A DNA stretch of 64,000 nucleotides from Methanohalophilus halophilus (GTDB taxonomy: Archaea; Halobacteriota; Methanosarcinia; Methanosarcinales; Methanosarcinaceae), in assembly GCF_001889405.1 (NCBI RefSeq), contig NZ_CP017921.1, forward strand, positions 324,057 through 388,056, in the 5' to 3' direction. A program made the translations under genes and the position numbers. Below, in pieces: positions 1-64,000 of this stretch; the stretch's first letter is position 1; each line of letters begins with the position of its first letter. The notes under the pieces are model-generated. The model was not told the DNA's origin, made no database searches, and saw only the letters and a program-made list of their open reading frames with translations.

Positions 1-482
1 ATCATTTGAGCATGTCTGGGACTTCCCACGCGGTTAAGAACCACACCATCAATATGTACATCACTGTCAAATTCAGAATAGCCTTTGATGAGGGCCGCAG
101 CACTTCTGGACATGCCGTGCACATTGACTACAAGAATCACAGGAGCACCCAGGGATTTGGCCACATGAGCCGAACTTGCAAGATCAGAGGAATTCATTCC
201 GTCAAAAAGCCCCATGACACCTTCAACGACCCCTATATCCGCATCATTATAACTGCAATGAAAACTCTGCCTGACACCTTCTTCACCCATCATGAACGTA
301 TCAAGGTTCCTTGAAGGCCTCCCGCAAATTGCTGTATGATGAGTGGGATCGATGTAATCCGGCCCCACCTTATAGGGCTGGACGTGCATTCCCCGACGGG
401 TCAGGGCCGCCATGATACCCATGGAAACGGTTGTTTTACCGACTCCACTGTGTGTGCCTGCAATAACTATTGATTTTTTCAT
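1..482 (-). CDS. cbiA: CbiA/CfbB-type a,c-diamide synthase, N-terminal part (runs off window)
   Basis: The gene starts at 482 on the minus strand and continues beyond base 1, so only about 160 N-terminal residues are visible. They begin MKKSIVIAGTHSGVGKTT, a deviant P-loop, followed by the KVGPDYIDPTHH and GVMGLFDG motifs typical of cobyrinate a,c-diamide synthase. This family amidates the a and c acetate side chains of a tetrapyrrole, using ATP and glutamine. In methanogens the same family includes CfbB, which acts on Ni-sirohydrochlorin on the way to coenzyme F430; the visible part does not separate CbiA from CfbB. It is divergent from moaA, with an AT-rich TATA-like stretch just upstream of its start. 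Confidence 0.85.
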   Translation of the reverse strand, partial: MKKSIVIAGTHSGVGKTTVSMGIMAALTRRGMHVQPYKVGPDYIDPTHHTAICGRPSRNLDTFMMGEEGVRQSFHCSYNDADIGVVEGVMGLFDGMNSSDLASSAHVAKSLGAPVILVVNVHGMSRSAAALIKGYSEFDSDVHIDGVVLNRVGSPRHAQM

Positions 483-502
483 GGCACAAGTTGGGTTGAT
501 TT

Positions 503-561
503 GATATTTAAAATATGGGGCAGTAAGCTTCACTGTTACCGGATAAACTTAAGTTTATATA
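503..561. promoter_or_regulatory. Divergent promoter region for the cbiA-type gene and moaA
   Basis: Between the two divergent starts lie two TATA-like elements: ATATTTTAAATATC on the minus strand (503-516) facing the amidotransferase gene, and TTTATATA on the plus strand (554-561) about 45 bases before the moaA ATG. Both have the spacing of archaeal TBP sites. The assignment rests on sequence pattern alone. Confidence 0.5.
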
Positions 562-604
562 CCCCCTTCACCATCCCAAATTAAACACCAATTCCCGATA
601 TAGC

Positions 605-1525
605 ATGATTCCCGGAAAACAGCTCACAGATTCCTACGGACGCACTATAAAAAGCCTCAGAATATCGATTACTGACAGGTGTAATCTCAATTGTATTTAT
701 TGCCACAATGAAGGGAATATGAAAGTGGCAGATGAAATGTCAGCCCAGAAAATATCTGATATCATCAAGGCAGCCAGCCTGTATGGAGTGGACAGGGTGA
801 AATTCTCCGGCGGAGAGCCACTTGTCCGCAGGGATTTCGAGGATATACTGAAAAGCCTGCCCCCCTTAAAGGATGTATCTGCAACTACCAACGGTATACT
901 GCTGGAAGAAAGGGCCCAGAGTCTCAAGGAAGCAGGACTGGACCGGATAAATGTAAGTTTGGATAGTGTTGATGACAAAAACTACAGTTTGATTACTGCA
1001 GCAAATCCGGGTGATGTATATAAAGTGCTCAGGGGAATAGAAAAAGCAATCGAGGTTGGCCTTACTCCTGTAAAACTGAACATGGTAATGCTCAAAGGGA
1101 TCAATGAAGACAAAATCGACCAGATGCTTGAATTTGTCCGTAAGCACAAAGGCAACATCATACTACAACTCATACAGCTAATGGATTTCCAGGATGTTGT
1201 AAAATATCAGGTTGACGTGGAAGGAATTGAAAAACAACTTGAAGAAAGGGCCGATGAAGTCCGGGTACGTAAAATGCACCGCCGCAAAAAGTACATCATC
1301 GGCGGTGCTGAAGTTGAAGTAGTAAGACCCATCGACAATACTGAATTCTGTGCCAATTGCAACCGGCTGCGTGTGACAGCCAACGGGAAACTCAAACCAT
1401 GCCTGTTGGTTAATGATAATCTTGTGGATACAAAAGGCTCAAATGCAGAAGATATTCCACGATTGCTGGAGGCAGTTGTGAAAAAAAGGGTGCCTTATTA
1501 CAGAGGAAACGTAACTGAAGGGTAA
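605..1525 (+). CDS. moaA: GTP 3',8-cyclase, molybdenum cofactor biosynthesis
   Basis: Radical SAM enzyme that converts GTP to 3',8-cyclo-GTP in the first step of molybdopterin synthesis. The N-terminal iron-sulfur motif is C26-x3-C30-x2-C33 (CNLNCIYC), followed by the FSGGEPL motif. The second cluster motif near the C-terminus is CANC-x13-C, characteristic of MoaA. Length 306 residues fits archaeal family members. The cofactor, with Mo or W, is needed for formylmethanofuran dehydrogenase in methanogens. It ends in TAA and converges on the next gene across a short hairpin. Confidence 0.95.
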   Translation: MIPGKQLTDSYGRTIKSLRISITDRCNLNCIYCHNEGNMKVADEMSAQKISDIIKAASLYGVDRVKFSGGEPLVRRDFEDILKSLPPLKDVSATTNGILLEERAQSLKEAGLDRINVSLDSVDDKNYSLITAANPGDVYKVLRGIEKAIEVGLTPVKLNMVMLKGINEDKIDQMLEFVRKHKGNIILQLIQLMDFQDVVKYQVDVEGIEKQLEERADEVRVRKMHRRKKYIIGGAEVEVVRPIDNTEFCANCNRLRVTANGKLKPCLLVNDNLVDTKGSNAEDIPRLLEAVVKKRVPYYRGNVTEG

Positions 1526-1543
1526 CAGGTAAATTATTACCTG
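1526..1543. terminator. Hairpin between convergent genes
   Basis: Perfect 7-bp arms CAGGTAA / TTACCTG with a 4-base loop lie directly after the moaA stop and include the stop codon of the convergent coiled-coil gene. It may end transcription in both directions. No strong T-run follows, so the call is tentative. Confidence 0.35.
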
Positions 1544-2826
1544 AAATTTATCTCGATATCCTCCTCAAATGCATCATTCACATGTGAACTCAACTTCGAT
1601 TTTGTATTTACCAGCTGCTCTTCCAGGGATTGCAGGCGTTCTGTTTCATCTTCCAATTTATCCTCTGTGGAAAACAGGGCCTCTTGCTTTTTTGAAATAT
1701 CCTTTTCCATGGAGGTTTTCTGGCGATACACATCCATCTGGTCCAATTGATCCCTTAACTGCCTGAGCCTGTTATCGTATTTCTTTTTATCCTCATATAA
1801 GGATTTGAGAGAAGAAGAGGTTTTTATTGAATGCACCTGTTCAAGAGTTTTATCTTTCTTTTTATCCTTCAGACCAAGTGAATCACTTTGAAGTCTCAAA
1901 ATCAACTCATCATAGAGCGGATCCAGGTTGTTATCCAGTGCCGAGACAGGATCTTGCATGACAGTATCAAGTATATTGCGCACTTGTGGCGACAGGGTAT
2001 GAATTCCGTTTTCATCCTGTTTTTTCATTCTGGATAAGGCCTTGGACAATGGGGTGAACATCCTTTTGATATCAGCTTCTACATCCTGGGCCTGTTGCCT
2101 TACGTCGTCAATTTCACTGTTAATTGCTTCTGCCCGCGGATATTCAGAACCGTTAACCAACTCTTCAAGATCTGATTTTGCACCCTGCAAAATTTCATCC
2201 AGGGAGGTATACTTATTCTCCAATTCCTGGATATTATCCCGACACTCCATTATTTCAGATTCCAGATTATGGATAGCTTCAATATCTGCAAATATATTGC
2301 TGATCATACCCAGTTTATGCCGGGGGCCCTCAATTGTCGAAAATAAATCACTTAAAGCATGGTTCAGGTGTGCAAGATCGCCGCTTATTTTGTTATATTC
2401 AGTTGGATAGAGTTTTTTTGCATAAAGCATGCTTTTTCGGGTATTGTCCAGAAAAGTATCCATATGGGAAACCGCTTCAGTATAGAAGGTATAAGCCCCC
2501 TCTATAGAGTTATCATGTGGGACCGTGATTTTCTCATCAAGTATTTCCAGGTTATCAACAATAACATCCCGGTTTGAATCTCCGATCTTACCCATTTTCT
2601 TATCAGCTGATTCAATCGGCGTGGCAGCCAGAAAGGCCTTTTTGTCGACCCTGAGCTGCTCAAGTTTATTGCCAATTACGGAATAAAGATCGCTTATAAG
2701 GGGTTTTGCAGCGTTAACTTCCCTTTCATATCTGGTTTTACTCCATTCACGGAGATTTTCAAATTCCAGATGTAATTCTTCAGGCTCATCCTTGCCCTTA
2801 CCAAAGAGTTTCTTGAGGAAATCCAT
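1537..2826 (-). CDS. Coiled-coil protein with amphipathic N-terminus, function unknown
   Basis: I do not recognise this 429-residue protein as a named family. It opens with MDFLKKLFGKGK, a short amphipathic basic helix that could touch a membrane. A helical region follows, then long heptad-rich segments at roughly residues 195-260 and 335-415 that should form coiled coils. The C-terminus is acidic (FEEDIEINFR). There is no signal peptide, transmembrane segment or nucleotide-binding motif, so it is probably cytoplasmic, perhaps a scaffold or membrane-associated structural protein. It is transcribed away from the 49-residue protein at 3013. Confidence 0.85.
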   Translation of the reverse strand: MDFLKKLFGKGKDEPEELHLEFENLREWSKTRYEREVNAAKPLISDLYSVIGNKLEQLRVDKKAFLAATPIESADKKMGKIGDSNRDVIVDNLEILDEKITVPHDNSIEGAYTFYTEAVSHMDTFLDNTRKSMLYAKKLYPTEYNKISGDLAHLNHALSDLFSTIEGPRHKLGMISNIFADIEAIHNLESEIMECRDNIQELENKYTSLDEILQGAKSDLEELVNGSEYPRAEAINSEIDDVRQQAQDVEADIKRMFTPLSKALSRMKKQDENGIHTLSPQVRNILDTVMQDPVSALDNNLDPLYDELILRLQSDSLGLKDKKKDKTLEQVHSIKTSSSLKSLYEDKKKYDNRLRQLRDQLDQMDVYRQKTSMEKDISKKQEALFSTEDKLEDETERLQSLEEQLVNTKSKLSSHVNDAFEEDIEINFR

Positions 2827-3012
2827 GTATTCAGATGAAAAAACATGGTGATTTGTTAAAAAGATTCTGCATGAAGAAGAATTGAAACATAAATATTAAA
2901 TCAACTCCCGGCCATCAGGTTCAAATTAGAATCTCTAATACAGAAAGAGAAGGATACAAAGAAAAATAAATATTGGAATCCATTCTATATGCACAAAAGG
3001 GAAGTGTCAAAA

Positions 3013-3162
3013 ATGAAAGTCGAACTCAGTGTTGATGGTAAAAATATAGAAATAAACGATTTTGTTCAGAAATTCCTGGGAAAGACTGCAGCTGCTTCTG
3101 CAGAAAGTCTGCATGGTGTCGACCCGACATGGGAAGAGATCGACATCCATATCAAAAAATAA
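3013..3162 (+). CDS. Small conserved-looking protein, 49 aa, unknown function
   Basis: A short open frame begins MKVELSVDGKNIEINDF and ends at TAA. A TATA-like AAAAATAAATATT at about 2962-2973 puts the expected transcript start near 2995. This favours the ATG at 3013 over the in-frame ATG at 2989. An AAGGGAA stretch lies about ten bases before the ATG. The beta-strand-like start, FVQKFLGKT helix and acidic-amphipathic tail look like a compact small domain. Its stop is directly adjacent to the surE stop on the other strand, a tight convergent arrangement that supports a real gene. I recall similar small proteins in Methanosarcinales but cannot name a family. Confidence 0.65.
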   Translation: MKVELSVDGKNIEINDFVQKFLGKTAAASAESLHGVDPTWEEIDIHIKK

Positions 3163-3951
3163 TCAAAGTAATTTTTCTATTTCCGAGTTATCCACGCGGG
3201 AAGTTGAATCCAGACTGAGAGGTGTTATAGATATGTGCCCTTTCTGGGTAACTACATGCACATCGGTACCTTCTTCACCCTGTGGCATAAGGTCACCTGC
3301 CAGCCAGTAATATGGCCTGCCCCTGGGATCATGACGCTCCTCCACTTCCATATTGAAAAACTTCCTTGCAAGACGGGTGATCTCAATCTCGGTATCTTCT
3401 TCCACATCATGCGGCAGGTTCACATTCAAAACATCCACGTTTTCAGGCAGTCCATGTTCCAGAACTTTTTTTGCAATCCGGTTTACTACCTTGATACCAA
3501 CCTCAAAATCGTGTTCATAGTCCCGTAAATCATCGAATTTAAGTCCCTGTTCTATGACCTGAATAGAAACAGCAATTGCCGGGATACCATAACTTGCACC
3601 TTCCAGAGCTGCACCCACGGTTCCTGAGGTAGTGGCGGTATCCGTACTGATATTTTCCCCGATATTGAATCCTGATAAAATCAGGTCGGGTTTTTCCTTC
3701 ATAACCGAAAATATCCCCAATATCACCGAATCAGTGGGAGTGCCTCCTATTGCATGAGCCTCCACACCATTTATCTTTGTACGATTCATCCGCAGAGGCT
3801 CAAAAATAGAAATTGACCGCCCTACACCGCTTTGCTGGAAAGCCGGTGCAGCAATCGTCACATCGCCCAGTGAATCCACACTTTTGTAAGCGGCACGTAT
3901 ACCAGCTGAATAAACACCATCATCGTTGGTAAGCAGAATTTTTTTCGACAT
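3163..3951 (-). CDS. surE: 5'-nucleotidase SurE
   Basis: Metal-dependent nucleoside monophosphate phosphatase of the SurE family, 262 residues from the ATG at 3951. The N-terminus MSKKILLTNDDG carries the two adjacent metal-binding aspartates. QQSGVGRSIS and SGFNIGENIS follow, supplying the conserved Ser and Asn ligands. Translation could open further upstream, but that would add 28 residues lacking family similarity, so 3951 is preferred. It is cytosolic and recycles nucleotides. The gene lies 49 bases downstream of an uncharacterised gene on the same strand. Confidence 0.93.
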   Translation of the reverse strand: MSKKILLTNDDGVYSAGIRAAYKSVDSLGDVTIAAPAFQQSGVGRSISIFEPLRMNRTKINGVEAHAIGGTPTDSVILGIFSVMKEKPDLILSGFNIGENISTDTATTSGTVGAALEGASYGIPAIAVSIQVIEQGLKFDDLRDYEHDFEVGIKVVNRIAKKVLEHGLPENVDVLNVNLPHDVEEDTEIEITRLARKFFNMEVEERHDPRGRPYYWLAGDLMPQGEEGTDVHVVTQKGHISITPLSLDSTSRVDNSEIEKLL

Positions 3952-4000
3952 GAAAAGCCAGATTAACCTTAAGGGTTTTAAAGGTAATGAATTGGATAAA

Positions 4001-4480
4001 TCAGTAATTGATCCACTTGGAATATTCAGCGACAAAGCATTCGATGATATTTTCCCGTGTCAGATCCTCTATATCATATTCATCGACAGTACCGTTGCGA
4101 AGTAATATTTCCACCTTACGGATACGTGGCTGCTCTTCATCTGCATGTTGCGGAAAAGCAAAGCCGCCCCTTTGGTAGGCCCTCCCCCGTATCTCAAAAT
4201 AGAACTCCTCAACCTGTTCATGGGGTTTTGTGCCAGAGGAAACATAAACAGTTAGAGAGGCAGAATTCATTCCGGTGTCATCCACATTAACCTCAACAGT
4301 TCTGCCATATTTTTCAATTTCCTTTTTCAGGTCGTCATAGGCAGGAAATACCACATGTCTGAAAAAATCCCTCATATTGAGTTCTGCAAACCTGACATTC
4401 ATTTCCTGCGTAGTCTTTTCCCCGGAATTTTTCTTTTCCGTCTGGAAAATATCCCGCAATTTTTGTTCCCACCTGTTCAT
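4001..4480 (-). CDS. Uncharacterised protein coupled to the BCCT transporter
   Basis: A 159-residue soluble protein I do not recognise. It has a helical N-terminal region (to about residue 60) and a beta-rich C-terminal half with KVEILLRNGTVDEYDIEDL. No transmembrane segment or catalytic motif is evident. Its ATG overlaps the stop of the betaine-type transporter gene by 4 bases (ATGA). The two are therefore probably translationally coupled, and the protein may serve transporter function or regulation; that role is inference. Confidence 0.8.
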   Translation of the reverse strand: MNRWEQKLRDIFQTEKKNSGEKTTQEMNVRFAELNMRDFFRHVVFPAYDDLKKEIEKYGRTVEVNVDDTGMNSASLTVYVSSGTKPHEQVEEFYFEIRGRAYQRGGFAFPQHADEEQPRIRKVEILLRNGTVDEYDIEDLTRENIIECFVAEYSKWINY

Positions 4481-6075
4481 TTGGACCCACCTTTGAAAAG
4501 TTCTCCTACCAGTTGTTTAGCTTTATTATTTGATGTATTTTCCGGCGGTTTTTTTTTCGTATCTATGACCTTATAACCATCAGACTCAGCTTTTAATCCC
4601 TTGGATATGCTGTAACACATCAGAATTAAAACAACACAGAAAGGCAGAGCCGTAGTAAGGGCAGCTGTCTGCAATCCCACAAGCCCCCCGGTCAACAGGA
4701 GAACAGCTGCAACAGCACCCTGAAGCAGGGACCAGAATAGCCTCAGGGGGATTGCCGGTTTGGGATCTCCTCCAGATGAAAGGATGGAAATCACAAGAGA
4801 ACCCGAATCAGAAGATGTGACAAAGAAAGTCATTACTACAATGGTTGCAAGAGCGGAAGTCAGCAATGAACCGGGTAATTTATCCAACAGGACATAAAGG
4901 GCAGTCGGAATACTTGTCTGGACAACATTCACAATACCACCATTGCCAAATATTTCCATATGAATTGCCGTGTTACCAAAGACGATAATCCAGATGAAAG
5001 TTACAATCGCAGGAGCAAGCAGTACTCCCCTGATAAATTCCCTGATTGTACGCCCCCGGGATATACGTGCAATGAACATGCCAACAAAGGGTGACCAGGA
5101 GATCCACCAACCCCAGTAGAACATGGTCCACATTTTCTGCCATTCCAGGCCAGTGAACGCATCAGTCTGGAATGTAAGATAAACAATATTTTGCAAATAA
5201 TAACCAATACTTTGTACATATGAACTCAAAAGAAAAACAGAGGGGCCTACGATAAAGACGAATATCACAAGGGTAAGACCCAGCAGGATATTAACCTGAC
5301 TCAATATACGTATTCCCCTGTTCAGACCCGACATCACAGAAGTAGTGGCTGCAAGAGTTATGAATACAATCAGCAATATCTGGTTATTTATAGACACCGA
5401 CATCAGGCCAAGATAATCCATTCCTGCATTAATCTGCATCACACCCAGACCCAGTGAAGTGGCAACACCAAACAATGTGCCAAAGATGGCCAGCACTTCC
5501 ACAATGTTTCCACGTATTCCATATATCCTGTCACCAAACAATGGATACATTGTAGAGCGAATGGTCAACGGCATATCATGCCTGTAGGAAAAATATGCAA
5601 GAGAAAGCCCTACCACAATATATATTGCCCAGGCATGAAGCCCCCAGTGGAAAAAAGTGAGATTCATCGCTTCAACTGCCGACTCAATTGTACCCGGTGC
5701 AGCATCCCTCGGAGAAGCGAGATGAAGAATCGGTTCTGCAACACTATAGAAAAGCAGCCCTATGCCCATACCCGCACTGAAAAGCATTGCAAACCAGGTG
5801 GTGTCCTTATAAACCGGCCTATCCGAATCTTTGCCCAGCCTGACAGAACCATAGGGGCTGAAATATAGCCAGATAACAAATAGAAGGAAAAAAGCAACTG
5901 AGAGAATGTAGAACCAGCCAAAATTGACCACAATTATATTCTGTAACGTTCCAAAAATTTCAGATAAGCTTTCTGTAAAAAAGACTCCCAAAGACACAAA
6001 AAATAATACCAGAACTGCCGATACATAAAAAACATGAGGATTTACCTGAAAGCCGGGACTTGCCTTTATCTGCAT
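4477..6075 (-). CDS. BCCT family transporter (glycine betaine/choline/carnitine type)
   Basis: A secondary transporter of 532 residues with about 12 hydrophobic segments. It shows the BCCT glycine-rich segment GMGIGLLFYSVAEP in the substrate path. The family signature is WTMFYWGWWISWSPF, followed by VGMFIARISRGRTIREF. Such carriers import compatible solutes, usually glycine betaine, driven by sodium or protons. The extra-membrane C-terminal tail of about 45 residues could sense osmotic state as in BetP, which is inference. Together with the ABC betaine system at 38.7-44 kb it argues for a salt-adapted organism. The start is preceded by GGAGGCAAC. Confidence 0.9.
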   Translation of the reverse strand: MQIKASPGFQVNPHVFYVSAVLVLFFVSLGVFFTESLSEIFGTLQNIIVVNFGWFYILSVAFFLLFVIWLYFSPYGSVRLGKDSDRPVYKDTTWFAMLFSAGMGIGLLFYSVAEPILHLASPRDAAPGTIESAVEAMNLTFFHWGLHAWAIYIVVGLSLAYFSYRHDMPLTIRSTMYPLFGDRIYGIRGNIVEVLAIFGTLFGVATSLGLGVMQINAGMDYLGLMSVSINNQILLIVFITLAATTSVMSGLNRGIRILSQVNILLGLTLVIFVFIVGPSVFLLSSYVQSIGYYLQNIVYLTFQTDAFTGLEWQKMWTMFYWGWWISWSPFVGMFIARISRGRTIREFIRGVLLAPAIVTFIWIIVFGNTAIHMEIFGNGGIVNVVQTSIPTALYVLLDKLPGSLLTSALATIVVMTFFVTSSDSGSLVISILSSGGDPKPAIPLRLFWSLLQGAVAAVLLLTGGLVGLQTAALTTALPFCVVLILMCYSISKGLKAESDGYKVIDTKKKPPENTSNNKAKQLVGELFKGGSK

Positions 6076-6182
6076 GTTGCCTCCTATCTATAAGACACTG
6101 GCACAGAGACAAATTACAAAAGAGTTTTGATTATATCTTTACTGTTTCGTATAAAAAGGAGGAAAGGAAAGTAAGAAGGAGT

Positions 6183-6458
6183 TCAATCATCCATAGAGAA
6201 GGGAGTTACTAACTTTGCATAATTCACTTCGTGAATATTCTCATTTTCGGAAATGTCACTCACAAACTGGGCTCCGTTAACTTCATAGTCACCCATTCCA
6301 TAAGTAGTTTCAAATTCTTCTTCCGCTGCAACTGGATCACAGAGATATATTTGGAGTTCGCCATTTGAATCAAGGAATACCGAAGGATGAACACCGGTTT
6401 TTTCATAATCTTCTACTGCACCCCTGAAAACCATTGACATGTAATTAATAGTCTGCAT
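6183..6458 (-). CDS. Small acidic protein, 91 aa, unknown function
   Basis: A short acidic protein beginning MQTINYMSMVFRG. The ATG at 6458 is chosen because GAGGAG lies 9 bases upstream, whereas the in-frame ATG at 6467 directly abuts that ribosome-binding site. The body has strand-like segments (PSVFLDSNGELQIYL) and no membrane segment or cysteine cluster. I do not recognise the family. It has its own TATA-like element (about 6500-6512) and an upstream palindrome, so it looks like a single-gene, regulated unit beside the BCCT transporter. Confidence 0.75.
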   Translation of the reverse strand: MQTINYMSMVFRGAVEDYEKTGVHPSVFLDSNGELQIYLCDPVAAEEEFETTYGMGDYEVNGAQFVSDISENENIHEVNYAKLVTPFSMDD

Positions 6459-6524
6459 TAATATCATCTCCTCAATAAAAAGAACTACTTATGGACATTC
6501 ATATAATCTAAATGTACACAAATT

Positions 6525-6538
6525 GCTCATAAATGAGC
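6525..6538. repeat. Palindrome upstream of the 91-aa gene
   Basis: GCTCATAAATGAGC is a perfect 6+2+6 inverted repeat. It sits just upstream of the TATA-like GATTATATG for the small acidic gene on the minus strand, where an archaeal activator or repressor could bind. The assignment is by pattern only. Confidence 0.4.
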
Positions 6539-6705
6539 TTATTAATGGATGCTTGTGTTCAAAAAATATAATACAATAAATATAAATATAAAATAATAAC
6601 TGATTGAGAAGGTGTATATATGAGAAATATTTTTAAACATGGGGGCATTAGGCATAAGAATCTAAGGCTCTATTGTTACAATTAACTATTCAATTTGGGA
6701 TTATT

Positions 6706-9480
6706 ATGCTTGAAGAGGAATACGATATAAATTTCTTCTACGAAAACGGTTTTATCAGAAAACAGTGCCAAAAGTGTGGCAGTTATTTCTGGACCCGTGA
6801 CAGAGACAGGGATACATGCGGAGATGCACCCTGTGACCCATATTCATTCATCGGCAACCCCGTCTTCAAGAAAAAATTTAATCTTGCACAGATGAGGGAG
6901 TTTTATCTTAGTTACTTTGAGAAAAATGGACACACACGTATTGAAAGATACCCTGTGATAGCACGCTGGAGAAATGATATCTATCTTACTATCGCCTCCA
7001 TAGCAGATTTCCAGCCCTTTGTAACTTCCGGACAGGTTGCCCCACCTGCAAACCCACTCACCATATCACAACCATGCATTCGTCTTTCTGACCTGGATGC
7101 AGTAGGAAGAAGTGGCCGCCATCTGACTACCTTTGAGATGATGGCACATCACGCATTCAACAAAAAGGATAATGAGATCTACTGGAAAGACCAGACAGTA
7201 CAGCTCTGTGACGGCCTGCTCAACGAGCTTGGAGTAGACCCCTTTGCTGTAACCTATAAAGAAGAACCCTGGGCAGGTGGCGGAAACGCCGGTGCCTGTG
7301 TTGAAGTTCTCATAGGTGGCCTGGAAGTGGCAACCCTTGTGTTTATGAATCTCCAGCAATCCAAAGACGGAGATATTGTGATTAAAGGTGATACTTACAG
7401 GAAAATGGATAACTACATAGTGGACACAGGCTACGGATTGGAAAGGTTGGTATGGGCATCCCAGGGAACCCCTACTGTATACGATGCTATATTCCCGGAA
7501 GTTGTTGGGGAACTTATGGAACTGGCAGGAGTGGAGCATCGGCTGGAAGACAAAGACTATGCAAACATTTTATCCCAGAACGCCCGGCTTGCAGGCCTGA
7601 TGGACGTAAGTGAAAAAGCAAACCTGCTGGAATTGCGCAAACAGGTAGCTTCAAACATAGGAATTACTGCTGACAAACTTGGCACCATAATGGAGCCCGT
7701 GGAAACGGCATATGCAATTGCAGACCACGCCCGTTGTATAACATTTATGCTGGGTGACGGAATAATACCTTCAAATGTCAAAGCCGGATATCTTGCAAGA
7801 CTTGTGATCAGGCGCACAATGAAGATGATGCAGGACCTTGGTATCAAAATCCCGTTATCAGACATTATACAGATGCATATCAACCATCTCCCTGAATATC
7901 CTGAGTTCGCCGACAGATTTGATGTAATAAACGACATACTGGATAACGAAGAAAAGAAATTCCAGGAAACCCTGCAGCGTGGGAAGAAACTCATACAAAA
8001 ATCTGCAAAGCACTACAAGAAAAAGGGAGAAAAAATGCCTCTTGACACTGTTATAGATATGTATGACAGTCATGGCATACCGGCTGAAATATCCAAAGAA
8101 GCTGCTTCTGAAGTTGGAGTGGAAGTCGAACTACCCGATAATTTTTACTCCCTTGTCGCTGAGCGTCACAGCAAATCCGTGCAGGAAGAGGAAAAAGAAA
8201 TCCCCTATGCAGATCGTCTCAAGAAACTCCCCCCTACAAAACGGCTTTTCTACGATGAACCAAACAGAATGGAATTCGAAGCTGTTGTTCTTGATGTTTT
8301 TGACAATAATATAGTGCTTGACAGCACGCTTCTCTATCCGGAAGGAGGGGGACAACCACCAGACCATGGCACATTCATGGTAGATGATGCCTTACTCAAA
8401 GTGATCGATGTCCAGATATTTGACGGCGTGGTCATCCATACCATAGAAAGGATCGAAGATGAACTCCATATTCGAAAAGGAGATATGGTAACGGGTAAAG
8501 TGGATGAAAAGCGTCGCATGGCCCATGCAAGAAATCATACTGCAACCCATATAATAAACGATGCAGCCCGGCAGGTGCTGGGAGAACATATATGGCAGGC
8601 AGGTGCACAGAAATTCACCGACCGCGCCAGACTTGATATTTCCCATTACAAAAGAATTGTTCCTGAGGAAATCAATGAGATTGAGATGATTGCAAACCAG
8701 ATGGTAATGGAGAACAAGCGAGTAATAAGCGAATGGATGGATCGCAGTACCGCCGAAAAAAGATATGGTTTTAGCCTTTACCAGGGCGGAGTACCACCAG
8801 GCGATCGCATTCGTGTATTGCATGTAGGAAGCGATATTGAAGCCTGTGCAGGGACCCACTGCACCTTTACCGGACAGGTCGGCCCCATCAAGATTCTGAA
8901 GACAGAACGGATACAGGATGGAGTAGAACGTATTGAATATGCAGCAGGCGAATCTGCTGTTGTAGCTTTCCAGGAAAGGGATAAGCTTCTCAGAAGTTCT
9001 GCAGAAACATTGAGGGTATCTACCGAGCAACTACCGTCAACCATTGAACGTTTCTTCACTGAATGGAAAGAATTTAAGAAAGAAAACACCCGACTCAAGA
9101 AAGAACTGGCAGAATCCCATGTAAACCAATTAGTTGAAAATGCTGAACTGATAAAGGAGATTCGCCTTATAAATTCAAGAATCGATGGTGCAGATGCCGA
9201 TGAACTTACCCGAATTGCAGGAGAACTTGCTTCAAGTGACGATATTGTTGCATTACTCATAAGTGATCATGAAGGTGTCAAAATCGCATCTGCTGCCGGT
9301 GACAGTGCAGTTTCAAAAGGGGTTAACGTAGGAAACATCGTACGTGAAATAGCAAGTCTAACCGGCGGAGGCGGAGGAGGTAAACCTTCAATGGCACGTG
9401 GTGGAGGCCAGGATAGTTCAAGGATTGATGAAGGTCTTGCATTGGGTCGCCGGATGTTAGAAGAGCAACTCGGGGATTAA
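6706..9480 (+). CDS. alaS: Alanyl-tRNA synthetase, archaeal type
   Basis: Charges tRNA-Ala with alanine. The 924-residue length fits the archaeal form. The N-terminus contains an archaeal zinc-ribbon-like set of cysteines (C21, C24, C38, C43) before the class II catalytic core. The editing domain has HTATH and CAGTH, the zinc ligands that clear mischarged Ser/Gly. The C-terminal domain ends with the GGGGGGKPSMARGGG segment. The ATG at 6706 is chosen because the family starts at MLEEEYD; the 11 extra residues available upstream are unlike the family. A TATA-like ATATTTTTAAAC lies about 70 bases before it. Confidence 0.96.
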   Translation: MLEEEYDINFFYENGFIRKQCQKCGSYFWTRDRDRDTCGDAPCDPYSFIGNPVFKKKFNLAQMREFYLSYFEKNGHTRIERYPVIARWRNDIYLTIASIADFQPFVTSGQVAPPANPLTISQPCIRLSDLDAVGRSGRHLTTFEMMAHHAFNKKDNEIYWKDQTVQLCDGLLNELGVDPFAVTYKEEPWAGGGNAGACVEVLIGGLEVATLVFMNLQQSKDGDIVIKGDTYRKMDNYIVDTGYGLERLVWASQGTPTVYDAIFPEVVGELMELAGVEHRLEDKDYANILSQNARLAGLMDVSEKANLLELRKQVASNIGITADKLGTIMEPVETAYAIADHARCITFMLGDGIIPSNVKAGYLARLVIRRTMKMMQDLGIKIPLSDIIQMHINHLPEYPEFADRFDVINDILDNEEKKFQETLQRGKKLIQKSAKHYKKKGEKMPLDTVIDMYDSHGIPAEISKEAASEVGVEVELPDNFYSLVAERHSKSVQEEEKEIPYADRLKKLPPTKRLFYDEPNRMEFEAVVLDVFDNNIVLDSTLLYPEGGGQPPDHGTFMVDDALLKVIDVQIFDGVVIHTIERIEDELHIRKGDMVTGKVDEKRRMAHARNHTATHIINDAARQVLGEHIWQAGAQKFTDRARLDISHYKRIVPEEINEIEMIANQMVMENKRVISEWMDRSTAEKRYGFSLYQGGVPPGDRIRVLHVGSDIEACAGTHCTFTGQVGPIKILKTERIQDGVERIEYAAGESAVVAFQERDKLLRSSAETLRVSTEQLPSTIERFFTEWKEFKKENTRLKKELAESHVNQLVENAELIKEIRLINSRIDGADADELTRIAGELASSDDIVALLISDHEGVKIASAAGDSAVSKGVNVGNIVREIASLTGGGGGGKPSMARGGGQDSSRIDEGLALGRRMLEEQLGD

Positions 9481-9488
9481 TCAAAAAC

Positions 9489-9526
9489 GTTTGGGACTAA
9501 TTGTAATGTGAACAGAAGTCCCAAAC
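9489..9526 (+). terminator. Hairpin downstream of alaS
   Basis: Perfect 10-bp arms GTTTGGGACT / AGTCCCAAAC are separated by 18 bases, starting 9 bases after the alaS stop. It probably marks the 3' end of the alaS message. No long T-run follows, so it may stabilise the RNA end rather than terminate transcription. Confidence 0.45.
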
Positions 9527-9575
9527 ATTAATATTCTAATACACCAAATAGAGATATCAGGAGGAGTAGAGGGAA

Positions 9576-10643
9576 ATGTCCGGCGAAGATACCGCAGAGA
9601 TTATGGATACTTTTCGTGAAGGACTTGCCGACAAAACCACTGTTTTTCTGGCTCCTGCAAGTATATCCAGTGAAAGGTTAATCTACTTTTATATTCAGTC
9701 CATACTGGAAAATGATGATCAAAAGAATATAATATGGCTCTGTCTGAAAAACTCAAGAGACAAGGTAATAGATAATTTTAGGGATTATGGGATGGGGATT
9801 GAAGACTATCTGGATAGAATATGGTTTATAGATATCGAAGACCCTTCAAAAGAGAAAAAAGAAAATACCCTTTACTATTCTTCCCAGACCGATTATATGA
9901 AAATCGGGTCACATACCTCAAAACTATTTTCTGAAATGCCCGGATCAACAATGGTCATTGATGACATGAATACCCTTTCAAAGGATAATCTCCAGGTTGT
10001 TGAAAATTTCCTGAAATACGTTATGTCAAATGTCCACCAGCATGAAGGAAGCGCTGTGTCAATGCTCAACAAAGGTTCTGCTGGTGAAAAAGAAGGAACT
10101 TTGGTATCCTTTTTCGATGTTGTAATAGATGCCTCGGATACCGGAGAGATGCATGTTGAAATGGGACTGAAAAGTCTTGATGTGAAATACGTAGTCGAAA
10201 AGGGAAAAATAAATCTATACTACATCCAGAAAAAGATCAAAAAAGAAAGACTAAAAATACTTATTGTAGATGATGAACCCGATATTCCCGATCTTTTGAA
10301 ATTGTCCCTGAAAGATGAACCCTACGATTTTTTAGTTGCATATAACGGGAAAGATGCCATCAAAATTGCAAGAGAAGAATTCCCGGACCTTATATTACTG
10401 GACATAATGATGCCGGATATGGACGGTTATGAGGTCGTTGAGACCCTGAAAAAGGAAAGGGACACAAGAGACATTGCGATTATCATGATTACAGCCAAAA
10501 CAAAAGTAGATGACAAACTAAAGGGAATGGAACTGGGTATTGATGATTATATTTCAAAACCCTTTGACAAAAGAGAAGTTAATGCCCGTATAAAAATGGT
10601 TATGAAACGTTTTGGCTGGAAACCCCCAGAAGAAAGTGAATAA
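9576..10643 (+). CDS. Response regulator: KaiC-like N-terminal domain plus receiver domain
   Basis: A 355-residue two-domain protein. Residues 1 to about 220 resemble a RecA/KaiC-like fold (segments VFLAPASISSERL and STMVIDDMNTL), but the phosphate-binding loop lacks the GKT/S core, so ATP binding is doubtful. From about residue 224 a complete receiver domain follows: acidic pair in LIVDDEP, phospho-acceptor Asp275 in LLDIMMPDMDGY, Thr in IMITAK and Lys in ISKPFD. There is no DNA-binding output domain. AGGAGG precedes the start. No kinase gene is adjacent; the nearest is the PAS kinase at 34.3 kb. The output is unknown. Confidence 0.85.
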   Translation: MSGEDTAEIMDTFREGLADKTTVFLAPASISSERLIYFYIQSILENDDQKNIIWLCLKNSRDKVIDNFRDYGMGIEDYLDRIWFIDIEDPSKEKKENTLYYSSQTDYMKIGSHTSKLFSEMPGSTMVIDDMNTLSKDNLQVVENFLKYVMSNVHQHEGSAVSMLNKGSAGEKEGTLVSFFDVVIDASDTGEMHVEMGLKSLDVKYVVEKGKINLYYIQKKIKKERLKILIVDDEPDIPDLLKLSLKDEPYDFLVAYNGKDAIKIAREEFPDLILLDIMMPDMDGYEVVETLKKERDTRDIAIIMITAKTKVDDKLKGMELGIDDYISKPFDKREVNARIKMVMKRFGWKPPEESE

Positions 10644-10780
10644 TTTACTCAACTACCTTTTTGCCGGGTTTTGTGACCTGGAATATTATAATTACAACCA
10701 TCAAGAACTTTAATTATAAAAGATCTGGTAACCGGCACCCCATTGCAGGTTATAACCGATAAAAGTACCCAGGTGACAGG

Positions 10781-11035
10781 ATGAAAAAAGAAAAATCATT
10801 ATATCACAACCCCTATCTTATAGCAGTACTCTACATCATTGCAATTCTTTTTCTATACACGGCATACCGTGATCTGATAGCTATAGCTGTTGGCGGGATA
10901 TTTATAACCATTTTTGGCCTGATGTACGGAGTACAGGAACATGACAGGGATCTTATATTTTACTCCGGTCTTTTTTTATCCGCCTCAATTGTGGCAATAA
11001 TCATAGCAGGCACCTTTGTTTCACTCATTATATAA
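10781..11035 (+). CDS. Small integral membrane protein, 84 aa
   Basis: Three hydrophobic stretches (about residues 12-29, 32-48 and 60-84) with a basic N-terminus MKKEKSLYHN suggest a three-helix membrane protein with its N-terminus inside. The loop VQEHDRD between segments 2 and 3 is charged. I do not recognise a family. A TATA-like TTTAATTATAAAAG lies about 70 bases upstream and CAGG just before the ATG, so it is probably a monocistronic gene between the response regulator and valS. Confidence 0.7.
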   Translation: MKKEKSLYHNPYLIAVLYIIAILFLYTAYRDLIAIAVGGIFITIFGLMYGVQEHDRDLIFYSGLFLSASIVAIIIAGTFVSLII

Positions 11036-11220
11036 CTTAAATTGAGTTCACCAAATCATACTCTGTGGTCAGGCTATTCTATAGAAGCCATTGTTGGACA
11101 TAAGCAAACCTTTAATATAAGATTAGACAAGATGTTGTTCGAGATTTGCCGGATATACATATATTATGCCATCCGGTACTGAATATCAAACTTATTCATC
11201 ATAATTATCGGAGTGTCCTG

Positions 11221-13818
11221 ATGACGATCCCTAAAGAATATAACCCCCAAGAAGTGGAAAAAAGATGGCAGAATGCCTGGGACATGTCAATGTACCATTT
11301 TGATTGGGAAGATGAGAATAAACCCCAGTATATAATAGATACCCCTCCTCCCTATCCTACAGGGAATTTCCATATCGGAAATTCCCTTAACTGGTGTTAC
11401 ATCGATTTTGTTGCACGATATAAACGCATGCAGGGATTCAATGTTATGTTCCCACAGGGATGGGACTGTCATGGCCTTCCCACTGAAGTGAAGGTAGAAG
11501 AGATACATGGCATTACTAAAAATCAGGTTCCAAGAGCTGAATTCAGGGAGCTCTGTGAAGAGCTTACAATCGGAAATATAGAGAAAATGCGCCAGACAAT
11601 GCGCATGTTGGGTTTTTCGGTGGATTGGAGTAACGAATTCATCACGATGAAACCCGAATACTTCGTAAAAACACAGCGCTCCTTTGTCCAGATGCAAAAA
11701 CAGGGACGTATCTATCAGGCCGACCATCCCGTAAACTGGTGCCCGCGCTGTGAAACAGCTATTGCCTTTGCGGAAGTCGAATATGAAGCAAGGGACACAA
11801 AACTGAATTATCTGAACTTTGATAAAGTCAGGATCGCTACCACAAGACCTGAATTGTTGGCTGCCTGTGTTGCTGTGGCAATCAACCCCGATGATGAAAG
11901 GTATAAAGAAAATATTGGTGAAAATGTAAAAGTACCTTTATTTGACCATGAAGTGCCTGTAATAGCAGACAAAGAGGTCGATCCAGAATTCGGTACAGGC
12001 GTGGTAATGATATGTACCTTCGGTGACAAACAGGATGTACGCTGGTGGATCGAGCACAACCTACCCCTGCGTAAGGCTATTGATCGTAATGGCTTTATGA
12101 CAGGTATTGCCGGCAAATATGAAGGAATGAAATCTTCAGAATGCAAGGAAGCAATCGTTCGGGATCTCAAAGACCAGGGTTACCTGTACGATCAGGACAG
12201 CCTTGACCAGAATGTGGGAATGTGCTGGCGTTGCAACACACCGATAGAGATTCTTTCTGAAAGGCAATGGTTTGTCAAAATTGAAAATGATAAAATCCTT
12301 GAAACAGCAAATGAGATCAACTGGATCCCTGACTACATGAAGATACGCCTGGAAAACTGGACAAACACCATGGAATGGGATTGGTGCATATCCAGACAGC
12401 GTATTTTTGCCACCCCTATACCGGTGTGGTACTGCAAACAATGTGGGAAATCCCTGATTGCAGAAGAGGAGTGGTTGCCTCTTGACCCCACACAGACAAA
12501 ACCTCCAATACCCTGTGAATGTGGTTCGATTGATTTTGAAGCTGAAGAAGATGTACTGGATACCTGGATGGACTCATCCCTGACAGCCCTGCATGTTACA
12601 GGTTGGCTTACAGATCATGAAATGAGATCACCTGCACAGCTGCGACCCCAGGGCCACGACATTATCCGCACGTGGGCATTTTACAGCATACTCCGTGCCA
12701 AAGCTCTTCAGGATTCCAAACCGTGGGAATCTATCATGATAAATGGTATGGTACTCGGAGAAGACGGACACAAGATGAGCAAATCCCGGGGCAACATCAT
12801 TTCTCCGGAAGAGGTCGTCGACCAGTACAGCTCTGATGCGTTCCGCCAGTGGGCTGCAATCGGAGGTTCTACGGGTTCTGATGTAATGTTTAGATGGAAA
12901 GACGTGGTATCAGGATCCAGATACTTTAACAAAATGTGGAGCATCTTCCGCTTTTCAATGTCCCATCTGGAAGAAGTACTACCCGACATCCCTGAAGTTG
13001 CCATATCCAGCCTAGGCACAGTAGATCGCTGGTTGCTCAGCAAACTCAACAGGCTGATAATTTCAGTAACCGAGAATATGGATAACTACCAGTTCGACGA
13101 AGCCTACAAATCCATACGAGGATTTGCCTGGGAAACCCTTGCGGACAACTATATCGAACTTGTCAAAGCCAGACTTTATGGAGAGGAGGAAACTTCAAAG
13201 AAAGCAGCCCGTTATACCCTCTACACAACCCTGGAAACCCTGACCCGCATGCTTGCACCCTTTGCACCTTTCTTTGCAGAGGAAGTTTATTCCCATATTT
13301 CTACAGACAGTGTTCACCAAACAAACTGGCCTTCTGCACACAGGGAAATGATCGATGAAACTTATGAGAAGCAGGGTGAAATAATAAAAGACCTCGCAAG
13401 CAGTATCCGCAGGTATAAATCCGATTCAGGGATGGCCCTGAATGCCCCTCTCAAGAAGATCGAGATCTATTCTGTAATGGATGATGTTACAGACCTTGAG
13501 GGAGCTACAAATTCTGCAGTGGAAGTTATAGAAGGAATACCCGAATTTGAACATGTACCCGTGGATGTTAAACCCAACATGGGAATTATCGGACCAAAAT
13601 TCCGCAAACAGGCTGGCAGTATCATCGCTACCCTGAAAAAAATGGATGCATCCAGGGTTGCACAGATGAAGGAATCTGGATCCATTGATATTGAAGTTGA
13701 TGGAGAAAAAATAAGTCTGGAACCTGAAAGTGTGGAAATAATAAAAGAAGTAACGTCTGCAGGCAGAACAGTGGATGTCCTTGAGGTCAGCGATGTAATG
13801 GCCGTAATATTGCGCTGA
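11221..13818 (+). CDS. valS: Valyl-tRNA synthetase, archaeal type
   Basis: Class I synthetase that charges tRNA-Val, 865 residues. The HIGH-type motif appears as FHIGN after DTPPPYPTG near residue 60, and the KMSKS loop is intact (HKMSKSRGN) near residue 520. The editing domain ([14 protein letters not shown]) and anticodon-binding C-terminal region are present. The start at 11221 (MTIPKEYNP) matches the family, whereas residues available upstream do not. A TATA-like CTTTAATATAAG about 105 bases upstream implies an untranslated leader of some 80 bases containing a 6-bp inverted repeat (CCGGAT / ATCCGG). Confidence 0.96.
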
Positions 13819-13870
13819 TTTCGCTATTTATTTATTGGAGTACTCCCCTTGTTTCTATGGGGGAGTACCA

Positions 13871-14392
13871 ATGGTATATAATACTATATTAATAACTACC
13901 GACGGTTCCGAAAATGCACGAAAAGCAGTGCAATCGGGAATAGATTTAGCAAGTGCATGTGGTTCAAAGGTCTATGCACTCTATGTAATGGAAATGAATC
14001 CTGTAGGCATGACCAGGGAAGCAATACACAGGGATTGGAAAACGGCAATGCAGGTGTCGCTTCCCGAACATATATCTCCGGCCCAGTGGCGTGAATTTGC
14101 AAAGATTGCCGACGAAAACTGGAAAATAGAACGCAAGAAGCATCTCGAGGAAAAAGCAGAAAATATTCTTTCCTACGTCGAGGATCTCGGGAAAAATAAG
14201 GGCGTCGATGTCGAAAAAGTACACATCGAAGGCAAACCGGCAAATGAAATCCTTGATTTTGCCTCCGATAAGAACGTAGATCTGATTGTTATGGGCACAT
14301 TAGGCATGGGCTCAGACGGGACATTCCGGCTGGGACGTGTAGCAGAAAGAGTAATCCATAATGCCGGCTGTGATGTAATGTCGGTCAGGTGA
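13871..14392 (+). CDS. Universal stress protein, UspA family
   Basis: A 173-residue single-domain Usp. It begins MVYNTILITTDGSENA and ends with the nucleotide-binding pattern G-x2-G-x9-G (GTLGMGSDGTFRLG) followed by RVAERV. The ATP-type motif suggests it binds ATP. A helical insertion of about 40 residues in the middle makes it longer than minimal family members. The ATG at 13871 follows GGGGGAGTACC at good spacing; an in-frame ATG at 13835 lacks a site. Its last 8 bases overlap the convergent marC gene. Confidence 0.88.
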   Translation: MVYNTILITTDGSENARKAVQSGIDLASACGSKVYALYVMEMNPVGMTREAIHRDWKTAMQVSLPEHISPAQWREFAKIADENWKIERKKHLEEKAENILSYVEDLGKNKGVDVEKVHIEGKPANEILDFASDKNVDLIVMGTLGMGSDGTFRLGRVAERVIHNAGCDVMSVR

Positions 14393-15026
14393 ATCCTGCA
14401 AGGTTACTATATATATTCCACACACCATGAGTTACAAAATCCACCGCAAGAGCTGCAAGGAAAAGACCGAGAAGCCTGGTGATAACATGTGCTCCGGTGT
14501 ATCCTATTAATTTATAGAGACGCCGGGAATAATATAGAGTCACAAAGCATATACCGAATGTCAGCAGGATTGCCAGCAATACCACCAGTTTATGAGAAAT
14601 TAAAGGGGATGTACCCGAAAGCACGACTACGGTTGTGATTGTGGCAGGCCCTGTCATCAAAGGAAGGGCTATGGGGAATATCCAGACATCATCACGGCTG
14701 AGGGATTCATGAATTTCCTCTTCCGTTACACTTTCCCCGGATACTTTTGAGAGCAGCATATCAAAAGCTACCTTGAACAACAATATTCCACCAGCCACCC
14801 TCAGCGAATCTACACTAATCCCGAAAACATTGAGGATGCTGTGACCGGTAAGTGCAAAGAAAATGCATATAGCACAGGCAAGAAGGGTTGCACGGGTTGC
14901 TATACTGTTTTTTTCTTCCTGGGTCATGCTGCTTGTTAGTGAGATGAACGTCACGACTACTCCGATCGGACTCACGATAACGAAGATGCTAACAAAAGAG
15001 TAAATAAAGAATGATACAACGTCCAT
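14385..15026 (-). CDS. MarC family integral membrane protein
   Basis: A 213-residue protein with about six transmembrane helices of the MarC/UPF0056 family. Supporting segments are the N-terminal VSPIGVVVTFISLT, the central RVAGGILLFKVAFDML, and PLMTGPATITTVVVL with its Pro/Gly-rich re-entrant-looking stretch. Its function is not established despite the historical multiple-antibiotic-resistance name. It overlaps the end of the universal stress gene on the other strand by 8 bases. Confidence 0.88.
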   Translation of the reverse strand: MDVVSFFIYSFVSIFVIVSPIGVVVTFISLTSSMTQEEKNSIATRATLLACAICIFFALTGHSILNVFGISVDSLRVAGGILLFKVAFDMLLSKVSGESVTEEEIHESLSRDDVWIFPIALPLMTGPATITTVVVLSGTSPLISHKLVVLLAILLTFGICFVTLYYSRRLYKLIGYTGAHVITRLLGLFLAALAVDFVTHGVWNIYSNLAGFT

Positions 15027-15077
15027 ATCTGGCCACTATAGCAATCTGGTATTTAAAAGTGATCCTAAATAAGTCAG

Positions 15078-16358
15078 TTAATTAACATCGTTTTCACTGA
15101 CAGATTCTTCACTATCTGATAACCCATCAGATTTTTTGTCCTCAATCTCACAGGAGCCAGATTCCATTATTTCCACCATTTGGTTATAATCCTCAAGAAT
15201 GCTGTCCATGATGGAACTGAGGTGTTCAAGCACCTTGGAGTGAAGCAGACCTTCGGGCGATGATTCCATTTCTCCCGGTTCCGGAGCTTTTTCCAGTGCC
15301 TCAACAATCTGCTCTATGTTTTTCAAGCGATCCTGTATAGAAGACCAATTATTCTGCTGGATTTTGGCAGATTTTTCAGGAAGGCAGGAAATTTGTTTTT
15401 CCACTTTTGCCTTTTTATTATCAAAATATTCCAGGGTATTACGAGCTTTTTCCAGCATTTCAGCCTCTATAGCCTTATCAAAAATGATTTCTTCGGTGGA
15501 TACCTCGGGAATGTAGTTCCTGTCAGGCCGATATTCCTCCTCATCCTCCTTATTTTCCCGCAGAGGAGGAATGAATCGTTTGCCATTCTTCATGACCCTC
15601 TGGTTCATGAATGTAGGAGATACAATTTCAATATCCATTTTATGAAGCGAATCCAGCACTTCCTTCTTAAAATTAGAACGGTCAGTTAGCAAAGCTTTAG
15701 TCTCTTTCAGCAGACCACCCACTTTGTAGGTGACAGAGAAGTCCCCCAGCTCAAGAACATGTACGAAAGGATCCTCCAGGCCTGCCTGACCAGCCGCCTC
15801 GAGTAAAGCTGTTTCAATATCCTGCCGGCATACATCATAACCCAGTGAAACATTAGTAGAGATTATGGTTCCCGAAGAGCGTATGGTAATCAGAGGATTG
15901 GACATTAGTTTCAAATTTGGTACGATGATCAGGTCACGATCTTCTGACTGAATTCGTGTATAGAGTATAGTTTTGTCAGTCACCCTGCCAAAGATTTCAC
16001 CACTTCTGATATAATCACCCACATTGAATGGCTTAATGAGCCGAACCATTATACCAGACATTCCATTTGAAACAAAGGTGGTAGAAGAAAGAGCTACAGT
16101 AGCACCAACAATAATACCTATCGCACTTACTATGATCTGTTTTGAATCACTGGATATCGGCAGGGAAAATATAACCAACATCATGCCCAGGAATGTAATA
16201 AGGGTAAAGAAAAGATTCCTTATGAAGTTGTCACCTTTGAAAATCAAAGATTTCTTAAAAAGATACTGGAACAGAAGGACTACCAGCAATGTCAATATAA
16301 CTATTACAATCGTTGAATAAAAATCATCGACCCCAACTGCGATACAATATTCCTCCAT
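15078..16358 (-). CDS. MscS-type mechanosensitive channel with long cytoplasmic C-terminus
   Basis: A 426-residue channel of the small-conductance family. Three or four hydrophobic segments occupy roughly residues 14-100, followed by the pore-lining and beta domain (FNVGDYIRSGEIFGRV, then IVPNLKLMSNPLI). From about residue 260 the protein extends past the usual MscS core into a charged, coiled-coil-rich tail of about 160 residues. Such channels release solutes on hypo-osmotic shock, complementing the betaine importers in this window. The function of the tail is unknown. Confidence 0.9.
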   Translation of the reverse strand: MEEYCIAVGVDDFYSTIVIVILTLLVVLLFQYLFKKSLIFKGDNFIRNLFFTLITFLGMMLVIFSLPISSDSKQIIVSAIGIIVGATVALSSTTFVSNGMSGIMVRLIKPFNVGDYIRSGEIFGRVTDKTILYTRIQSEDRDLIIVPNLKLMSNPLITIRSSGTIISTNVSLGYDVCRQDIETALLEAAGQAGLEDPFVHVLELGDFSVTYKVGGLLKETKALLTDRSNFKKEVLDSLHKMDIEIVSPTFMNQRVMKNGKRFIPPLRENKEDEEEYRPDRNYIPEVSTEEIIFDKAIEAEMLEKARNTLEYFDNKKAKVEKQISCLPEKSAKIQQNNWSSIQDRLKNIEQIVEALEKAPEPGEMESSPEGLLHSKVLEHLSSIMDSILEDYNQMVEIMESGSCEIEDKKSDGLSDSEESVSENDVN

Positions 16359-16423
16359 TAATAATGGAAATTACCAGTATAAGGTATAAGTCTGTATTTA
16401 CTTATACCTATACCCAAAACCGA

Positions 16424-17752
16424 TCAATTAATTCGTTCGACAATCCGCAGGGCCATCTCCACAACATCTGTCGCATTCTTGCCAAGCAGCCTTATCATAG
16501 GTTCTTTTCCAAAATCGCCTTCATCATATATGACTTCCGGGACCTTGCCGTATTTTTCTATTGCATAAGCCGTTCCCCAATCCATTGTACTCACATCGGA
16601 AGGCTCGTCTTTGCGTTCAAAAGAAGCAATTCCAAGGCCCATCTGGCTGCAGGCAGCAAGTACCGCCTTGCTGTACTTAACATTCAGGCATGCCCTGATT
16701 TCAGGATTGGAATGTATAGCAGCAAGTACCACACTTCCAACATGTTTACTGGCACCAAACCCAACACATCCTGATGCCACAGGCCTGCCTTTTGAACGGG
16801 TTATACGACCGTGTACACCGGCTACATCGGATATTGTTTCCGCCTCAGGAGTTGCCATGGCAATATTGCATCCTACCTCGGGGATAAGTTTTGAAAAAGC
16901 CTTTTCTGAAAGCAGGATATCCAGGGCCTCGGTAGTATTCACAAAAGTATGGTGTTTTGCAGCTGAATTACGCAGAAAAGCAAGCGGATCTACCGGCGAG
17001 ACACCCATTCCAGCATCGGTACTTTTTGAAATGGCATTTTCTACAAATCTTTTGGCACACCTTGCAGCCTCGGGCACTCTCAATTCATTTGAGAGATAAA
17101 CAAGCAGAGCCGCCGAATAGGTGCACCCTGAGCCATGAGTTCCCCCTTCAACAAATCGACTTGATATTGTTGTAAATGTGTCATTGTGGGATTCATAGAC
17201 AAGATCCGAAGCATCAAAATGACCTCCTGTAATTATTACATTATCCACACCGAGTTTTGCTATCCTGCGAGCTGCTTTCTGCCCATCTTCCCAGGTGTTT
17301 ATCGTAACTCCTGACAGGGCTTTTGCCTCATATATGTTGGGAGTTACAACAAAAGCCAGAGGGAACAATTTTTCTTTCAGGATACTAAGCGCAGATTCTG
17401 CAAGCAAGGTGCCTCCGGCCTCGGCAGTCATTACCGGATCCACAACAAGTTTAAGACGATGCTTCTTTACCTCAGATGCAACCGTGGCGATAATTTCAGG
17501 AGAAGAAAGCATTCCTGTTTTTGCCCATTTTACATCCATATCCGTACACACCGCATCAATCTGAGAGGATATATGGGGCAAGGGCACCTCCATTGAATCC
17601 TGTACACCCATTGTATTCTGGGAGGTAATGCATGTGACGGCGCATGTGGGATGCATCCCAAGTGCCGAAAAGGTACGAATGTCTGCTTCTATGCCGGCAC
17701 CTCCGCCGGAATCCGAACCTGCTATCGTAAGGGCTACCTTTGTATTGCTCAT
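16424..17752 (-). CDS. thiDN: Bifunctional HMP/HMP-P kinase fused to thiamine-phosphate synthase (ThiD-ThiN)
   Basis: A 442-residue fusion. Residues 1 to about 255 form ThiD, which phosphorylates hydroxymethylpyrimidine to its pyrophosphate (N-terminal GSDSGGGAGIEADI, and anion-hole region GTHGSGCTYSAAL). Residues about 265-442 form ThiN, the archaeal thiamine-phosphate synthase that replaces ThiE (GFGASKHVGSVVLAAI and MDWGTAYAIEKYG). With thiL at 59 kb this covers pyrimidine activation, coupling and the last phosphorylation of thiamine. A TATA-like CTATATATAAAG lies about 50 bases upstream on the minus strand. Confidence 0.93.
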   Translation of the reverse strand: MSNTKVALTIAGSDSGGGAGIEADIRTFSALGMHPTCAVTCITSQNTMGVQDSMEVPLPHISSQIDAVCTDMDVKWAKTGMLSSPEIIATVASEVKKHRLKLVVDPVMTAEAGGTLLAESALSILKEKLFPLAFVVTPNIYEAKALSGVTINTWEDGQKAARRIAKLGVDNVIITGGHFDASDLVYESHNDTFTTISSRFVEGGTHGSGCTYSAALLVYLSNELRVPEAARCAKRFVENAISKSTDAGMGVSPVDPLAFLRNSAAKHHTFVNTTEALDILLSEKAFSKLIPEVGCNIAMATPEAETISDVAGVHGRITRSKGRPVASGCVGFGASKHVGSVVLAAIHSNPEIRACLNVKYSKAVLAACSQMGLGIASFERKDEPSDVSTMDWGTAYAIEKYGKVPEVIYDEGDFGKEPMIRLLGKNATDVVEMALRIVERIN

Positions 17753-17910
17753 ATAATTTCACCTGATGATAATTTATTTGACTGATGCAGAATATCTGCG
17801 ATAACTTTATATATAGTATTTGCAACATGTGAGGTTTACATTATTACATGCAAACACCCAATTAAATTCGTTTGGGTAAATTAGATTTAAATATTATACC
17901 TACGGGGTAA

Positions 17911-18135
<225 letters not shown>

Positions 18136-18214
18136 CCTATAAGAATAATCAGGGCAATCAATGGTACCCTTCAGAATACTGATTACTACTATCCATATTA
18201 CAAGGTGATAAATA

Positions 18215-18385
18215 ATGTCAAAAGGTACTCCCTCAAGAGGAAAAAGGCAGAAACGTACACATGCTAAATGCAGACGTTGCGGTAGCGTATCTCTTAATAT
18301 CCACACCAAACAGTGCACATCCTGCGGATTTGGTAAGACCTCGCGTATGAGAAGTTACAAGTGGCAGCGCAAGTGCAAATACTGA
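18215..18385 (+). CDS. rpl37e: 50S ribosomal protein L37e
   Basis: A 56-residue basic zinc-ribbon ribosomal protein beginning [14 protein letters not shown]. Its zinc-binding pattern is CRRC-x14-CTSC, followed by a basic tail ending QRKCKY. Length and sequence are typical of archaeal L37e. CAAGGTGATAAATA with the GGTGAT ribosome-binding site precedes the ATG. It lies between lsm and purF, a widely conserved archaeal arrangement, and is probably cotranscribed with lsm. Confidence 0.95.
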
Positions 18386-18413
18386 TTACTCTTATTCTTT
18401 TGCTGAGGTGCAA

Positions 18414-19826
18414 ATGAAGGAAGAATGCGGTGTTGTAGGGGTTTTACTGGATGATACAAAATCCCAATCAAAAACCGCCGCACTTCAGATTTACTATTCT
18501 CTCTATGCACTACAGCACAGGGGTCAGGAATCCACTGGCATTACTGTTTACAATGGTGGGTCAACCCATTCGCTGAAAGGGATGGGCCTTGTCCCGGAAG
18601 TTTATGCAAGAGAAGACATTGCAAAACTTGTAGGTCATGTAGGCATTGGCCACGTCCGTTATTCCACAACGGGTCAGTCACGAATAGAAAATTGCCAGCC
18701 CCTTATTGTGAATTATAAAAGTGGTACTGTAGCTATTGCCCATAATGGCAACCTGGTGAACGGCAGTGACCTGCGGGACGAACTGGAATCAGAAGGCAGG
18801 ATTTTTATTACCGATTCTGACACCGAAGTCGTTGCCCACCTTCTGGTCAAGGAACTGCTAAAACACGGACCTGTAGAGTCTATCAAGAACGTGATGAACA
18901 GGCTTGAAGGGTCATATTCCCTGGCCATAATGATCGATGACCTCCTGATAGCCGCCAGGGACCCGCTTGGGATCAAACCTCTATGTATAGGAAAAACGGA
19001 CCTTGGACTGGTAGTGGCATCCGAAAGTGTGGCCATTGATACATTAAACGGCAAACTTATCAGGGACGTAAAACCTGGCGAGGTTGTTGTATTAAAAGAT
19101 GGTGAAGTGGAAAGTCATCAGGTATACAATACCACACATGCAGCACATTGTGTTTTTGAATATATCTATTTTGCAAGGCCTGACTCTGTAATCGATGGCC
19201 AGCTTGTCTACAAAGTCAGGGAACGTATTGGCAGGGAACTTGCAAAAGAACATCCTGTTGAAGCGGATATTATTTCTCCGGTACCTGATTCGGGTATTAC
19301 TTCTGCTGTCGGATATACCAGGGAATCAGGCATCAAGTATCAGGAAGGTTTGATGAAAAACCGTTATATTGGCAGGACCTTTATTCTTCCGGGCCAGGAA
19401 ATGAGAGAAACCGCTGTCAGGCTCAAGATGAACACTATTGCAGAAAACATAGAAGAAAAAAGGGTAGTACTCATCGATGACAGTGTTGTAAGGGGAACCA
19501 CTTCCCGGAAAATCATCAAAATGATAAAAGACGCTGGTGCCAGAGAAATACACGCAAGAATCGGGAGCCCTGCTATAATTGCCCCCTGTTATATGGGAAT
19601 TGATATGGCTACCCGTGAGGAATTAATTGCGGCAAACAACAAAGTGGAGAATATTTGTAATACCATAAACGCAGATTCCCTTGGATACTTAAGTATCGAT
19701 GGACTGGTCAGAGCCATAGGTCTTGACAAAGAGGACCTGTGCATGGGATGTCTGACAGAAGTATATCCTCTGGAGATTCCCGGGGAAAAATGCCAGTGCA
19801 GGCAAACCCGGCTTAATCAATTCTAA
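18414..19826 (+). CDS. purF: Amidophosphoribosyltransferase
   Basis: Catalyses the first committed step of purine synthesis, transferring glutamine ammonia to PRPP. Starting at the ATG at 18414, the protein begins MKEECGVVGV; Cys5 would be the N-terminal glutaminase nucleophile after removal of four residues. The PRPP-binding loop is VVLIDDSVVRGTTSRK. C-terminal cysteines in CMGCLTEVYP and CQC suggest the iron-sulfur type. GAGGTG directly upstream supports 18414 rather than the GTG two codons earlier. It has 470 residues and overlaps the convergent PAP2 gene by 14 bases. Confidence 0.95.
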   Translation: MKEECGVVGVLLDDTKSQSKTAALQIYYSLYALQHRGQESTGITVYNGGSTHSLKGMGLVPEVYAREDIAKLVGHVGIGHVRYSTTGQSRIENCQPLIVNYKSGTVAIAHNGNLVNGSDLRDELESEGRIFITDSDTEVVAHLLVKELLKHGPVESIKNVMNRLEGSYSLAIMIDDLLIAARDPLGIKPLCIGKTDLGLVVASESVAIDTLNGKLIRDVKPGEVVVLKDGEVESHQVYNTTHAAHCVFEYIYFARPDSVIDGQLVYKVRERIGRELAKEHPVEADIISPVPDSGITSAVGYTRESGIKYQEGLMKNRYIGRTFILPGQEMRETAVRLKMNTIAENIEEKRVVLIDDSVVRGTTSRKIIKMIKDAGAREIHARIGSPAIIAPCYMGIDMATREELIAANNKVENICNTINADSLGYLSIDGLVRAIGLDKEDLCMGCLTEVYPLEIPGEKCQCRQTRLNQF

Positions 19827-20307
19827 ACCTATTTACTTTTCTTACAAATGCAGGATAAAAAAGCAAACCTGCATAACCCAGAATAATGCCTGCTATTGCA
19901 CCTGCTATAACATCCGTAGGGTAATGTACACCTACTGTAATCCGGCTGATACCCATCATTATGGCAAATAGCCAGAATAAATAACTTGATTTGCCTGAAA
20001 CTGGATGCAAAAACGTGGCAGTTCCAAAAGCCAGTGCTGTGTGACTGCTGGGAAAAGAATAGCCGGCTGCATCCACAAGGATACGTCCAGTTTCTGGCCT
20101 GGGAAACATGAATAATGATTTCATCCCATAAACAGCCAGCCATATTATTAACAAAAGTGACAAGTAATAGACTGCATAAGATTTACCTTTAAATATATAT
20201 AGAAATGCAGCGATTAACAACCATATAAACAGGTTTCCCGCTATTGTCAGGGGAACCATGATAAAATCAAGAGCCTGAATGGAATTTATGTAATGAAATA
20301 ATTGCAA
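19813..20307 (-). CDS. PAP2-family membrane phosphatase
   Basis: A 164-residue membrane protein with about five helices and the three PAP2 phosphatase motifs: K-x6-RP (KSLFMFPRP), PSSHT, and SR-x5-H-x3-D (SRITVGVHYPTD). These supply the phosphate-binding and nucleophilic His residues. Substrates in this family are lipid or polyprenyl pyrophosphates. A role in recycling the dolichyl or undecaprenyl-type glycan carrier is plausible but inferred. It is convergent with purF and divergent from the oxoprolinase-like gene. Confidence 0.88.
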   Translation of the reverse strand: MQLFHYINSIQALDFIMVPLTIAGNLFIWLLIAAFLYIFKGKSYAVYYLSLLLIIWLAVYGMKSLFMFPRPETGRILVDAAGYSFPSSHTALAFGTATFLHPVSGKSSYLFWLFAIMMGISRITVGVHYPTDVIAGAIAGIILGYAGLLFYPAFVRKVNRFRID

Positions 20308-20385
20308 ATCAAATTCCTAAAATGACATTGACATAATATTGTAAGCCAGATATAAACAATTTTGCAGGATAATCGCTGTGAAAAC

Positions 20386-23300
20386 ATGCAAAATAATTCA
20401 AATTCCTAGGACTTCTGGATTGACAGAGGAGGTACCTTCACTGATATAGTGGCCCTAAAACCGGACGGGAAACTCCAGACACACAAACTCCTATCCGACA
20501 ATCCCGAACAATACGAAGATGCTGCCATAGAAGGGATCCGACAGGTCCTGAATCTCGGAAAAGATGAATCCCTTCCTGCAGAAAAAATTACATCTATCCG
20601 TATGGGGACCACTGTAGGAACGAATGCACTGCTTGAGCGCAGGGGAGAGCCTACAGTACTTGTAATAACGGAAGGATTCCGGGACATCCTGAAAATCGGA
20701 TACCAGAACCGCCCCTGTATATTTGCACTTGATATCAAAAAACCCGAAGTACTCTATGAGGAAGTTATTGAAGCCAGACAAAGATACAGCTCTGACGGAA
20801 CAATAGTAACTCCTCTGGACTGTGAGGATATCAAAGAAAAACTTATGGAATATTACAATAAGGGTTACCGCTCTGTCGCAGTTGCTCTTATGCATTCGTT
20901 TCGCTATCCTGCTCACGAAGAGCAAATAGAAAAGATTGCACATAATGTAGGATATACCAATATATCCCTCTCCCATCGCACAAGCCCTTTAAGCAAACTG
21001 GTTGCCCGGGCAGAAACAACAGTTGTGGATGCATACCTGTCCCCTGTGCTGGAAAATTATGTTAATCTGGTCCGCAACAAACTCAATGACCAGAAAAACT
21101 CTACTGATCTTTTCTTCATGCAATCCAGCGGCGGACTTGTAAATGGAGACAGTTTTCGGGGCAAAGACAGTATTCTTTCGGGTCCTGCCGGCGGCATTGT
21201 AGGATCGGCAGAAGTCTGCAGGATGGCAGGGTTTGACCGGGTAATCAGTTTTGATATGGGGGGAACATCCACCGATGTAGCCCATTACAGGGGAGAAATG
21301 GAACGAACCCTCGAATCAACTATCTCAGGAACACATCTGCACACTCCCATGCTGAACATACATACTGTTGCTGCAGGCGGCGGATCAATCCTGCACTTTG
21401 AAGATGGCAGGTTCCAGGCAGGACCCGATTCTGCGGGCGCCGACCCCGGACCCGCCTCCTACAGGAAAGGAGGTCCACTTACAGTTACTGACTGTAACGT
21501 AATGCTGGGCAAGATAAACCCACAGAATTTTCCCCGGATTTTCGGTGAAAATGCGGATTTACCCCTTGACAGGGAAATTGTTGTGGAAAAATTCAGTGAA
21601 CTTGCAGAAGAAATAAAGCTGCAAACCGGTAAAAGCATGAATCCGGAGGAAGTCGCCGAAGGTTTCCTGAAGGTGGCAGTGGAAAATATGGCTAATGCCA
21701 TCAAGCATATTTCGGTGAAACGGGGGTATCACCTGGAAGATTATATCCTATGTTGTTTCGGAGGTGCGGGAGCACAACATGCAGGCCTTGTAGCTGATTC
21801 TCTGGGAATTGGAAAAATACTGATCCATCCTTTTGCAGGAGTACTGTCAGCGTACGGAATGGGACTTGCAGACAGACGGGTAATCGAGGAGAAGGCCCTG
21901 GAGACGTACCTTGAGGAAGGAGTTGAAAAGGAACTGGCAGGTATCACAAAAAACCTTTCTGAAAAAGGAATGGAACGCATGCTTGCAACAGGTGACAGGA
22001 ATATTGAAATCGAAACCTTGGAAAGGGTACGCCTGAAATACGAAAGTACTGAAACCACTTTTGATTTGCCATGTGGCCCAATAGACGAAATGACAAAAAT
22101 GTTTCACACCCTGCACATCGAACGTTTTGGTTTCGTAAGTGAAAATAGAAAACTGGTAGTGGATTCTGCCTATGTGGAAATTATTGGCAAGAACCAGACA
22201 CCTGTAGAAACCACCCATTTATTAACAGATAAAAACCCGAAGCCTGCATCTTCAAAGGAAGTTTACATGGAAGGGAGATGGCACAGGATACCTTTGTTCA
22301 CAAGAGATGTCCTCAAACCCGGCAATCGGATTACAGGGCCTGCCCTAATCATGGAAAATACAACTACCATTGTACTGGAAAGTAAATGGCAGGCTTCCAT
22401 AACAGAACACAATCATTTGCTGCTGGAAAAAAAGGTGACGAAGTCCAGACCGGATATTGGTACTGAAGTCGATCCCATCATGCTTGAGATATTCAATAAT
22501 CGTTTCATGTCAGTAGCCGAACAAATGGGATACAGATTACGCAATGCAGCCCATTCGGTGAATATAAAAGAGAGATTGGATTTCTCCTGTGCAATCTTTG
22601 ATAGCAGCGGTAATCTTGTTGCAAATGCACCCCACATCCCGGTACACCTGGGATCAATGGAAGACGCAGTAAAAGAGGTAATCTGCAACCATGAAAATGA
22701 TTTCAGCGAAGGTGACACCTACATTCTCAATTCCCCCTATCATGGAGGGACCCATCTCCCTGATATAACTGCAGTATCCCCGCTTATTAGCAATGGAAAA
22801 CCACAATTTTATGTAGCATCCAGAGGCCACCATGCGGATATCGGCGGGATAACTCCGGGTTCCATGCCACCATTAAGCAAGAGGATCGAGGAAGAAGGAG
22901 TCCTTATTGAAGAATTCAAACTTACAGAGCAAGGAAAATTCCGGGAACAAAAATTGCTTGAACTTTTCAACCAGGCAACATATCCCCCCCGAGACCCCGA
23001 CCAGAACATCGCAGATCTCAAAGCACAGATTGCTGCCAACCATAAAGGAATAGAAGAACTCCGCAAACTTGTTGATACATATTCCCTGAAAACCATTACT
23101 GCATACATGCAACACGTACAGGATAATGCCGAAATGGCGGTGGAAAGAGTAATTGATGTTTTAGAAAATGGAGACTTTGAGTACAGACTGGATGATGACA
23201 GTAAAATTGCAGTAAGGGTAAGAATTGACAGGGAGAACACAAAAGCAATCATCGATTTTACACACACTTCACCCCAAACGGAAAGCAATTTCAATGCACC

Positions 23301-23994
23301 CTCAGCAGTATGCAAAGCTGCGGTACTTTATGTATTCAGGACACTTGTGCAGGATGACATTCCGCTCAACTCTGGCTGTCTCAGGCCAATTACGATAATT
23401 ATTCCCGAAAATTCGATGCTTAATCCTTCATATCCTGCAGCTGTTGTGGCAGGGAATGTCGAAACTTCCCAATATATTGTGGATTGCCTCTACGGAGCCC
23501 TCGGTACACTTGCACCTTCCCAGGGAACAATGAATAATTTCACATTCGGCAATGACAGATTCCAGTATTATGAGACAATCTGTGGGGGGGCAGGAGCAGG
23601 CAATGGTTTTGATGGAGAAGATGCAGTTCAGACACACATGACTAATTCCCTGATTACAGACCCCGAAATCATGGAATTACGCTTTCCTGTGAGAATAGAG
23701 GAATTCAGTATTAGGAGTGGTAGCGGAGGAAAGGGACAATTCCAGGGAGGCAACGGTGTACTCAGAAAGGTACGTTTTCTCAAAAAAATGAATGCAGCAA
23801 TTCTTTCAAGCCACAGGAAATATCCACCAAAGGGAATGGCAGGCGGAAAAAATGCAAGCACCGGGGAAAACACCTTAAAAAGGAAAAGTGGGGAAACTAT
23901 TGAACTTTCAGCAGCTGATGAAATAGAAGTGGAAGAAGGAGATGTATTCATAATTAAAACTCCCGGAGGAGGAGGCTATGGAAACAGGGAATGA
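20386..23994 (+). CDS. Fused HyuA-HyuB protein, ATP-dependent 5-oxoprolinase/hydantoinase family, with in-frame TAG (possible pyrrolysine)
   Basis: A very long gene (about 1,200 codons) fusing hydantoinase A and B domains, as in 5-oxoprolinase. This enzyme opens 5-oxoproline to glutamate at the cost of ATP; N-methylhydantoinase is the alternative activity. The conserved start FWIDRGGTFTDIVA is complete only when translation begins upstream of base 20449. The frame opens at the ATG at 20386 (MQNNSNS), then meets TAG at 20407-20409 and continues directly into DFWIDRGGTFTD. A TATA-like GATATAAAC about 35 bases before the ATG supports that start. HyuA spans about residues 1-690 (FDMGGTSTDVAHY, GAGAQHAGL), HyuB the rest (HGGTHLPDITAVSP). 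If TAG is not read, the first usable start is GTG 20449, which loses the first nucleotide-binding strand. Confidence 0.88.
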
Positions 23995-24517
23995 AAAAAA
24001 CTGGCCCCTTCCAGTACCGGTACATATACCTGCTGATGGTGAACGGGGTTGTTTCTGGGAAGACAGAAAAGACCGCCACCACTGTGGCATTGACCTTTAT
24101 GCAAAAAAAGGAACCCCGGTTTTTGCCATAGAGGAAGGGGAAGTTGTAGAAATTGAAATCATGACTTCCCCTTCAATGATAAAGTACTGGAATGAAACCT
24201 ACCATCTAATAGTTAGGGGGAATTCCGGAACATATTACAAATACGGGGAAATGGCCATGACCATTCCGCAGAAAGGTACATGGATCAAAAAACATGACCA
24301 GATTGGAGAAGTCGGGCTGGTACTCAACCCTGCGATTATAGATAGCACATCACCCCGATATATCCAGGCACTAAAAGAAAAAAATCCTGCCATGTTGCAT
24401 CTTGAAATATGGGAAGAATACCCTGTTACAGATCATAAATTGTATCTGGGAGGAAATTGGTTCGGGTCCAAAAAACCACCGGGCCTCTTGAACCCCCTGC
24501 ATTATTTGCATAAATAA
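23978..24517 (+). CDS. M23 (LytM-like) metallopeptidase-fold protein
   Basis: A 179-residue protein whose ATG lies inside the end of the oxoprolinase-like gene (17-base overlap), indicating coupled translation. It contains the first M23 zinc motif, HHCGIDLYAKKGTPV, followed by AIEEGEVV. The second motif appears as MLHLEIW instead of H-x-HFE, so one His of the usual H-x-H pair is Met. Zinc binding seems kept but peptidase activity doubtful. There is no signal peptide, so it is probably cytosolic. Peptidoglycan is absent from this archaeal group; a role in the same pathway as its upstream partner is inferred. Confidence 0.7.
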   Translation: METGNEKNWPLPVPVHIPADGERGCFWEDRKDRHHCGIDLYAKKGTPVFAIEEGEVVEIEIMTSPSMIKYWNETYHLIVRGNSGTYYKYGEMAMTIPQKGTWIKKHDQIGEVGLVLNPAIIDSTSPRYIQALKEKNPAMLHLEIWEEYPVTDHKLYLGGNWFGSKKPPGLLNPLHYLHK

Positions 24518-24564
24518 AAATCAATTGATAAGATATTAATATTATTGAATTTCATGATAAAGGC

Positions 24565-25023
24565 ATGCCAGAGGAAGACGAAACCTGCCAGGTAAATATA
24601 AAGGGAGTTTACCTCATGAAAATGGAAGAGGGAATAGCACCAACTGTCATCCTGGAAGGTGCGGCCGGAAAAATAATGCCGATTTATATAGGGCATCTGG
24701 AAGCCCTGTCCATAAATAATGCATTAAACAGTGAGACAACACCACGCCCAATGACCCATGACCTTTTGATGTCCATCCTCTCAAGAATGGAAGGCAAAGT
24801 TGAAAGCGTATTCATTGATGAAAAGGCAGAAGGAGTATTTTACGCCCGTCTGACTTTGAGCAAAAACGGTGTTAAAATGGAATTCGATGCAAGACCCAGT
24901 GATTGCATCGCCCTTGCCCTGCGAGCAGATGTTCCAATCAATATTAAGGATGAAATTCTGGAAAACGATGTCATAAGTCCCGAAGAACTGGACGGCGCGA
25001 AATCATTCGAATCCCTGTTGTAA
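24565..25023 (+). CDS. Bifunctional nuclease (BFN/DUF151) family protein
   Basis: A 152-residue single-domain protein. The diagnostic segments are MPIYIGHLEALSI near residue 50 and FDARPSDCIALALRADVPI near residue 115, the conserved core of the BFN/DUF151 family. Plant members have been reported to have DNase and RNase activity; the archaeal role is not established. The acidic C-terminus is typical. It follows the M23-like gene by 47 bases and converges on dinB with 5 bases between their ends. Confidence 0.85.
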   Translation: MPEEDETCQVNIKGVYLMKMEEGIAPTVILEGAAGKIMPIYIGHLEALSINNALNSETTPRPMTHDLLMSILSRMEGKVESVFIDEKAEGVFYARLTLSKNGVKMEFDARPSDCIALALRADVPINIKDEILENDVISPEELDGAKSFESLL

Positions 25024-25028
25024 TCGCC

Positions 25029-26120
25029 TCAAAAGTAAGAAGCAAGTGTTGTCTGAGACGATACTTCCTGTAACCCGGCAACCCTAACTCCAATTCGGCG
25101 AATGGTCGATTTGTTTTCCCCAAGGAAGTTTGTTAGCAATTTATCCAGATTTGTCCTCAGAATTTCTTTTCCAGCAACCGCTCTCTGGAGCGTATGGTTA
25201 CGAGTTTGGGTTTTGAAATCAGATGTGATCACGATCAGTGTAACCTGACGAAAAGAAACGCCTCTTTCGATTGTCTTTCTGATCACATCATCGGCAAGGT
25301 TATCCAGAACAGGCATTATCAAATCGTGATCCGATGAATTTTCCGGCAAAGTGGCTATCCTGCCAATCTGTTCAGTACCTTCCCGTTGCCTGACAGGAGA
25401 ATCATCAATTCCCTGTGCAGCCTTTTTGAGCCATGAGCCTTTCTTTTTACCAAAAGCATCTATAAGAGACACAATATCCGAAGAAGCAAGTTGCCCCACT
25501 GTATTTATATCCATCTGTTCAAGGCTGCCGGCTGTGACATCCCCCACACCCCAGAGCTGGGAAGGGGACCGGTCCTTCAGGAATGAACTGATATCATTTT
25601 TCGAAATTACCGTAAGCCCATCGGGTTTATTTTCTGAGGAGGCCATTTTGGCAATGAGTTTGTTGGGCCCAATCCCCACAGAACATGTTAGCTGTTCTTT
25701 TTCGAGAATCGTTTGCTTAATATCTTCACCCATTTTCCGGGCACATTCAAAGTCACCGTTACAATTTTCTGTAACTTCGATGAATGCCTCGTCTATACTG
25801 ATCTGCTCAAAGGATTCATCACTATCCGCATGCGAGCGCAGTATTTCCATGATACTGTCAGAAACTTCAGTGTAAAATTCTTTCCTTACGGGAAGAAAAA
25901 CCGCATCCGGATTCAGTTTAATGGCCCTGGAACAAGGAATTCCGGATTTGATACCATATTTGCGGGCTGTATAATTGGAAGTGCTTACCGAGCCTCCGTG
26001 CTCCCCTCTCCCCGAATACATGCAGACCACTACAGGCCTGCCTCTAAGGGAAGGGTCTTCACGCTCCTCGACAGCAGCATAAAAATAGTCCATGTCCACA
26101 TGGACAACAATACGTAACAT
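25029..26120 (-). CDS. dinB: DNA polymerase IV (Y family)
   Basis: Translesion polymerase of 363 residues. The catalytic carboxylates are visible in VVHVDMDYFYAAVEE (metal Asp7 and steric-gate Phe/Tyr region) and SIDEAFIE. The helix-hairpin-helix of the thumb (QLWGVGDVTA) and little-finger domain (RRIGVRVAGL) follow. The C-terminus ends QTTLASYF, a consensus PCNA-interacting peptide, so the polymerase should be recruited by the sliding clamp. It is next to nth on the same strand, 98 bases away, giving a small DNA-damage tolerance and repair neighbourhood. Confidence 0.95.
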   Translation of the reverse strand: MLRIVVHVDMDYFYAAVEEREDPSLRGRPVVVCMYSGRGEHGGSVSTSNYTARKYGIKSGIPCSRAIKLNPDAVFLPVRKEFYTEVSDSIMEILRSHADSDESFEQISIDEAFIEVTENCNGDFECARKMGEDIKQTILEKEQLTCSVGIGPNKLIAKMASSENKPDGLTVISKNDISSFLKDRSPSQLWGVGDVTAGSLEQMDINTVGQLASSDIVSLIDAFGKKKGSWLKKAAQGIDDSPVRQREGTEQIGRIATLPENSSDHDLIMPVLDNLADDVIRKTIERGVSFRQVTLIVITSDFKTQTRNHTLQRAVAGKEILRTNLDKLLTNFLGENKSTIRRIGVRVAGLQEVSSQTTLASYF

Positions 26121-26218
26121 AATAAAAAGAGAGGTTTTTTAGATTTGTATAGTTTGTGGAAAAAGATTCACATTCTTTTTGTTACAGATAGCAAAATAAA
26201 ATGAACTATAAAGAGATA

Positions 26219-26857
26219 TCAAACCAAACTCGATGGACATAGGTGATTTACAACACATTTCTCACAGGCGGGCTTGCGGGCAAAACATACATTCCTGCCA
26301 TGTAATATCAGGGTCAGGGAAAAATCATCCCATTCATTCCTGTCAGCAAGCTCCATCAGATCTTTTTCAATTTTGACAGGATCTTTATTTTCAGTAAAAC
26401 CCAGCCTTGTAGCAAGACGTTTGACATGGGTGTCCACCGCAATTCCCGCTTTTACACCAAAACCCCTTGCAAGCACTATATTAGCAGTTTTGCGAGCCAC
26501 GCCGGGAAGTCTTAACAGATCTTCCATCGTAGAAGGAACTTCACCATCAAACTCCTCGATGATAACTTTGGCACTCTGTTGGAGATGTTTGGCCTTGTTG
26601 CGATAGAACCCGGTAGAATAGATATCCTTTTCCAGTTCACTGATGTCCGCATCCGCATAATCAAAGACCGAACGGTATTTCTTGAACAACTCATGTGTCA
26701 CTTTATTGATCTGCACATCCGTACTCTGGGCAGATAGGATAGTGGCTACAAGTAATTCCAGCGGGGTTTTGAAATGAAGAGCAGGCTGTGGATCAGGATA
26801 CTCCTTTTTAAGAATTTCCCATATTTGAGGGAAATTAGAAAGATTACTTGGTGTCAT
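26219..26857 (-). CDS. nth: Endonuclease III (DNA glycosylase/AP lyase)
   Basis: A 212-residue base-excision repair enzyme that removes oxidised pyrimidines. The helix-hairpin-helix motif LPGVARKTANIVL contains the catalytic Lys, and the catalytic Asp follows in GIAVDTHVKR. The C-terminal 4Fe-4S loop is intact: C-x6-C-x2-C-x5-C (from CFARKPAC to HLC). Length and motif spacing match bacterial and archaeal Nth. It lies directly downstream of the por operon on the same strand, 25 bases after the porB stop at 26882, and could be partly cotranscribed with it. Confidence 0.95.
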   Translation of the reverse strand: MTPSNLSNFPQIWEILKKEYPDPQPALHFKTPLELLVATILSAQSTDVQINKVTHELFKKYRSVFDYADADISELEKDIYSTGFYRNKAKHLQQSAKVIIEEFDGEVPSTMEDLLRLPGVARKTANIVLARGFGVKAGIAVDTHVKRLATRLGFTENKDPVKIEKDLMELADRNEWDDFSLTLILHGRNVCFARKPACEKCVVNHLCPSSLV

Positions 26858-26881
26858 AGAAAAAGAGAATAAGATTCAGGC

Positions 26882-27760
26882 TTATTCAAGCCCGAAATCT
26901 TCAATGTTTTTATCTGCAAGTGCCTGGATCAGTTTGAGCTGTTCCTCTCCGCCTTCCATTTTGAAAAGATGTTTAAACCTTTTCTGCATCTTAAGATAAT
27001 CCTCTACAGGTTTTTTCTGTTTGCCTATCTTGCGCACCTTTGTAACTTCACCATTCTCCATTTCATACAGCGGCCACAGGCCGGTCTGTACTGCCAGTTT
27101 TGCAACTTCCACAGTTTTGGAAGTGTCAAAACCCCATCCTGTGGTACAGGGAGCATGGGCATGAATGTAGGTTGGGCCTTCAATCTCGGTTGCTTTCTTG
27201 ATCTTCTTGATCATATCCTTGGGATAACCCAGGGAAGTTGTAGCAATGTATGGAGAACCATGAGCTGCCATTATTGCAGGCATGTTCTTTTTAGGCAGGG
27301 GGTTCCCATAGGAAACCTTTCCGGCAGGGCTTGTTGTGGTAGACGCATCAAAGGGTGTAGCACCACTTCTCTGCACTCCGGTATTCATGTATGCCTCGTT
27401 ATCCATACATACATAGGTTATATCGTGGCCCCTCTCAAAAGCACCGGAAATGGATCTCATCCCTATATCAAGAGTAGCACCATCTCCTGCCAGTGCGATT
27501 ACCTTGGTGTCGCCTTTCTTACCCATTGCTTTAAGGGCAGCCTCCACACCGGAAGCCACAGCACCTGCATTCTCGAAAAGGGAATGTATCCAGGGAACCT
27601 CCCAGGAAGTTTCAGGGTAAGGTGTACTCATAACTTCCAGACAGCCGGTAGGAGATATAACGATACAGTCTTCCCCTGCGGCCATAAGGGTGAACTTGGC
27701 CACCATTGCATCACAGCAACCTGCGCAACCCCGGTGTCCTGATGTAAACAATGATTTCAC
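26882..27760 (-). CDS. porB: Pyruvate:ferredoxin oxidoreductase, beta subunit
   Basis: The thiamine-pyrophosphate subunit (292 residues) of the oxygen-sensitive enzyme that interconverts pyruvate with acetyl-CoA, CO2 and reduced ferredoxin. The N-terminal [11 protein letters not shown] supplies cluster cysteines, and the TPP motif is [13 protein letters not shown] with the downstream Asn in [10 protein letters not shown]. The C-terminal helix ends in EDFGLE. The start codon appears to be GTG, overlapping the porA stop by 4 bases (GTGA). It is the last gene of porCDAB. In methanogens it works mainly in the pyruvate-forming direction. Confidence 0.95.
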
Positions 27761-28971
27761 AACAAATCCTCCTTCAGATCAGCATATTTGCTCTCAGTAT
27801 TGATACCCGAAGAGATAATGCCTTTGGCTTCCTCCACGATATCCTCAATGGTTTTTACAGGTATGTCACGACCACCGTGTCCGATCATACGGCCCACTAT
27901 CGGGACATCAATCTTAGTATTATACAGGCTTGCCTTGGTTTCTGTAAACAGGGCTCCTTCATTGAGTCCTAATGAGATATTCTTGTCAAGTGCGACAACG
28001 ACTCTGGCACCCTTGATAGCATTCCTTATTGCTTCTGCCGGGAATGGCCTGAAAGTCCTTACTTTAAGCAAACCGACCTTGATTCCCTTTGCACGGAGTT
28101 TATCCACGACATCCCTGATGGTTCCCACAAGTGAACCCATCGCCATGAGTATGATGTCAGCATCTTCTGTTTCGTATTCATCTATCAGGCCACCGTAGTA
28201 CCTGCCGAATATCTCATAGAACTCATTGGCAGCTTCTTCTATCTTGGGCAGGGCATTATCCATTGCCTGTTGCTGCAGATATCTGAATTCAGTATAGGCA
28301 GTAGGGTCTGCAAAAGCACCGAATGTCAGCGGGTTTTTGGGATCAAGGGTATATTCCGGTTCATAGGGTGGCAGATATTCATCCACAAGGTCCTGTTCCA
28401 GCAAGACCAGGGGCTCGTAGACGTGAGACAGGATGAAGCCGTCCATACAGGTCATTGCAGGCATCATTACATCCTTATCTTCTGCTACCTTGTAAGCCTG
28501 GGCGGTCATATCAGAACTTTCCTGTAGATCTTCGGCATACATCTGGATCCAGCCGGTATCACGCTGGGAAATTGAATCCTGATGATCATTCCAGATGTTG
28601 ATAGGGGCACTGACCGCACGGTTTGCTATGGTCATTACAACTGGCAGGCGCATCCCTGACATGTTGAAAAGAACTTCGTGCATCAGTTCCAGACCCTGGG
28701 AGGTTGTGGCCGAATAACACCTCGCACCTGCTGCAGCGGATCCCACAAGGGCCGAAAGGGCGGAAAACTCGGATTCCACTGTTATATATTCACAGTTGGA
28801 AATCTCACCATCGGCCATAAACTGGGAAAGGTCTTCAACAATATGGGTCTGTGGTGTGATAGGATATGCGGAAATAACATTTGGCCTGCATATTTTCACC
28901 GCATGTGCAACGGCATATGAACCCTCTGCCACACTCATTTTATCCTTATCAAGGGTACGTATAACAGTCAT
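27757..28971 (-). CDS. porA: Pyruvate:ferredoxin oxidoreductase, alpha subunit
   Basis: The 404-residue alpha subunit binds pyruvate and forms the TPP site together with PorB. Family segments are visible at the N-terminus ([29 protein letters not shown]), including the YPITPQT substrate motif, and in the centre ([20 protein letters not shown]). The C-terminal transketolase-like domain contains [16 protein letters not shown]. It starts directly after the porD stop and overlaps porB by 4 bases, showing tight translational coupling within the operon. Confidence 0.95.
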
Positions 28972-29232
28972 TTATTTTTCCTCCAATACCATATCGATGG
29001 CTTCTGTGGGACATTCATTGGCACAGATTCCGCAACCTTTGCAGTAATCATAGTCAAATTCAAAGAATCCGTCATCCCTGGGAAACACCGCCATGTCAGG
29101 ACAGAGCAGTTCACATAATTTGCACTTAATACATTTGTCATAATCAAAGACTGGTCTGAAGGTTCTCCAGCCACCGGTCTTGTTTACCCTCGTGGTACCG
29201 GGTTCACAGACTCCTCCAAGTGATATGCTCAT
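28972..29232 (-). CDS. porD: Pyruvate:ferredoxin oxidoreductase, delta (ferredoxin-like) subunit
   Basis: An 86-residue subunit with two complete 4Fe-4S motifs: CIKCKLCELLCPD and CKGCGICANECPTEA (C-x2-C-x2-C-x3-CP in each). It passes electrons from the catalytic subunits to ferredoxin. Its ATG overlaps the last base of the porC stop (TAATG arrangement) and its stop abuts the porA start, so the four subunits should be made in concert. Confidence 0.95.
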   Translation of the reverse strand: MSISLGGVCEPGTTRVNKTGGWRTFRPVFDYDKCIKCKLCELLCPDMAVFPRDDGFFEFDYDYCKGCGICANECPTEAIDMVLEEK

Positions 29233-29777
29233 TATTTTTCCTCCGCCATCAAATCATAGGCTTTCTGTACAGCCTCTGCGTTTTTCTCTCCGATCTTACC
29301 TGAGAAACGCTCCTTTACGGCATTGACAATTGAACTGGCCCTGACCTCTCCGGTAGCACCGGCAAAGGCTCCTAAAAGAACAGTATTTACAATCGGCCTG
29401 CCAATGATATCAAGAGCGATTTTTGTTGCATTCACGGTCATTATACGGGCATTTGTGTCAAGATCAAAATCTTCCGGAGCAAAATCAGAATTAATAATTA
29501 TAATACCATCGTCCTTTGCCCCACTTGCAACATCCACTACCTCAAGAAGCGTGGGATCCTGAACGATTATGTAATCTGGTTCATAAATCTGGCTCCTGAG
29601 CCTGATTGGGGCATCACTGATCCTTGTGAAAGCCTGAACCGGTGCTCCACGTCTTTCGACACCAAAGGCCGGGAATGCCTGACTGAACTGGCCATCCTCA
29701 AAAGCGGCTCCTGCTAGCAGTTCGGCTGCTGTAACCGAACCCTGTCCGCCTCGACCATGTACTCTTATTTCTTTCAT
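29232..29777 (-). CDS. porC: Pyruvate:ferredoxin oxidoreductase, gamma subunit
   Basis: The 181-residue gamma subunit, beginning [21 protein letters not shown]. This start at 29777 is preceded by CGGAGAAT; 24 additional upstream residues could be translated but are unlike the family. [20 protein letters not shown] is the other conserved segment. It is the first gene of the porCDAB operon, and an AATTATATG element about 40 bases upstream may be the promoter. Confidence 0.95.
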
Positions 29778-29971
29778 CTGTATTCTCCGTAACAAACGTA
29801 ATGGACATATAATTGTAGATAGCGGATACAAACCCGCATGCATCAACAATTACCGGTTGGATGGTAATTGGAATAAATGCAATGTTTAATTGTGTAGAAT
29901 AGCTAATTCCTATTTAGTTTTTCGGTGATAACAAATGACAGAAATTTATTTTAAAAATCCCAAAAGAACAA

Positions 29972-30925
29972 TTAGGTCTCCCTGCATAGCATTTCCATCC
30001 TGGATATAATGCCCTCACTACTCTTTACGTTCTGGATGGATTTGCGAAAAGCCCTGGAACCTGCAAGACCCCTGGTAAACCATGCAGAATGTGCTGCCAG
30101 GTTTACTTTTTTGTCCAATCCATAGGTTTCCAGTAGTTTCAGATATTCCTCCAGACTGCTTTTTCGCTGATCACAACCGGCAGGAGGAAACTCCGTGCCG
30201 CTTTCAAGGGATGCCGCTATCCTTGAGAAGATATCAGGATTCCCCATGGCTGCCCTCCCTATCATAAGACCGTCACATCCTGTATATTCAAGTACCCGGG
30301 CAGCAAAAGCACCGTCCCGGATATCCCCGTTTGCAATAACAGGAATTGATAACTTTTCTTTAATCCTGCGAGCGTACAAATGATTCGCCACCCCCGAATA
30401 TTGTTGCATGGCAGTCCTTCCATGGACTGTTACGGCTGAGACACCGGCATTTTCAAGCCTTGATGCGAGCTCTACAGTCTGTGATACATCCCTGAATACT
30501 CGTATCTTTACAGTAACCGGCACAGTTACTGATTCCACTACACACTGTATAATATTTTCCAGCACATCAGGGTTTTCCATAAGCATTGAACCTGCACCCG
30601 TTTTTCGGATCCTGGGGGACGGGCAACCCGCATTGATATCAATAATTGAGGGAGATGTTTCACTTTCAATTAGGCAGGCAGCTTTTGCCATAGAAACCGG
30701 GGAACTGCCAAATATCTGGACACCAAATATACCCTCGTCCGGACAACTTAACGCCATCTGATGTGATTTTGCATTGTCATGCAGTATCGCCTCGGAATTT
30801 ATCATCTCGGTAAAAGCAAAAGATGCACCCCTGCGCCTGCAAATTACCCGATAGGCAAGATTGGTCACCTCTGCCATTGGAGCAAGCAGAAGGTTTCCTC
30901 CAAGCCTTATCTTTCCGATTTGCAT
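29972..30925 (-). CDS. tRNA-dihydrouridine synthase family protein
   Basis: A flavin-dependent TIM-barrel enzyme of 317 residues that reduces uridines in tRNA. Family landmarks are LLLAPMAEVTNLAYR at the N-terminus, DINAGCPSPRIRKTGAGSML with the active-site Cys, the phosphate-binding VIANGDIRDG and CDGLMIGRAAMGNP. The ATG at 30925 matches the family start; an upstream in-frame ATG adds 13 unrelated residues. The target position in tRNA cannot be told from sequence. It is divergent from the UPF0200 gene. Confidence 0.92.
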   Translation of the reverse strand: MQIGKIRLGGNLLLAPMAEVTNLAYRVICRRRGASFAFTEMINSEAILHDNAKSHQMALSCPDEGIFGVQIFGSSPVSMAKAACLIESETSPSIIDINAGCPSPRIRKTGAGSMLMENPDVLENIIQCVVESVTVPVTVKIRVFRDVSQTVELASRLENAGVSAVTVHGRTAMQQYSGVANHLYARRIKEKLSIPVIANGDIRDGAFAARVLEYTGCDGLMIGRAAMGNPDIFSRIAASLESGTEFPPAGCDQRKSSLEEYLKLLETYGLDKKVNLAAHSAWFTRGLAGSRAFRKSIQNVKSSEGIISRMEMLCRET

Positions 30926-30993
30926 GATATGTTCTATGGGATAACGATATATAAATAATAACATATCATAGGGCAGGAAAGGAGAAGCAACTC

Positions 30994-31545
30994 ATGAAAA
31001 TAATAGCCTTTGTAGGAATGCCCGCCTCCGGGAAATCCGAAGCCTCAAAAGTAATTCGTAATATGGGACTTAACGTAATCAATATGGGAGATGTGATCCG
31101 GGAAGAGGTCAAGCACCGCCAGCTCGATCCAACAGACAGCAACACGGGAATGGTAGCCAATGACCTGAGGGATAAAGAAGGCATGGATGCCGTTGCCAGG
31201 AGATGTATCCCGAAAATCAAACAGAAAGATAACGATGTTGTTGTGATAGATGGCGTCCGCGGGATTGCAGAGGTGGAAACTTTCAAGAAAGAATTTGGAA
31301 ATGAATTTTCATTAATAGCTATAAGCAGCCCTCTTGAAAACCGGTTTAAACGTGTGTGTAAAAGATGCAGAAGCGATGATATGCAAAAAATCGAAGATTT
31401 GAAACTAAGGGACGAAAGGGAAATGAAATGGGGAATGGGACAGGCAATGGAAAATGCCGATGTAACCATTGACAACACCGCCAGTCTCAAGGAATTCAGA
31501 CAACACGTAAAAGACACGGTGGAAAGGATAAATGGCCAGTGTTAA
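30994..31545 (+). CDS. UPF0200 family P-loop kinase-like protein
   Basis: A 183-residue P-loop NTPase of the archaeal UPF0200 family, related to dephospho-CoA and adenylate kinases. The Walker A is GMPASGKS, and DVVVIDGVRG looks like the Walker B region. Substrate is unknown; dephospho-CoA kinase-like activity has been considered for relatives, but nothing here settles it. It overlaps the following UPF0201 gene by 14 bases, and this pairing is common in archaea, suggesting a joint function. Confidence 0.88.
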   Translation: MKIIAFVGMPASGKSEASKVIRNMGLNVINMGDVIREEVKHRQLDPTDSNTGMVANDLRDKEGMDAVARRCIPKIKQKDNDVVVIDGVRGIAEVETFKKEFGNEFSLIAISSPLENRFKRVCKRCRSDDMQKIEDLKLRDEREMKWGMGQAMENADVTIDNTASLKEFRQHVKDTVERINGQC

Positions 31546-31966
31546 GTTATGGGCTCCTGTAAATCCAACAGAGGATGCCTCAAAGGTCTGTGGGGCACTT
31601 ACAAGAATTAGTGGTCTTACACCCCGTTTAGATGATAATGTCGCAGTTATAGATTGCGACCATCGTGACCTGCAAATATTCCACCGCCTGCTGCGGGATG
31701 AAGAAATTCTCGATACCGCAAGATCCGTTCTCGAAAAAGGAACACAAAGCCCGGAAGAAAAAATAAGTTTCATGCTCAATAAACAGGTTGCTTTTGTGGG
31801 ACGCATCAGTTTTCCTGCAGGAGAAGAAGAGCTCGGGTCGATCCATGTGGAAATTAAATGCAATGAAGGGGAACTGGAAGATATAATTAACTGGTTAGCA
31901 CCTCCCACAGAAGAAGGAAAACCTGTTTATGAAAAGGAAATGCCTCCATTAAGAGAAGGTGAATAA
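31532..31966 (+). CDS. UPF0201 family protein
   Basis: A 144-residue archaeal protein of the UPF0201 family, with segments VKLWAPVNPTEDASKVCGAL at the N-terminus and FVGRISFPAGEEELGSIHVEI in the C-terminal half. The fold resembles an RNA- or ligand-binding alpha/beta domain; no activity is known to me. It starts inside the UPF0200 gene and its end overlaps the start of the TIM-barrel gene, so the three probably form one operon. Confidence 0.85.
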   Translation: MASVKLWAPVNPTEDASKVCGALTRISGLTPRLDDNVAVIDCDHRDLQIFHRLLRDEEILDTARSVLEKGTQSPEEKISFMLNKQVAFVGRISFPAGEEELGSIHVEIKCNEGELEDIINWLAPPTEEGKPVYEKEMPPLREGE

Positions 31967-32747
31967 GTTGCCACCGGCAATCGGGTTTTCTGCAAGGGCA
32001 AGCGGGGAAATGCCTCTAGAATGGGCTTATGAACTGGAAGAGATGGGATTTTCAGCAATCGAACTTGTGCAGGAAGGAAAGCAGAAAATTACTGCTGAAA
32101 ACATTGACAGGGTACAACAGATAAAGGATACAACAAACCTGACCTTCACAATACACATGCCATTTTCTGACATAAACCTTGCAACCCTCAATCCCGGTAT
32201 ACATAAAGAAATTATAAGGCAGATGGGACATTGCCTGCACATGGCATCAGGTCTTGCTGAAATCGCAGTAATCCATCCTGGTTATCTCTCCCCTGAAGGA
32301 GCATTATATCCCGAAAAAGCCTGGGATAATACGATAGGATCCCTGAAAGAGATAAGCACGATTGCAGTGGAAGAAGGAATTATGCTCGCACTGGAGAATA
32401 TGCCAGCTATGCCCCACATATTCGGAAAATATCCTGCTGAAATACTGGAAATTATAGAAAAGGTTGATTCGGATAATATAGGCATGACACTGGATATCGG
32501 CCATGCCAATACAATGGGCCTGCTTGATGAGTTTCTGGATTCCTGCAGAGAAGTAATGGTCCATTCCCACATACATGACAACCATGAAAAACGAGATGAA
32601 CACCTCCCTCTTGGCAAGGGTTGTATAGATTGGAAAAAAGTATTTGACAGGGTTGACGGTTATGAAGGGTTGTTCATTACAGAAATGAAAAATCTGGAAA
32701 ATGGTACAGAATGTATGGAATATTTAAAATCAAATCTTATTCTTTAA
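31959..32747 (+). CDS. Sugar-phosphate isomerase/AP endonuclease 2-like TIM barrel protein
   Basis: A 262-residue xylose-isomerase-like TIM barrel. Metal ligands typical of the superfamily are visible: His in FTIHMPF and AVIHPG, Glu in LALENMP, Asp and His in TLDIGHAN, His in VHSHIHDN and Glu in FITEMKN. It could be an epimerase/isomerase or a DNA AP endonuclease (Nfo-like); the sequence does not decide. The GTG at 31959 opens the frame, but GGTGA followed five bases later by TTG (31968) suggests that the actual start may be that TTG. Confidence 0.8.
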   Translation: MNKLPPAIGFSARASGEMPLEWAYELEEMGFSAIELVQEGKQKITAENIDRVQQIKDTTNLTFTIHMPFSDINLATLNPGIHKEIIRQMGHCLHMASGLAEIAVIHPGYLSPEGALYPEKAWDNTIGSLKEISTIAVEEGIMLALENMPAMPHIFGKYPAEILEIIEKVDSDNIGMTLDIGHANTMGLLDEFLDSCREVMVHSHIHDNHEKRDEHLPLGKGCIDWKKVFDRVDGYEGLFITEMKNLENGTECMEYLKSNLIL

Positions 32748-32907
32748 CTCTTCCATGCCTTGTATCCACATCATCCATCCTGTCCAGTAATTTACGTATT
32801 GCAGTCCGAATAGCATCCGACTGGCTCACGAATTTCCTATCTTCCCCTACGTGACAATTAAGATCATCCAGCAATTGCTGGGGGATATCCACACTAACCT
32901 TGGGCAT
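32737..32907 (-). CDS. Ribbon-helix-helix DNA-binding protein
   Basis: A 56-residue CopG/MetJ-type regulator beginning MPKVSVDIPQQLLDDL, with the helix-turn-helix part SQSDAIRTAIRKLLDRM. It should dimerise and bind operator DNA through the N-terminal strand. CAGGAGAGTGAG upstream supports the start at 32907; longer upstream frames have no family similarity. Its last 11 bases overlap the convergent TIM-barrel gene. The target is unknown. Confidence 0.85.
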   Translation of the reverse strand: MPKVSVDIPQQLLDDLNCHVGEDRKFVSQSDAIRTAIRKLLDRMDDVDTRHGRVKE

Positions 32908-33066
32908 AAATCTCACTCTCCTGTGAATTTTATATAAGATAATAACTGATAATACATATAAACGACTCGTTGAAAACGGGCCTAAGAAAATAAATCGGCA
33001 TCCTTTCAATTATTCTTATAAAAATAAGGGGGATTTTCTATTTCAACAACAGGATATAACATATTT

Positions 33067-33645
33067 TTGGGGTTTTACAAAATAATAAGCTCTATATTTA
33101 AACCTATAGAAAAAAAGCCAGACACAAAGGACTCCGATATTGAGTGGGATGTATCACACAAGAGGCTCAAACCCGGGGAAAACATCACAATAAAGGGCAA
33201 TACTAAGCCTGACACCCGCATAAACATGATCGTGAGGTTCAATTTGGCAGTTGAGGTACATGATGGCAGGTACAGTCATGATTTCCGGAAAGTGCAAATT
33301 CCAGAAGGGCCTAATGAATTTAAAGTCCAAACAAGGCCTGTAAAGAACATGACATTTACCGTTAAAATGTTGATGCCTTTCCGACAACACAGGGATGCTG
33401 AAGAGTCAGTTGCCACATATATAGACACAAATGTGCCTTCTGGCACCTTCAATATAAACATAAGCGGGGATGCTCAGGAAAATACAGAAACGGTCCAGAT
33501 GGATGTAAAAGCCTCACAGGTCATTCGAGCCGATCCTGAAGGTAATATTAGTTATACTTATGATACAACCCCATTTAATCCAGGAATTGTTGAGATAGAA
33601 ATCGGCAACGATAAAAAAGAAGTAGAACTTATAAGGGAAGATTGA
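33067..33645 (+). CDS. Uncharacterised beta-rich protein
   Basis: I do not recognise this protein of about 192 residues. It has a hydrophobic-basic N-terminus (FYKIISSIFKPIEKK) that could touch the membrane, followed by a beta-rich region with alternating hydrophobic residues (ENITIKGNTKPDTRINMIVRF; FTVKMLMPF; IVEIEIGNDKKEVELI), suggesting one or two Ig-like or arrestin-like domains. The start is uncertain. TTG at 33067 is conventional but has only a weak AGGAT upstream. ATT at 33040 has AAGGGGGA six bases before it and would add nine residues. The frame is closed upstream by TAA at 33025. Confidence 0.75.
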   Translation: MGFYKIISSIFKPIEKKPDTKDSDIEWDVSHKRLKPGENITIKGNTKPDTRINMIVRFNLAVEVHDGRYSHDFRKVQIPEGPNEFKVQTRPVKNMTFTVKMLMPFRQHRDAEESVATYIDTNVPSGTFNINISGDAQENTETVQMDVKASQVIRADPEGNISYTYDTTPFNPGIVEIEIGNDKKEVELIRED

Positions 33646-33660
33646 AACTTCCCTTATAAA

Positions 33661-33924
33661 TTATTGCTTTGACATTAGTTTTATGAAATCAGTTGATTCC
33701 ATAACAGGAACACTGTCTATTTCGCAGATATCAGACCATGGAAGGTTGAAAGCCGCATAGGCTTCTGCATCATCACATTCGTAGAGGATGAAATAACGTC
33801 CTCCTGTAAGGTCAACCCACTGTTTTATTATATTGATACCTGTAGGTGGTTTTAGTTCCTTAAAGTGTTCAATTACCTTGTCACTGAGAGTAGGTTCCCA
33901 TGTACTAACATCCATATATAACAT
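33661..33924 (-). CDS. DUF3303-like small protein
   Basis: An 87-residue protein beginning MLYMDVSTWEPTLSDKV. The pattern of an N-terminal strand, helix, then KQWVDLTGGRYFILYECDD resembles the DUF3303 ferredoxin-like-fold family seen in methanogens and bacteria. TGGAGGAT lies eight bases before the ATG at 33924; the 26 residues encoded upstream are outside the family pattern. Function is unknown. It is convergent with the preceding beta-rich gene. Confidence 0.75.
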   Translation of the reverse strand: MLYMDVSTWEPTLSDKVIEHFKELKPPTGINIIKQWVDLTGGRYFILYECDDAEAYAAFNLPWSDICEIDSVPVMESTDFIKLMSKQ

Positions 33925-34116
33925 ATTTTCAAATCCTCCATTTATACCAGGGAATGAGATAGATGGTTTAATATCACCCCACGGAACCCCATTCCTTATC
34001 AATAAATATTAAGAAAGTAGTATATAGGTTTTGTTGTTTAGCCTATTTTTATCCAGAATCGAAGAAAGAAAAATATTGAATATGATTTGAAAAATTGTAA
34101 AGAATAACAAAATAGG

Positions 34117-34190
34117 CGGGCCGGAAGGGATTTGAACCCTCGGCCTATGGATTAAGAGTCCATCGCTCTGCCTGACTAAGCTACCGGCCC
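34117..34190 (-). tRNA. tRNA-Lys (CTT anticodon)
   Basis: Read on the minus strand, a complete cloverleaf is present. The acceptor stem is GGGCCGG / CCGGCCC, the D-arm contains TAGCTTAGTCAGG, and the anticodon stem ATGGA / TCCAT encloses CTCTTAA with anticodon CTT. The T-arm contains GGTTCAAATCC. The discriminator is G, and CCA is not encoded. It reads AAG codons. Confidence 0.97.
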
Positions 34191-34310
34191 ATTTGTGCGG
34201 CCCTTCATAGGTATTACCTGAATATATACGTTTCGGCAAAAAGATAAAACAAAAACAGTACATAGCACTATTAGGAACTAATTTATCGCTAAAAGAAATG
34301 GGGAGTAATT

Positions 34311-35405
34311 GTGGGAGAAATGGACAAATCAAAACAATATCCTACGGATATGTATTCCACCCTGGTCAAAAAAAGTAATGACGGGATAATAATAATTCAG
34401 GACGAGGCCATAATATTTGCAAATCCTAAGTTCAGAGAGATTATCGGATATACACCCGCAGAACTTAAGGGAATGAATTTCAAAAACATCTTTCCTCCTG
34501 AAAACATCAATATGATCAGCGAACGATATCATCGCAGGCTCAAAAAAGACCCCGACATCCCTGAAAGATATGAAACAGAAATGCTCAGCAAACAAGGAGT
34601 AAGGGTTCCTGTAGAGATCAGTGCATCTTACATAGATTACGACAACAGGCCAGCTGACATGGCAATAATCAGAGATATAACAGAGAGGAGGGATGCAGAA
34701 AAAAGATTCGAACAATATACCAACACTCTTGAAAAAAATTATCATGTCAAAGAGCTATTCGGTGATATCGTAAGTCACGATCTGAAAAATCCTGCAGGAA
34801 TAATTAAGGGTTACTCACAGTTGCTGGTAGATAGGGAAGAGGATACAGAAAAAAAGAAGATGGCCATTACTATCAACAGGAACATAGACAGAATACTGGA
34901 ACTTATTGAAAATGCATCTGTTTTCGTAAAACTTGATACCCTCACAGACATCAAATTCGAAAAAGCAGACCTTGCCATGATGTTGAAAAAGGTCGCAAAC
35001 GAATATGCAGAAGAAATTCAAGAAAAAGAGATTGACCTGAAAATAAATGTCAGCGGCGAATATCCTGCAAACATCCACAAATCAATCCAGGAAGCATTTT
35101 CCAACCTGCTTTCAAATGCAATAAAATACGGGCCTGAAAAAAGTCACATTACCATAGATATAATTAAAGACAATGATATGTGGAAAATACTTTTCATCGA
35201 TGAGGGTGAGGGAGTACCCGATGATAAAAAAGAACTCATATTCGAGAGGTTCGAAAGAGCAGGATCATCTGTCAGTATAAAAGGGACCGGACTTGGACTT
35301 GCAATTGTAAAAAAGATAATGGAGCTACATGGCGGCCAGACAGGTGTTGAAGACAGGGAAGATAGAAAGGGAAGTATTTTCTGGGCCACTATCCCCCGTG
35401 CCTGA
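34311..35405 (+). CDS. PAS-domain sensor histidine kinase, soluble
   Basis: A 364-residue kinase with no transmembrane segment, so it should sense an internal signal. A PAS domain covers about residues 15-130 (IIIIQDEAIIFANPKFREIIGYTPAELKG). The phosphorylated His is in the H-box IVSHDLKNPAG, followed by N-box NLLSNAIKYGP, G1 IDEGEGVPDD, F-box FERFERAG and G2 GTGLGLAIV. GGGAG lies five bases before the GTG start at 34311; the ATG three codons later is too close to the next GGGAG. No response regulator is adjacent; the KaiC-like/receiver protein at 9.6 kb is the only receiver in this window. Confidence 0.92.
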   Translation: MGEMDKSKQYPTDMYSTLVKKSNDGIIIIQDEAIIFANPKFREIIGYTPAELKGMNFKNIFPPENINMISERYHRRLKKDPDIPERYETEMLSKQGVRVPVEISASYIDYDNRPADMAIIRDITERRDAEKRFEQYTNTLEKNYHVKELFGDIVSHDLKNPAGIIKGYSQLLVDREEDTEKKKMAITINRNIDRILELIENASVFVKLDTLTDIKFEKADLAMMLKKVANEYAEEIQEKEIDLKINVSGEYPANIHKSIQEAFSNLLSNAIKYGPEKSHITIDIIKDNDMWKILFIDEGEGVPDDKKELIFERFERAGSSVSIKGTGLGLAIVKKIMELHGGQTGVEDREDRKGSIFWATIPRA

Positions 35406-37196
35406 TCAGGCGTGTTTTACCACACATTTATGCAGACCGGTTACCTCCACAATATCACTGTTATCCGGACTCTGAATTATCATCTGCCCCTTGCGAAGAT
35501 AAGGAATCCTTTTTTCAAATTCCAGTGGAACATTTAATGCATTTATGGCATTGTCGTTTGAGAGATTGAGAATAATCCGGCTATTTATCTGCTTGAGCAC
35601 CGTGTCATCGATATCCTGTGGGTCCTGGGTAATCAGGAAAAGTCCAAGTGTTTCTTTGCGCCCCTGCCTGGCTGCATCTGCGAATCTGGAAACGATACGT
35701 CTTGAATGGGCCGACATCGCACCGGAAAGATACCTGTGTGCTTCATCCAGAGCCAGTAATACAGGGGTTTTCTTAACAGAATCGTTGCCTGATGTGCTGA
35801 GTTTATTATCCACTACAATTGTCATCAAGGTGAGAGTAATGAGATCCCTGATACGGCTATTGTTTATATATTCAGTCGGGAAAACACTAACCCTGCCCGG
35901 CTTGAAAACTTCATCAAGTATTTCGGTTATCGGTTTTGCCGGCTGGTCAAATACCCTGCTGAAAGAGCGGTTTTTGACCTTACGCACAATAGCATCATAG
36001 GAGGATTCATGGATTTTCCCACTATCAACATAAACAGAACGTGTGCCTTCATCCGCAATGAAGCCTGTAAATCCCTGATAGGTATGATTTGCAGGAGTCT
36101 TGAAATAATCCTCAATCAACAGCTCAAGGCCTATATACTGGTTTTCAGTCAATTCAGCTGCTGATATCAACCAGGAATTATTCCTTACAAGTTCGAAAGG
36201 AATTGTAAATTCCATTTGTTGTGCACGGGATTTGCCCGGATAAGACTGACCGTCCACACTTGCCAGGAATGTTCTTGTATCCTGATGGCCCCCATGCAAG
36301 ACGTCCTCTTCTGCAAAGGTTACTTCATCGGAATATCCTATATCCGCATTATCCTCAAACAACTGGGAATATTCATCCTGTGGATCCATTATCACAAGAC
36401 ACGGGTTTTTCTTTCTGCCCTGTTCACCCCTTACAAGATACTGGTTATCCGATGCCAGGAATTGGCGCAGAATATTCTTTGTAAGAAAAGTTTTGCCCGT
36501 ACCGGTACTTCCGCACACCAGCATATGACGGAACATTAGCGGATCCCCCATTGAATAATCATTGCGCAGATAGTAGGCAACTGTTGGAGGTGAAGCATGT
36601 GTCCTGACAAGTTCACCCCCCACACTCAAATGTCCCAGAAAAATACCTTCGGTAGGAATGTTGAGACCTGTCTGGATCTTGAGTTTTTCAGAAACCGGTA
36701 GTATCGGAGTATTGGGACGGGGAAGCCTGTCGGCCATGCGACGCATTAGTCCTGTCTTTGCAGGAGACAGGATACATAGAGGGTCAAGATATGCAAGGAA
36801 TTTGTAATCTATCTCATTGGTATTATTGGCCTTTAACATCCTCCTGGAATGCAACTCTGTCGCATCATCCACTTCAAATTCCTGAAGGTACTGCAGCTTC
36901 CAGACCCTTGCAAACAGATCTTCATCTCCGTAGGGAACCAGTACATATGTACCAAGCCTGACATTCGGCCTGTGAGAAGAAGTAATATAACCAGTAAGTC
37001 GTGCACCAGCTTCAGTTATTTCCAGGGGGTCAATACCTGTTGTAATTGTACCCAGCGCATCATCAAAGGATGATTCATCCGGATTATCCACCTTATCAGG
37101 AACATATTCCTCAAAATCTTCAACCGGTTCTTTCGAGGATACACTGTCCCCCTTATCACCTGTGGCATAAGCAAGTATATCGTCATCATTATCCAT
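35406..37196 (-). CDS. herA: HerA-type DNA translocase/helicase
   Basis: A 596-residue ATPase of the HerA/FtsK superfamily. It has an N-terminal beta-barrel (HAS-barrel-like, about residues 60-170), Walker A LVCGSTGTGKT, Walker B region VLLALDEAHRYL and ARRGRKETLGLFLITQDPQ-type sensor segment with QINSRI. It should form a hexamer that pumps DNA and, with NurA, resects double-strand ends. The ATG at 37196 follows GGAGTGAT and overlaps the nurA end by 8 bases, so the pair is coupled. It contacts the HK gene end-to-end without a gap. Confidence 0.88.
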   Translation of the reverse strand: MDNDDDILAYATGDKGDSVSSKEPVEDFEEYVPDKVDNPDESSFDDALGTITTGIDPLEITEAGARLTGYITSSHRPNVRLGTYVLVPYGDEDLFARVWKLQYLQEFEVDDATELHSRRMLKANNTNEIDYKFLAYLDPLCILSPAKTGLMRRMADRLPRPNTPILPVSEKLKIQTGLNIPTEGIFLGHLSVGGELVRTHASPPTVAYYLRNDYSMGDPLMFRHMLVCGSTGTGKTFLTKNILRQFLASDNQYLVRGEQGRKKNPCLVIMDPQDEYSQLFEDNADIGYSDEVTFAEEDVLHGGHQDTRTFLASVDGQSYPGKSRAQQMEFTIPFELVRNNSWLISAAELTENQYIGLELLIEDYFKTPANHTYQGFTGFIADEGTRSVYVDSGKIHESSYDAIVRKVKNRSFSRVFDQPAKPITEILDEVFKPGRVSVFPTEYINNSRIRDLITLTLMTIVVDNKLSTSGNDSVKKTPVLLALDEAHRYLSGAMSAHSRRIVSRFADAARQGRKETLGLFLITQDPQDIDDTVLKQINSRIILNLSNDNAINALNVPLEFEKRIPYLRKGQMIIQSPDNSDIVEVTGLHKCVVKHA

Positions 37197-38442
37197 CTGT
37201 ATCACTCCAGCGTATATCGTTGTATTTCGTATCAACCCTGAGTTTATTGAATTGTCCAAGAACCTGTTTCCTTTCTTTTTTGCGTATCTTTGCTATTGAA
37301 TCCACCTTGGAGAGTGTCGGTGGAATACCGCCTACTGAAATATCATATAATACTTTGCGGGTGATCAGGTGCCTCATATCATCATCTTTTGTCAAGCCAT
37401 AAGGAGATTCTACTTTAAAAAGAACATTCATAGCAGGAACATAGATTACAAAAAATGTCAATGCATAATCCTCTGCATCATACTTGTGGGAAAGAGAACT
37501 ATCCATCAAAGGACTCGTGGTCTGGAGCATATTCTCATAGAACTGGTTGGGTTGCATGAACCAGTTTGTATACGTAATACAATTACGTGAATCTTCAGCA
37601 GAAGGATGGAGGACGTTTTTGAAAAATTGGGCATCTACCAGCCAGGGTATATCCAGCTCCATTTCCTGCTTTTTAAGCGTTTGTACGATCTGCATATCTT
37701 CAGGATTTTTCACAAATCCTACCAGTGGGAGACTATTATCCATTGCATGATCCATGATGTCAATATAATTTTGCAAGATTTTCAATGCTGTAGGGTCATA
37801 TCTTATTCTGACTTCTTCAGAAGGCACAACCATCCAGTACATTAACTGTTTAGGATATATGGGACCATCCATTATGAAAAAATCCCTCTTTGTGAAAATA
37901 TCTTTCATCCAGAGAATATGTTCGGACTCGGAAAGGTAAAGAGCAATATTGTGAACAAGGCGTTTTTCCCTGGTCTCCAGCAGACCTGCCTCAATTTTTA
38001 CCAGGCGACTTCTGCCATTGCCCCTATCAAATAATTTCCAGTCCTGTGAGGTGTTGATAGTAACATTTGCAGAAGAGGAATAAGTAGCAGCAACAATTGT
38101 TCTTTTTGAATGGATATCAAGATCGCTTGGCGAGGAAGCCATTGCACAATGACAGAAATCCAGTGCAAGTCCCGAATCAAAGAGAAAAGTGTTGGTACTT
38201 CCACTATCAGAAGAAAGAGTTCTTTCAACAGGGTCTTTTGATTGTGACATTCGGGCCATATCTACCTTTCCCCTGTATAACCTCCCGATGGATTTCAAAA
38301 CAATTCTGGAGCCGTATTTTAGTTCTTTCAAAAAATCAAGAAGATCAGTGGCATCGTTATCTTCATCTTCTTGCTCTACATCCATTTCAATACCGGATGC
38401 GATTTCTTGTATGGCTTTTATGTGAATCGGTTCAAGTGACAT
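37189..38442 (-). CDS. nurA: NurA-domain 5'-3' nuclease
   Basis: A 417-residue protein recognised as NurA from its pattern and its coupling to herA. FLFDSGLALDFCHCA probably holds the motif I Asp (with DSG in place of the usual DGS), FIMDGPIYP is the DGPL-like motif, and LPLVGFVKNPED is the conserved Lys motif. YTNWFMQP near residue 295 matches a late conserved block. NurA resects 5' ends in a complex with HerA during recombination. It is the first gene of the two-gene operon; Mre11 and Rad50 are not adjacent. Confidence 0.8.
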   Translation of the reverse strand: MSLEPIHIKAIQEIASGIEMDVEQEDEDNDATDLLDFLKELKYGSRIVLKSIGRLYRGKVDMARMSQSKDPVERTLSSDSGSTNTFLFDSGLALDFCHCAMASSPSDLDIHSKRTIVAATYSSSANVTINTSQDWKLFDRGNGRSRLVKIEAGLLETREKRLVHNIALYLSESEHILWMKDIFTKRDFFIMDGPIYPKQLMYWMVVPSEEVRIRYDPTALKILQNYIDIMDHAMDNSLPLVGFVKNPEDMQIVQTLKKQEMELDIPWLVDAQFFKNVLHPSAEDSRNCITYTNWFMQPNQFYENMLQTTSPLMDSSLSHKYDAEDYALTFFVIYVPAMNVLFKVESPYGLTKDDDMRHLITRKVLYDISVGGIPPTLSKVDSIAKIRKKERKQVLGQFNKLRVDTKYNDIRWSDTDG

Positions 38443-38609
38443 TTAATACTAAATGAGGTTTCTGACAATATATAATTATTCACATAGACTGGATTTTTCA
38501 GCAGATGGCGCCACTTTTTCATAGAAAATGTATCACCATAAAGTATAAAAAGAATTAAGCCATTTATAGTTTGAATTCCAAACGATTATTCCCTGTTTAA
38601 TATTGAAAG

Positions 38610-38642
38610 TATATTTACAAAAAAAGATTGTTATAATCTTTT
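38610..38642 (+). promoter_or_regulatory. Candidate promoter and palindromic operator of the opuA operon
   Basis: A TATA-like TATATTTA at 38610-38617 is followed five bases later by a perfect inverted repeat, AAAAGATT-GTTAT-AATCTTTT (38622-38642). The expected transcript start, about 25 bases after the TATA element, falls inside or at the end of this palindrome, so a bound protein would block initiation. A second TATA-like CATTTATAG at about 38561 is possible. Confidence 0.55.
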
Positions 38643-38678
38643 ACTAAATAACCTATTAAAAAAAAAGGGGTTATTTTT

Positions 38679-39902
38679 ATTTCTGAAGAAAGAACGAAGA
38701 AAATTGTAGTCAGCAACTTAACGAAGATCTTTGGTAAGCATCCAAAGAAAGCTTTGTCTTATGTTGAAGAAGGTCTTTCAAAAGATGAAATCTTCAACAA
38801 GACTGGTCAGACCGTAGGACTGTATAATGTGAGTTTTGATGTGTATGAAGGAGAAATTTTTGTACTTATGGGCCTTTCCGGGTCCGGTAAATCAACCCTT
38901 CTGCGTTGCCTAAACCGACTCATTGAACCCACATCCGGGTCGATACAGGTTGGTGAGGAAGATATTACAAAGGCGTCCAAGGAAAGACTTCGGTTGATCA
39001 GGGAAAAACAGATCAGCATGGTCTTCCAGAATTTCGCCCTTTTACCACACAGAACCATCATTGATAATGTTGCTTATGGTCTTGAAATACAGGATTTCTC
39101 AAAGGATGAAAGACATGAAAAGGCAGCAGTTGCAATCGAAACTGTTGGCCTGAAAGGTCATGAGTTCAGTAAACCATCCCAGTTGAGTGGAGGTATGCAG
39201 CAGAGGGTCGGACTTGCCAGAGCCCTTGCAACAGACCCGGAGATCCTCTTAATGGATGAAGCATTCAGTGCCCTTGACCCGCTTATCCGCAGTGAGATGC
39301 AGGATGAGTTGCTTGAACTTGAGGAAAAGATGCAGAAAACGATTGTTTTCGTATCACATGACCTGGATGAGGCCCTCAAGCTCGGTGACCGTATTGCCTT
39401 GATGAAAGATGGAGAAATTGCCCAGATCGGGACTGCCGAAGAAATCCTCACAAATCCTGCGAACGATTATGTCTCCAAATTCGTTGCCGGCGTGGATAAG
39501 ACAAAGATCCTTACTGCTGAGAATGTAATGAAGAGGCCTGATCCAGTTGTTTCAATGAAATCTGGCCTACAAGTTGCCCTGAAACTCATGGAAAAGCACG
39601 GCATATCCTCCATATACGTGGTGGATAAAGCCAAGCGTCTCCAGGGATTCCTGAAAGTCGATGATGCGGTCCGAGCACAGAAAGCCGGAAAAACCATGGA
39701 AGATGTAATCATAAAGGAGTTCCCGAAAACTACAGTCGACACTCCACTACAAGACCTCATATCAATCCGGGCAGAAACTGACCAGCCAATTGCGATTGTT
39801 AACGAAAATGATAAACTTGTAGGCGTGGTCGTCAGAGGTAGTATTCTTGCTGCACTTAAGACCACTGAAGATGAAGAACAAGTTGAGGAGGTAGCACAAT
39901 GA
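38679..39902 (+). CDS. opuAA: Glycine betaine ABC transporter, ATP-binding subunit with CBS domains
   Basis: ProV/OpuAA-type ATPase that powers betaine uptake, 407 residues. Walker A is GLSGSGKST, the signature LSGGMQQR, and Walker [14 protein letters not shown]. Two C-terminal CBS domains (about residues 285-395; [20 protein letters not shown]) could sense ionic strength as in OpuA. The family N-terminus, [19 protein letters not shown], lies upstream of the first ordinary start (TTG 38754). The frame is open only back to TAA 38649, with no ATG, GTG or TTG; ATT at 38679, eight bases after AAAGGGG, is the best initiator. It overlaps the permease by 4 bases (ATGA). Confidence 0.9.
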
Positions 39903-40729
39903 TAGTACCACAACTCCCTATAGGAAGCGTTGTCGAATCTGCAGTCTATTGGATTAGTGATACTTTAGGCTTCATCCTTGATGCATTCAGTGCCCTTTTT
40001 GGATTTGTCATTGATATTTTCAAAGATGTACTAATGGCAATGCCACCTCTGTTGTTTGTTGTGTTGCTTGCAGCCCTTGCATACGTAATCGGTCGCAAGG
40101 ACTGGAAACTTGCTTTAGGTACTGCCCTTGGATTCATAGTGATACTGAGTATGGACCTCTGGGAATATTCCATGGAAACAATCGCTCTTGTAATTTCGTC
40201 TGCTGCACTGGCTCTAATAATAGGTATTCCTTTGGGCATTCTTGCGGCAAAGAGTGAGACTCTTCACAGGGTATTGAGACCGATTCTGGATCTTATGCAG
40301 ACTATGCCTTCGTTTGTTTACCTTATCCCAGCAGTTATTTTCTTTGGACTTGGTAACGTGCCGGGTATGATCGCAACAGTTGTGTTCTCCATGCCCCCTG
40401 CAATCAGGCTTACAACCCTTGGAATAACCCAGGTTCCTAAAGAACTGGTAGAAGTTGCCGATGCTTTTGGGTCAACCTCATGGCAAAAACTTATCAAGGT
40501 GGAAATACCTGTAGCTTTAAAAACAATAATGGCCGGAGTTAACCAGTGTATAATGCTTGCCCTTTCAATGGTCGTTATTGCCTCAATGATTGGTGCCCGA
40601 GGCCTTGGATATCAGGTATTGATAGGAATCCAGAGGGTTGATATAGGAGTCGGATTCGAAGCAGGGCTTGGAATTGTCATAATCGCTATTGTACTTGACA
40701 GGCTTACACAGCACCTTACACCAAAATAA
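39899..40729 (+). CDS. opuAB: Glycine betaine ABC transporter, permease subunit
   Basis: A 276-residue ProW-type permease with about six or seven membrane segments. The EAA loop that docks the ATPase is seen in [23 protein letters not shown]. The start is coupled to the ATPase gene (ATGA). The 3' part of this gene was later copied: a decayed duplicate lies at 42690-43139. SBP1 follows after 53 bases. Confidence 0.95.
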
Positions 40730-40782
40730 GTGCTAAAGCCTTCATTCTTTTTATCCAATTAACACAGGAGGAATAATAGAAA

Positions 40783-41667
40783 ATGGATAATAAATATAAA
40801 GCAGTAATAGTAGGAATTCTTTTAGTGCTTTCTCTCTTTGCTGCTGGTTGCGCCCAGCAGGGAGAAGAAGGCGATGATGGTGCAGATGAACAAAAAACCA
40901 CGAGCATCGGCTATGTTATGTGGGACGGTGAAATTGCCAGTACCAACGTAATGAAAGAGGTCCTTGAACAGGCCGGTTACGACGTCGATATTATCGCTGT
41001 TGATGCAGGCCCACTATACCAGGGACTTGCAGACGGCCAGTTTGACTTTACAACATCCGCATGGCTTCCACAAACCCAGGCAAATTACTGGGAGCAGTAT
41101 GGAGACCAGGTTGACAGCGTTGCTGTAAATCTTGAAGACTGCAGACTCGGTCTTGCAGTACCAACCTACATGGAAGATATTAATTCCATCGAAGACCTGA
41201 ATGCAAACAAGGAGAAGTTCGATGGAAAGATCACCGGTATTGACCCCGGTGCAGGTATCATGCAGAACACAGAAGATGCAATCGACATGTATGGTCTGGA
41301 ATATGACCTTGAAGCCAGCAGCAGTGCTGGAATGGCCTCTGCACTTGACGGTGCTTACAGGGACGAGGAACCAATCGTTGTCACCCTCTGGACACCTCAC
41401 TGGGCATTCGGCAGATATGACCTGAAGATTCTGGATGATCCACAACAGGCCTACGGTGAAGCAGATCATGTAGAAACCCTTGCAAGACAGGGACTCGAGG
41501 AAGAAAAACCGGAACTCTATGCAATCATCAGCAGGTTCCACTGGACCCATGATGAGATTCAGACCGTAATGGCTGATATGGAAGACGGCATGGATGCCGA
41601 AGATGCTGCTGCAAAGTGGGTCGAAAACAATCCAGATAGAGTTAACGAATGGCTTGGAACTGAATAA
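40783..41667 (+). CDS. opuAC: Glycine betaine-binding lipoprotein 1 (OpuAC type)
   Basis: A 294-residue substrate-binding protein with a lipoprotein signal LSLFAAGC (Cys22 lipidated), anchored outside the membrane. The betaine-binding region contains the aromatic residues of SAWLPQTQANYWEQYG and TLWTPHWAFGRYDLK. GGAGGAATAATAG precedes the ATG. It is highly similar to SBP3 at 43193, in places almost base for base. Its stop codon is inside a terminator hairpin (41662-41686). Confidence 0.95.
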   Translation: MDNKYKAVIVGILLVLSLFAAGCAQQGEEGDDGADEQKTTSIGYVMWDGEIASTNVMKEVLEQAGYDVDIIAVDAGPLYQGLADGQFDFTTSAWLPQTQANYWEQYGDQVDSVAVNLEDCRLGLAVPTYMEDINSIEDLNANKEKFDGKITGIDPGAGIMQNTEDAIDMYGLEYDLEASSSAGMASALDGAYRDEEPIVVTLWTPHWAFGRYDLKILDDPQQAYGEADHVETLARQGLEEEKPELYAIISRFHWTHDEIQTVMADMEDGMDAEDAAAKWVENNPDRVNEWLGTE

Positions 41668-41698
41668 GGGTAATTAACCCTTATTCCTGTTTTTTTAT
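41662..41698 (+). terminator. Terminator hairpin overlapping the SBP1 stop codon
   Basis: Perfect 10-bp arms GAATAAGGGT / ACCCTTATTC with a 5-base loop, followed by CTGTTTTTTTA. The TAA stop of the binding protein lies in the left arm. The same element is found after SBP3, as expected from duplication. Confidence 0.8.
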
Positions 41699-41739
41699 CG
41701 TTCCATCTATTTAATTTTTGGAAAAAAGAGGTGATTAGT

Positions 41740-42621
41740 TTGAGACATAATGTTTTGAAAGTTTTAGCATGCTTAGTGATAGCAATAGCCCTGATTGGTG
41801 CAGGTTGCACATCACAGGAAGAAAGCCCGACAGAAGAGCCAGTACGAATTGGAGTAGTCCAGTGGGATGACTCACGTGCAACTGGAAATGTATTTTTGCA
41901 TATCCTTGATGAAGGAGGCCATGAATATGAGATTGTATCCGCAGATTTAGGAGGTCTATACCAGGCAACCTCACAGGGAGACATCGATGTCCTTATCCAA
42001 GCATGGTTACCTGCAACCCAGGCTTCCTACTGGGATCAATACGGAGACAGTCTGAACAAGGCACAGGTTGTGTCATCAGGTGCTAAAATTGGACTTGCTG
42101 TTCCAGACTACGTATATGATTCCGGAATTACCACCGTGGAAGACCTGAAGGGCAATGCCAGCAAATTCGATGGCAGAATAACTGGTATTGAGCCCGGTGC
42201 AGGAATAATGGTCACCACAGAGAAGGCCCTTGAAGAATACAACCTTGAAGAATATGAATTATATTCCAGCAGTACTGTGGGAATGGCAACCGAGCTTCAG
42301 GACAAAATGGACAATGAGGAATGGATCGTAGCTACCCTCTGGAGGCCACACTGGACATTCGCACGTATGGAAGGCCTGAAATTCCTTGAAGATCCAAAAG
42401 GAGTATATGGAGGAAGTGACAACCTTGTCATCCTCACAAGACCTGGTTTTGAAGAAGACAGACCAGAATTCTACCAGCTTATCCAGAACTATGAAATGGA
42501 TCTTTCTGATATCGAATCAATAATGATTGATATCGATGAAGGACAATCTCCTGAAGAGGCTGCATCCAATTGGCTTGCCGAGAATCCTGAAAAGTACGAT
42601 GAGGTACTTGGCACCCAGTGA
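41740..42621 (+). CDS. Glycine betaine-binding lipoprotein 2 (OpuAC type, divergent paralogue)
   Basis: A 293-residue binding protein with lipobox IALIGAGC. It aligns with SBP1 along its length (QAWLPATQASYWDQYGD, TLWRPHWTFARMEGLKFL), but is clearly divergent, so it may have different affinity or ligand. The TTG at 41740 is chosen because GAGGTGAT lies five bases upstream; a GTG three codons earlier is part of that site. It ends in a terminator of its own. Confidence 0.92.
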   Translation: MRHNVLKVLACLVIAIALIGAGCTSQEESPTEEPVRIGVVQWDDSRATGNVFLHILDEGGHEYEIVSADLGGLYQATSQGDIDVLIQAWLPATQASYWDQYGDSLNKAQVVSSGAKIGLAVPDYVYDSGITTVEDLKGNASKFDGRITGIEPGAGIMVTTEKALEEYNLEEYELYSSSTVGMATELQDKMDNEEWIVATLWRPHWTFARMEGLKFLEDPKGVYGGSDNLVILTRPGFEEDRPEFYQLIQNYEMDLSDIESIMIDIDEGQSPEEAASNWLAENPEKYDEVLGTQ

Positions 42622-42649
42622 GGATGACAATCCTCACTTACTTTTTTTA
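42617..42649 (+). terminator. Terminator hairpin overlapping the SBP2 stop codon
   Basis: Perfect 9-bp arms AGTGAGGAT / ATCCTCACT around GACA, followed by TACTTTTTTTA. The TGA stop is inside the left arm. The sequence is unrelated to the SBP1 hairpin, although the arrangement is the same. Confidence 0.8.
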
Positions 42650-42650
42650 T

Positions 42651-42687
42651 CCACAACCTTTAATAACTAGCATTCCCTTTAGAGTAA
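42651..42687 (+). repeat. Duplicated promoter-like spacer, copy 1
   Basis: A 37-base segment with CCTTTAATAACTAGCATTCCC at its core matches 44190-44226 at 34 of 37 positions. It contains a TTTAATAA TATA-like element. The second copy is the apparent promoter of the small basic protein gene at 44268. The present copy marks the downstream end of the first unit of a tandem duplication. Confidence 0.75.
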
Positions 42688-42689
42688 CC

Positions 42690-43139
42690 GTATATCTAAG
42701 AAGGAATGGATACTTAATTTAGGTACCAGCATTGGATATATTTTAATTGTAACAATGGACCTGTGGAAGAATCAAACCCACTGCGCTTGTAATATAATCT
42801 GCTGCACTGGTCCTGCAATCCTGCTTATAAACCTGAGTATTACACAGGCACCAACAGAATTTGTCGATGTTGCCAATATTTTCGGCTCAACCCTGACAGA
42901 AACTTATAAAGGTAGATATCCCGGTTGCTCTTAAGACTATAATGGCCGGTGTTACCAGTATTTTATGCTGGCCTTTTCAATGTTTGTTATTGCTTCCATG
43001 ATCGAAAACCTTTGCCTGACTTAGAAGGTGTTGATAGGAATCCAGCGAGTAGATTCGAGTTGGATTCGAAGCAGGACTCAGTATTGTGATTATAGCGATT
43101 GTCCTTGTCAGACTGACCCAGCACCTTACACCCAAATAA
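42690..43139 (+). pseudogene. Decayed duplicate of the betaine permease gene (opuAB)
   Basis: From about 42690 the sequence follows the functional permease gene from roughly base 40083 to its stop, for example GATAGGAATCCAG and CAGCACCTTACACC at the 3' end. About 185 bases of the 5' end are missing (never copied). About 190 bases inside are deleted, between the parts matching 40205 and 40402. Frameshifts and stops interrupt every frame, so no permease can be made. This stretch plus the spacer is the only long gap without a gene in the window. Confidence 0.88.
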
Positions 43140-43192
43140 GGCCTGAAAAAGTCTTTTTACTTTTATCCAATAATAAAGGAGGAATAGAAAAT

Positions 43193-44071
43193 ATGGATAA
43201 TAAATTAAAAATGATAATAATAGGAATAGTGTTAGTGCTTTCCCTCTTTGCTGCCGGATGTACGCAGCAAGAAAACGAAGATGCAGGCACTGAAGAAAAA
43301 TCAGCAACCATCGGATATGTAATGTGGGATGACGCAATTGCAAATACCAATGTAATAATGAAAGTTCTCGAACAGGAAGGTTATGAAGTAGAAATAATAG
43401 CTGTCGATGCAGGCCCACTATACCAGGGACTTGCAGATGACCAGTTTGACTTTACCACATGTGCATGGCTTCCACAAACCCAGGCAAATTACTGGGAGCA
43501 GTATGGAGACCAGGTTGACAGAGTTGGTCCAAATCTTGAAGACTGCAAACTCGGTCTTGCAGTACCAACTTACATGAAAGACATTAATTCCATCGAAGAC
43601 CTGAATGCAAACAAGGAGAAATTCGATGGTGAAATCACCGGTATTGATCCCGGTGCAGGAATAATGCAGAACACAGAAAATGCAATCGATATGTATGGTC
43701 TGGAATATGACCTTGAAGCCAGCAGCAGTGCCGGAATGGCATCTGCACTTGACGGTGCCTACAGGGACGAGAAACCAATCGTTGTCACCCTCTGGACACC
43801 TCACTGGGCATTCGGCAGATATGACCTGAAGATCCTGGACGATCCACAAAAGGCCTATGGAGATGGCGATAACATAGAAACACTTGCAAGACAGGGACTC
43901 AAGGAAGAAAAACCTGAACTCTATGCAATCATAAGCAATTTACATTATAACCACGAAGAGATTCAGACCGTAATGACCGACATTGAAGCAGGAATGAGTG
44001 CTGAAGAAGCCGCTGCAAAATGGGTCGAAAACAATCCAGACAGAGTTAATGAATGGATTGGAACTGAATAA
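43193..44071 (+). CDS. Glycine betaine-binding lipoprotein 3 (OpuAC type, duplicate of SBP1)
   Basis: A 292-residue lipoprotein (LSLFAAGC) nearly the same as SBP1, including the ligand-region aromatics WLPQTQANYWEQYG and TLWTPHWAFGRYDLK. Differences concentrate in the N-terminal 70 residues and the last 80. FTTSAW is FTTCAW here, adding a Cys near the binding site. The ATG at 43193 follows AAAGGAGGAATAG; the frame is open further upstream only through the pseudogene. It has no intact partner permease nearby, so it probably feeds the opuAA-opuAB transporter. Confidence 0.93.
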   Translation: MDNKLKMIIIGIVLVLSLFAAGCTQQENEDAGTEEKSATIGYVMWDDAIANTNVIMKVLEQEGYEVEIIAVDAGPLYQGLADDQFDFTTCAWLPQTQANYWEQYGDQVDRVGPNLEDCKLGLAVPTYMKDINSIEDLNANKEKFDGEITGIDPGAGIMQNTENAIDMYGLEYDLEASSSAGMASALDGAYRDEKPIVVTLWTPHWAFGRYDLKILDDPQKAYGDGDNIETLARQGLKEEKPELYAIISNLHYNHEEIQTVMTDIEAGMSAEEAAAKWVENNPDRVNEWIGTE

Positions 44072-44100
44072 GGGTAATTTAACCCTTATTCCTGTTTTTT
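44066..44100 (+). terminator. Terminator hairpin overlapping the SBP3 stop codon
   Basis: The same 10-bp arms as after SBP1 (GAATAAGGGT / ACCCTTATTC), with a 6-base loop, followed by CTGTTTTTTA. Again the TAA stop is in the left arm. Confidence 0.8.
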
Positions 44101-44110
44101 ATTAATAGTG

Positions 44111-44161
44111 GATATGAAATATATCTCAGCAGTATTGTAGAAATGACGACTGTACTGCAGG
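44111..44161 (+). pseudogene. Remnant of a duplicated SBP2 gene
   Basis: A 51-base stretch aligns without gaps to bases 42251-42301 inside SBP2 at roughly three-quarters identity (shared TATGAA, CAGCAGTA and CAGG blocks). It sits exactly where a copy of SBP2 would be expected after SBP3, in front of the second spacer copy. It cannot encode a protein. Confidence 0.7.
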
Positions 44162-44189
44162 GTTCAATTGAAGGACAGGCCACTTTTTT

Positions 44190-44226
44190 CCGCAACCTTT
44201 AATAACTAGCATTCCCTCTAAAGTAA
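44190..44226 (+). repeat. Duplicated promoter-like spacer, copy 2 (promoter of the small basic gene)
   Basis: Second copy of the segment at 42651-42687. Its TTTAATAA element lies about 70 bases upstream of the ATG at 44268. It is probably the original promoter of that gene. Confidence 0.7.
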
Positions 44227-44267
44227 TCCACATATTCAAATAATCAATATCATAGAGAGTGATAATT

Positions 44268-44441
44268 ATGGGCAAAACAGGAAGTATTGAATGGGTAAAA
44301 ATAAAGGGACGTAAAGGCAACACAATCAAAGTTAAAAAAGCCAGAGCTAACAAGGCACATACTGCACCTGCACAGAGGTATTCTTCTGCAGGTACAAAGA
44401 GGAGATTCAAAAGAAGATCCCAAAAAGCCATTGTTGGCTGA
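44268..44441 (+). CDS. Small basic protein, 57 aa (DUF5350-like)
   Basis: A very basic protein beginning [18 protein letters not shown] and ending [13 protein letters not shown], rich in Lys and Arg throughout. This composition suggests RNA or ribosome association. I associate it with a small methanogen-specific family (DUF5350-like) but with limited certainty. GAGAGTGAT precedes the ATG at 44268; a GTG inside that site is unlikely to be the start. It ends in TGA and has its own promoter-like spacer, so it is not part of the opu operon. Confidence 0.8.
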
Positions 44442-44515
44442 TTTTCTTTTTTTATTATACTAATTTTTAGAATACAATTTTCAATAGGCTAACCGATATT
44501 CCCATTACAGCAATG

Positions 44516-44523
44516 TTTATATA
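44516..44523 (+). promoter_or_regulatory. TATA element of the thermosome gene
   Basis: TTTATATA lies 78 bases before the thermosome ATG, predicting a leader of about 50 bases. The leader contains a small inverted repeat (CCTG / CAGG) and ends with a strong GGAGGT site. Heat-shock control is usual for thermosome genes, but no specific operator is recognised. Confidence 0.5.
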
Positions 44524-44600
44524 GAACCACAAACATGTACAAACGACCTGTATGATGCAGGGAATATCAACTTGATGTATATAATACGGAGGTAAAAGTA

Positions 44601-46286
44601 ATGGCAGGACAGATGGCTGGTGGACAGCCAATTTTTATTTTAAGAGACGGAAATCAGAGAACCAGGGGCAGAGATGCCCAGAGCAACAACATAATGGCTG
44701 CAAAAGCTGTGGCTGAAGCTGTCAGGACCACACTCGGACCAAAGGGAATGGACAAGATGCTTGTAGACTCCCTTGGTGACGTAGTAATCACAAATGACGG
44801 CGCAACCATACTCAAGGAAATGGACATTGAGCACCCTGCTGCCAAGATGATCGTAGAAGTTTCCAAGACCCAGGACGATGAAGTAGGAGACGGAACAACC
44901 ACTGCTGCTGTGATCACCGGAGAACTGCTCAAAAAGGCAGAAGACATGATCGAGCAGGATGTACATCCAACAATCATCGCATCCGGATACAGGATGGCAG
45001 CTGAGAAAGCTGGCGAATTGCTCAAAGGACTTGCAAAGGATGTTACGATCGATAACAAGGACACCCTGATAAACATCTCCAATACTGCCATGACAGGAAA
45101 GGGTGCAGAGGCTTCCAAAGAAGTACTCAGCGAAATAGCTGTATCCGCTGTCGCAAGCATTGCAGACAAGACTGATGGCGAAAGCATCGACATCGACAAT
45201 ATAAAGGTAGAAAAGAAGGTCGGTGGCAGTATCGAGGATTCAGAACTCATTGAAGGAATGATCCTTGACAAAGAGCGTGTACATTCCAACATGCCAAAGA
45301 AAGTCACCGATGCAAAGATTGCACTTATCAACAGTGCCATCGAACTTAAGGAAACTGAAGTCGACGCGGAAATCTCCATCACCTCACCTGACCAGCTCCA
45401 GTCCTTCCTTGACCAGGAAGAAAAGATGCTCAAAGGTCTTGTAGATAAAGTCGTCGCAAGCGGTGCGAACGTTGTCTTCTGCCAGAAAGGTATTGATGAC
45501 ATGGCACAGCACTTCCTTGCAAAGGAAGGAATCTTTGCAGTCAGACGTGTCAAAAAGAGTGACATGGAAAAACTCGTACGTTCCACCGGTGGTAAACTGA
45601 TTACCAACATCGAGGAAATGACCGCAGATGATCTTGGAAAGACCGAAACAGTGGAAGAAAGAAAGATTGCTGGCGACAACATGGTCTTTATTACCGGCTG
45701 TGTCAATCCAAGATCCGTATCTATCCTCCTGCGCGGCGGAACCGAACATGTAGTCGACAATATTGAAAGGGCACTCCATGATGCTCTGCGCGTAGTCGGC
45801 GTAGCCATCGAGGATGAAAAACTCGTAGCCGGCGGCGGCGGTCCAGAAGTTGAAGTGGCATTCCAGCTGCAGGATTACGCATCATCCCTCAGCGGCAGGG
45901 AACAGCTGGCAGTCAAAGCATTCGCAGAATCCCTTGAAGTTATCCCAAGGACTCTTGCAGAAAACGCAGGCCTGGATCCAATCGACATGCTTGTAGAACT
46001 TCGCTCCCACCATGAGAAGGGCGCCAAGACCGCCGGTCTTGATGTCTTCAGTGGAAAAGTCATTGACATGTGGGAAGCAGGTGTCGTTGAACCCCTGAGA
46101 ATCAAGACACAGGCAATCAACGCTGCAGCAGAAGCATCTGTCATGATCCTGAGGATCGACGATGTAATTGCGTCCTCCAACCCATCCCCATCAGGCGGCG
46201 GTGGCGAAGGCGGCATGCCACCAGGCATGGGCGGCGGAATGCCACCAGGTATGGGTGGAATGCCTCCAGGCATGGGCGGAATGTAA
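44601..46286 (+). CDS. Thermosome subunit (group II chaperonin)
   Basis: An ATP-driven protein-folding chaperonin subunit of 561 residues that forms double rings in the cytosol. Family landmarks are [18 protein letters not shown], the nucleotide-binding DGTTTAAVI and the C-terminal [10 protein letters not shown]. The C-terminus is a Gly-Met-Pro-rich tail (repeated GGMPPGM units) that projects into the cavity. GGAGGT precedes the ATG. Methanosarcinaceae often have several subunit types; which one this is cannot be told here. Confidence 0.96.
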
Positions 46287-46301
46287 AATAATTTGATACA
46301 A

Positions 46302-46329
46302 CAGAGCGCTTTTGCGCTCTGCTTTTTTT
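46302..46329 (+). terminator. Thermosome terminator
   Basis: Perfect 8-bp arms CAGAGCGC / GCGCTCTG around TTTT, followed by CTTTTTTTA: a textbook stem-loop plus T-run 15 bases after the thermosome stop. It also separates the gene from the convergent xth. Confidence 0.85.
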
Positions 46330-46338
46330 ATATTTTAT

Positions 46339-47103
46339 TCAGGAATCCAGTTCCAATCCTACAGGACAGTGATCTGAACCGGTCACTTCACTTAAAATAA
46401 AAGCTTCTTTTACACACTGTTTTAGATCAGTACTTACAAAAAAGTAGTCCAGCCTCCAGCCCACATTACGTTCCCGTGATCTGGTTTTCAAATCCCACCA
46501 AGTATAATTACCGTCATTTGAATTGAAAAGCCTGAAAGTGTCAAGGAAACCACGGGAGAGAAATTTGTCAATCCATTTCCTTTCCACAGGAAGAAAGCCT
46601 GAACGTTTCTCATTTTGTTTTGGTCTTGCAATATCAATAGGTTTGTGAGCGGTGTTCAAGTCTCCACATATGACTACAGAATAACCCTCATGTATTAATC
46701 CCTGTATATATTCCAGAAAAGCCTCATAGAAATCCATTTTATACTGAAGTCGCTCATCCGAAGAATTACCATTGGGAAAATAAATGTTAAAAAGTACGAA
46801 GTGCTCGTAAAAAGCAATCAGGATACGTCCTTCATGATCAAATCGGTTTATACCAAAACCATAACGTACCTCTAGTGGTTGGACCTTACTGTAAAAGGCA
46901 ACACCGCTATAACCCTTCCTTTCAGCAGCACTGAAATAGCTATAATAACCATCTATGCGCCTGATCTTCGAAGGGAGCTGGGAAGGGCGGGCTTTTGTCT
47001 CCTGCAAGCACAGGACATCAGGTGATTCAGAATCCATCCATTCCAGAAAACCTTTTTTAGCAACTGCCCGCAAACCATTGACATTCCAGGAAAACAGTCG
47101 CAG
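46339..47103 (-). CDS. xth: Exodeoxyribonuclease III/AP endonuclease, apparent CTG start
   Basis: Base-excision repair nuclease of the ExoIII family, 254 residues. Motifs include [11 protein letters not shown] (Asn/metal site), LCLQETK (metal Glu), [14 protein letters not shown] (Asp/Asn) and [11 protein letters not shown] (catalytic His). The usual start [13 protein letters not shown] falls on CTG at 47103, seven bases after the GAGGAGG of the modE end. The first ordinary start is TTG 47073, which would remove the FSWNVNG strand that carries catalytic residues. So CTG initiation is likely. It follows modE by two bases. Confidence 0.9.
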
Positions 47104-47105
47104 AT

Positions 47106-47657
47106 TTATTCCTCCTCATTTATCGCAGGAGAAATACCTATATCGACAGCCCTAATAGTAGCAATTACTTCATCCTCCTCATCGATATCCAGATTTCCCA
47201 AATCCTTTTCTCCCATTATAGAAGTTAATACTGCAGAATCAAATTCAAGCTGAATTCTGGAGATTCCATCAGAAGATTCTACTTTCCTGACCTTACAGGC
47301 AATATTGTTGATCTCACCCACATTTTCAGAGGATAATTCCTCCTCCACCATCCTGTCAACATAATCCCGATTCAGTTCATATTGATTAATCAGGTCCCTT
47401 CCATACTCTGTAAGAAAAGTACCCTGCTCTTTACCTCCCCTTACAGTCCTTACAACATCGTGTCCGATTCTCAAATTCATCTTCTTCAATATATTCCAGG
47501 CATGTTTATAGGAAATCTGGAGTTTTTCGCAGGCTTTTTTCAGGGATTTCTCTTCATCTATAGCCTTCAATAGACGCACTTTGCCGGCACCAATCACAGG
47601 TTTGCCCTCATGTGTCAGCCAGACCTTTGTACGGGTTTCCAGAATATCAACCCCCAA
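47106..47657 (-). CDS. modE: ModE-type molybdate-responsive regulator
   Basis: A 183-residue protein with an N-terminal winged helix of the ModE/LysR type (residues 1-110; [35 protein letters not shown]) and a C-terminal Mop/TOBE-like domain (about 115-180) that would bind molybdate or tungstate. It probably regulates Mo/W uptake or molybdoenzyme genes. It starts inside the orc gene (11-base overlap) and its stop is two bases before xth, so all three form one operon. Confidence 0.82.
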
Positions 47658-48762
47658 TACATTTAATTACATCATCTGCAGGATAGTTCAGACGAATAAT
47701 ACGGGTTCTGCCCCGCATACCTTCACCCGAAAATGAAACATCCAGGTAATGCGAATCTTTTAATTTGTTCACCAATCCATAAAACCGGGTGTATCCCAAT
47801 TCATTATTCTCATTGAAAAGTTCGTAAAGTTTGCCTGCTTTGATTTCATCATTTTCAGCAACAAGCCGCAGAATCTTTTTTTCATAATCTGTAAGGGATG
47901 ATATGTTACGCCTCAGATGCAAAAGACGTGATGATTCATAGGCACGGGACACGTCGTCCTCTGAAATGTTTTTGCTTGCCCTTTTTTCTGCATTCAGGCC
48001 TGATCTCTTGAGTAGATCGATACCAACACGCAGATCACCGGTCACATCTACATAATTGACTATTTTTTCCCTGACTTCCTCCGGCACTACCTCCGGATAA
48101 AAAGCCAGCTGGATTCGGGAAGAAATGATGTCTCCTACTTCGTCATAAGAATAAGGAGGAAATTCAATCTCTTCAGGCAGGAATACAGAACTCACCTTTG
48201 GATCAAACCTGTAAAGTTTTCCCGTATCACTTACAATCGCAATCACACCCATTTTCACACCGGGATACTGTTCATGGGCTCGTAGTATGGAATACATGAT
48301 CTCATCGGCATGTCCGCCGTGGAATAAATAATTGATATCATCCAGACACACCACCATTACCTTGTCCTTTTCGATAAGTTTCAGGACTATCTTTTCAAAA
48401 AGTTTCCTGAAGGCTACCCCGGAAGACGGAGGATCTATATTGAAAAGTTTGCGATATATGCGTGAAACAACAGCAAAGCGAGTGGAATCCATCTGGCAAT
48501 TGATCTTAACCAGCACCACATCCGAGGTATGTGCTTCTATTTCTTCGAAAACCTTCAATACAGCACTGGTTTTACCAGTGCCGGGTGGACCATAAACAAG
48601 ACAATTAATAGGCCTCATACCTTTTACTGCAGGTTTTAAGCTATAGATGAGAGATTGTAGCTGAGAATCCCGGTGCATAAATTGTTCGGGAAGATAATCC
48701 AGCTCCAGTACGATGGGATCTCTGAAAATTGTCTCATCCCAGAGAAGCATATTATTTTTCAT
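47647..48762 (-). CDS. Orc1/Cdc6-family AAA+ ATPase
   Basis: A 371-residue replication-initiator homologue. Walker A is YGPPGTGKTS. Walker B reads VCLDDINYL, with DD instead of the common DE, which could lower ATP hydrolysis. Sensor-2 region VTGDLRVGIDLLKRSG and a C-terminal winged helix (TRFYGLVNKL) follow. It may bind an origin, but I found no clear origin-recognition-box repeats in the 112-base gap upstream. This may be a secondary paralogue (Cdc6-2 type). It heads the orc-modE-xth operon. Confidence 0.88.
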   Translation of the reverse strand: MKNNMLLWDETIFRDPIVLELDYLPEQFMHRDSQLQSLIYSLKPAVKGMRPINCLVYGPPGTGKTSAVLKVFEEIEAHTSDVVLVKINCQMDSTRFAVVSRIYRKLFNIDPPSSGVAFRKLFEKIVLKLIEKDKVMVVCLDDINYLFHGGHADEIMYSILRAHEQYPGVKMGVIAIVSDTGKLYRFDPKVSSVFLPEEIEFPPYSYDEVGDIISSRIQLAFYPEVVPEEVREKIVNYVDVTGDLRVGIDLLKRSGLNAEKRASKNISEDDVSRAYESSRLLHLRRNISSLTDYEKKILRLVAENDEIKAGKLYELFNENNELGYTRFYGLVNKLKDSHYLDVSFSGEGMRGRTRIIRLNYPADDVIKCIGG

Positions 48763-48849
48763 ATACCTGACTCCTAAACCTAGTATAAAATTCCCCTGTA
48801 AATATAATAGCTTTTTTGCAGGGCTATTTGGAATCCTTTATATATTTGC

Positions 48850-48863
48850 TCACCTATGGGTGA
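48850..48863 (+). promoter_or_regulatory. Palindrome containing the ribosome-binding site of the UPF0251 gene
   Basis: TCACC-TATG-GGTGA forms a perfect 5-bp inverted repeat between a TTTATATATT TATA-like element (48838-48847) and the ATG at 48875. The right arm is a GGTGA ribosome-binding site, so the element could act as an operator or as an RNA hairpin that hides the site. Confidence 0.4.
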
Positions 48864-48874
48864 TTGGTTAACGT

Positions 48875-49180
48875 ATGAAATGCAGGAGAGGAAGACCAAA
48901 ATGCCCCCGCAGGATACGGGCAGAGCCCAATGTTATGTGCTTTAAACCCTGCGGAATACCAAGGTCTGAAGTTGAGGTAGTAGACCTCGCATTTGAGGAA
49001 CTGGAGGCCATCCGACTTGTGGATGTGGATGAGCTGACACAGGAAGAAGCCGCCCTTGAGATGGGAATTTCCAGAAGGGCTTTCTGGGAAGAACTGAAAA
49101 ATGCGAGAAAAAAAGTCGCCAGAGCTCTTGTTGAAGGGCAGGCCATAGATATCAAAGGCGGAAATTACACTACTGAATAA
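48875..49180 (+). CDS. UPF0251 (DUF134) HTH protein
   Basis: A 101-residue DNA-binding protein with a sigma-like helix-turn-helix ([29 protein letters not shown]). The N-terminus is rich in Cys and Arg ([12 protein letters not shown], then CFKPCG); these four cysteines could hold iron-sulfur or zinc. DUF134 genes often adjoin genes for metal-cluster handling, and here the Mrp ATPase follows after 14 bases. A redox or Fe-S-responsive regulator is a reasonable inference. Confidence 0.85.
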
Positions 49181-49194
49181 ATGGAGTCATTAAA

Positions 49195-50028
49195 ATGAGT
49201 CAAAACATACAGTCAGCTGAAAGTCTGGTAAATTCCAAAGTTGAAGAGCCAAAACTCGTATCGAATCTGCGTGGAATAAGAAACAAGCTCATGGTAATGA
49301 GTGGCAAAGGCGGTGTAGGAAAGAGTACCGTTTCAGCAAATCTCGCTGCAGCCCTTGCCAGGCGCGGGAAAAAAGTAGGACTGCTTGACAGTGATATTCA
49401 TGGACCAAGCATTCCCACAATGTTTGGAATCACTGACCAGAGACCCGAAGTAGGAGAAAAGGGCATTCTTCCCGTACAGGTTGCCGATAACCTCAAGGTC
49501 ATGTCCATAGGTTTATTGCTGGACGATCAGGATTCCCCCGTGGTCTGGAGAGGGCCTGCCAAGATGGGAGCCATAAAACAGTTCCTTGAAGAAGTTGACT
49601 GGGGAGTACTGGACTACCTTATCATAGACCTGCCTCCGGGCACAGGAGATGAACCATTGAGCATAGTACAGTTGCTGGGCAAGGTCGATGGTGCCATCGT
49701 TGTCACAACTCCCCAGGATGTAGCACTTACAAGTGTAAGGAAATCCCTGAAATTTGCAGAAATGCTGGAAGTACCCGTAATTGGAATGGTCGAAAACATG
49801 AGCGGTGTAATCTGCCCCCACTGCAATGAAGAAATACAGGTCTTTGGCGGAGAATCTGTAGAAAAGGCTGCAAAAGATTTCAACACCCCCATACTTGCCA
49901 CATTGCCTATCGAACCCGATGTTTCATCATCAGGGGATAAAGGAGATGTATATGTCAATGATGATAAATCCATCTGGAAAGAAAAGTTCGATTCAATTGT
50001 TAATTCTGTGGAAGAAAAGTTCAACTAA
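49195..50028 (+). CDS. Mrp/NBP35-family Fe-S carrier ATPase
   Basis: A 277-residue P-loop ATPase that carries Fe-S clusters to target proteins. The deviant Walker A is MSGKGGVGKST, followed by LLDSDIHGPSIPTMFG. The C-terminal cluster-binding CPHC motif sits in GVICPHCNEE; a dimer would use two of these. IIDLPPGTGDEPLS is the conserved switch. It is paired with the UPF0251 regulator and followed by DUF169 after 35 bases. Confidence 0.93.
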   Translation: MSQNIQSAESLVNSKVEEPKLVSNLRGIRNKLMVMSGKGGVGKSTVSANLAAALARRGKKVGLLDSDIHGPSIPTMFGITDQRPEVGEKGILPVQVADNLKVMSIGLLLDDQDSPVVWRGPAKMGAIKQFLEEVDWGVLDYLIIDLPPGTGDEPLSIVQLLGKVDGAIVVTTPQDVALTSVRKSLKFAEMLEVPVIGMVENMSGVICPHCNEEIQVFGGESVEKAAKDFNTPILATLPIEPDVSSSGDKGDVYVNDDKSIWKEKFDSIVNSVEEKFN

Positions 50029-50063
50029 TCTTCCTTTCTATTTTTAAGGGCAAGGGGATTTTT

Positions 50064-50762
50064 ATGGAAAATAAAGAGATAAGTGACAAACTCAAGGAAA
50101 TACTGCAACTAAAATACGAACCGGTAGCCGTGAAATTGGTTAAAAAGGGCGAAGATATTCCTGCAGACTTTAACCAACCCGAGAAAAAAACCCGCCATTG
50201 TCAGTCTATTATGAAAGCAAGGACCGGCGAATGTCTTGTGATACCGGCAGATAAACATGCATGCGTGGTAGGTGGTTCCAGTCTGGGACTTTTAGAAACA
50301 CCTGACAATGTAAGAAGCGGGGAATTCCACTCCAAAATCGGCATGTTCGATACACCTCAAGCAGCTGCTAAGATGATAGAGGAGAGGGCAGAATTCGAGG
50401 AATGCAGCATGCAGGCAACAGTAGTTTGTCCTCTTGAAAAGGCTGACTTTAAGCCCGATGTAGTGGTTCTGGTCGATCTCCCGGAAACCCTTTACTGGAT
50501 TGTACCAGCATTTACTTTTGAAAAGGGAGGAAGGGTTACCCTGAGCACAGCACCGTTCCAGGCCACCTGCGTGGATTCAACGATAATTCCCATCCAGACC
50601 GGCGATGTAAATTTTTCCATGGGATGTTTCGGCTGTCGCAGGACAACTGATATAGGCAGGGATGAAATGCTTGTGGGAATTCCGGGCCCAATTCTTGAAA
50701 ATATAGTAGAGCATCTTGAAAAACTCTATGAAAAGCCTATCAGAAAAGCCAGGGGATTGTAA
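50064..50762 (+). CDS. DUF169 family protein
   Basis: A 232-residue protein of the DUF169 family, common in methanogens and other anaerobes. Family-like segments are EPVAVKL, CQSIMKARTGE and FSMGCFGCRRTTDIGRDEMLVGIP. Conserved Cys residues (CQS; C-V-V-G-G; C-F-G-C) may bind a metal or cofactor. Function is not established. Its 3' end overlaps the next gene by 35 bases, so the two are coupled, and it follows the Fe-S carrier gene. Confidence 0.85.
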   Translation: MENKEISDKLKEILQLKYEPVAVKLVKKGEDIPADFNQPEKKTRHCQSIMKARTGECLVIPADKHACVVGGSSLGLLETPDNVRSGEFHSKIGMFDTPQAAAKMIEERAEFEECSMQATVVCPLEKADFKPDVVVLVDLPETLYWIVPAFTFEKGGRVTLSTAPFQATCVDSTIIPIQTGDVNFSMGCFGCRRTTDIGRDEMLVGIPGPILENIVEHLEKLYEKPIRKARGL

Positions 50763-51471
50763 GATTCAGGCAAAGGAAATTAAATATAACGATGCGGTAA
50801 GCAGAGGGCTTGATTGGCTGGATGAAAGTCAGCCTGGCACCCTCAAGGAATATGCCAGAAGCACAACAGCCAGCTACCTCTGGGGAAGGGGATATACCCT
50901 TACAGCCACCCTCATAAAAGAGATTCACAGGCCACAATCTTTCAGGGAAATTTGCAGAGGTGTATCAGCCCTTGCCACAATGGGGATTTACTATCCTGCA
51001 GTTACCCATTCTATCAAAACCAAACAGAAAGATGGCAATTTAAAAGATATATATGATAGAACATATGCCCTGATTGCTCTTGCAGATCTCGAAGTGTCCT
51101 GTCCAGACGAATGCCAGAAAATCATAAAGGATTTTGATAGTACATGGGAACATCCCGGTACAATTGCATTGATAATAATTTGCCTCATAAAACAATCCAA
51201 ACTGACAGGAACAGACCACACTGATTTTACACGGGAAAAAACCGATTGGTTATTGTCCCGGATACAGGATAACGGTGGCTGGAAATTCACAACAACCAGC
51301 AATCTTGTTATGCAGGCACTGATAATTGCCGGTCGCTCAGGCGAAATAGACCAATCTATCAAGTGGTTACTTAAAAAACAAAATGATAACGGTAGTTGGG
51401 GCAAAAATAACGGAGATATTACGGCTACTGCACAGTCATTGATTACTCTTGCTCTGTATATCAATGCTTAA
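50728..51471 (+). CDS. Terpenoid-cyclase/prenyltransferase-like toroid protein
   Basis: A 247-residue all-helical protein with repeats of the squalene-cyclase/prenyltransferase alpha/alpha toroid. The clearest QW-like motifs are KWLLKKQNDNGSWGKN near the C-terminus and DWLLSRIQDNGGWKF. Earlier repeats (RALDW..SQPGT and TYALIALADLEV) are weaker. It is shorter than true cyclases and lacks the DxDD motif, so cyclase activity is unlikely; a binding or partial prenyltransferase-like role is possible. It starts within the DUF169 gene (ATG 50728; a TTG at 50716 is an alternative). Confidence 0.7.
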   Translation: MKSLSEKPGDCKIQAKEIKYNDAVSRGLDWLDESQPGTLKEYARSTTASYLWGRGYTLTATLIKEIHRPQSFREICRGVSALATMGIYYPAVTHSIKTKQKDGNLKDIYDRTYALIALADLEVSCPDECQKIIKDFDSTWEHPGTIALIIICLIKQSKLTGTDHTDFTREKTDWLLSRIQDNGGWKFTTTSNLVMQALIIAGRSGEIDQSIKWLLKKQNDNGSWGKNNGDITATAQSLITLALYINA

Positions 51472-51513
51472 AACAGAAGGGCTAAAATACAAGCCATTTA
51501 TAATATTGGAAAC

Positions 51514-51954
51514 ATGAATGAAGACAATGAGAACAACATGAAATTCCATCCACAGAGCAATACCTATATTCTCCGGAAAAAATCCTATTTTGAGCAAAAT
51601 GTAAGCCTGGATGGAAATCTCATTACAGGACCAGATACTAATTTCTGGAAAAACCTGAAGGTTGCCGGCAACGTAGAACTGGGTAAGGGTACAGTTGTGA
51701 GGGGCAGCCTCCATGCAGAGGAAGTTATACTGGGCCCTGGTTGCAGGATTGACGGGGATATTCACGCCAGCAGGAATGCGACCCTGCTTGATCGTTGCAC
51801 AATCAATGGCCACGCCACTACAGATGGCTGGATGAAAGTACGGCCTGGTTGCAATATAAAGTTTGTAAGAGCTAAAAAAGAACTGGAACTTGTGGGTAAA
51901 GTCAATGTTGAAAGTATAGAATCAGGTACCAAAGTAATCGTACATTCTGAATGA
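51514..51954 (+). CDS. Bactofilin-like polymer-forming protein
   Basis: A 146-residue protein of right-handed beta-helix type. Short repeated strands run GNLITGPDTNFWKNLKVAGNVELGKGTVVRGSLHAEEVILGP and so on, broken by Gly turns, like the bactofilin/DUF583 family. Such proteins self-assemble into cytoplasmic filaments or membrane-associated sheets. There is no transmembrane segment. It is convergent with the ABC ATPase gene, with one base between stop codons. Confidence 0.75.
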   Translation: MNEDNENNMKFHPQSNTYILRKKSYFEQNVSLDGNLITGPDTNFWKNLKVAGNVELGKGTVVRGSLHAEEVILGPGCRIDGDIHASRNATLLDRCTINGHATTDGWMKVRPGCNIKFVRAKKELELVGKVNVESIESGTKVIVHSE

Positions 51955-51955
51955 A

Positions 51956-52711
51956 TTATTTATTTTCTTCAGCCAGCATATTCAGCAGACTGTTACGCAG
52001 TTTATTTGCAGAGGTACTTGTCCTATCCCTGGGCCGGGGCAGATCGACATCAACCATTTCCTTTATTCGCCCGGGCCGGGAAGTCATAACAGCAATCCTG
52101 TCGGAGAGATAGACTGCTTCATCCACACTGTGTGTTACAAAAAGAATTGTTATCTTTTTAGCTTCCCATATCTGTAACAGTTCCTGCTGGAGTTTATTGC
52201 GTGTCTGGGCATCAAGGGATCCAAAAGGCTCATCCATAAGTAAAACTGCAGGATCATTTGCAAGGGCCCTGACAATAGCAATCCTTTGTCTCATTCCTCC
52301 TGAAAGTTCGTAAGGATAACTGTCCCTGAAATGCTCAAGTCCTACAAGCCTCAGATATTCTTCAGCAATCTTCCTGGATTCTTTCCTATCCATACCACTC
52401 ATGTCCAGACCAAATGTCACATTATCCATGACTGTTCGCCAGGGGAACAGGGAATATTCCTGAAAGACCATACCCCTGCGAGGATCGGGAGAGGTTATCG
52501 TTTCGCCATCCAGTAGAATCCGGCCCGAATCCGCCCTGTCAAGTCCGGCAACAATTCTCAAAAGGGTAGTTTTTCCGCAACCTGATGGACCGATGATACA
52601 GACAAACTCACCATCTTTCACCTCAAAATTCACATCTTTAAGGGCATCGGTAGCCTCACCTTTATCCTTTTCAAAACTCTGTCCCACATTCTCAATCACA
52701 AGCCGGCCCAT
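51956..52711 (-). CDS. NitT/TauT-type ABC transporter, ATP-binding subunit
   Basis: A 251-residue ABC ATPase of the nitrate/sulfonate/taurine import group. Walker A is GPSGCGKTT, signature LSGGMRQR, Walker B VLLMDEPFGSLD, and the H-loop is TILFVTHSVDEA. It is the last gene of a binding protein-permease-ATPase operon. Substrate is unknown (see the binding protein). Confidence 0.92.
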   Translation of the reverse strand: MGRLVIENVGQSFEKDKGEATDALKDVNFEVKDGEFVCIIGPSGCGKTTLLRIVAGLDRADSGRILLDGETITSPDPRRGMVFQEYSLFPWRTVMDNVTFGLDMSGMDRKESRKIAEEYLRLVGLEHFRDSYPYELSGGMRQRIAIVRALANDPAVLLMDEPFGSLDAQTRNKLQQELLQIWEAKKITILFVTHSVDEAVYLSDRIAVMTSRPGRIKEMVDVDLPRPRDRTSTSANKLRNSLLNMLAEENK

Positions 52712-53491
52712 TTAAACAACGACTCCTTTTCTCCATTTGAGCAATTTCCCGTCCACATACCAGCGGAAAACACGATCTATCAAAAGTCCCAAAAAGCCCA
52801 GAATGAGCATGTAGACCAGCACAAAATCCATCTGGTGCAGATAATAATGCCACCATATCTTGTATCCCAGACCGTTTTTACTGACACCGAACATCTCAGC
52901 TGCTACCAGACACATCCAGCCAACACCCATCGCAATTCTTATGCCTGCGGCTATAGAGGGCAGTGAATAGGGTAGTGCAATATAACGAATAAGAGAGGTG
53001 CTTTTCATACAACCCAGCACCTTACCGGCTTCTACATAAACTTTTGAAACACTCTTGAAACCGGTCAATGTATTGATAATAATTGGGAAAACGGCCCCTA
53101 CAAAAACTACAAATCCGGCAGATATGTGAGTCAGACCAAACCACACAATTGCAAAGGGAATCCATGCAAGAGGAGGAATCGGACGCACAATCTCAATCAG
53201 AGGATCTGCTACCCTGTCTGCATTATGGAACCATCCCATTGCAACCCCTATTGGGATGCCTATAACCAGAGCCGAAATGATACCTATTCCAAAGTGCAGC
53301 AGACTTATCATAAGATCGGTGAACAGAACTCCCCTTTCGATTATTGTGATGAAAGCATAAACTACATCGGTAAAACTTGGAAGAATGAAGGTATTCCCGA
53401 TAACAAAATCAGCTATAAGTTGCCATATAATAATGGCTGTTACCAGAGAAATGATTTCTATGCCTTTTTTTGAAACCGGTTTGGTTTTCAT
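52712..53491 (-). CDS. NitT/TauT-type ABC transporter, permease subunit
   Basis: A 259-residue permease with about six membrane helices. The EAA-type loop is in EAGKVLGCMKSTSLIRYIALPYSLPSIAAG. The start at 53491 follows GGAGGTATC; 12 more residues are encodable upstream but precede this site. It directly abuts the ATPase gene, and the binding protein lies 84 bases upstream. Confidence 0.92.
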   Translation of the reverse strand: MKTKPVSKKGIEIISLVTAIIIWQLIADFVIGNTFILPSFTDVVYAFITIIERGVLFTDLMISLLHFGIGIISALVIGIPIGVAMGWFHNADRVADPLIEIVRPIPPLAWIPFAIVWFGLTHISAGFVVFVGAVFPIIINTLTGFKSVSKVYVEAGKVLGCMKSTSLIRYIALPYSLPSIAAGIRIAMGVGWMCLVAAEMFGVSKNGLGYKIWWHYYLHQMDFVLVYMLILGFLGLLIDRVFRWYVDGKLLKWRKGVVV

Positions 53492-53575
53492 GATACCTCC
53501 GGAAATGTGTGGAGGAATTGCCTCCACTTCCGGCGACCTATAATCAACAGGTCTTTAAAAAGGTTGCTGTTTATT

Positions 53576-54586
53576 TTACTCAGTTATGGCCAGTTCATAG
53601 AAACTCATGTCGAATATATCTTCCTGGGTGAATTCCTCATCGACATAACCAAGTTCATACTGGACCTGTGCATAATCCACAGTGGAATCTGCAATTATGG
53701 CAGGATCGGCAATCCACTGGCCATCCCATTCATCTATGGAAGTACGGACTACATTAACATCCCAGCCCTGCTTATCTGCAAATATCTGTGCAGCTTCGTC
53801 CTGGTTTTCAAGATTATAATCTGTGGCTTTTATATGGGTTTTTACAATCTCGGCCACCATGTCCGGATGATTGCGTATAAGGTCGCCACTTACAACAAGC
53901 ACACAGCATGCATGGTTGGGAAGCATTTCCCCTGAAGGTACAACTGACCTGCCGTTGCCTTCCTGTTCAATCAGGGTTGGAGCAGGATGGGGCAGGAATG
54001 CAGCATCAATCTGGCCTGCAGAAATTGCAGAAATAGCATCACCGGGACCCATTGCCTTTATGTCAACATCGTTGTCCGGATCAATACCATTATCTTTCAA
54101 CCAATCACGCAGAATTGTATCCTGAATTGTACCTGGCGGGAACGTTGCGATGCTCAATCCCTTGAGATCTTCGGGACCTTCATAGGGATGTTCAGGACGC
54201 AGGATAAGATCGGAACCCTGGGAATTCACGCCTGCAACTACTTTGGCATCAAGACCGTTACTCAAGGCTGATACGAATGGTGCAGCGCCTACATAGGCCA
54301 CATCCAGGTCGCCTGCAAGCATTGCCTGCATTTCGGGAGCACCGGTTGGGAATTCATATTCTTTCACTTCTTCCACACCATAGGAAGCAAGATCCTCTTC
54401 CCACCATCCTTTTTCCCTTGCTGTCATATAGGAAAGCTGATGGGTACTGGGTTGATAACCTATGTTAAGAGTAGTCACGTCGGCAGTCTCTTCTGTGCCA
54501 TCTCCATCCTGAGAAGCACAGCCTGCAAGGAAGACAGAGGCTGCCACAACAAGTATGAGGATTAGTATTTTACTGATTTTTTTCAT
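53576..54586 (-). CDS. NitT/TauT-type ABC transporter, substrate-binding lipoprotein
   Basis: A 336-residue lipoprotein with lipobox SVFLAGC, retained on the outer face of the membrane. The body begins LNIGYQPSTHQLSYMTAREKGWW, then GAPEMQAMLAGDLDVAYVG, as in SsuA/TauA/NMT1-like proteins. The ligand could be a sulfonate, nitrate-like anion, thiamine precursor or a related organic compound; the sequence does not settle this. AAAGGTGGATCGTA before the ATG supports the start. It is divergent from a regulator. Confidence 0.9.
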   Translation of the reverse strand: MKKISKILILILVVAASVFLAGCASQDGDGTEETADVTTLNIGYQPSTHQLSYMTAREKGWWEEDLASYGVEEVKEYEFPTGAPEMQAMLAGDLDVAYVGAAPFVSALSNGLDAKVVAGVNSQGSDLILRPEHPYEGPEDLKGLSIATFPPGTIQDTILRDWLKDNGIDPDNDVDIKAMGPGDAISAISAGQIDAAFLPHPAPTLIEQEGNGRSVVPSGEMLPNHACCVLVVSGDLIRNHPDMVAEIVKTHIKATDYNLENQDEAAQIFADKQGWDVNVVRTSIDEWDGQWIADPAIIADSTVDYAQVQYELGYVDEEFTQEDIFDMSFYELAITE

Positions 54587-54611
54587 TACGATCCACCTTT
54601 TTATATTTATC

Positions 54612-54631
54612 ACTATAGTCTACTATATAGT
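54612..54631. promoter_or_regulatory. Tandem palindromes over the binding-protein promoter
   Basis: ACTATAGT (54612-54619) and ACTATATAGT (54622-54631) are both self-complementary, with centres 11 bases apart (one helical turn). They cover the TATA-like element used by the binding-protein gene on the minus strand. They lie in the space between it and the divergent regulator, so autoregulation and control of the transporter are likely. Confidence 0.55.
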
Positions 54632-54756
54632 CAATTTTGTAAATGTCACCGAGACATTATTTAAAACTTGCCTTTTATCGTCATATTATGTCCTAAAAGT
54701 ATTAATACACCATCCATCATTCCCTTTTAATGCTATAAATAAATGGAGATAGGAAA

Positions 54757-55284
54757 ATGAGTATTGCAGACAAAGTTATCGAATCAGCATTTGAATCCGA
54801 TGAAGCGTTCCAGCATACTTTATTGAAGGTCATAAAGGAAGACCTGGGTCTTACAGCTATAGAATTTTCCGAGCATTCCTCCATTCCACCAAGTACCCTT
54901 TACAAACTTATGTCCGGAAACCGGGAACCCAATTTACGTACGATGCGCCAGATCGTGAAAACCATAAAGAAACTTGAAGGATATGAGGGCGGAGAATTCA
55001 TAGCCGTTATAGCCTCCCGGCCGGTACTGGATAATATTAAAGAGACAAAAAGGAAAATTCACGGGAACCTGTGCACCATACGAGAATATGCGGCTACGTC
55101 CATGGAAGAAGCTATCATTGCAGCTGTGCGGGCTGAAAGGGAAGGAGCAAGGGCTCTTGTTTGCGCACCTATTGTAAGCCCTACAGTGGAAAAAATTATC
55201 AAAATACCTGTATCCACCATTATGCCAAAGGATAGTCTTCTCGAAGCAATCGAGAATGTGGCACGAAAAATGGAAATGGAATAA
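54757..55284 (+). CDS. HTH regulator with PrpR-N-like sensor domain
   Basis: A 175-residue regulator with an XRE-type helix-turn-helix (residues about 25-70: LGLTAIEFSEHSSIPPSTLYKLMSG). The C-terminal domain from about residue 80 resembles a PrpR-N-type ligand-sensing fold (AVRAEREGARALVCAPIVSPTVEKIIKIPVSTI). It is transcribed away from the ABC operon, and the tandem palindromes between them are obvious targets. The effector is unknown but may be the transporter's substrate. Confidence 0.82.
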   Translation: MSIADKVIESAFESDEAFQHTLLKVIKEDLGLTAIEFSEHSSIPPSTLYKLMSGNREPNLRTMRQIVKTIKKLEGYEGGEFIAVIASRPVLDNIKETKRKIHGNLCTIREYAATSMEEAIIAAVRAEREGARALVCAPIVSPTVEKIIKIPVSTIMPKDSLLEAIENVARKMEME

Positions 55285-55297
55285 AAAAAGAAGACAA

Positions 55298-55317
55298 GAG
55301 CGCTTTTGTAAGCGCTC
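55298..55317. terminator. Terminator between regulator and surface protein genes
   Basis: Perfect 8-bp arms GAGCGCTT / AAGCGCTC around TTGT. On the minus strand, it is followed by TTGTCTTCTTTTTTTA, so it terminates the surface-protein transcript. On the plus strand the T-run is weak, but it may still serve the regulator. Confidence 0.7.
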
Positions 55318-55328
55318 ATATTCTGGTT

Positions 55329-58300
55329 TTACCTGCCCAGCATGGAACGCAGGGATTCTGCGATCTCAGCGAATTTGGCAGTTCCGCCTGTGGCAAATAC
55401 GTAGGCTGCACCTCCACCAACTACAAGGAGAATGCCTCCGAGCACATACCATACAATACTGGTTCCCTCTTCCACATCCATTGTTGTTGACAGGCCGCCT
55501 GCCTTTACAAGATAGGTACCCGGTTCACCTGCAGTAGAGGTGAATTCTATGGTTGTGGAATTGTTCTGTCCAAGGGTGATTTCCTGACTGTCTGTCACAT
55601 TGTCGTTGATCGATAACTCGACAGTGTAACTGCCTTCTGCATTACCTGTATTGATGGAATCAAGCATTACAGTGAATTCCTCACCGGCAGTGGCAGGAAG
55701 CGGATCAATCCTCAGATTACTGAATTCGAAATTTGCTGCCAGTTCATTGACCTTGATGTTCAATTCTGCATCAAGGTAGCCATCCGCCTTGGCTTCCAGC
55801 TTGTGGGTACCGGGCTCTTTTGGATTGTAGGTTATCGTGCCGTCCTCGTCGGTTTCACCCAGGGATTGGCCGTCAAAGAATACCTCGGCATCCTCCAGTG
55901 GTTCAGAACCGATCGCCTTGACCACAGAGATGGTTATCGGCGTACCCTCAAAAACTTCCTCAGGGGAAACTTCGATACTGATCTTTTTGCTTTCATCATC
56001 AGGAGATATTACTTCAAAGTTGCCTTTTGATGAAACATAACCTTCCTTTTGCGCAGTTGCAGTAAACTTACCGGCGTCATCAGCATCATACTCGAACACA
56101 CCTTCATTTGAAGTGGTTCCTACCCTGTCACCATCAATAAGTATTGATGCATCCCTGATAGAAGCCCCACGGGATGTTACTGTGAAAGTGATTTCCTCAC
56201 CTTCAACAACCGTGGTTGGTTCGATGTCAATGTCCAGAGATTCAGCGGGTTCTGTTTCCACTTCAACGAATGGGTAGTAACGGACTTCATTACTGTCAGC
56301 AACCTTGAACTTGATCTCACCCATGATGTCGATGGTGTCTCCTTCATCAAGATCGATGTCATCTTCATTTTCAAGGACAATGCTGTCACTTGTACTTTCA
56401 ACTGTCATTACACCAAAGTCGTCTCCATCTTCAACTTCCAGGTAATCCTCGGATATCTGGAAGATACCTTCGACAAATACAGCACTGGTTTCGGTACCAC
56501 TGAATATTTCATCAAAATGAACGACGATTATTGGTACATCATCTTCACTACCAAGATCCTTTTCATAGACATATTCATCATCGGAAGATACTATAGCTGA
56601 CTCAATATTATCGCCATCCTGGGTCAGCTGAATCATTACCCTGTCACCGTTGACATCAATTTCCCGGATGCTGAGGGCATAACCTTCTTCCAGAATCAGG
56701 GAAGAGCCTGTATAGACCGATTTTTCATCGTCATCGTCTATAAGAACTTTCGATAGCTGGCCGTTTGACATGAGATCGGAATCATAGGTTTCATCTCCGA
56801 AATCACTGTCATCATATCCAGCGAAATATTTCTCGGCCATGAAACCTATCACATTATATTTACCCCAGTTATTGTATTCGAAATCTACAGATACAGGAGT
56901 GGCTTCATAGGTAAGATTACCTTCATCAATTGAACGTCCATCGTATTTCACAGTAAGGGATTCACTGCTCAGCCCCTCATCTATGTCATAATAGAAACCC
57001 TCAAAGTTCAATGGAGTCCAGATGAATCCTTCATCTTCAGCAATGGTACCCCTGAGTTCATAGGTACCGGGTTCGGACATGTCAACAAAGGGTGCAAATC
57101 TCAATACATCATCGTCTGCTACTATGAATTTGAGTTTGCCCATGATGTCAATTATGTCACCTTCGTCAAGATTGATATCGTCTTCATTTAACATCTTGAT
57201 TTCATTAGCACCAACGTTGTCAATTTCCATTTCACCGAATTCATCTCCTTCATCGATTTCCACATAGTCATCGGAAATCTGGAAAATACCGTCTATGAAA
57301 ACAGCGTTTGTCTCGGTACCACTGAATACATCATCAATGTGTACTACAATTATGGGCACATCATCCACGCCTCCAAGGTCCTTTTCATAAACATAGGTTT
57401 CATCGGAGGAAAGGATTGCATCATCCACTTCGTCCCCATCCTGAGTAAGGCTTATCCATACACTGTCTCCATTAACATCCACCTGTTTGATGTTGAGAGA
57501 ATAGCCCTCTTCAAGAGTGAGAGATGATCCGGAGTAGATGGATTCGTCATCGTCCGTATCCAAAAGAACCTTCGAGAGGATGCCATCTGACATCAGGCTG
57601 AGAGTATAGGCACCATCGCCGAAATTACTGGAATCATAACCGGCGAAATAACGCTCTGCCATGAAGCCTATTATCTGATAACCTCCCCAAGCATCTTGTT
57701 CAAAATCTTTGGGGATAGGTTTTGTGATATAATTAAGCTTACCTTCCTTTATTTCACGATTAGAAGCATCAATAGTTATTTCCATGGTCTCTGAAGTGTC
57801 ACCTGTGTCAAGATCATAGTAGAAACCGGAGAAACTGCGACCATCCCATGTGTAAGTAGTTGACTGATTTCCTTCTTCCCATATGCGGTTACCCCATTCG
57901 TAAGTGGCAGAATGAGTCGTGGTAGTATTTGATACCTCATTTTCGTTAACGTTACCACTTGTGTCAACGGTCTTTACTTCAATAGTATATTCTGTATCAA
58001 AGTCTAAATCCGTTGCATTGTATTCGGAATTGGAACTATTTATCTCAAAAACACCATCAAAATATATTTCTGTGTGATTGAAATCGCCATCTGAGGGGTT
58101 ATCCCAGGTCCATTTTATCCAAGTAGTTCCTACTTCAGCAGCTGATAGAGAAGATACAGGAGAAGGAGGGGTTGTGTCAGAATTTGTTGTAGATGTTTGA
58201 TTTACCCAAGTGGAATTTACGTTGCCACTTGTATCAACAGTACGTATGCTTATGTCGTAAGAAGTATCTGAATCCAATCCTGTTGCATTGTATTCAGGAT

Positions 58301-59042
58301 TGGAACTATTTATCTCAAAAACACCATCAAAATATATTTCTGTGTGATTGAAATCAGAATCAGATGGATTAGTCCAGGACCATCTTATCCAGTGTTCAGA
58401 AGTTGTATTGTCTAAATCCTTAATACTAGCCGGAGGGGTGGAATCCGGCGATAGTGTAGTAGCTGTATCATTAACCCATGTAGAATTTATATTTCCACTT
58501 GTATCAACAGTATGTGTACTTATTTCATAATCACTTCCAGGATCCAGAGAACTATTTGTATAGGACTCTGAGGAAGTATTTGTTTGCCAAGTATCATTAA
58601 GATAAATCATGACATAATCAAAATCAGAATCTAGAGGATTATCCCAAGACCATGTAATTTCCTCCAAACCAACGTTGCTTTCATTCAAATTATTAATGCT
58701 AGCTGGTGGAATTATATCATCAGTAGTTGCAGTATCATTATTCCATTCAGACAGATTTCCTCCATTATCAACAGCACGTGTTGAAATCTCATATTCCTTG
58801 TCTGAGTCTAAACCAGTAGCATTATAAAATTGATCTGTCACACTATCTTCAAAAGTACCATCAATATACACAGAAACATTACTGAAATTAGTTTCAGCAG
58901 GATTATCCCATGTCCAGTTTATCCAAGTAGTTCCTGTATCAGATTCATTAAGATTACTAACACTTGAAATTGCGGATGCACTCCCACAAACAACTCCAAA
59001 TATCAGTAAACTAGCTATAATTAATTTAAATCCGGTTTTCAT
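55329..59042 (-). CDS. Surface-layer-type protein: FN3 repeats, two DUF1608-like domains, C-terminal anchor
   Basis: A 1,237-residue secreted surface protein. A signal peptide (1 to about 24) is followed by four fibronectin-III-like repeats of about 90 residues (25-380). Two tandem DUF1608 Methanosarcinaceae S-layer domains follow (about 380-660 and 660-940; both contain GFYYDID/GFYYDLD, GFMAEKYFAGYD and ILEEGYALSI-type segments). Next come two Ig/PEGA-like domains, a CARDB-like domain and a hydrophobic anchor (SIVWYVLGGILLVVGG) with a short basic tail. It has many N-x-S/T sites for glycosylation. AAAGGAGAT precedes the start. The gene lies 19 bases after thiL and could share its transcript. 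Confidence 0.88.
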   Translation of the reverse strand: MKTGFKLIIASLLIFGVVCGSASAISSVSNLNESDTGTTWINWTWDNPAETNFSNVSVYIDGTFEDSVTDQFYNATGLDSDKEYEISTRAVDNGGNLSEWNNDTATTDDIIPPASINNLNESNVGLEEITWSWDNPLDSDFDYVMIYLNDTWQTNTSSESYTNSSLDPGSDYEISTHTVDTSGNINSTWVNDTATTLSPDSTPPASIKDLDNTTSEHWIRWSWTNPSDSDFNHTEIYFDGVFEINSSNPEYNATGLDSDTSYDISIRTVDTSGNVNSTWVNQTSTTNSDTTPPSPVSSLSAAEVGTTWIKWTWDNPSDGDFNHTEIYFDGVFEINSSNSEYNATDLDFDTEYTIEVKTVDTSGNVNENEVSNTTTTHSATYEWGNRIWEEGNQSTTYTWDGRSFSGFYYDLDTGDTSETMEITIDASNREIKEGKLNYITKPIPKDFEQDAWGGYQIIGFMAERYFAGYDSSNFGDGAYTLSLMSDGILSKVLLDTDDDESIYSGSSLTLEEGYSLNIKQVDVNGDSVWISLTQDGDEVDDAILSSDETYVYEKDLGGVDDVPIIVVHIDDVFSGTETNAVFIDGIFQISDDYVEIDEGDEFGEMEIDNVGANEIKMLNEDDINLDEGDIIDIMGKLKFIVADDDVLRFAPFVDMSEPGTYELRGTIAEDEGFIWTPLNFEGFYYDIDEGLSSESLTVKYDGRSIDEGNLTYEATPVSVDFEYNNWGKYNVIGFMAEKYFAGYDDSDFGDETYDSDLMSNGQLSKVLIDDDDEKSVYTGSSLILEEGYALSIREIDVNGDRVMIQLTQDGDNIESAIVSSDDEYVYEKDLGSEDDVPIIVVHFDEIFSGTETSAVFVEGIFQISEDYLEVEDGDDFGVMTVESTSDSIVLENEDDIDLDEGDTIDIMGEIKFKVADSNEVRYYPFVEVETEPAESLDIDIEPTTVVEGEEITFTVTSRGASIRDASILIDGDRVGTTSNEGVFEYDADDAGKFTATAQKEGYVSSKGNFEVISPDDESKKISIEVSPEEVFEGTPITISVVKAIGSEPLEDAEVFFDGQSLGETDEDGTITYNPKEPGTHKLEAKADGYLDAELNIKVNELAANFEFSNLRIDPLPATAGEEFTVMLDSINTGNAEGSYTVELSINDNVTDSQEITLGQNNSTTIEFTSTAGEPGTYLVKAGGLSTTMDVEEGTSIVWYVLGGILLVVGGGAAYVFATGGTAKFAEIAESLRSMLGR
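58012..58085 (-). repeat. FN3 coding repeat, copy 1
   Basis: 74 bases identical at 72 positions to 58282-58355, exactly 270 bases (90 codons) apart. It encodes the HTEIYFDGVFEINSSN region of the fourth FN3 repeat. Such near-identity at DNA level indicates recent duplication or gene conversion. Confidence 0.9.
58282..58355 (-). repeat. FN3 coding repeat, copy 2
   Basis: Partner of 58012-58085, in the third FN3 repeat. The surrounding linkers (DTSGNVNSTWVN) are also shared but more divergent. Confidence 0.9.
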
Positions 59043-59061
59043 ACCATAATCTCCTTTGTAA

Positions 59062-60051
59062 TCATATCTGATCAGATGTTCCTATATGTAAATAACCTTT
59101 TCGATTAATAGCAAAGTTTGCCCCATCTTTGCCAACCAAGCTAATACCCGCGTCAATGTCAACAATTTCTCCTACAACAGTTAAATAAGATTCGGCCTGT
59201 AACGCCTCGAACATATCTTTGGAAACCGTTACCAATAACTCGAAATCTCCTCCTGAATACAGAGCCATTTCCAGGGCCTCTTTCTCACTTGAAGCAATCT
59301 CAGAAACACGCCTGTCTACTGGCAGCAACTCTTCCCTCAGGACAAATCCCACTTCATTGACCGAGGCAAGATCATACAGCGACAGTGCCAGCCCGTCACT
59401 GGTATCCATGGCAGAGGTCACAGCACCGCTTTTTGCAAGCATCCTGCCCTCGGCAATCCGGGGCACGGGTTCCAGAAGGGGTTTCATGAAATCATAATCA
59501 ACATCCATATTTTTCAGGTACGCCTCCAGGGCTGCCCCTGCTCCTCCAAGGGTGCCGGTAACACAAACCAGATCTCCCGGTTTTGCCCCTTTGCGGGTGA
59601 GAAGTTCTTCTTTGGAAACCCTGCCCAGAGCAGTTCCCGTGATGGTAAGTTCCTCATGGGAATCCACATCCCCTCCGATTACAGAAGTTTCGCAGAATTC
59701 TGCACAATCCCGCATTCCCCGGGCGATTTCCCCGGCGTCTTCCAGAGACATGTTTTGGGGGTAGCCCACCGCAGCAAGCAAACCCAGAGGCTGGCCACCC
59801 ATTGCAGCAATATCACTGAAATTCACCGCAGCAGCCATCCAGCCGATCTGCCAGGGAGTCATCGTATCGGGAAAATCGGTTTTTTGGTGCAACATGTCCG
59901 TAGTAACTACAAGGTACTCCCCGCCAAATTCAAGGACCGCACAATCATCATCTCCGGCAGGCACACTCAATTCCCTGTTACCCCTGCCAAAGATCGAAGA
60001 CAGCTGTGCAATAAACGCACGTTCATCAATATCCTTTATCGTTGATACCAT
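59062..60051 (-). CDS. thiL: Thiamine-monophosphate kinase
   Basis: A 329-residue kinase that makes thiamine pyrophosphate, the cofactor needed by Por here. Family motifs are VPAGDDDCAVLEF, TTDMLHQKTDF, AAVNFSDIAAMGGQPLG and GGDFELLVTVS. It completes the pathway of the ThiD-ThiN fusion. A TATA-like TTTATATG about 180 bases upstream suggests a long leader, which also overlaps a broken small gene on the other strand. CCGGAGG precedes the ATG. Confidence 0.95.
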   Translation of the reverse strand: MVSTIKDIDERAFIAQLSSIFGRGNRELSVPAGDDDCAVLEFGGEYLVVTTDMLHQKTDFPDTMTPWQIGWMAAAVNFSDIAAMGGQPLGLLAAVGYPQNMSLEDAGEIARGMRDCAEFCETSVIGGDVDSHEELTITGTALGRVSKEELLTRKGAKPGDLVCVTGTLGGAGAALEAYLKNMDVDYDFMKPLLEPVPRIAEGRMLAKSGAVTSAMDTSDGLALSLYDLASVNEVGFVLREELLPVDRRVSEIASSEKEALEMALYSGGDFELLVTVSKDMFEALQAESYLTVVGEIVDIDAGISLVGKDGANFAINRKGYLHIGTSDQI

Positions 60052-60072
60052 CGAAACCTCCGGAGATATCCA

Positions 60073-60259
60073 ATGCCCGTCCTCGTATGAATATCAGCAA
60101 TACGAATGTTCTGGTTTATCAAATCAGAAGGCATCGGAAAAAGCCAGAAACACGCCTGCAAATCAAGTACCTGCAGGACAGGCAATGATTCAGCAGGTAC
60201 GCTTCTCAGAAACATACCTTATAAAAGGTACTGCCGGCACATATAAAGAACTTACTTAA
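60073..60259 (+). pseudogene. Possible small gene broken by a one-base frameshift
   Basis: GGAG seven bases before ATG 60073 starts M-P-V-L-V and stops at TGA 60088. One base deleted from the CCC at 60076-60078 would join it to a frame reading SYEYQQYECSGLSNQ and so on to TAA 60257-60259 (about 61 residues). The frame ends 4 bases inside the convergent nrdG end, as real genes here do. It resembles no family I know. It could be a decayed gene, a sequencing slip, or chance. Confidence 0.3.
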
Positions 60260-61074
60260 ACTACAGACTGGTTTGAAGTTATTTTTTCACAGCCGTTTTT
60301 GCCTGTACGTATAAAGACATTATTCAGGAAAGGAGTTGCAGCATGACCCAGGGATAAAAGTTCATCCCGATTCAAGGGTGACAGATCCCTCAGCTTCCCG
60401 TCCATTGAATGTTCCGTTTCACCCTGCTGGATAAAATAAGGGACATCGCTGCCAGCACATTTTACAATAGAAGAAGCAATCGATTCAATATCTTCAGGTT
60501 TATCCATAAAACCCGGCAGCACGGTTGTCCTTAATTCCTGCAGGAGTTTGTTCTCTGCAGCCAGTTTTATGGAACGTTGTACATTATTCACAGCATCTGC
60601 CGGTGAAATTGTCACAGAAGGATAGGAACCATAACCAATCATCCTGCCATAATCCCCGGCATTTTCAAGAGAGGCTTTAACATCGATGAAAACACCATCA
60701 ACCAATTCATTTTCAATAAGATCTTCCAGAACATCAACGTGTACACCATTGGTATGTAACCCGACCAGAAGTCCCATATCCCGGGCCATTTGAGCGATTC
60801 CGGAAACTGCCTGCTCCTGCTGCAGGGGTTCACCACCGGAGATTACCACAGAACTCACAAAAGGACGGGAAGTTTCCATTAACTGTTTTATCTGGGAACT
60901 TTCAACCAGCTCATAACCATTCAAAATAGAATAGTTCTGGCAGTAGGGACACCTGAAAGGACAGTCCCTTAAAAAGAAAACTACGGAAGCCTTGCCCGGC
61001 CAATCGAGGGTAGAAAGGGGGACATAGTCCCCAAAATTTACCTCGAAATCTTTAACGCATGTCAGGGGAGCCAT
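60256..61074 (-). CDS. nrdG: Anaerobic ribonucleotide reductase-activating protein
   Basis: A radical SAM enzyme of 272 residues that installs the glycyl radical on NrdD. The cluster motif is CPFRCPYC (C-x3-C-x2-C), followed by ISGGEPLQQ. It is longer than the bacterial NrdG (about 150 residues), like the archaeal PflA-type activases. Its start lies inside nrdD (23-base overlap), so the two are coupled. Confidence 0.9.
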   Translation of the reverse strand: MAPLTCVKDFEVNFGDYVPLSTLDWPGKASVVFFLRDCPFRCPYCQNYSILNGYELVESSQIKQLMETSRPFVSSVVISGGEPLQQEQAVSGIAQMARDMGLLVGLHTNGVHVDVLEDLIENELVDGVFIDVKASLENAGDYGRMIGYGSYPSVTISPADAVNNVQRSIKLAAENKLLQELRTTVLPGFMDKPEDIESIASSIVKCAGSDVPYFIQQGETEHSMDGKLRDLSPLNRDELLSLGHAATPFLNNVFIRTGKNGCEKITSNQSVV

Positions 61075-63433
61075 ATCTCATCCTATCCGCAAGTTCTTGT
61101 TTCTTGGCAGCATTCCATCCGCCTACAGACTGGATATAACCGGTAACCCTGGAAAGGTGCTCCACATTATCGGAATTACAATTTTCACAACTGTCCTGTA
61201 ACCCGGACATCATATGGAAATCATTCATACAGACGGTCATATCTTTTGTAAAAGCAAAGTAGCCGGTCTGGGTGTTGCGTGCAAGATGCATTGTAAAGTC
61301 TTTCAGTCCCTTTGCATCGGGAGAACCTTCACCTAGCCAGATGTGCATGATATTACCTCCATCAACAATAGGGAAGAACACATGCTCTACATTGATCCGC
61401 TCCATCAGGGACAAGTCTGCGCCCGGTGGTGCATGTGTACCGTTGGTGTAATAGACAGGCAAATCGTGTGTTTCCTTGAGTCTGGCAACCGAGGATTCCA
61501 CATCTCCCTTGAGGACCGAAGCAGCCTTTTCCCTGTATTCATCATGAAGCAGGTCTGAAACACCAAATCTCTGACAGGTGGTTTCAGCGGGCGTCCGTGC
61601 AAGAGCTATCTCAACCCCATGCTCCTCTGAAATCTTGCGGGCATGCATTTCCATTTCTGTCATTGCCCTGACTGCAACCTTGAAAGCCTCTTTTGACTCA
61701 TGCATCTGGGAACCTGTATGATACTGGACCATCTCATTGATACCCACCACACCGATGGTAAACACAAGACTATCCATATCAACAGCAACAGCGCCTTTCT
61801 TGCCGGTAACCGGATCCTTGGGCTGCTGGGTGGCAAAGGGCATCCTGCCGGATTCGATAATAGGGGTCATCCATTTAAGTTTGGTATGGAACACTTCAAT
61901 TGCCCTGTCCATCAAACCCTTAAGCTTTGCGAATAGTTCCTCATCATCGCCCTGTGCCTCGTAGGCAGCCCTTGGGCAATTCAGGGAAACAACCTGCCAG
62001 GAACCCATGGAAAAGTGTTTTCCGTCCTTGAAGTTGAGCTTTTCTTCAAATTCATCATCATCTTCTGCATTTGCAGAAAACTGATAGGCACAGCACTGGT
62101 AACAGGAGATCCCTTCACCTGCTCCCCTGTAAGGAGGAAGCTGGTTATCAAAGTAAGGAGTGCCAAACTTGGCGGTAAGTTCGAACGTCAGGTTATAAAG
62201 ATCATCATAGGTCGGAAGTTCTGGATGAGCACGATTGAACATCTCGTCCTCTTCCATGAAATCAGGCTCAATGGAAATCTCCGGTTTGGGGAAATTAAAG
62301 GGTTTACCCCAGTAGTCACCTTCAAGCATGACATTCATAAGCGCCTGGAAGCCAAGACGGACCTCCCTTTCATACTCACCATAGACCCTAACGTCACTAC
62401 CATCCGAGCCATCCCAGACATGTCCGCGATAGACTACAGGTTTATCTCTCCAGAGTTTTGGAACCCCGGGAGAAAGCTGTACGGAGGAAAAGACAAGCTG
62501 TCCTCCCCGGGCCACCATCATCTGAGTCATCTCATAAACGAACATCTGCATCAGCTGTTCGATCTCCTTGTATGACTTACCCTCTAAAAAGGGCGCAAGG
62601 AATGTAAGGAAATTATAAAATCCCTGACCTCCGGCAAAATTCGTCTGGGCACTACCCAGAGCTTTTACCGCATGAAGAACTGCAACTTCAGCTTTCATTG
62701 CAGGACCTGCAACACTGGCCTTGGCACCGGAACCATCCGGCATGAGTCCATAATAGAAGAAATATCTCAAATCCCAGTCCTGACAGAAAGCCCGGGTTCC
62801 CATGTATTCCAGGTCATGGATATGCAGATCACCATTAAGGTGAAGGTCGGAAAGTTTGGGTGGCAGAAGTAAAAGATACTGTTCCTTGGAGATCTTGTCG
62901 GCCTTTTTCTTGTGAGAGGTTTCCGCATTCTCCTGGAGATTGGCATTTTCCTTGGCTTCAAAGCCGGTACCCATATCGATCTCGCAGGCATCATAAACAG
63001 GAGTACCTACCCTGGTGGAAATATTACGCCATTCCACATCATTGCGCTCAATCAGGACCATATTAACAACTTCCCTGATAAGCGGGCCGGAGAGGAACCT
63101 TAGATTCATACTACGAATCCTTTTTTCCGTTTCCTTTGCTATACCAAGGGCCTCATCCCGGGTGATAGCCGGTATACCATGGAAACGTTCACTGAGAGAG
63201 GTTTCTTTTAGCAGCTGGTTTACAACGATATTGCGATCCCATTCAACCATGTGTCCGTCAGTGGTCCTGACTTTAGGCATTATTGAAACAAAACTCCCGT
63301 CAAGAGTCTGCTGTCTTGGAGATGATTCGGAAGTCGTGTCAACAATATTGGACGAAGGGATGGTGTCCTCAGGGACACCGCTTATATCGGTATTTTTTAC
63401 TTTCTTATCAATTTCTTCTGCCATAGAATCCAT
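61052..63433 (-). CDS. nrdD: Anaerobic (class III) ribonucleoside-triphosphate reductase
   Basis: Reduces ribonucleotides to deoxyribonucleotides through a glycyl radical, 793 residues. An N-terminal ATP-cone (about 55-140: PKVRTTDGHMVEWDRNIVVNQLL without its first residues) controls activity. The radical Gly is in RVTGYIQSV close to the C-terminus. The zinc-finger region shows CMND-x11-CENC: three Cys, and Asp in place of the expected fourth. GGGGG lies upstream of the start at 63433. It is the second gene of nrdH-nrdD-nrdG. Confidence 0.94.
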   Translation of the reverse strand: MDSMAEEIDKKVKNTDISGVPEDTIPSSNIVDTTSESSPRQQTLDGSFVSIMPKVRTTDGHMVEWDRNIVVNQLLKETSLSERFHGIPAITRDEALGIAKETEKRIRSMNLRFLSGPLIREVVNMVLIERNDVEWRNISTRVGTPVYDACEIDMGTGFEAKENANLQENAETSHKKKADKISKEQYLLLLPPKLSDLHLNGDLHIHDLEYMGTRAFCQDWDLRYFFYYGLMPDGSGAKASVAGPAMKAEVAVLHAVKALGSAQTNFAGGQGFYNFLTFLAPFLEGKSYKEIEQLMQMFVYEMTQMMVARGGQLVFSSVQLSPGVPKLWRDKPVVYRGHVWDGSDGSDVRVYGEYEREVRLGFQALMNVMLEGDYWGKPFNFPKPEISIEPDFMEEDEMFNRAHPELPTYDDLYNLTFELTAKFGTPYFDNQLPPYRGAGEGISCYQCCAYQFSANAEDDDEFEEKLNFKDGKHFSMGSWQVVSLNCPRAAYEAQGDDEELFAKLKGLMDRAIEVFHTKLKWMTPIIESGRMPFATQQPKDPVTGKKGAVAVDMDSLVFTIGVVGINEMVQYHTGSQMHESKEAFKVAVRAMTEMEMHARKISEEHGVEIALARTPAETTCQRFGVSDLLHDEYREKAASVLKGDVESSVARLKETHDLPVYYTNGTHAPPGADLSLMERINVEHVFFPIVDGGNIMHIWLGEGSPDAKGLKDFTMHLARNTQTGYFAFTKDMTVCMNDFHMMSGLQDSCENCNSDNVEHLSRVTGYIQSVGGWNAAKKQELADRMRYGSPDMR

Positions 63434-63446
63434 ATTAAGCCCCCAT

Positions 63447-63701
63447 TTAATTTAGTAAATCCTGAAGGACATCCATATCCACATCACTACCTTTGAATAT
63501 ATTGTCAGATGTGAGGAAATCATCCCCTATCTGCAATACAGGTGCTTCACTTGTAAAGACACCATTTATGCGCAGTTCTGTAAGTGCTTCCGCAGATGTC
63601 ATATCTGCTTCTTCAAACTGTACATTATTCTCTTTTAGCGTCGCTTTCAGACGGGCACATTTCGGGCAGACATCGGTGGTATAGATAATAATTTCAGACA
63701 T
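63447..63701 (-). CDS. nrdH: Glutaredoxin/NrdH-like redoxin
   Basis: An 84-residue thioredoxin-fold protein with active site CPKC (TDVCPKCARLK) and a cis-Pro segment (EAPVLQI), ending in the acidic DMDVLQDLLN. It heads the operon of class III ribonucleotide reductase and is probably its electron donor, as reported for NrdH-type redoxins in Methanosarcina. The ATG at 63701 matches the fold start; seven upstream residues are outside it. It ends 13 bases before nrdD. Confidence 0.88.
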   Translation of the reverse strand: MSEIIIYTTDVCPKCARLKATLKENNVQFEEADMTSAEALTELRINGVFTSEAPVLQIGDDFLTSDNIFKGSDVDMDVLQDLLN

Positions 63702-64000
63702 GATACTCCATCCTTGTAACAATAAACACCATCAGGAGAGCCAAAGAAGATAGAACGGAATCAACAATCATAAATCCAGTTCCGATTTCCCCTAAACAAC
63801 TGACTTCCCGCAGTAAGTAGATACGAAATAGGATTCATTCATTTATAATGCTTTTTCACCCTATGTCTGGATACACTGAAATGTGATTGATAACAAATAT
63901 GATATACAATAAAATAGTCTAAATATTCTGAATTTAGTTTATTATCCGACCTGGTAACAAACAAAAAAAAGGAAGTTTCCAAAAGATGTATAACCTAAAC
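63702..64000. other. Upstream region of the nrd operon
   Basis: About 300 bases without a clear gene. A TATA-like element (minus strand GCATTATAAATG, about 63840-63851) predicts a leader of around 130 bases. In the leader, a 25-codon frame on the minus strand (MIVDSVLSSLALLMVF) overlaps the nrdH start; it would be a tiny hydrophobic peptide but has no good ribosome-binding site. No riboswitch or operator is recognised. Confidence 0.4.

Follow-up and report, generated by a model that had tools for sequence, protein, structure and literature searches.

The betaine importer of Methanohalophilus halophilus is encoded within the window, by which we mean the whole 64,000-base stretch analysed (G000:C1:324057-388056, from a single-contig genome of 2,022,959 bases). 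An ATPase gene and an intact permease gene (PERM) are followed by genes for three OpuAC-type binding proteins (SBP1, SBP2 and SBP3), the last of them behind the remains of a second permease (perm'), and then by genes for a DUF5350 protein and a thermosome. The features, in positions of the window, are these:

38754..39902, plus strand: ATPase subunit of the betaine importer (ABC_tran and CBS domains), not duplicated
39899..40729, plus strand: PERM, the intact permease (BPD_transp_1); the duplicated unit begins inside it, at about 40095
40783..41667, plus strand: SBP1, an OpuAC-type betaine-binding lipoprotein
41662..41686, plus strand: terminator-like hairpin and T run 3' of SBP1
41731..42621, plus strand: SBP2, a second OpuAC-type betaine-binding lipoprotein, about 43% identical to SBP1
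42617..42638, plus strand: terminator-like hairpin and T run 3' of SBP2
42645..42695, plus strand: spacer copy 1, a duplicate of the DUF5350 promoter region with a TATA-like CTTTAATAAC; its promoter role is predicted from sequence, and the junction of the duplication lies at its end, at about 42695
42696..43140, plus strand: perm', a decayed permease copy lacking the first 65 or so codons, with a deletion of about 190 bases, frameshifts and stops
43193..44071, plus strand: SBP3, a copy of SBP1 that has been retained (83% identity at the protein level) and has a ribosome-binding site of its own
44066..44091, plus strand: terminator-like hairpin 3' of SBP3, a copy of the hairpin after SBP1
44112..44161, plus strand: 50-base scrap of a second SBP2 (SBP2'), matching 42252-42301 of SBP2
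44184..44235, plus strand: spacer copy 2, the native DUF5350 promoter region; the duplicated unit ends at about 44235
44268..44441, plus strand: DUF5350 gene (57 aa), the downstream neighbour
44601-46286: thermosome gene, after DUF5350

The ATPase reading frame is listed with a TTG start, and the real start may lie further upstream. Apart from PERM, no intact OpuA-type permease was found in G000, the remaining permease matches being distant (<40% identity); set against three OpuAC-type betaine-binding lipoproteins on the same chromosome, this bears out, in gene number, the earlier suggestion that binding proteins per transporter have increased.

When 42640-44300 is compared by BLAST with 39800-42700, one collinear match of 1303 bases (82% identity, E=0.0) spans the permease 3' half, the binding protein gene and the terminator. 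Shorter matches come from the permease sequence ahead of the 190-base deletion (115 bases, 70%, E=2e-12), the spacer copies (87%, E=3e-10) and the SBP2 scrap against SBP2 (76%, E=5e-6), and a separate repeat search of the window agrees with this self-comparison. By self-alignment, 42.70-44.235 kb is a decayed copy of 40.095-42.695 kb, collinear with it as the original prediction had proposed; the pieces, their order and the junction support a tandem duplication followed by loss of all but one binding protein, and a single in-place event involving a unit of about 2.6 kb accounts for everything found. The limits first given were roughly right, although the left end lies at about 40095 rather than 40083 and the right end, as judged from the related genome RSK (G006), at about 44235 rather than 44226-44228. 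Similarly, the SBP2 scrap is present, but comprises 50 bases (44112-44161) and not 51 (44111-44161), and the permease copy, correctly described as broken, additionally lacks the 190 or so bases corresponding to about 40208-40397 of the permease and has a 2-base deletion.

The passage of spacer copy 1 directly into mid-permease sequence, to which attention had been drawn at the outset, is confirmed and is best kept in RSK, where ...AGTAATCCACATAT is followed immediately by CTAAGAAGGAATGG, DNA from upstream of DUF5350 being joined to the middle of the permease. Since spacer 1 in RSK matches the DUF5350 upstream DNA through AGTAATCCACATAT and then continues as permease, the unit runs from about permease codon 66 to about 44235, so that 33 bases separate its right end from the start of DUF5350 (44268); the junction shows no clear microhomology. 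A collinear second copy and a new joint between unit end and unit start, the two marks of tandem duplication, are both present. The order expected beforehand, PERM-SBP1-SBP2-spacer-DUF5350, occurs in G003 (probably M. mahii) and G001, where it is possibly a reversion and not ancestral.

The position of the right breakpoint, within the region upstream of DUF5350, means that spacer 1 is a copy of that promoter region and not a generic sequence. Its 20-base core, CAACCTTTAATAACTAGCAT, which was picked after its conservation had been noticed, occurs exactly twice in the window, with none expected in shuffles, and among the genomes searched there are two copies in each with the duplication and one in each without. 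In all three two-copy Methanohalophilus genomes neither copy departs from this core, and the single copy in M. profundi (G005) has one mismatch. Among the loci mapped, the DUF5350 and thermosome genes adjoin the betaine operon only in Methanohalophilus. The copied region could give SBP3 its own promoter; a scan for sigma-70 promoters (12 found, 13 expected) is uninformative in an archaeon.

The synteny comparison advised with the original prediction reveals the same layout in G004 and RSK, decayed perm' and its deletions included, and so points to an old event common to these species. Elsewhere, G003 and G001 have ABC-PERM-SBP1-SBP2-DUF5350, M. profundi has ABC-PERM-SBP1-DUF5350 and G007 has one SBP; G002 (L112) has no betaine importer, and its DUF5350 and thermosome genes adjoin the usual neighbour of the ATPase gene. 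In G003 (L041) and G001 (L043) the signal peptide and final codons of SBP1 are still native (83-90% identity), but the core between them (about 50-73%) groups with the SBP of the Methanohalobium-like G036 with 100% support; a domain has been replaced in place. In G001 (L043:6876-8010) a transposase gene (315 aa, IS5-like in appearance) has inserted at the very start of SBP2 and removed its normal start.

The permease copy evolves without coding constraint. Besides its stops and frameshifts, between-species substitutions in perm' are even over codon positions 1, 2 and 3 (11, 13 and 10 of about 104), those in PERM being distributed 0, 0 and 18. The same deletions occur in G000, G004, RSK and G052, a MAG of another genus, and lineage-specific indels and stops have been added to them. 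SBP2' survives differently in each case: as the middle 50 bases in G000, as leader, a different middle piece and tail in G006, as leader and tail in G004 and G005, and as leader and first bases in G052. Such differences between related species are expected if a longer SBP2' once lay after SBP3 and, taken with the shared perm' deletions, indicate that the latter predate species separation, at which time SBP2' was still long. The RSK permease (L040:7442-8269) has an unusually divergent 3' half (87% to congeners, 39/102 third positions) that is closest to perm', and exchange between the two is possible.

In G052 the perm'-SBP3 arrangement lies on contig JAIPUR010000007.1, comprising the last 26 or so SBP2 codons, its terminator, spacer 1, perm', SBP3, its terminator and the first SBP2' bases. 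The SBP3 concerned is 88% identical to that of G000, and the genome also has a complete importer of its own elsewhere (L098). Contamination was considered and rejected, Top6B on this contig being single-copy and 85-87% identical to congeners, as against 75-76% to Methanohalophilus. Spacer 1 comes from a neighbourhood specific to Methanohalophilus, and the transfer therefore went out from that genus. Imperfect direct repeats of about 80 bases border the cassette (L097:5253-5331 and 7005-7083), of which the right-hand one forms the 3' end of a minus-strand, cutA-like gene; no SBP3 relative was found in viral contigs, and plasmids yielded only distant OpuAC proteins (<60% identity) and no mobile carrier. 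It is conceivable, if rather doubtful, that a self-contained transferable cassette of housekeeping promoter, dead permease leader, SBP and terminator arose by the duplication and is now spreading between methanogen genera as an add-on subunit, supplying a resident importer with more binding protein under separate control.

Exchange is evidently common at this locus, as the affinity of the M. mahii and G001 SBP1 cores with G036 attests, and the cassette did reach another genus; perm' and SBP3 might then themselves have been imported by recombination from the operon of another lineage and inserted between SBP2 and DUF5350. However, both group with Methanohalophilus copies (perm' is mostly 75-81% identical to Methanohalophilus permeases, against 64-70% to those of other genera, and even the G052 copy is 72-76% identical to the former), spacer 1 is the DNA that lies upstream of DUF5350 in Methanohalophilus, and any donor must have had this gene order too, which among the loci mapped is found only in Methanohalophilus. 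We consider importation improbable and duplication in place the better explanation. Nor is it likely that perm' works as a leader RNA or as a regulatory region for SBP3 and was kept and co-transferred for that reason, even though it persists in 4/4 genomes with SBP3 in this setting and its substitution between Methanohalophilus copies (about 11-13%) is slightly below SBP3 synonymous divergence (0.17-0.21). The even spread of substitutions and the lineage-specific indels and stops argue instead for simple decay; Rfam gives no match within 38.5-44.7 kb, and adjacency alone accounts for co-transfer.

SBP3 is under purifying selection (dN/dS 0.13-0.30) and forms a clade with 100% support adjacent to SBP1. 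In G000 identity between the two genes is about 91-96% mid-gene and falls to 64-84% near the ends, and within-genome runs of identical variable sites are over-long in G004 (P=0.0005) and G000 (P=0.0145), though not in G006 (P=0.24). Gene conversion between the SBP1 and SBP3 middles is the likely cause; stronger constraint also adds to conservation there, since the G052 copy is conserved in the same part in a genome without such an SBP1. A recent duplication limited to this species, which long identical stretches such as 48/48 bases at 41059/43463 might suggest, is rejected by the perm' deletions common to all four genomes, and low mid-gene divergence beside far more divergent ends fits gene conversion.

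All three binding proteins match the whole PF04069 domain (E=2e-74 for SBP1, 3e-66 for SBP2 and 2e-71 for SBP3), and the best solved relative is OpuAC of Bacillus subtilis (2b4l), whose aromatic cage is formed by W72, W178 and W225, a numbering that agrees with a residue count along the chain in the alignment. W203, W47 and W94 of SBP1 align with these residues and are kept in SBP2 and SBP3, and the 19 fixed differences between SBP1 and SBP3 all fall outside the three cage tryptophans. SBP3 most likely delivers the same ligand to the same importer while being transcribed separately, the sharing of the importer being suggested by the single OpuA-type permease in G000.

OpuAC domains also occur in larger proteins. 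In G003, a 945-aa S-layer-type protein (L042:5086-7923) combines two S-layer domains with a complete OpuAC domain that is 92% identical to SBP1, the core of the genome's own SBP1 having been replaced; a betaine-binding domain has here been built into a surface protein. A 2116-aa protein of G004 (L045:3487-9837, minus strand) has NosD/beta-helix, fibronectin III, S-layer and OpuAC domains, the last about 64-67% identical to SBP1. A third apparent recruitment is a 628-aa protein of G073 (L115:4765-6651), in which an unclassified N-terminal region, with one membrane segment by eye, precedes a C-terminal OpuAC domain nearly identical to the genome's own SBP.

The duplication is probably older than the separation of M. 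mahii, in which case G003 and G001 have lost the array. A tree of three flanking genes has the form (G003,(G000,((G001,G004),(G005,G006)))). Outside the exchanged middle, SBP1 and SBP3 diverge by 0.55-1.26 at synonymous sites, as against 0.14-0.62 for ABC, PERM, THS and the upstream genes between species (0.21-0.42 between G000 and G003), and differences at codon positions 1 and 2 point the same way (29/209 between PERM and perm', 24/209 between perm' of G000 and of G004). The argument for loss in M. mahii is drawn from this divergence and the moderately supported branch separating G003 (86/92) rather than from a remnant of the array; these divergence clocks are rough and the locus recombines often, which makes the order and age of events uncertain. 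In M. profundi, DNA after SBP1 has the same SBP2' deletion junction as DNA after SBP3 in G004, from which it appears that the array probably collapsed by recombination between SBP1 and SBP3.

We propose that the Methanohalophilus ancestor already had an ABC-PERM-SBP1-SBP2 importer ahead of the DUF5350 gene, and that a tandem duplication of about 2.6 kb, from permease codon 66 or so to 33 bases before DUF5350, then occurred in place. The second permease, having no 5' end, was dead from birth and then decayed, while the second SBP1 (now SBP3) was complete, with the DUF5350 promoter region copied ahead of it. This captured promoter would transcribe SBP3 through a pseudogene leader of about 500 bases to the gene's own terminator. 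SBP3 has been retained by selection and probably loads betaine onto the single shared permease, its benefit presumably lying in an added capacity to bind betaine, or in expression under a second programme, and not in a new ligand. Later, SBP2' went on decaying separately in each lineage, SBP1 and SBP3 exchanged sequence, and the cassette was copied into another genus; the array was probably lost from M. mahii, G001 and M. profundi. We regard this account, taken as a whole, as very probably correct.

The duplication is ordinary in kind, old and well documented by relatives, and its processes are individually known; the uncommon parts are the captured promoter region and the transferred cassette. 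Like known OpuA/BtaABC systems, the importer combines a permease and an OpuAC binding protein with the same CBS-domain ATPase. Unlike them, it has three lipoprotein SBPs, each a separate protein, to one permease, and SBP3 forms a unit of its own, preceded by the decayed permease copy. The betaine transporter of M. portucalensis has been named BtaABC (PMC4928046), and M. mahii has four transporter genes, Mmah_0337-0340 (PMC3017947). Those parts of a Methanohalophilus genome comparison reached by a term search (PMC6491703) do not mention an extra SBP unit or a decayed permease, and literature searches, in which subscription journals were covered in part, found no description of this duplication. 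The locus is an unusually readable record of an importer gaining an extra binding protein, with breakpoints, shared and private decay, selection and exchange all legible, and it offers a testable example of one subunit's gene passing between genera by itself. A cheap route to altered importer capacity is suggested, one subunit being added under another promoter; the known picture of betaine uptake is as yet unchanged. Analogous pairs exist in enterobacteria, where HisJ/ArgT with HisQMP and ArtJ/ArtI with ArtQMP are homologous binding proteins, encoded by nearby genes, that serve one membrane complex. The members of those pairs differ in ligand, whereas the cage tryptophans of SBP1 and SBP3 are unchanged and the two would share a permease. 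Closer at hand, the order ABC-PERM-SBP-SBP occurs in many other Methanosarcinaceae genomes, as in G000, but those SBP pairs are mostly old and divergent (the SBP2 type being about 43% identical to SBP1), unlike SBP3, which arose later as an additional SBP1 and has captured a promoter region.
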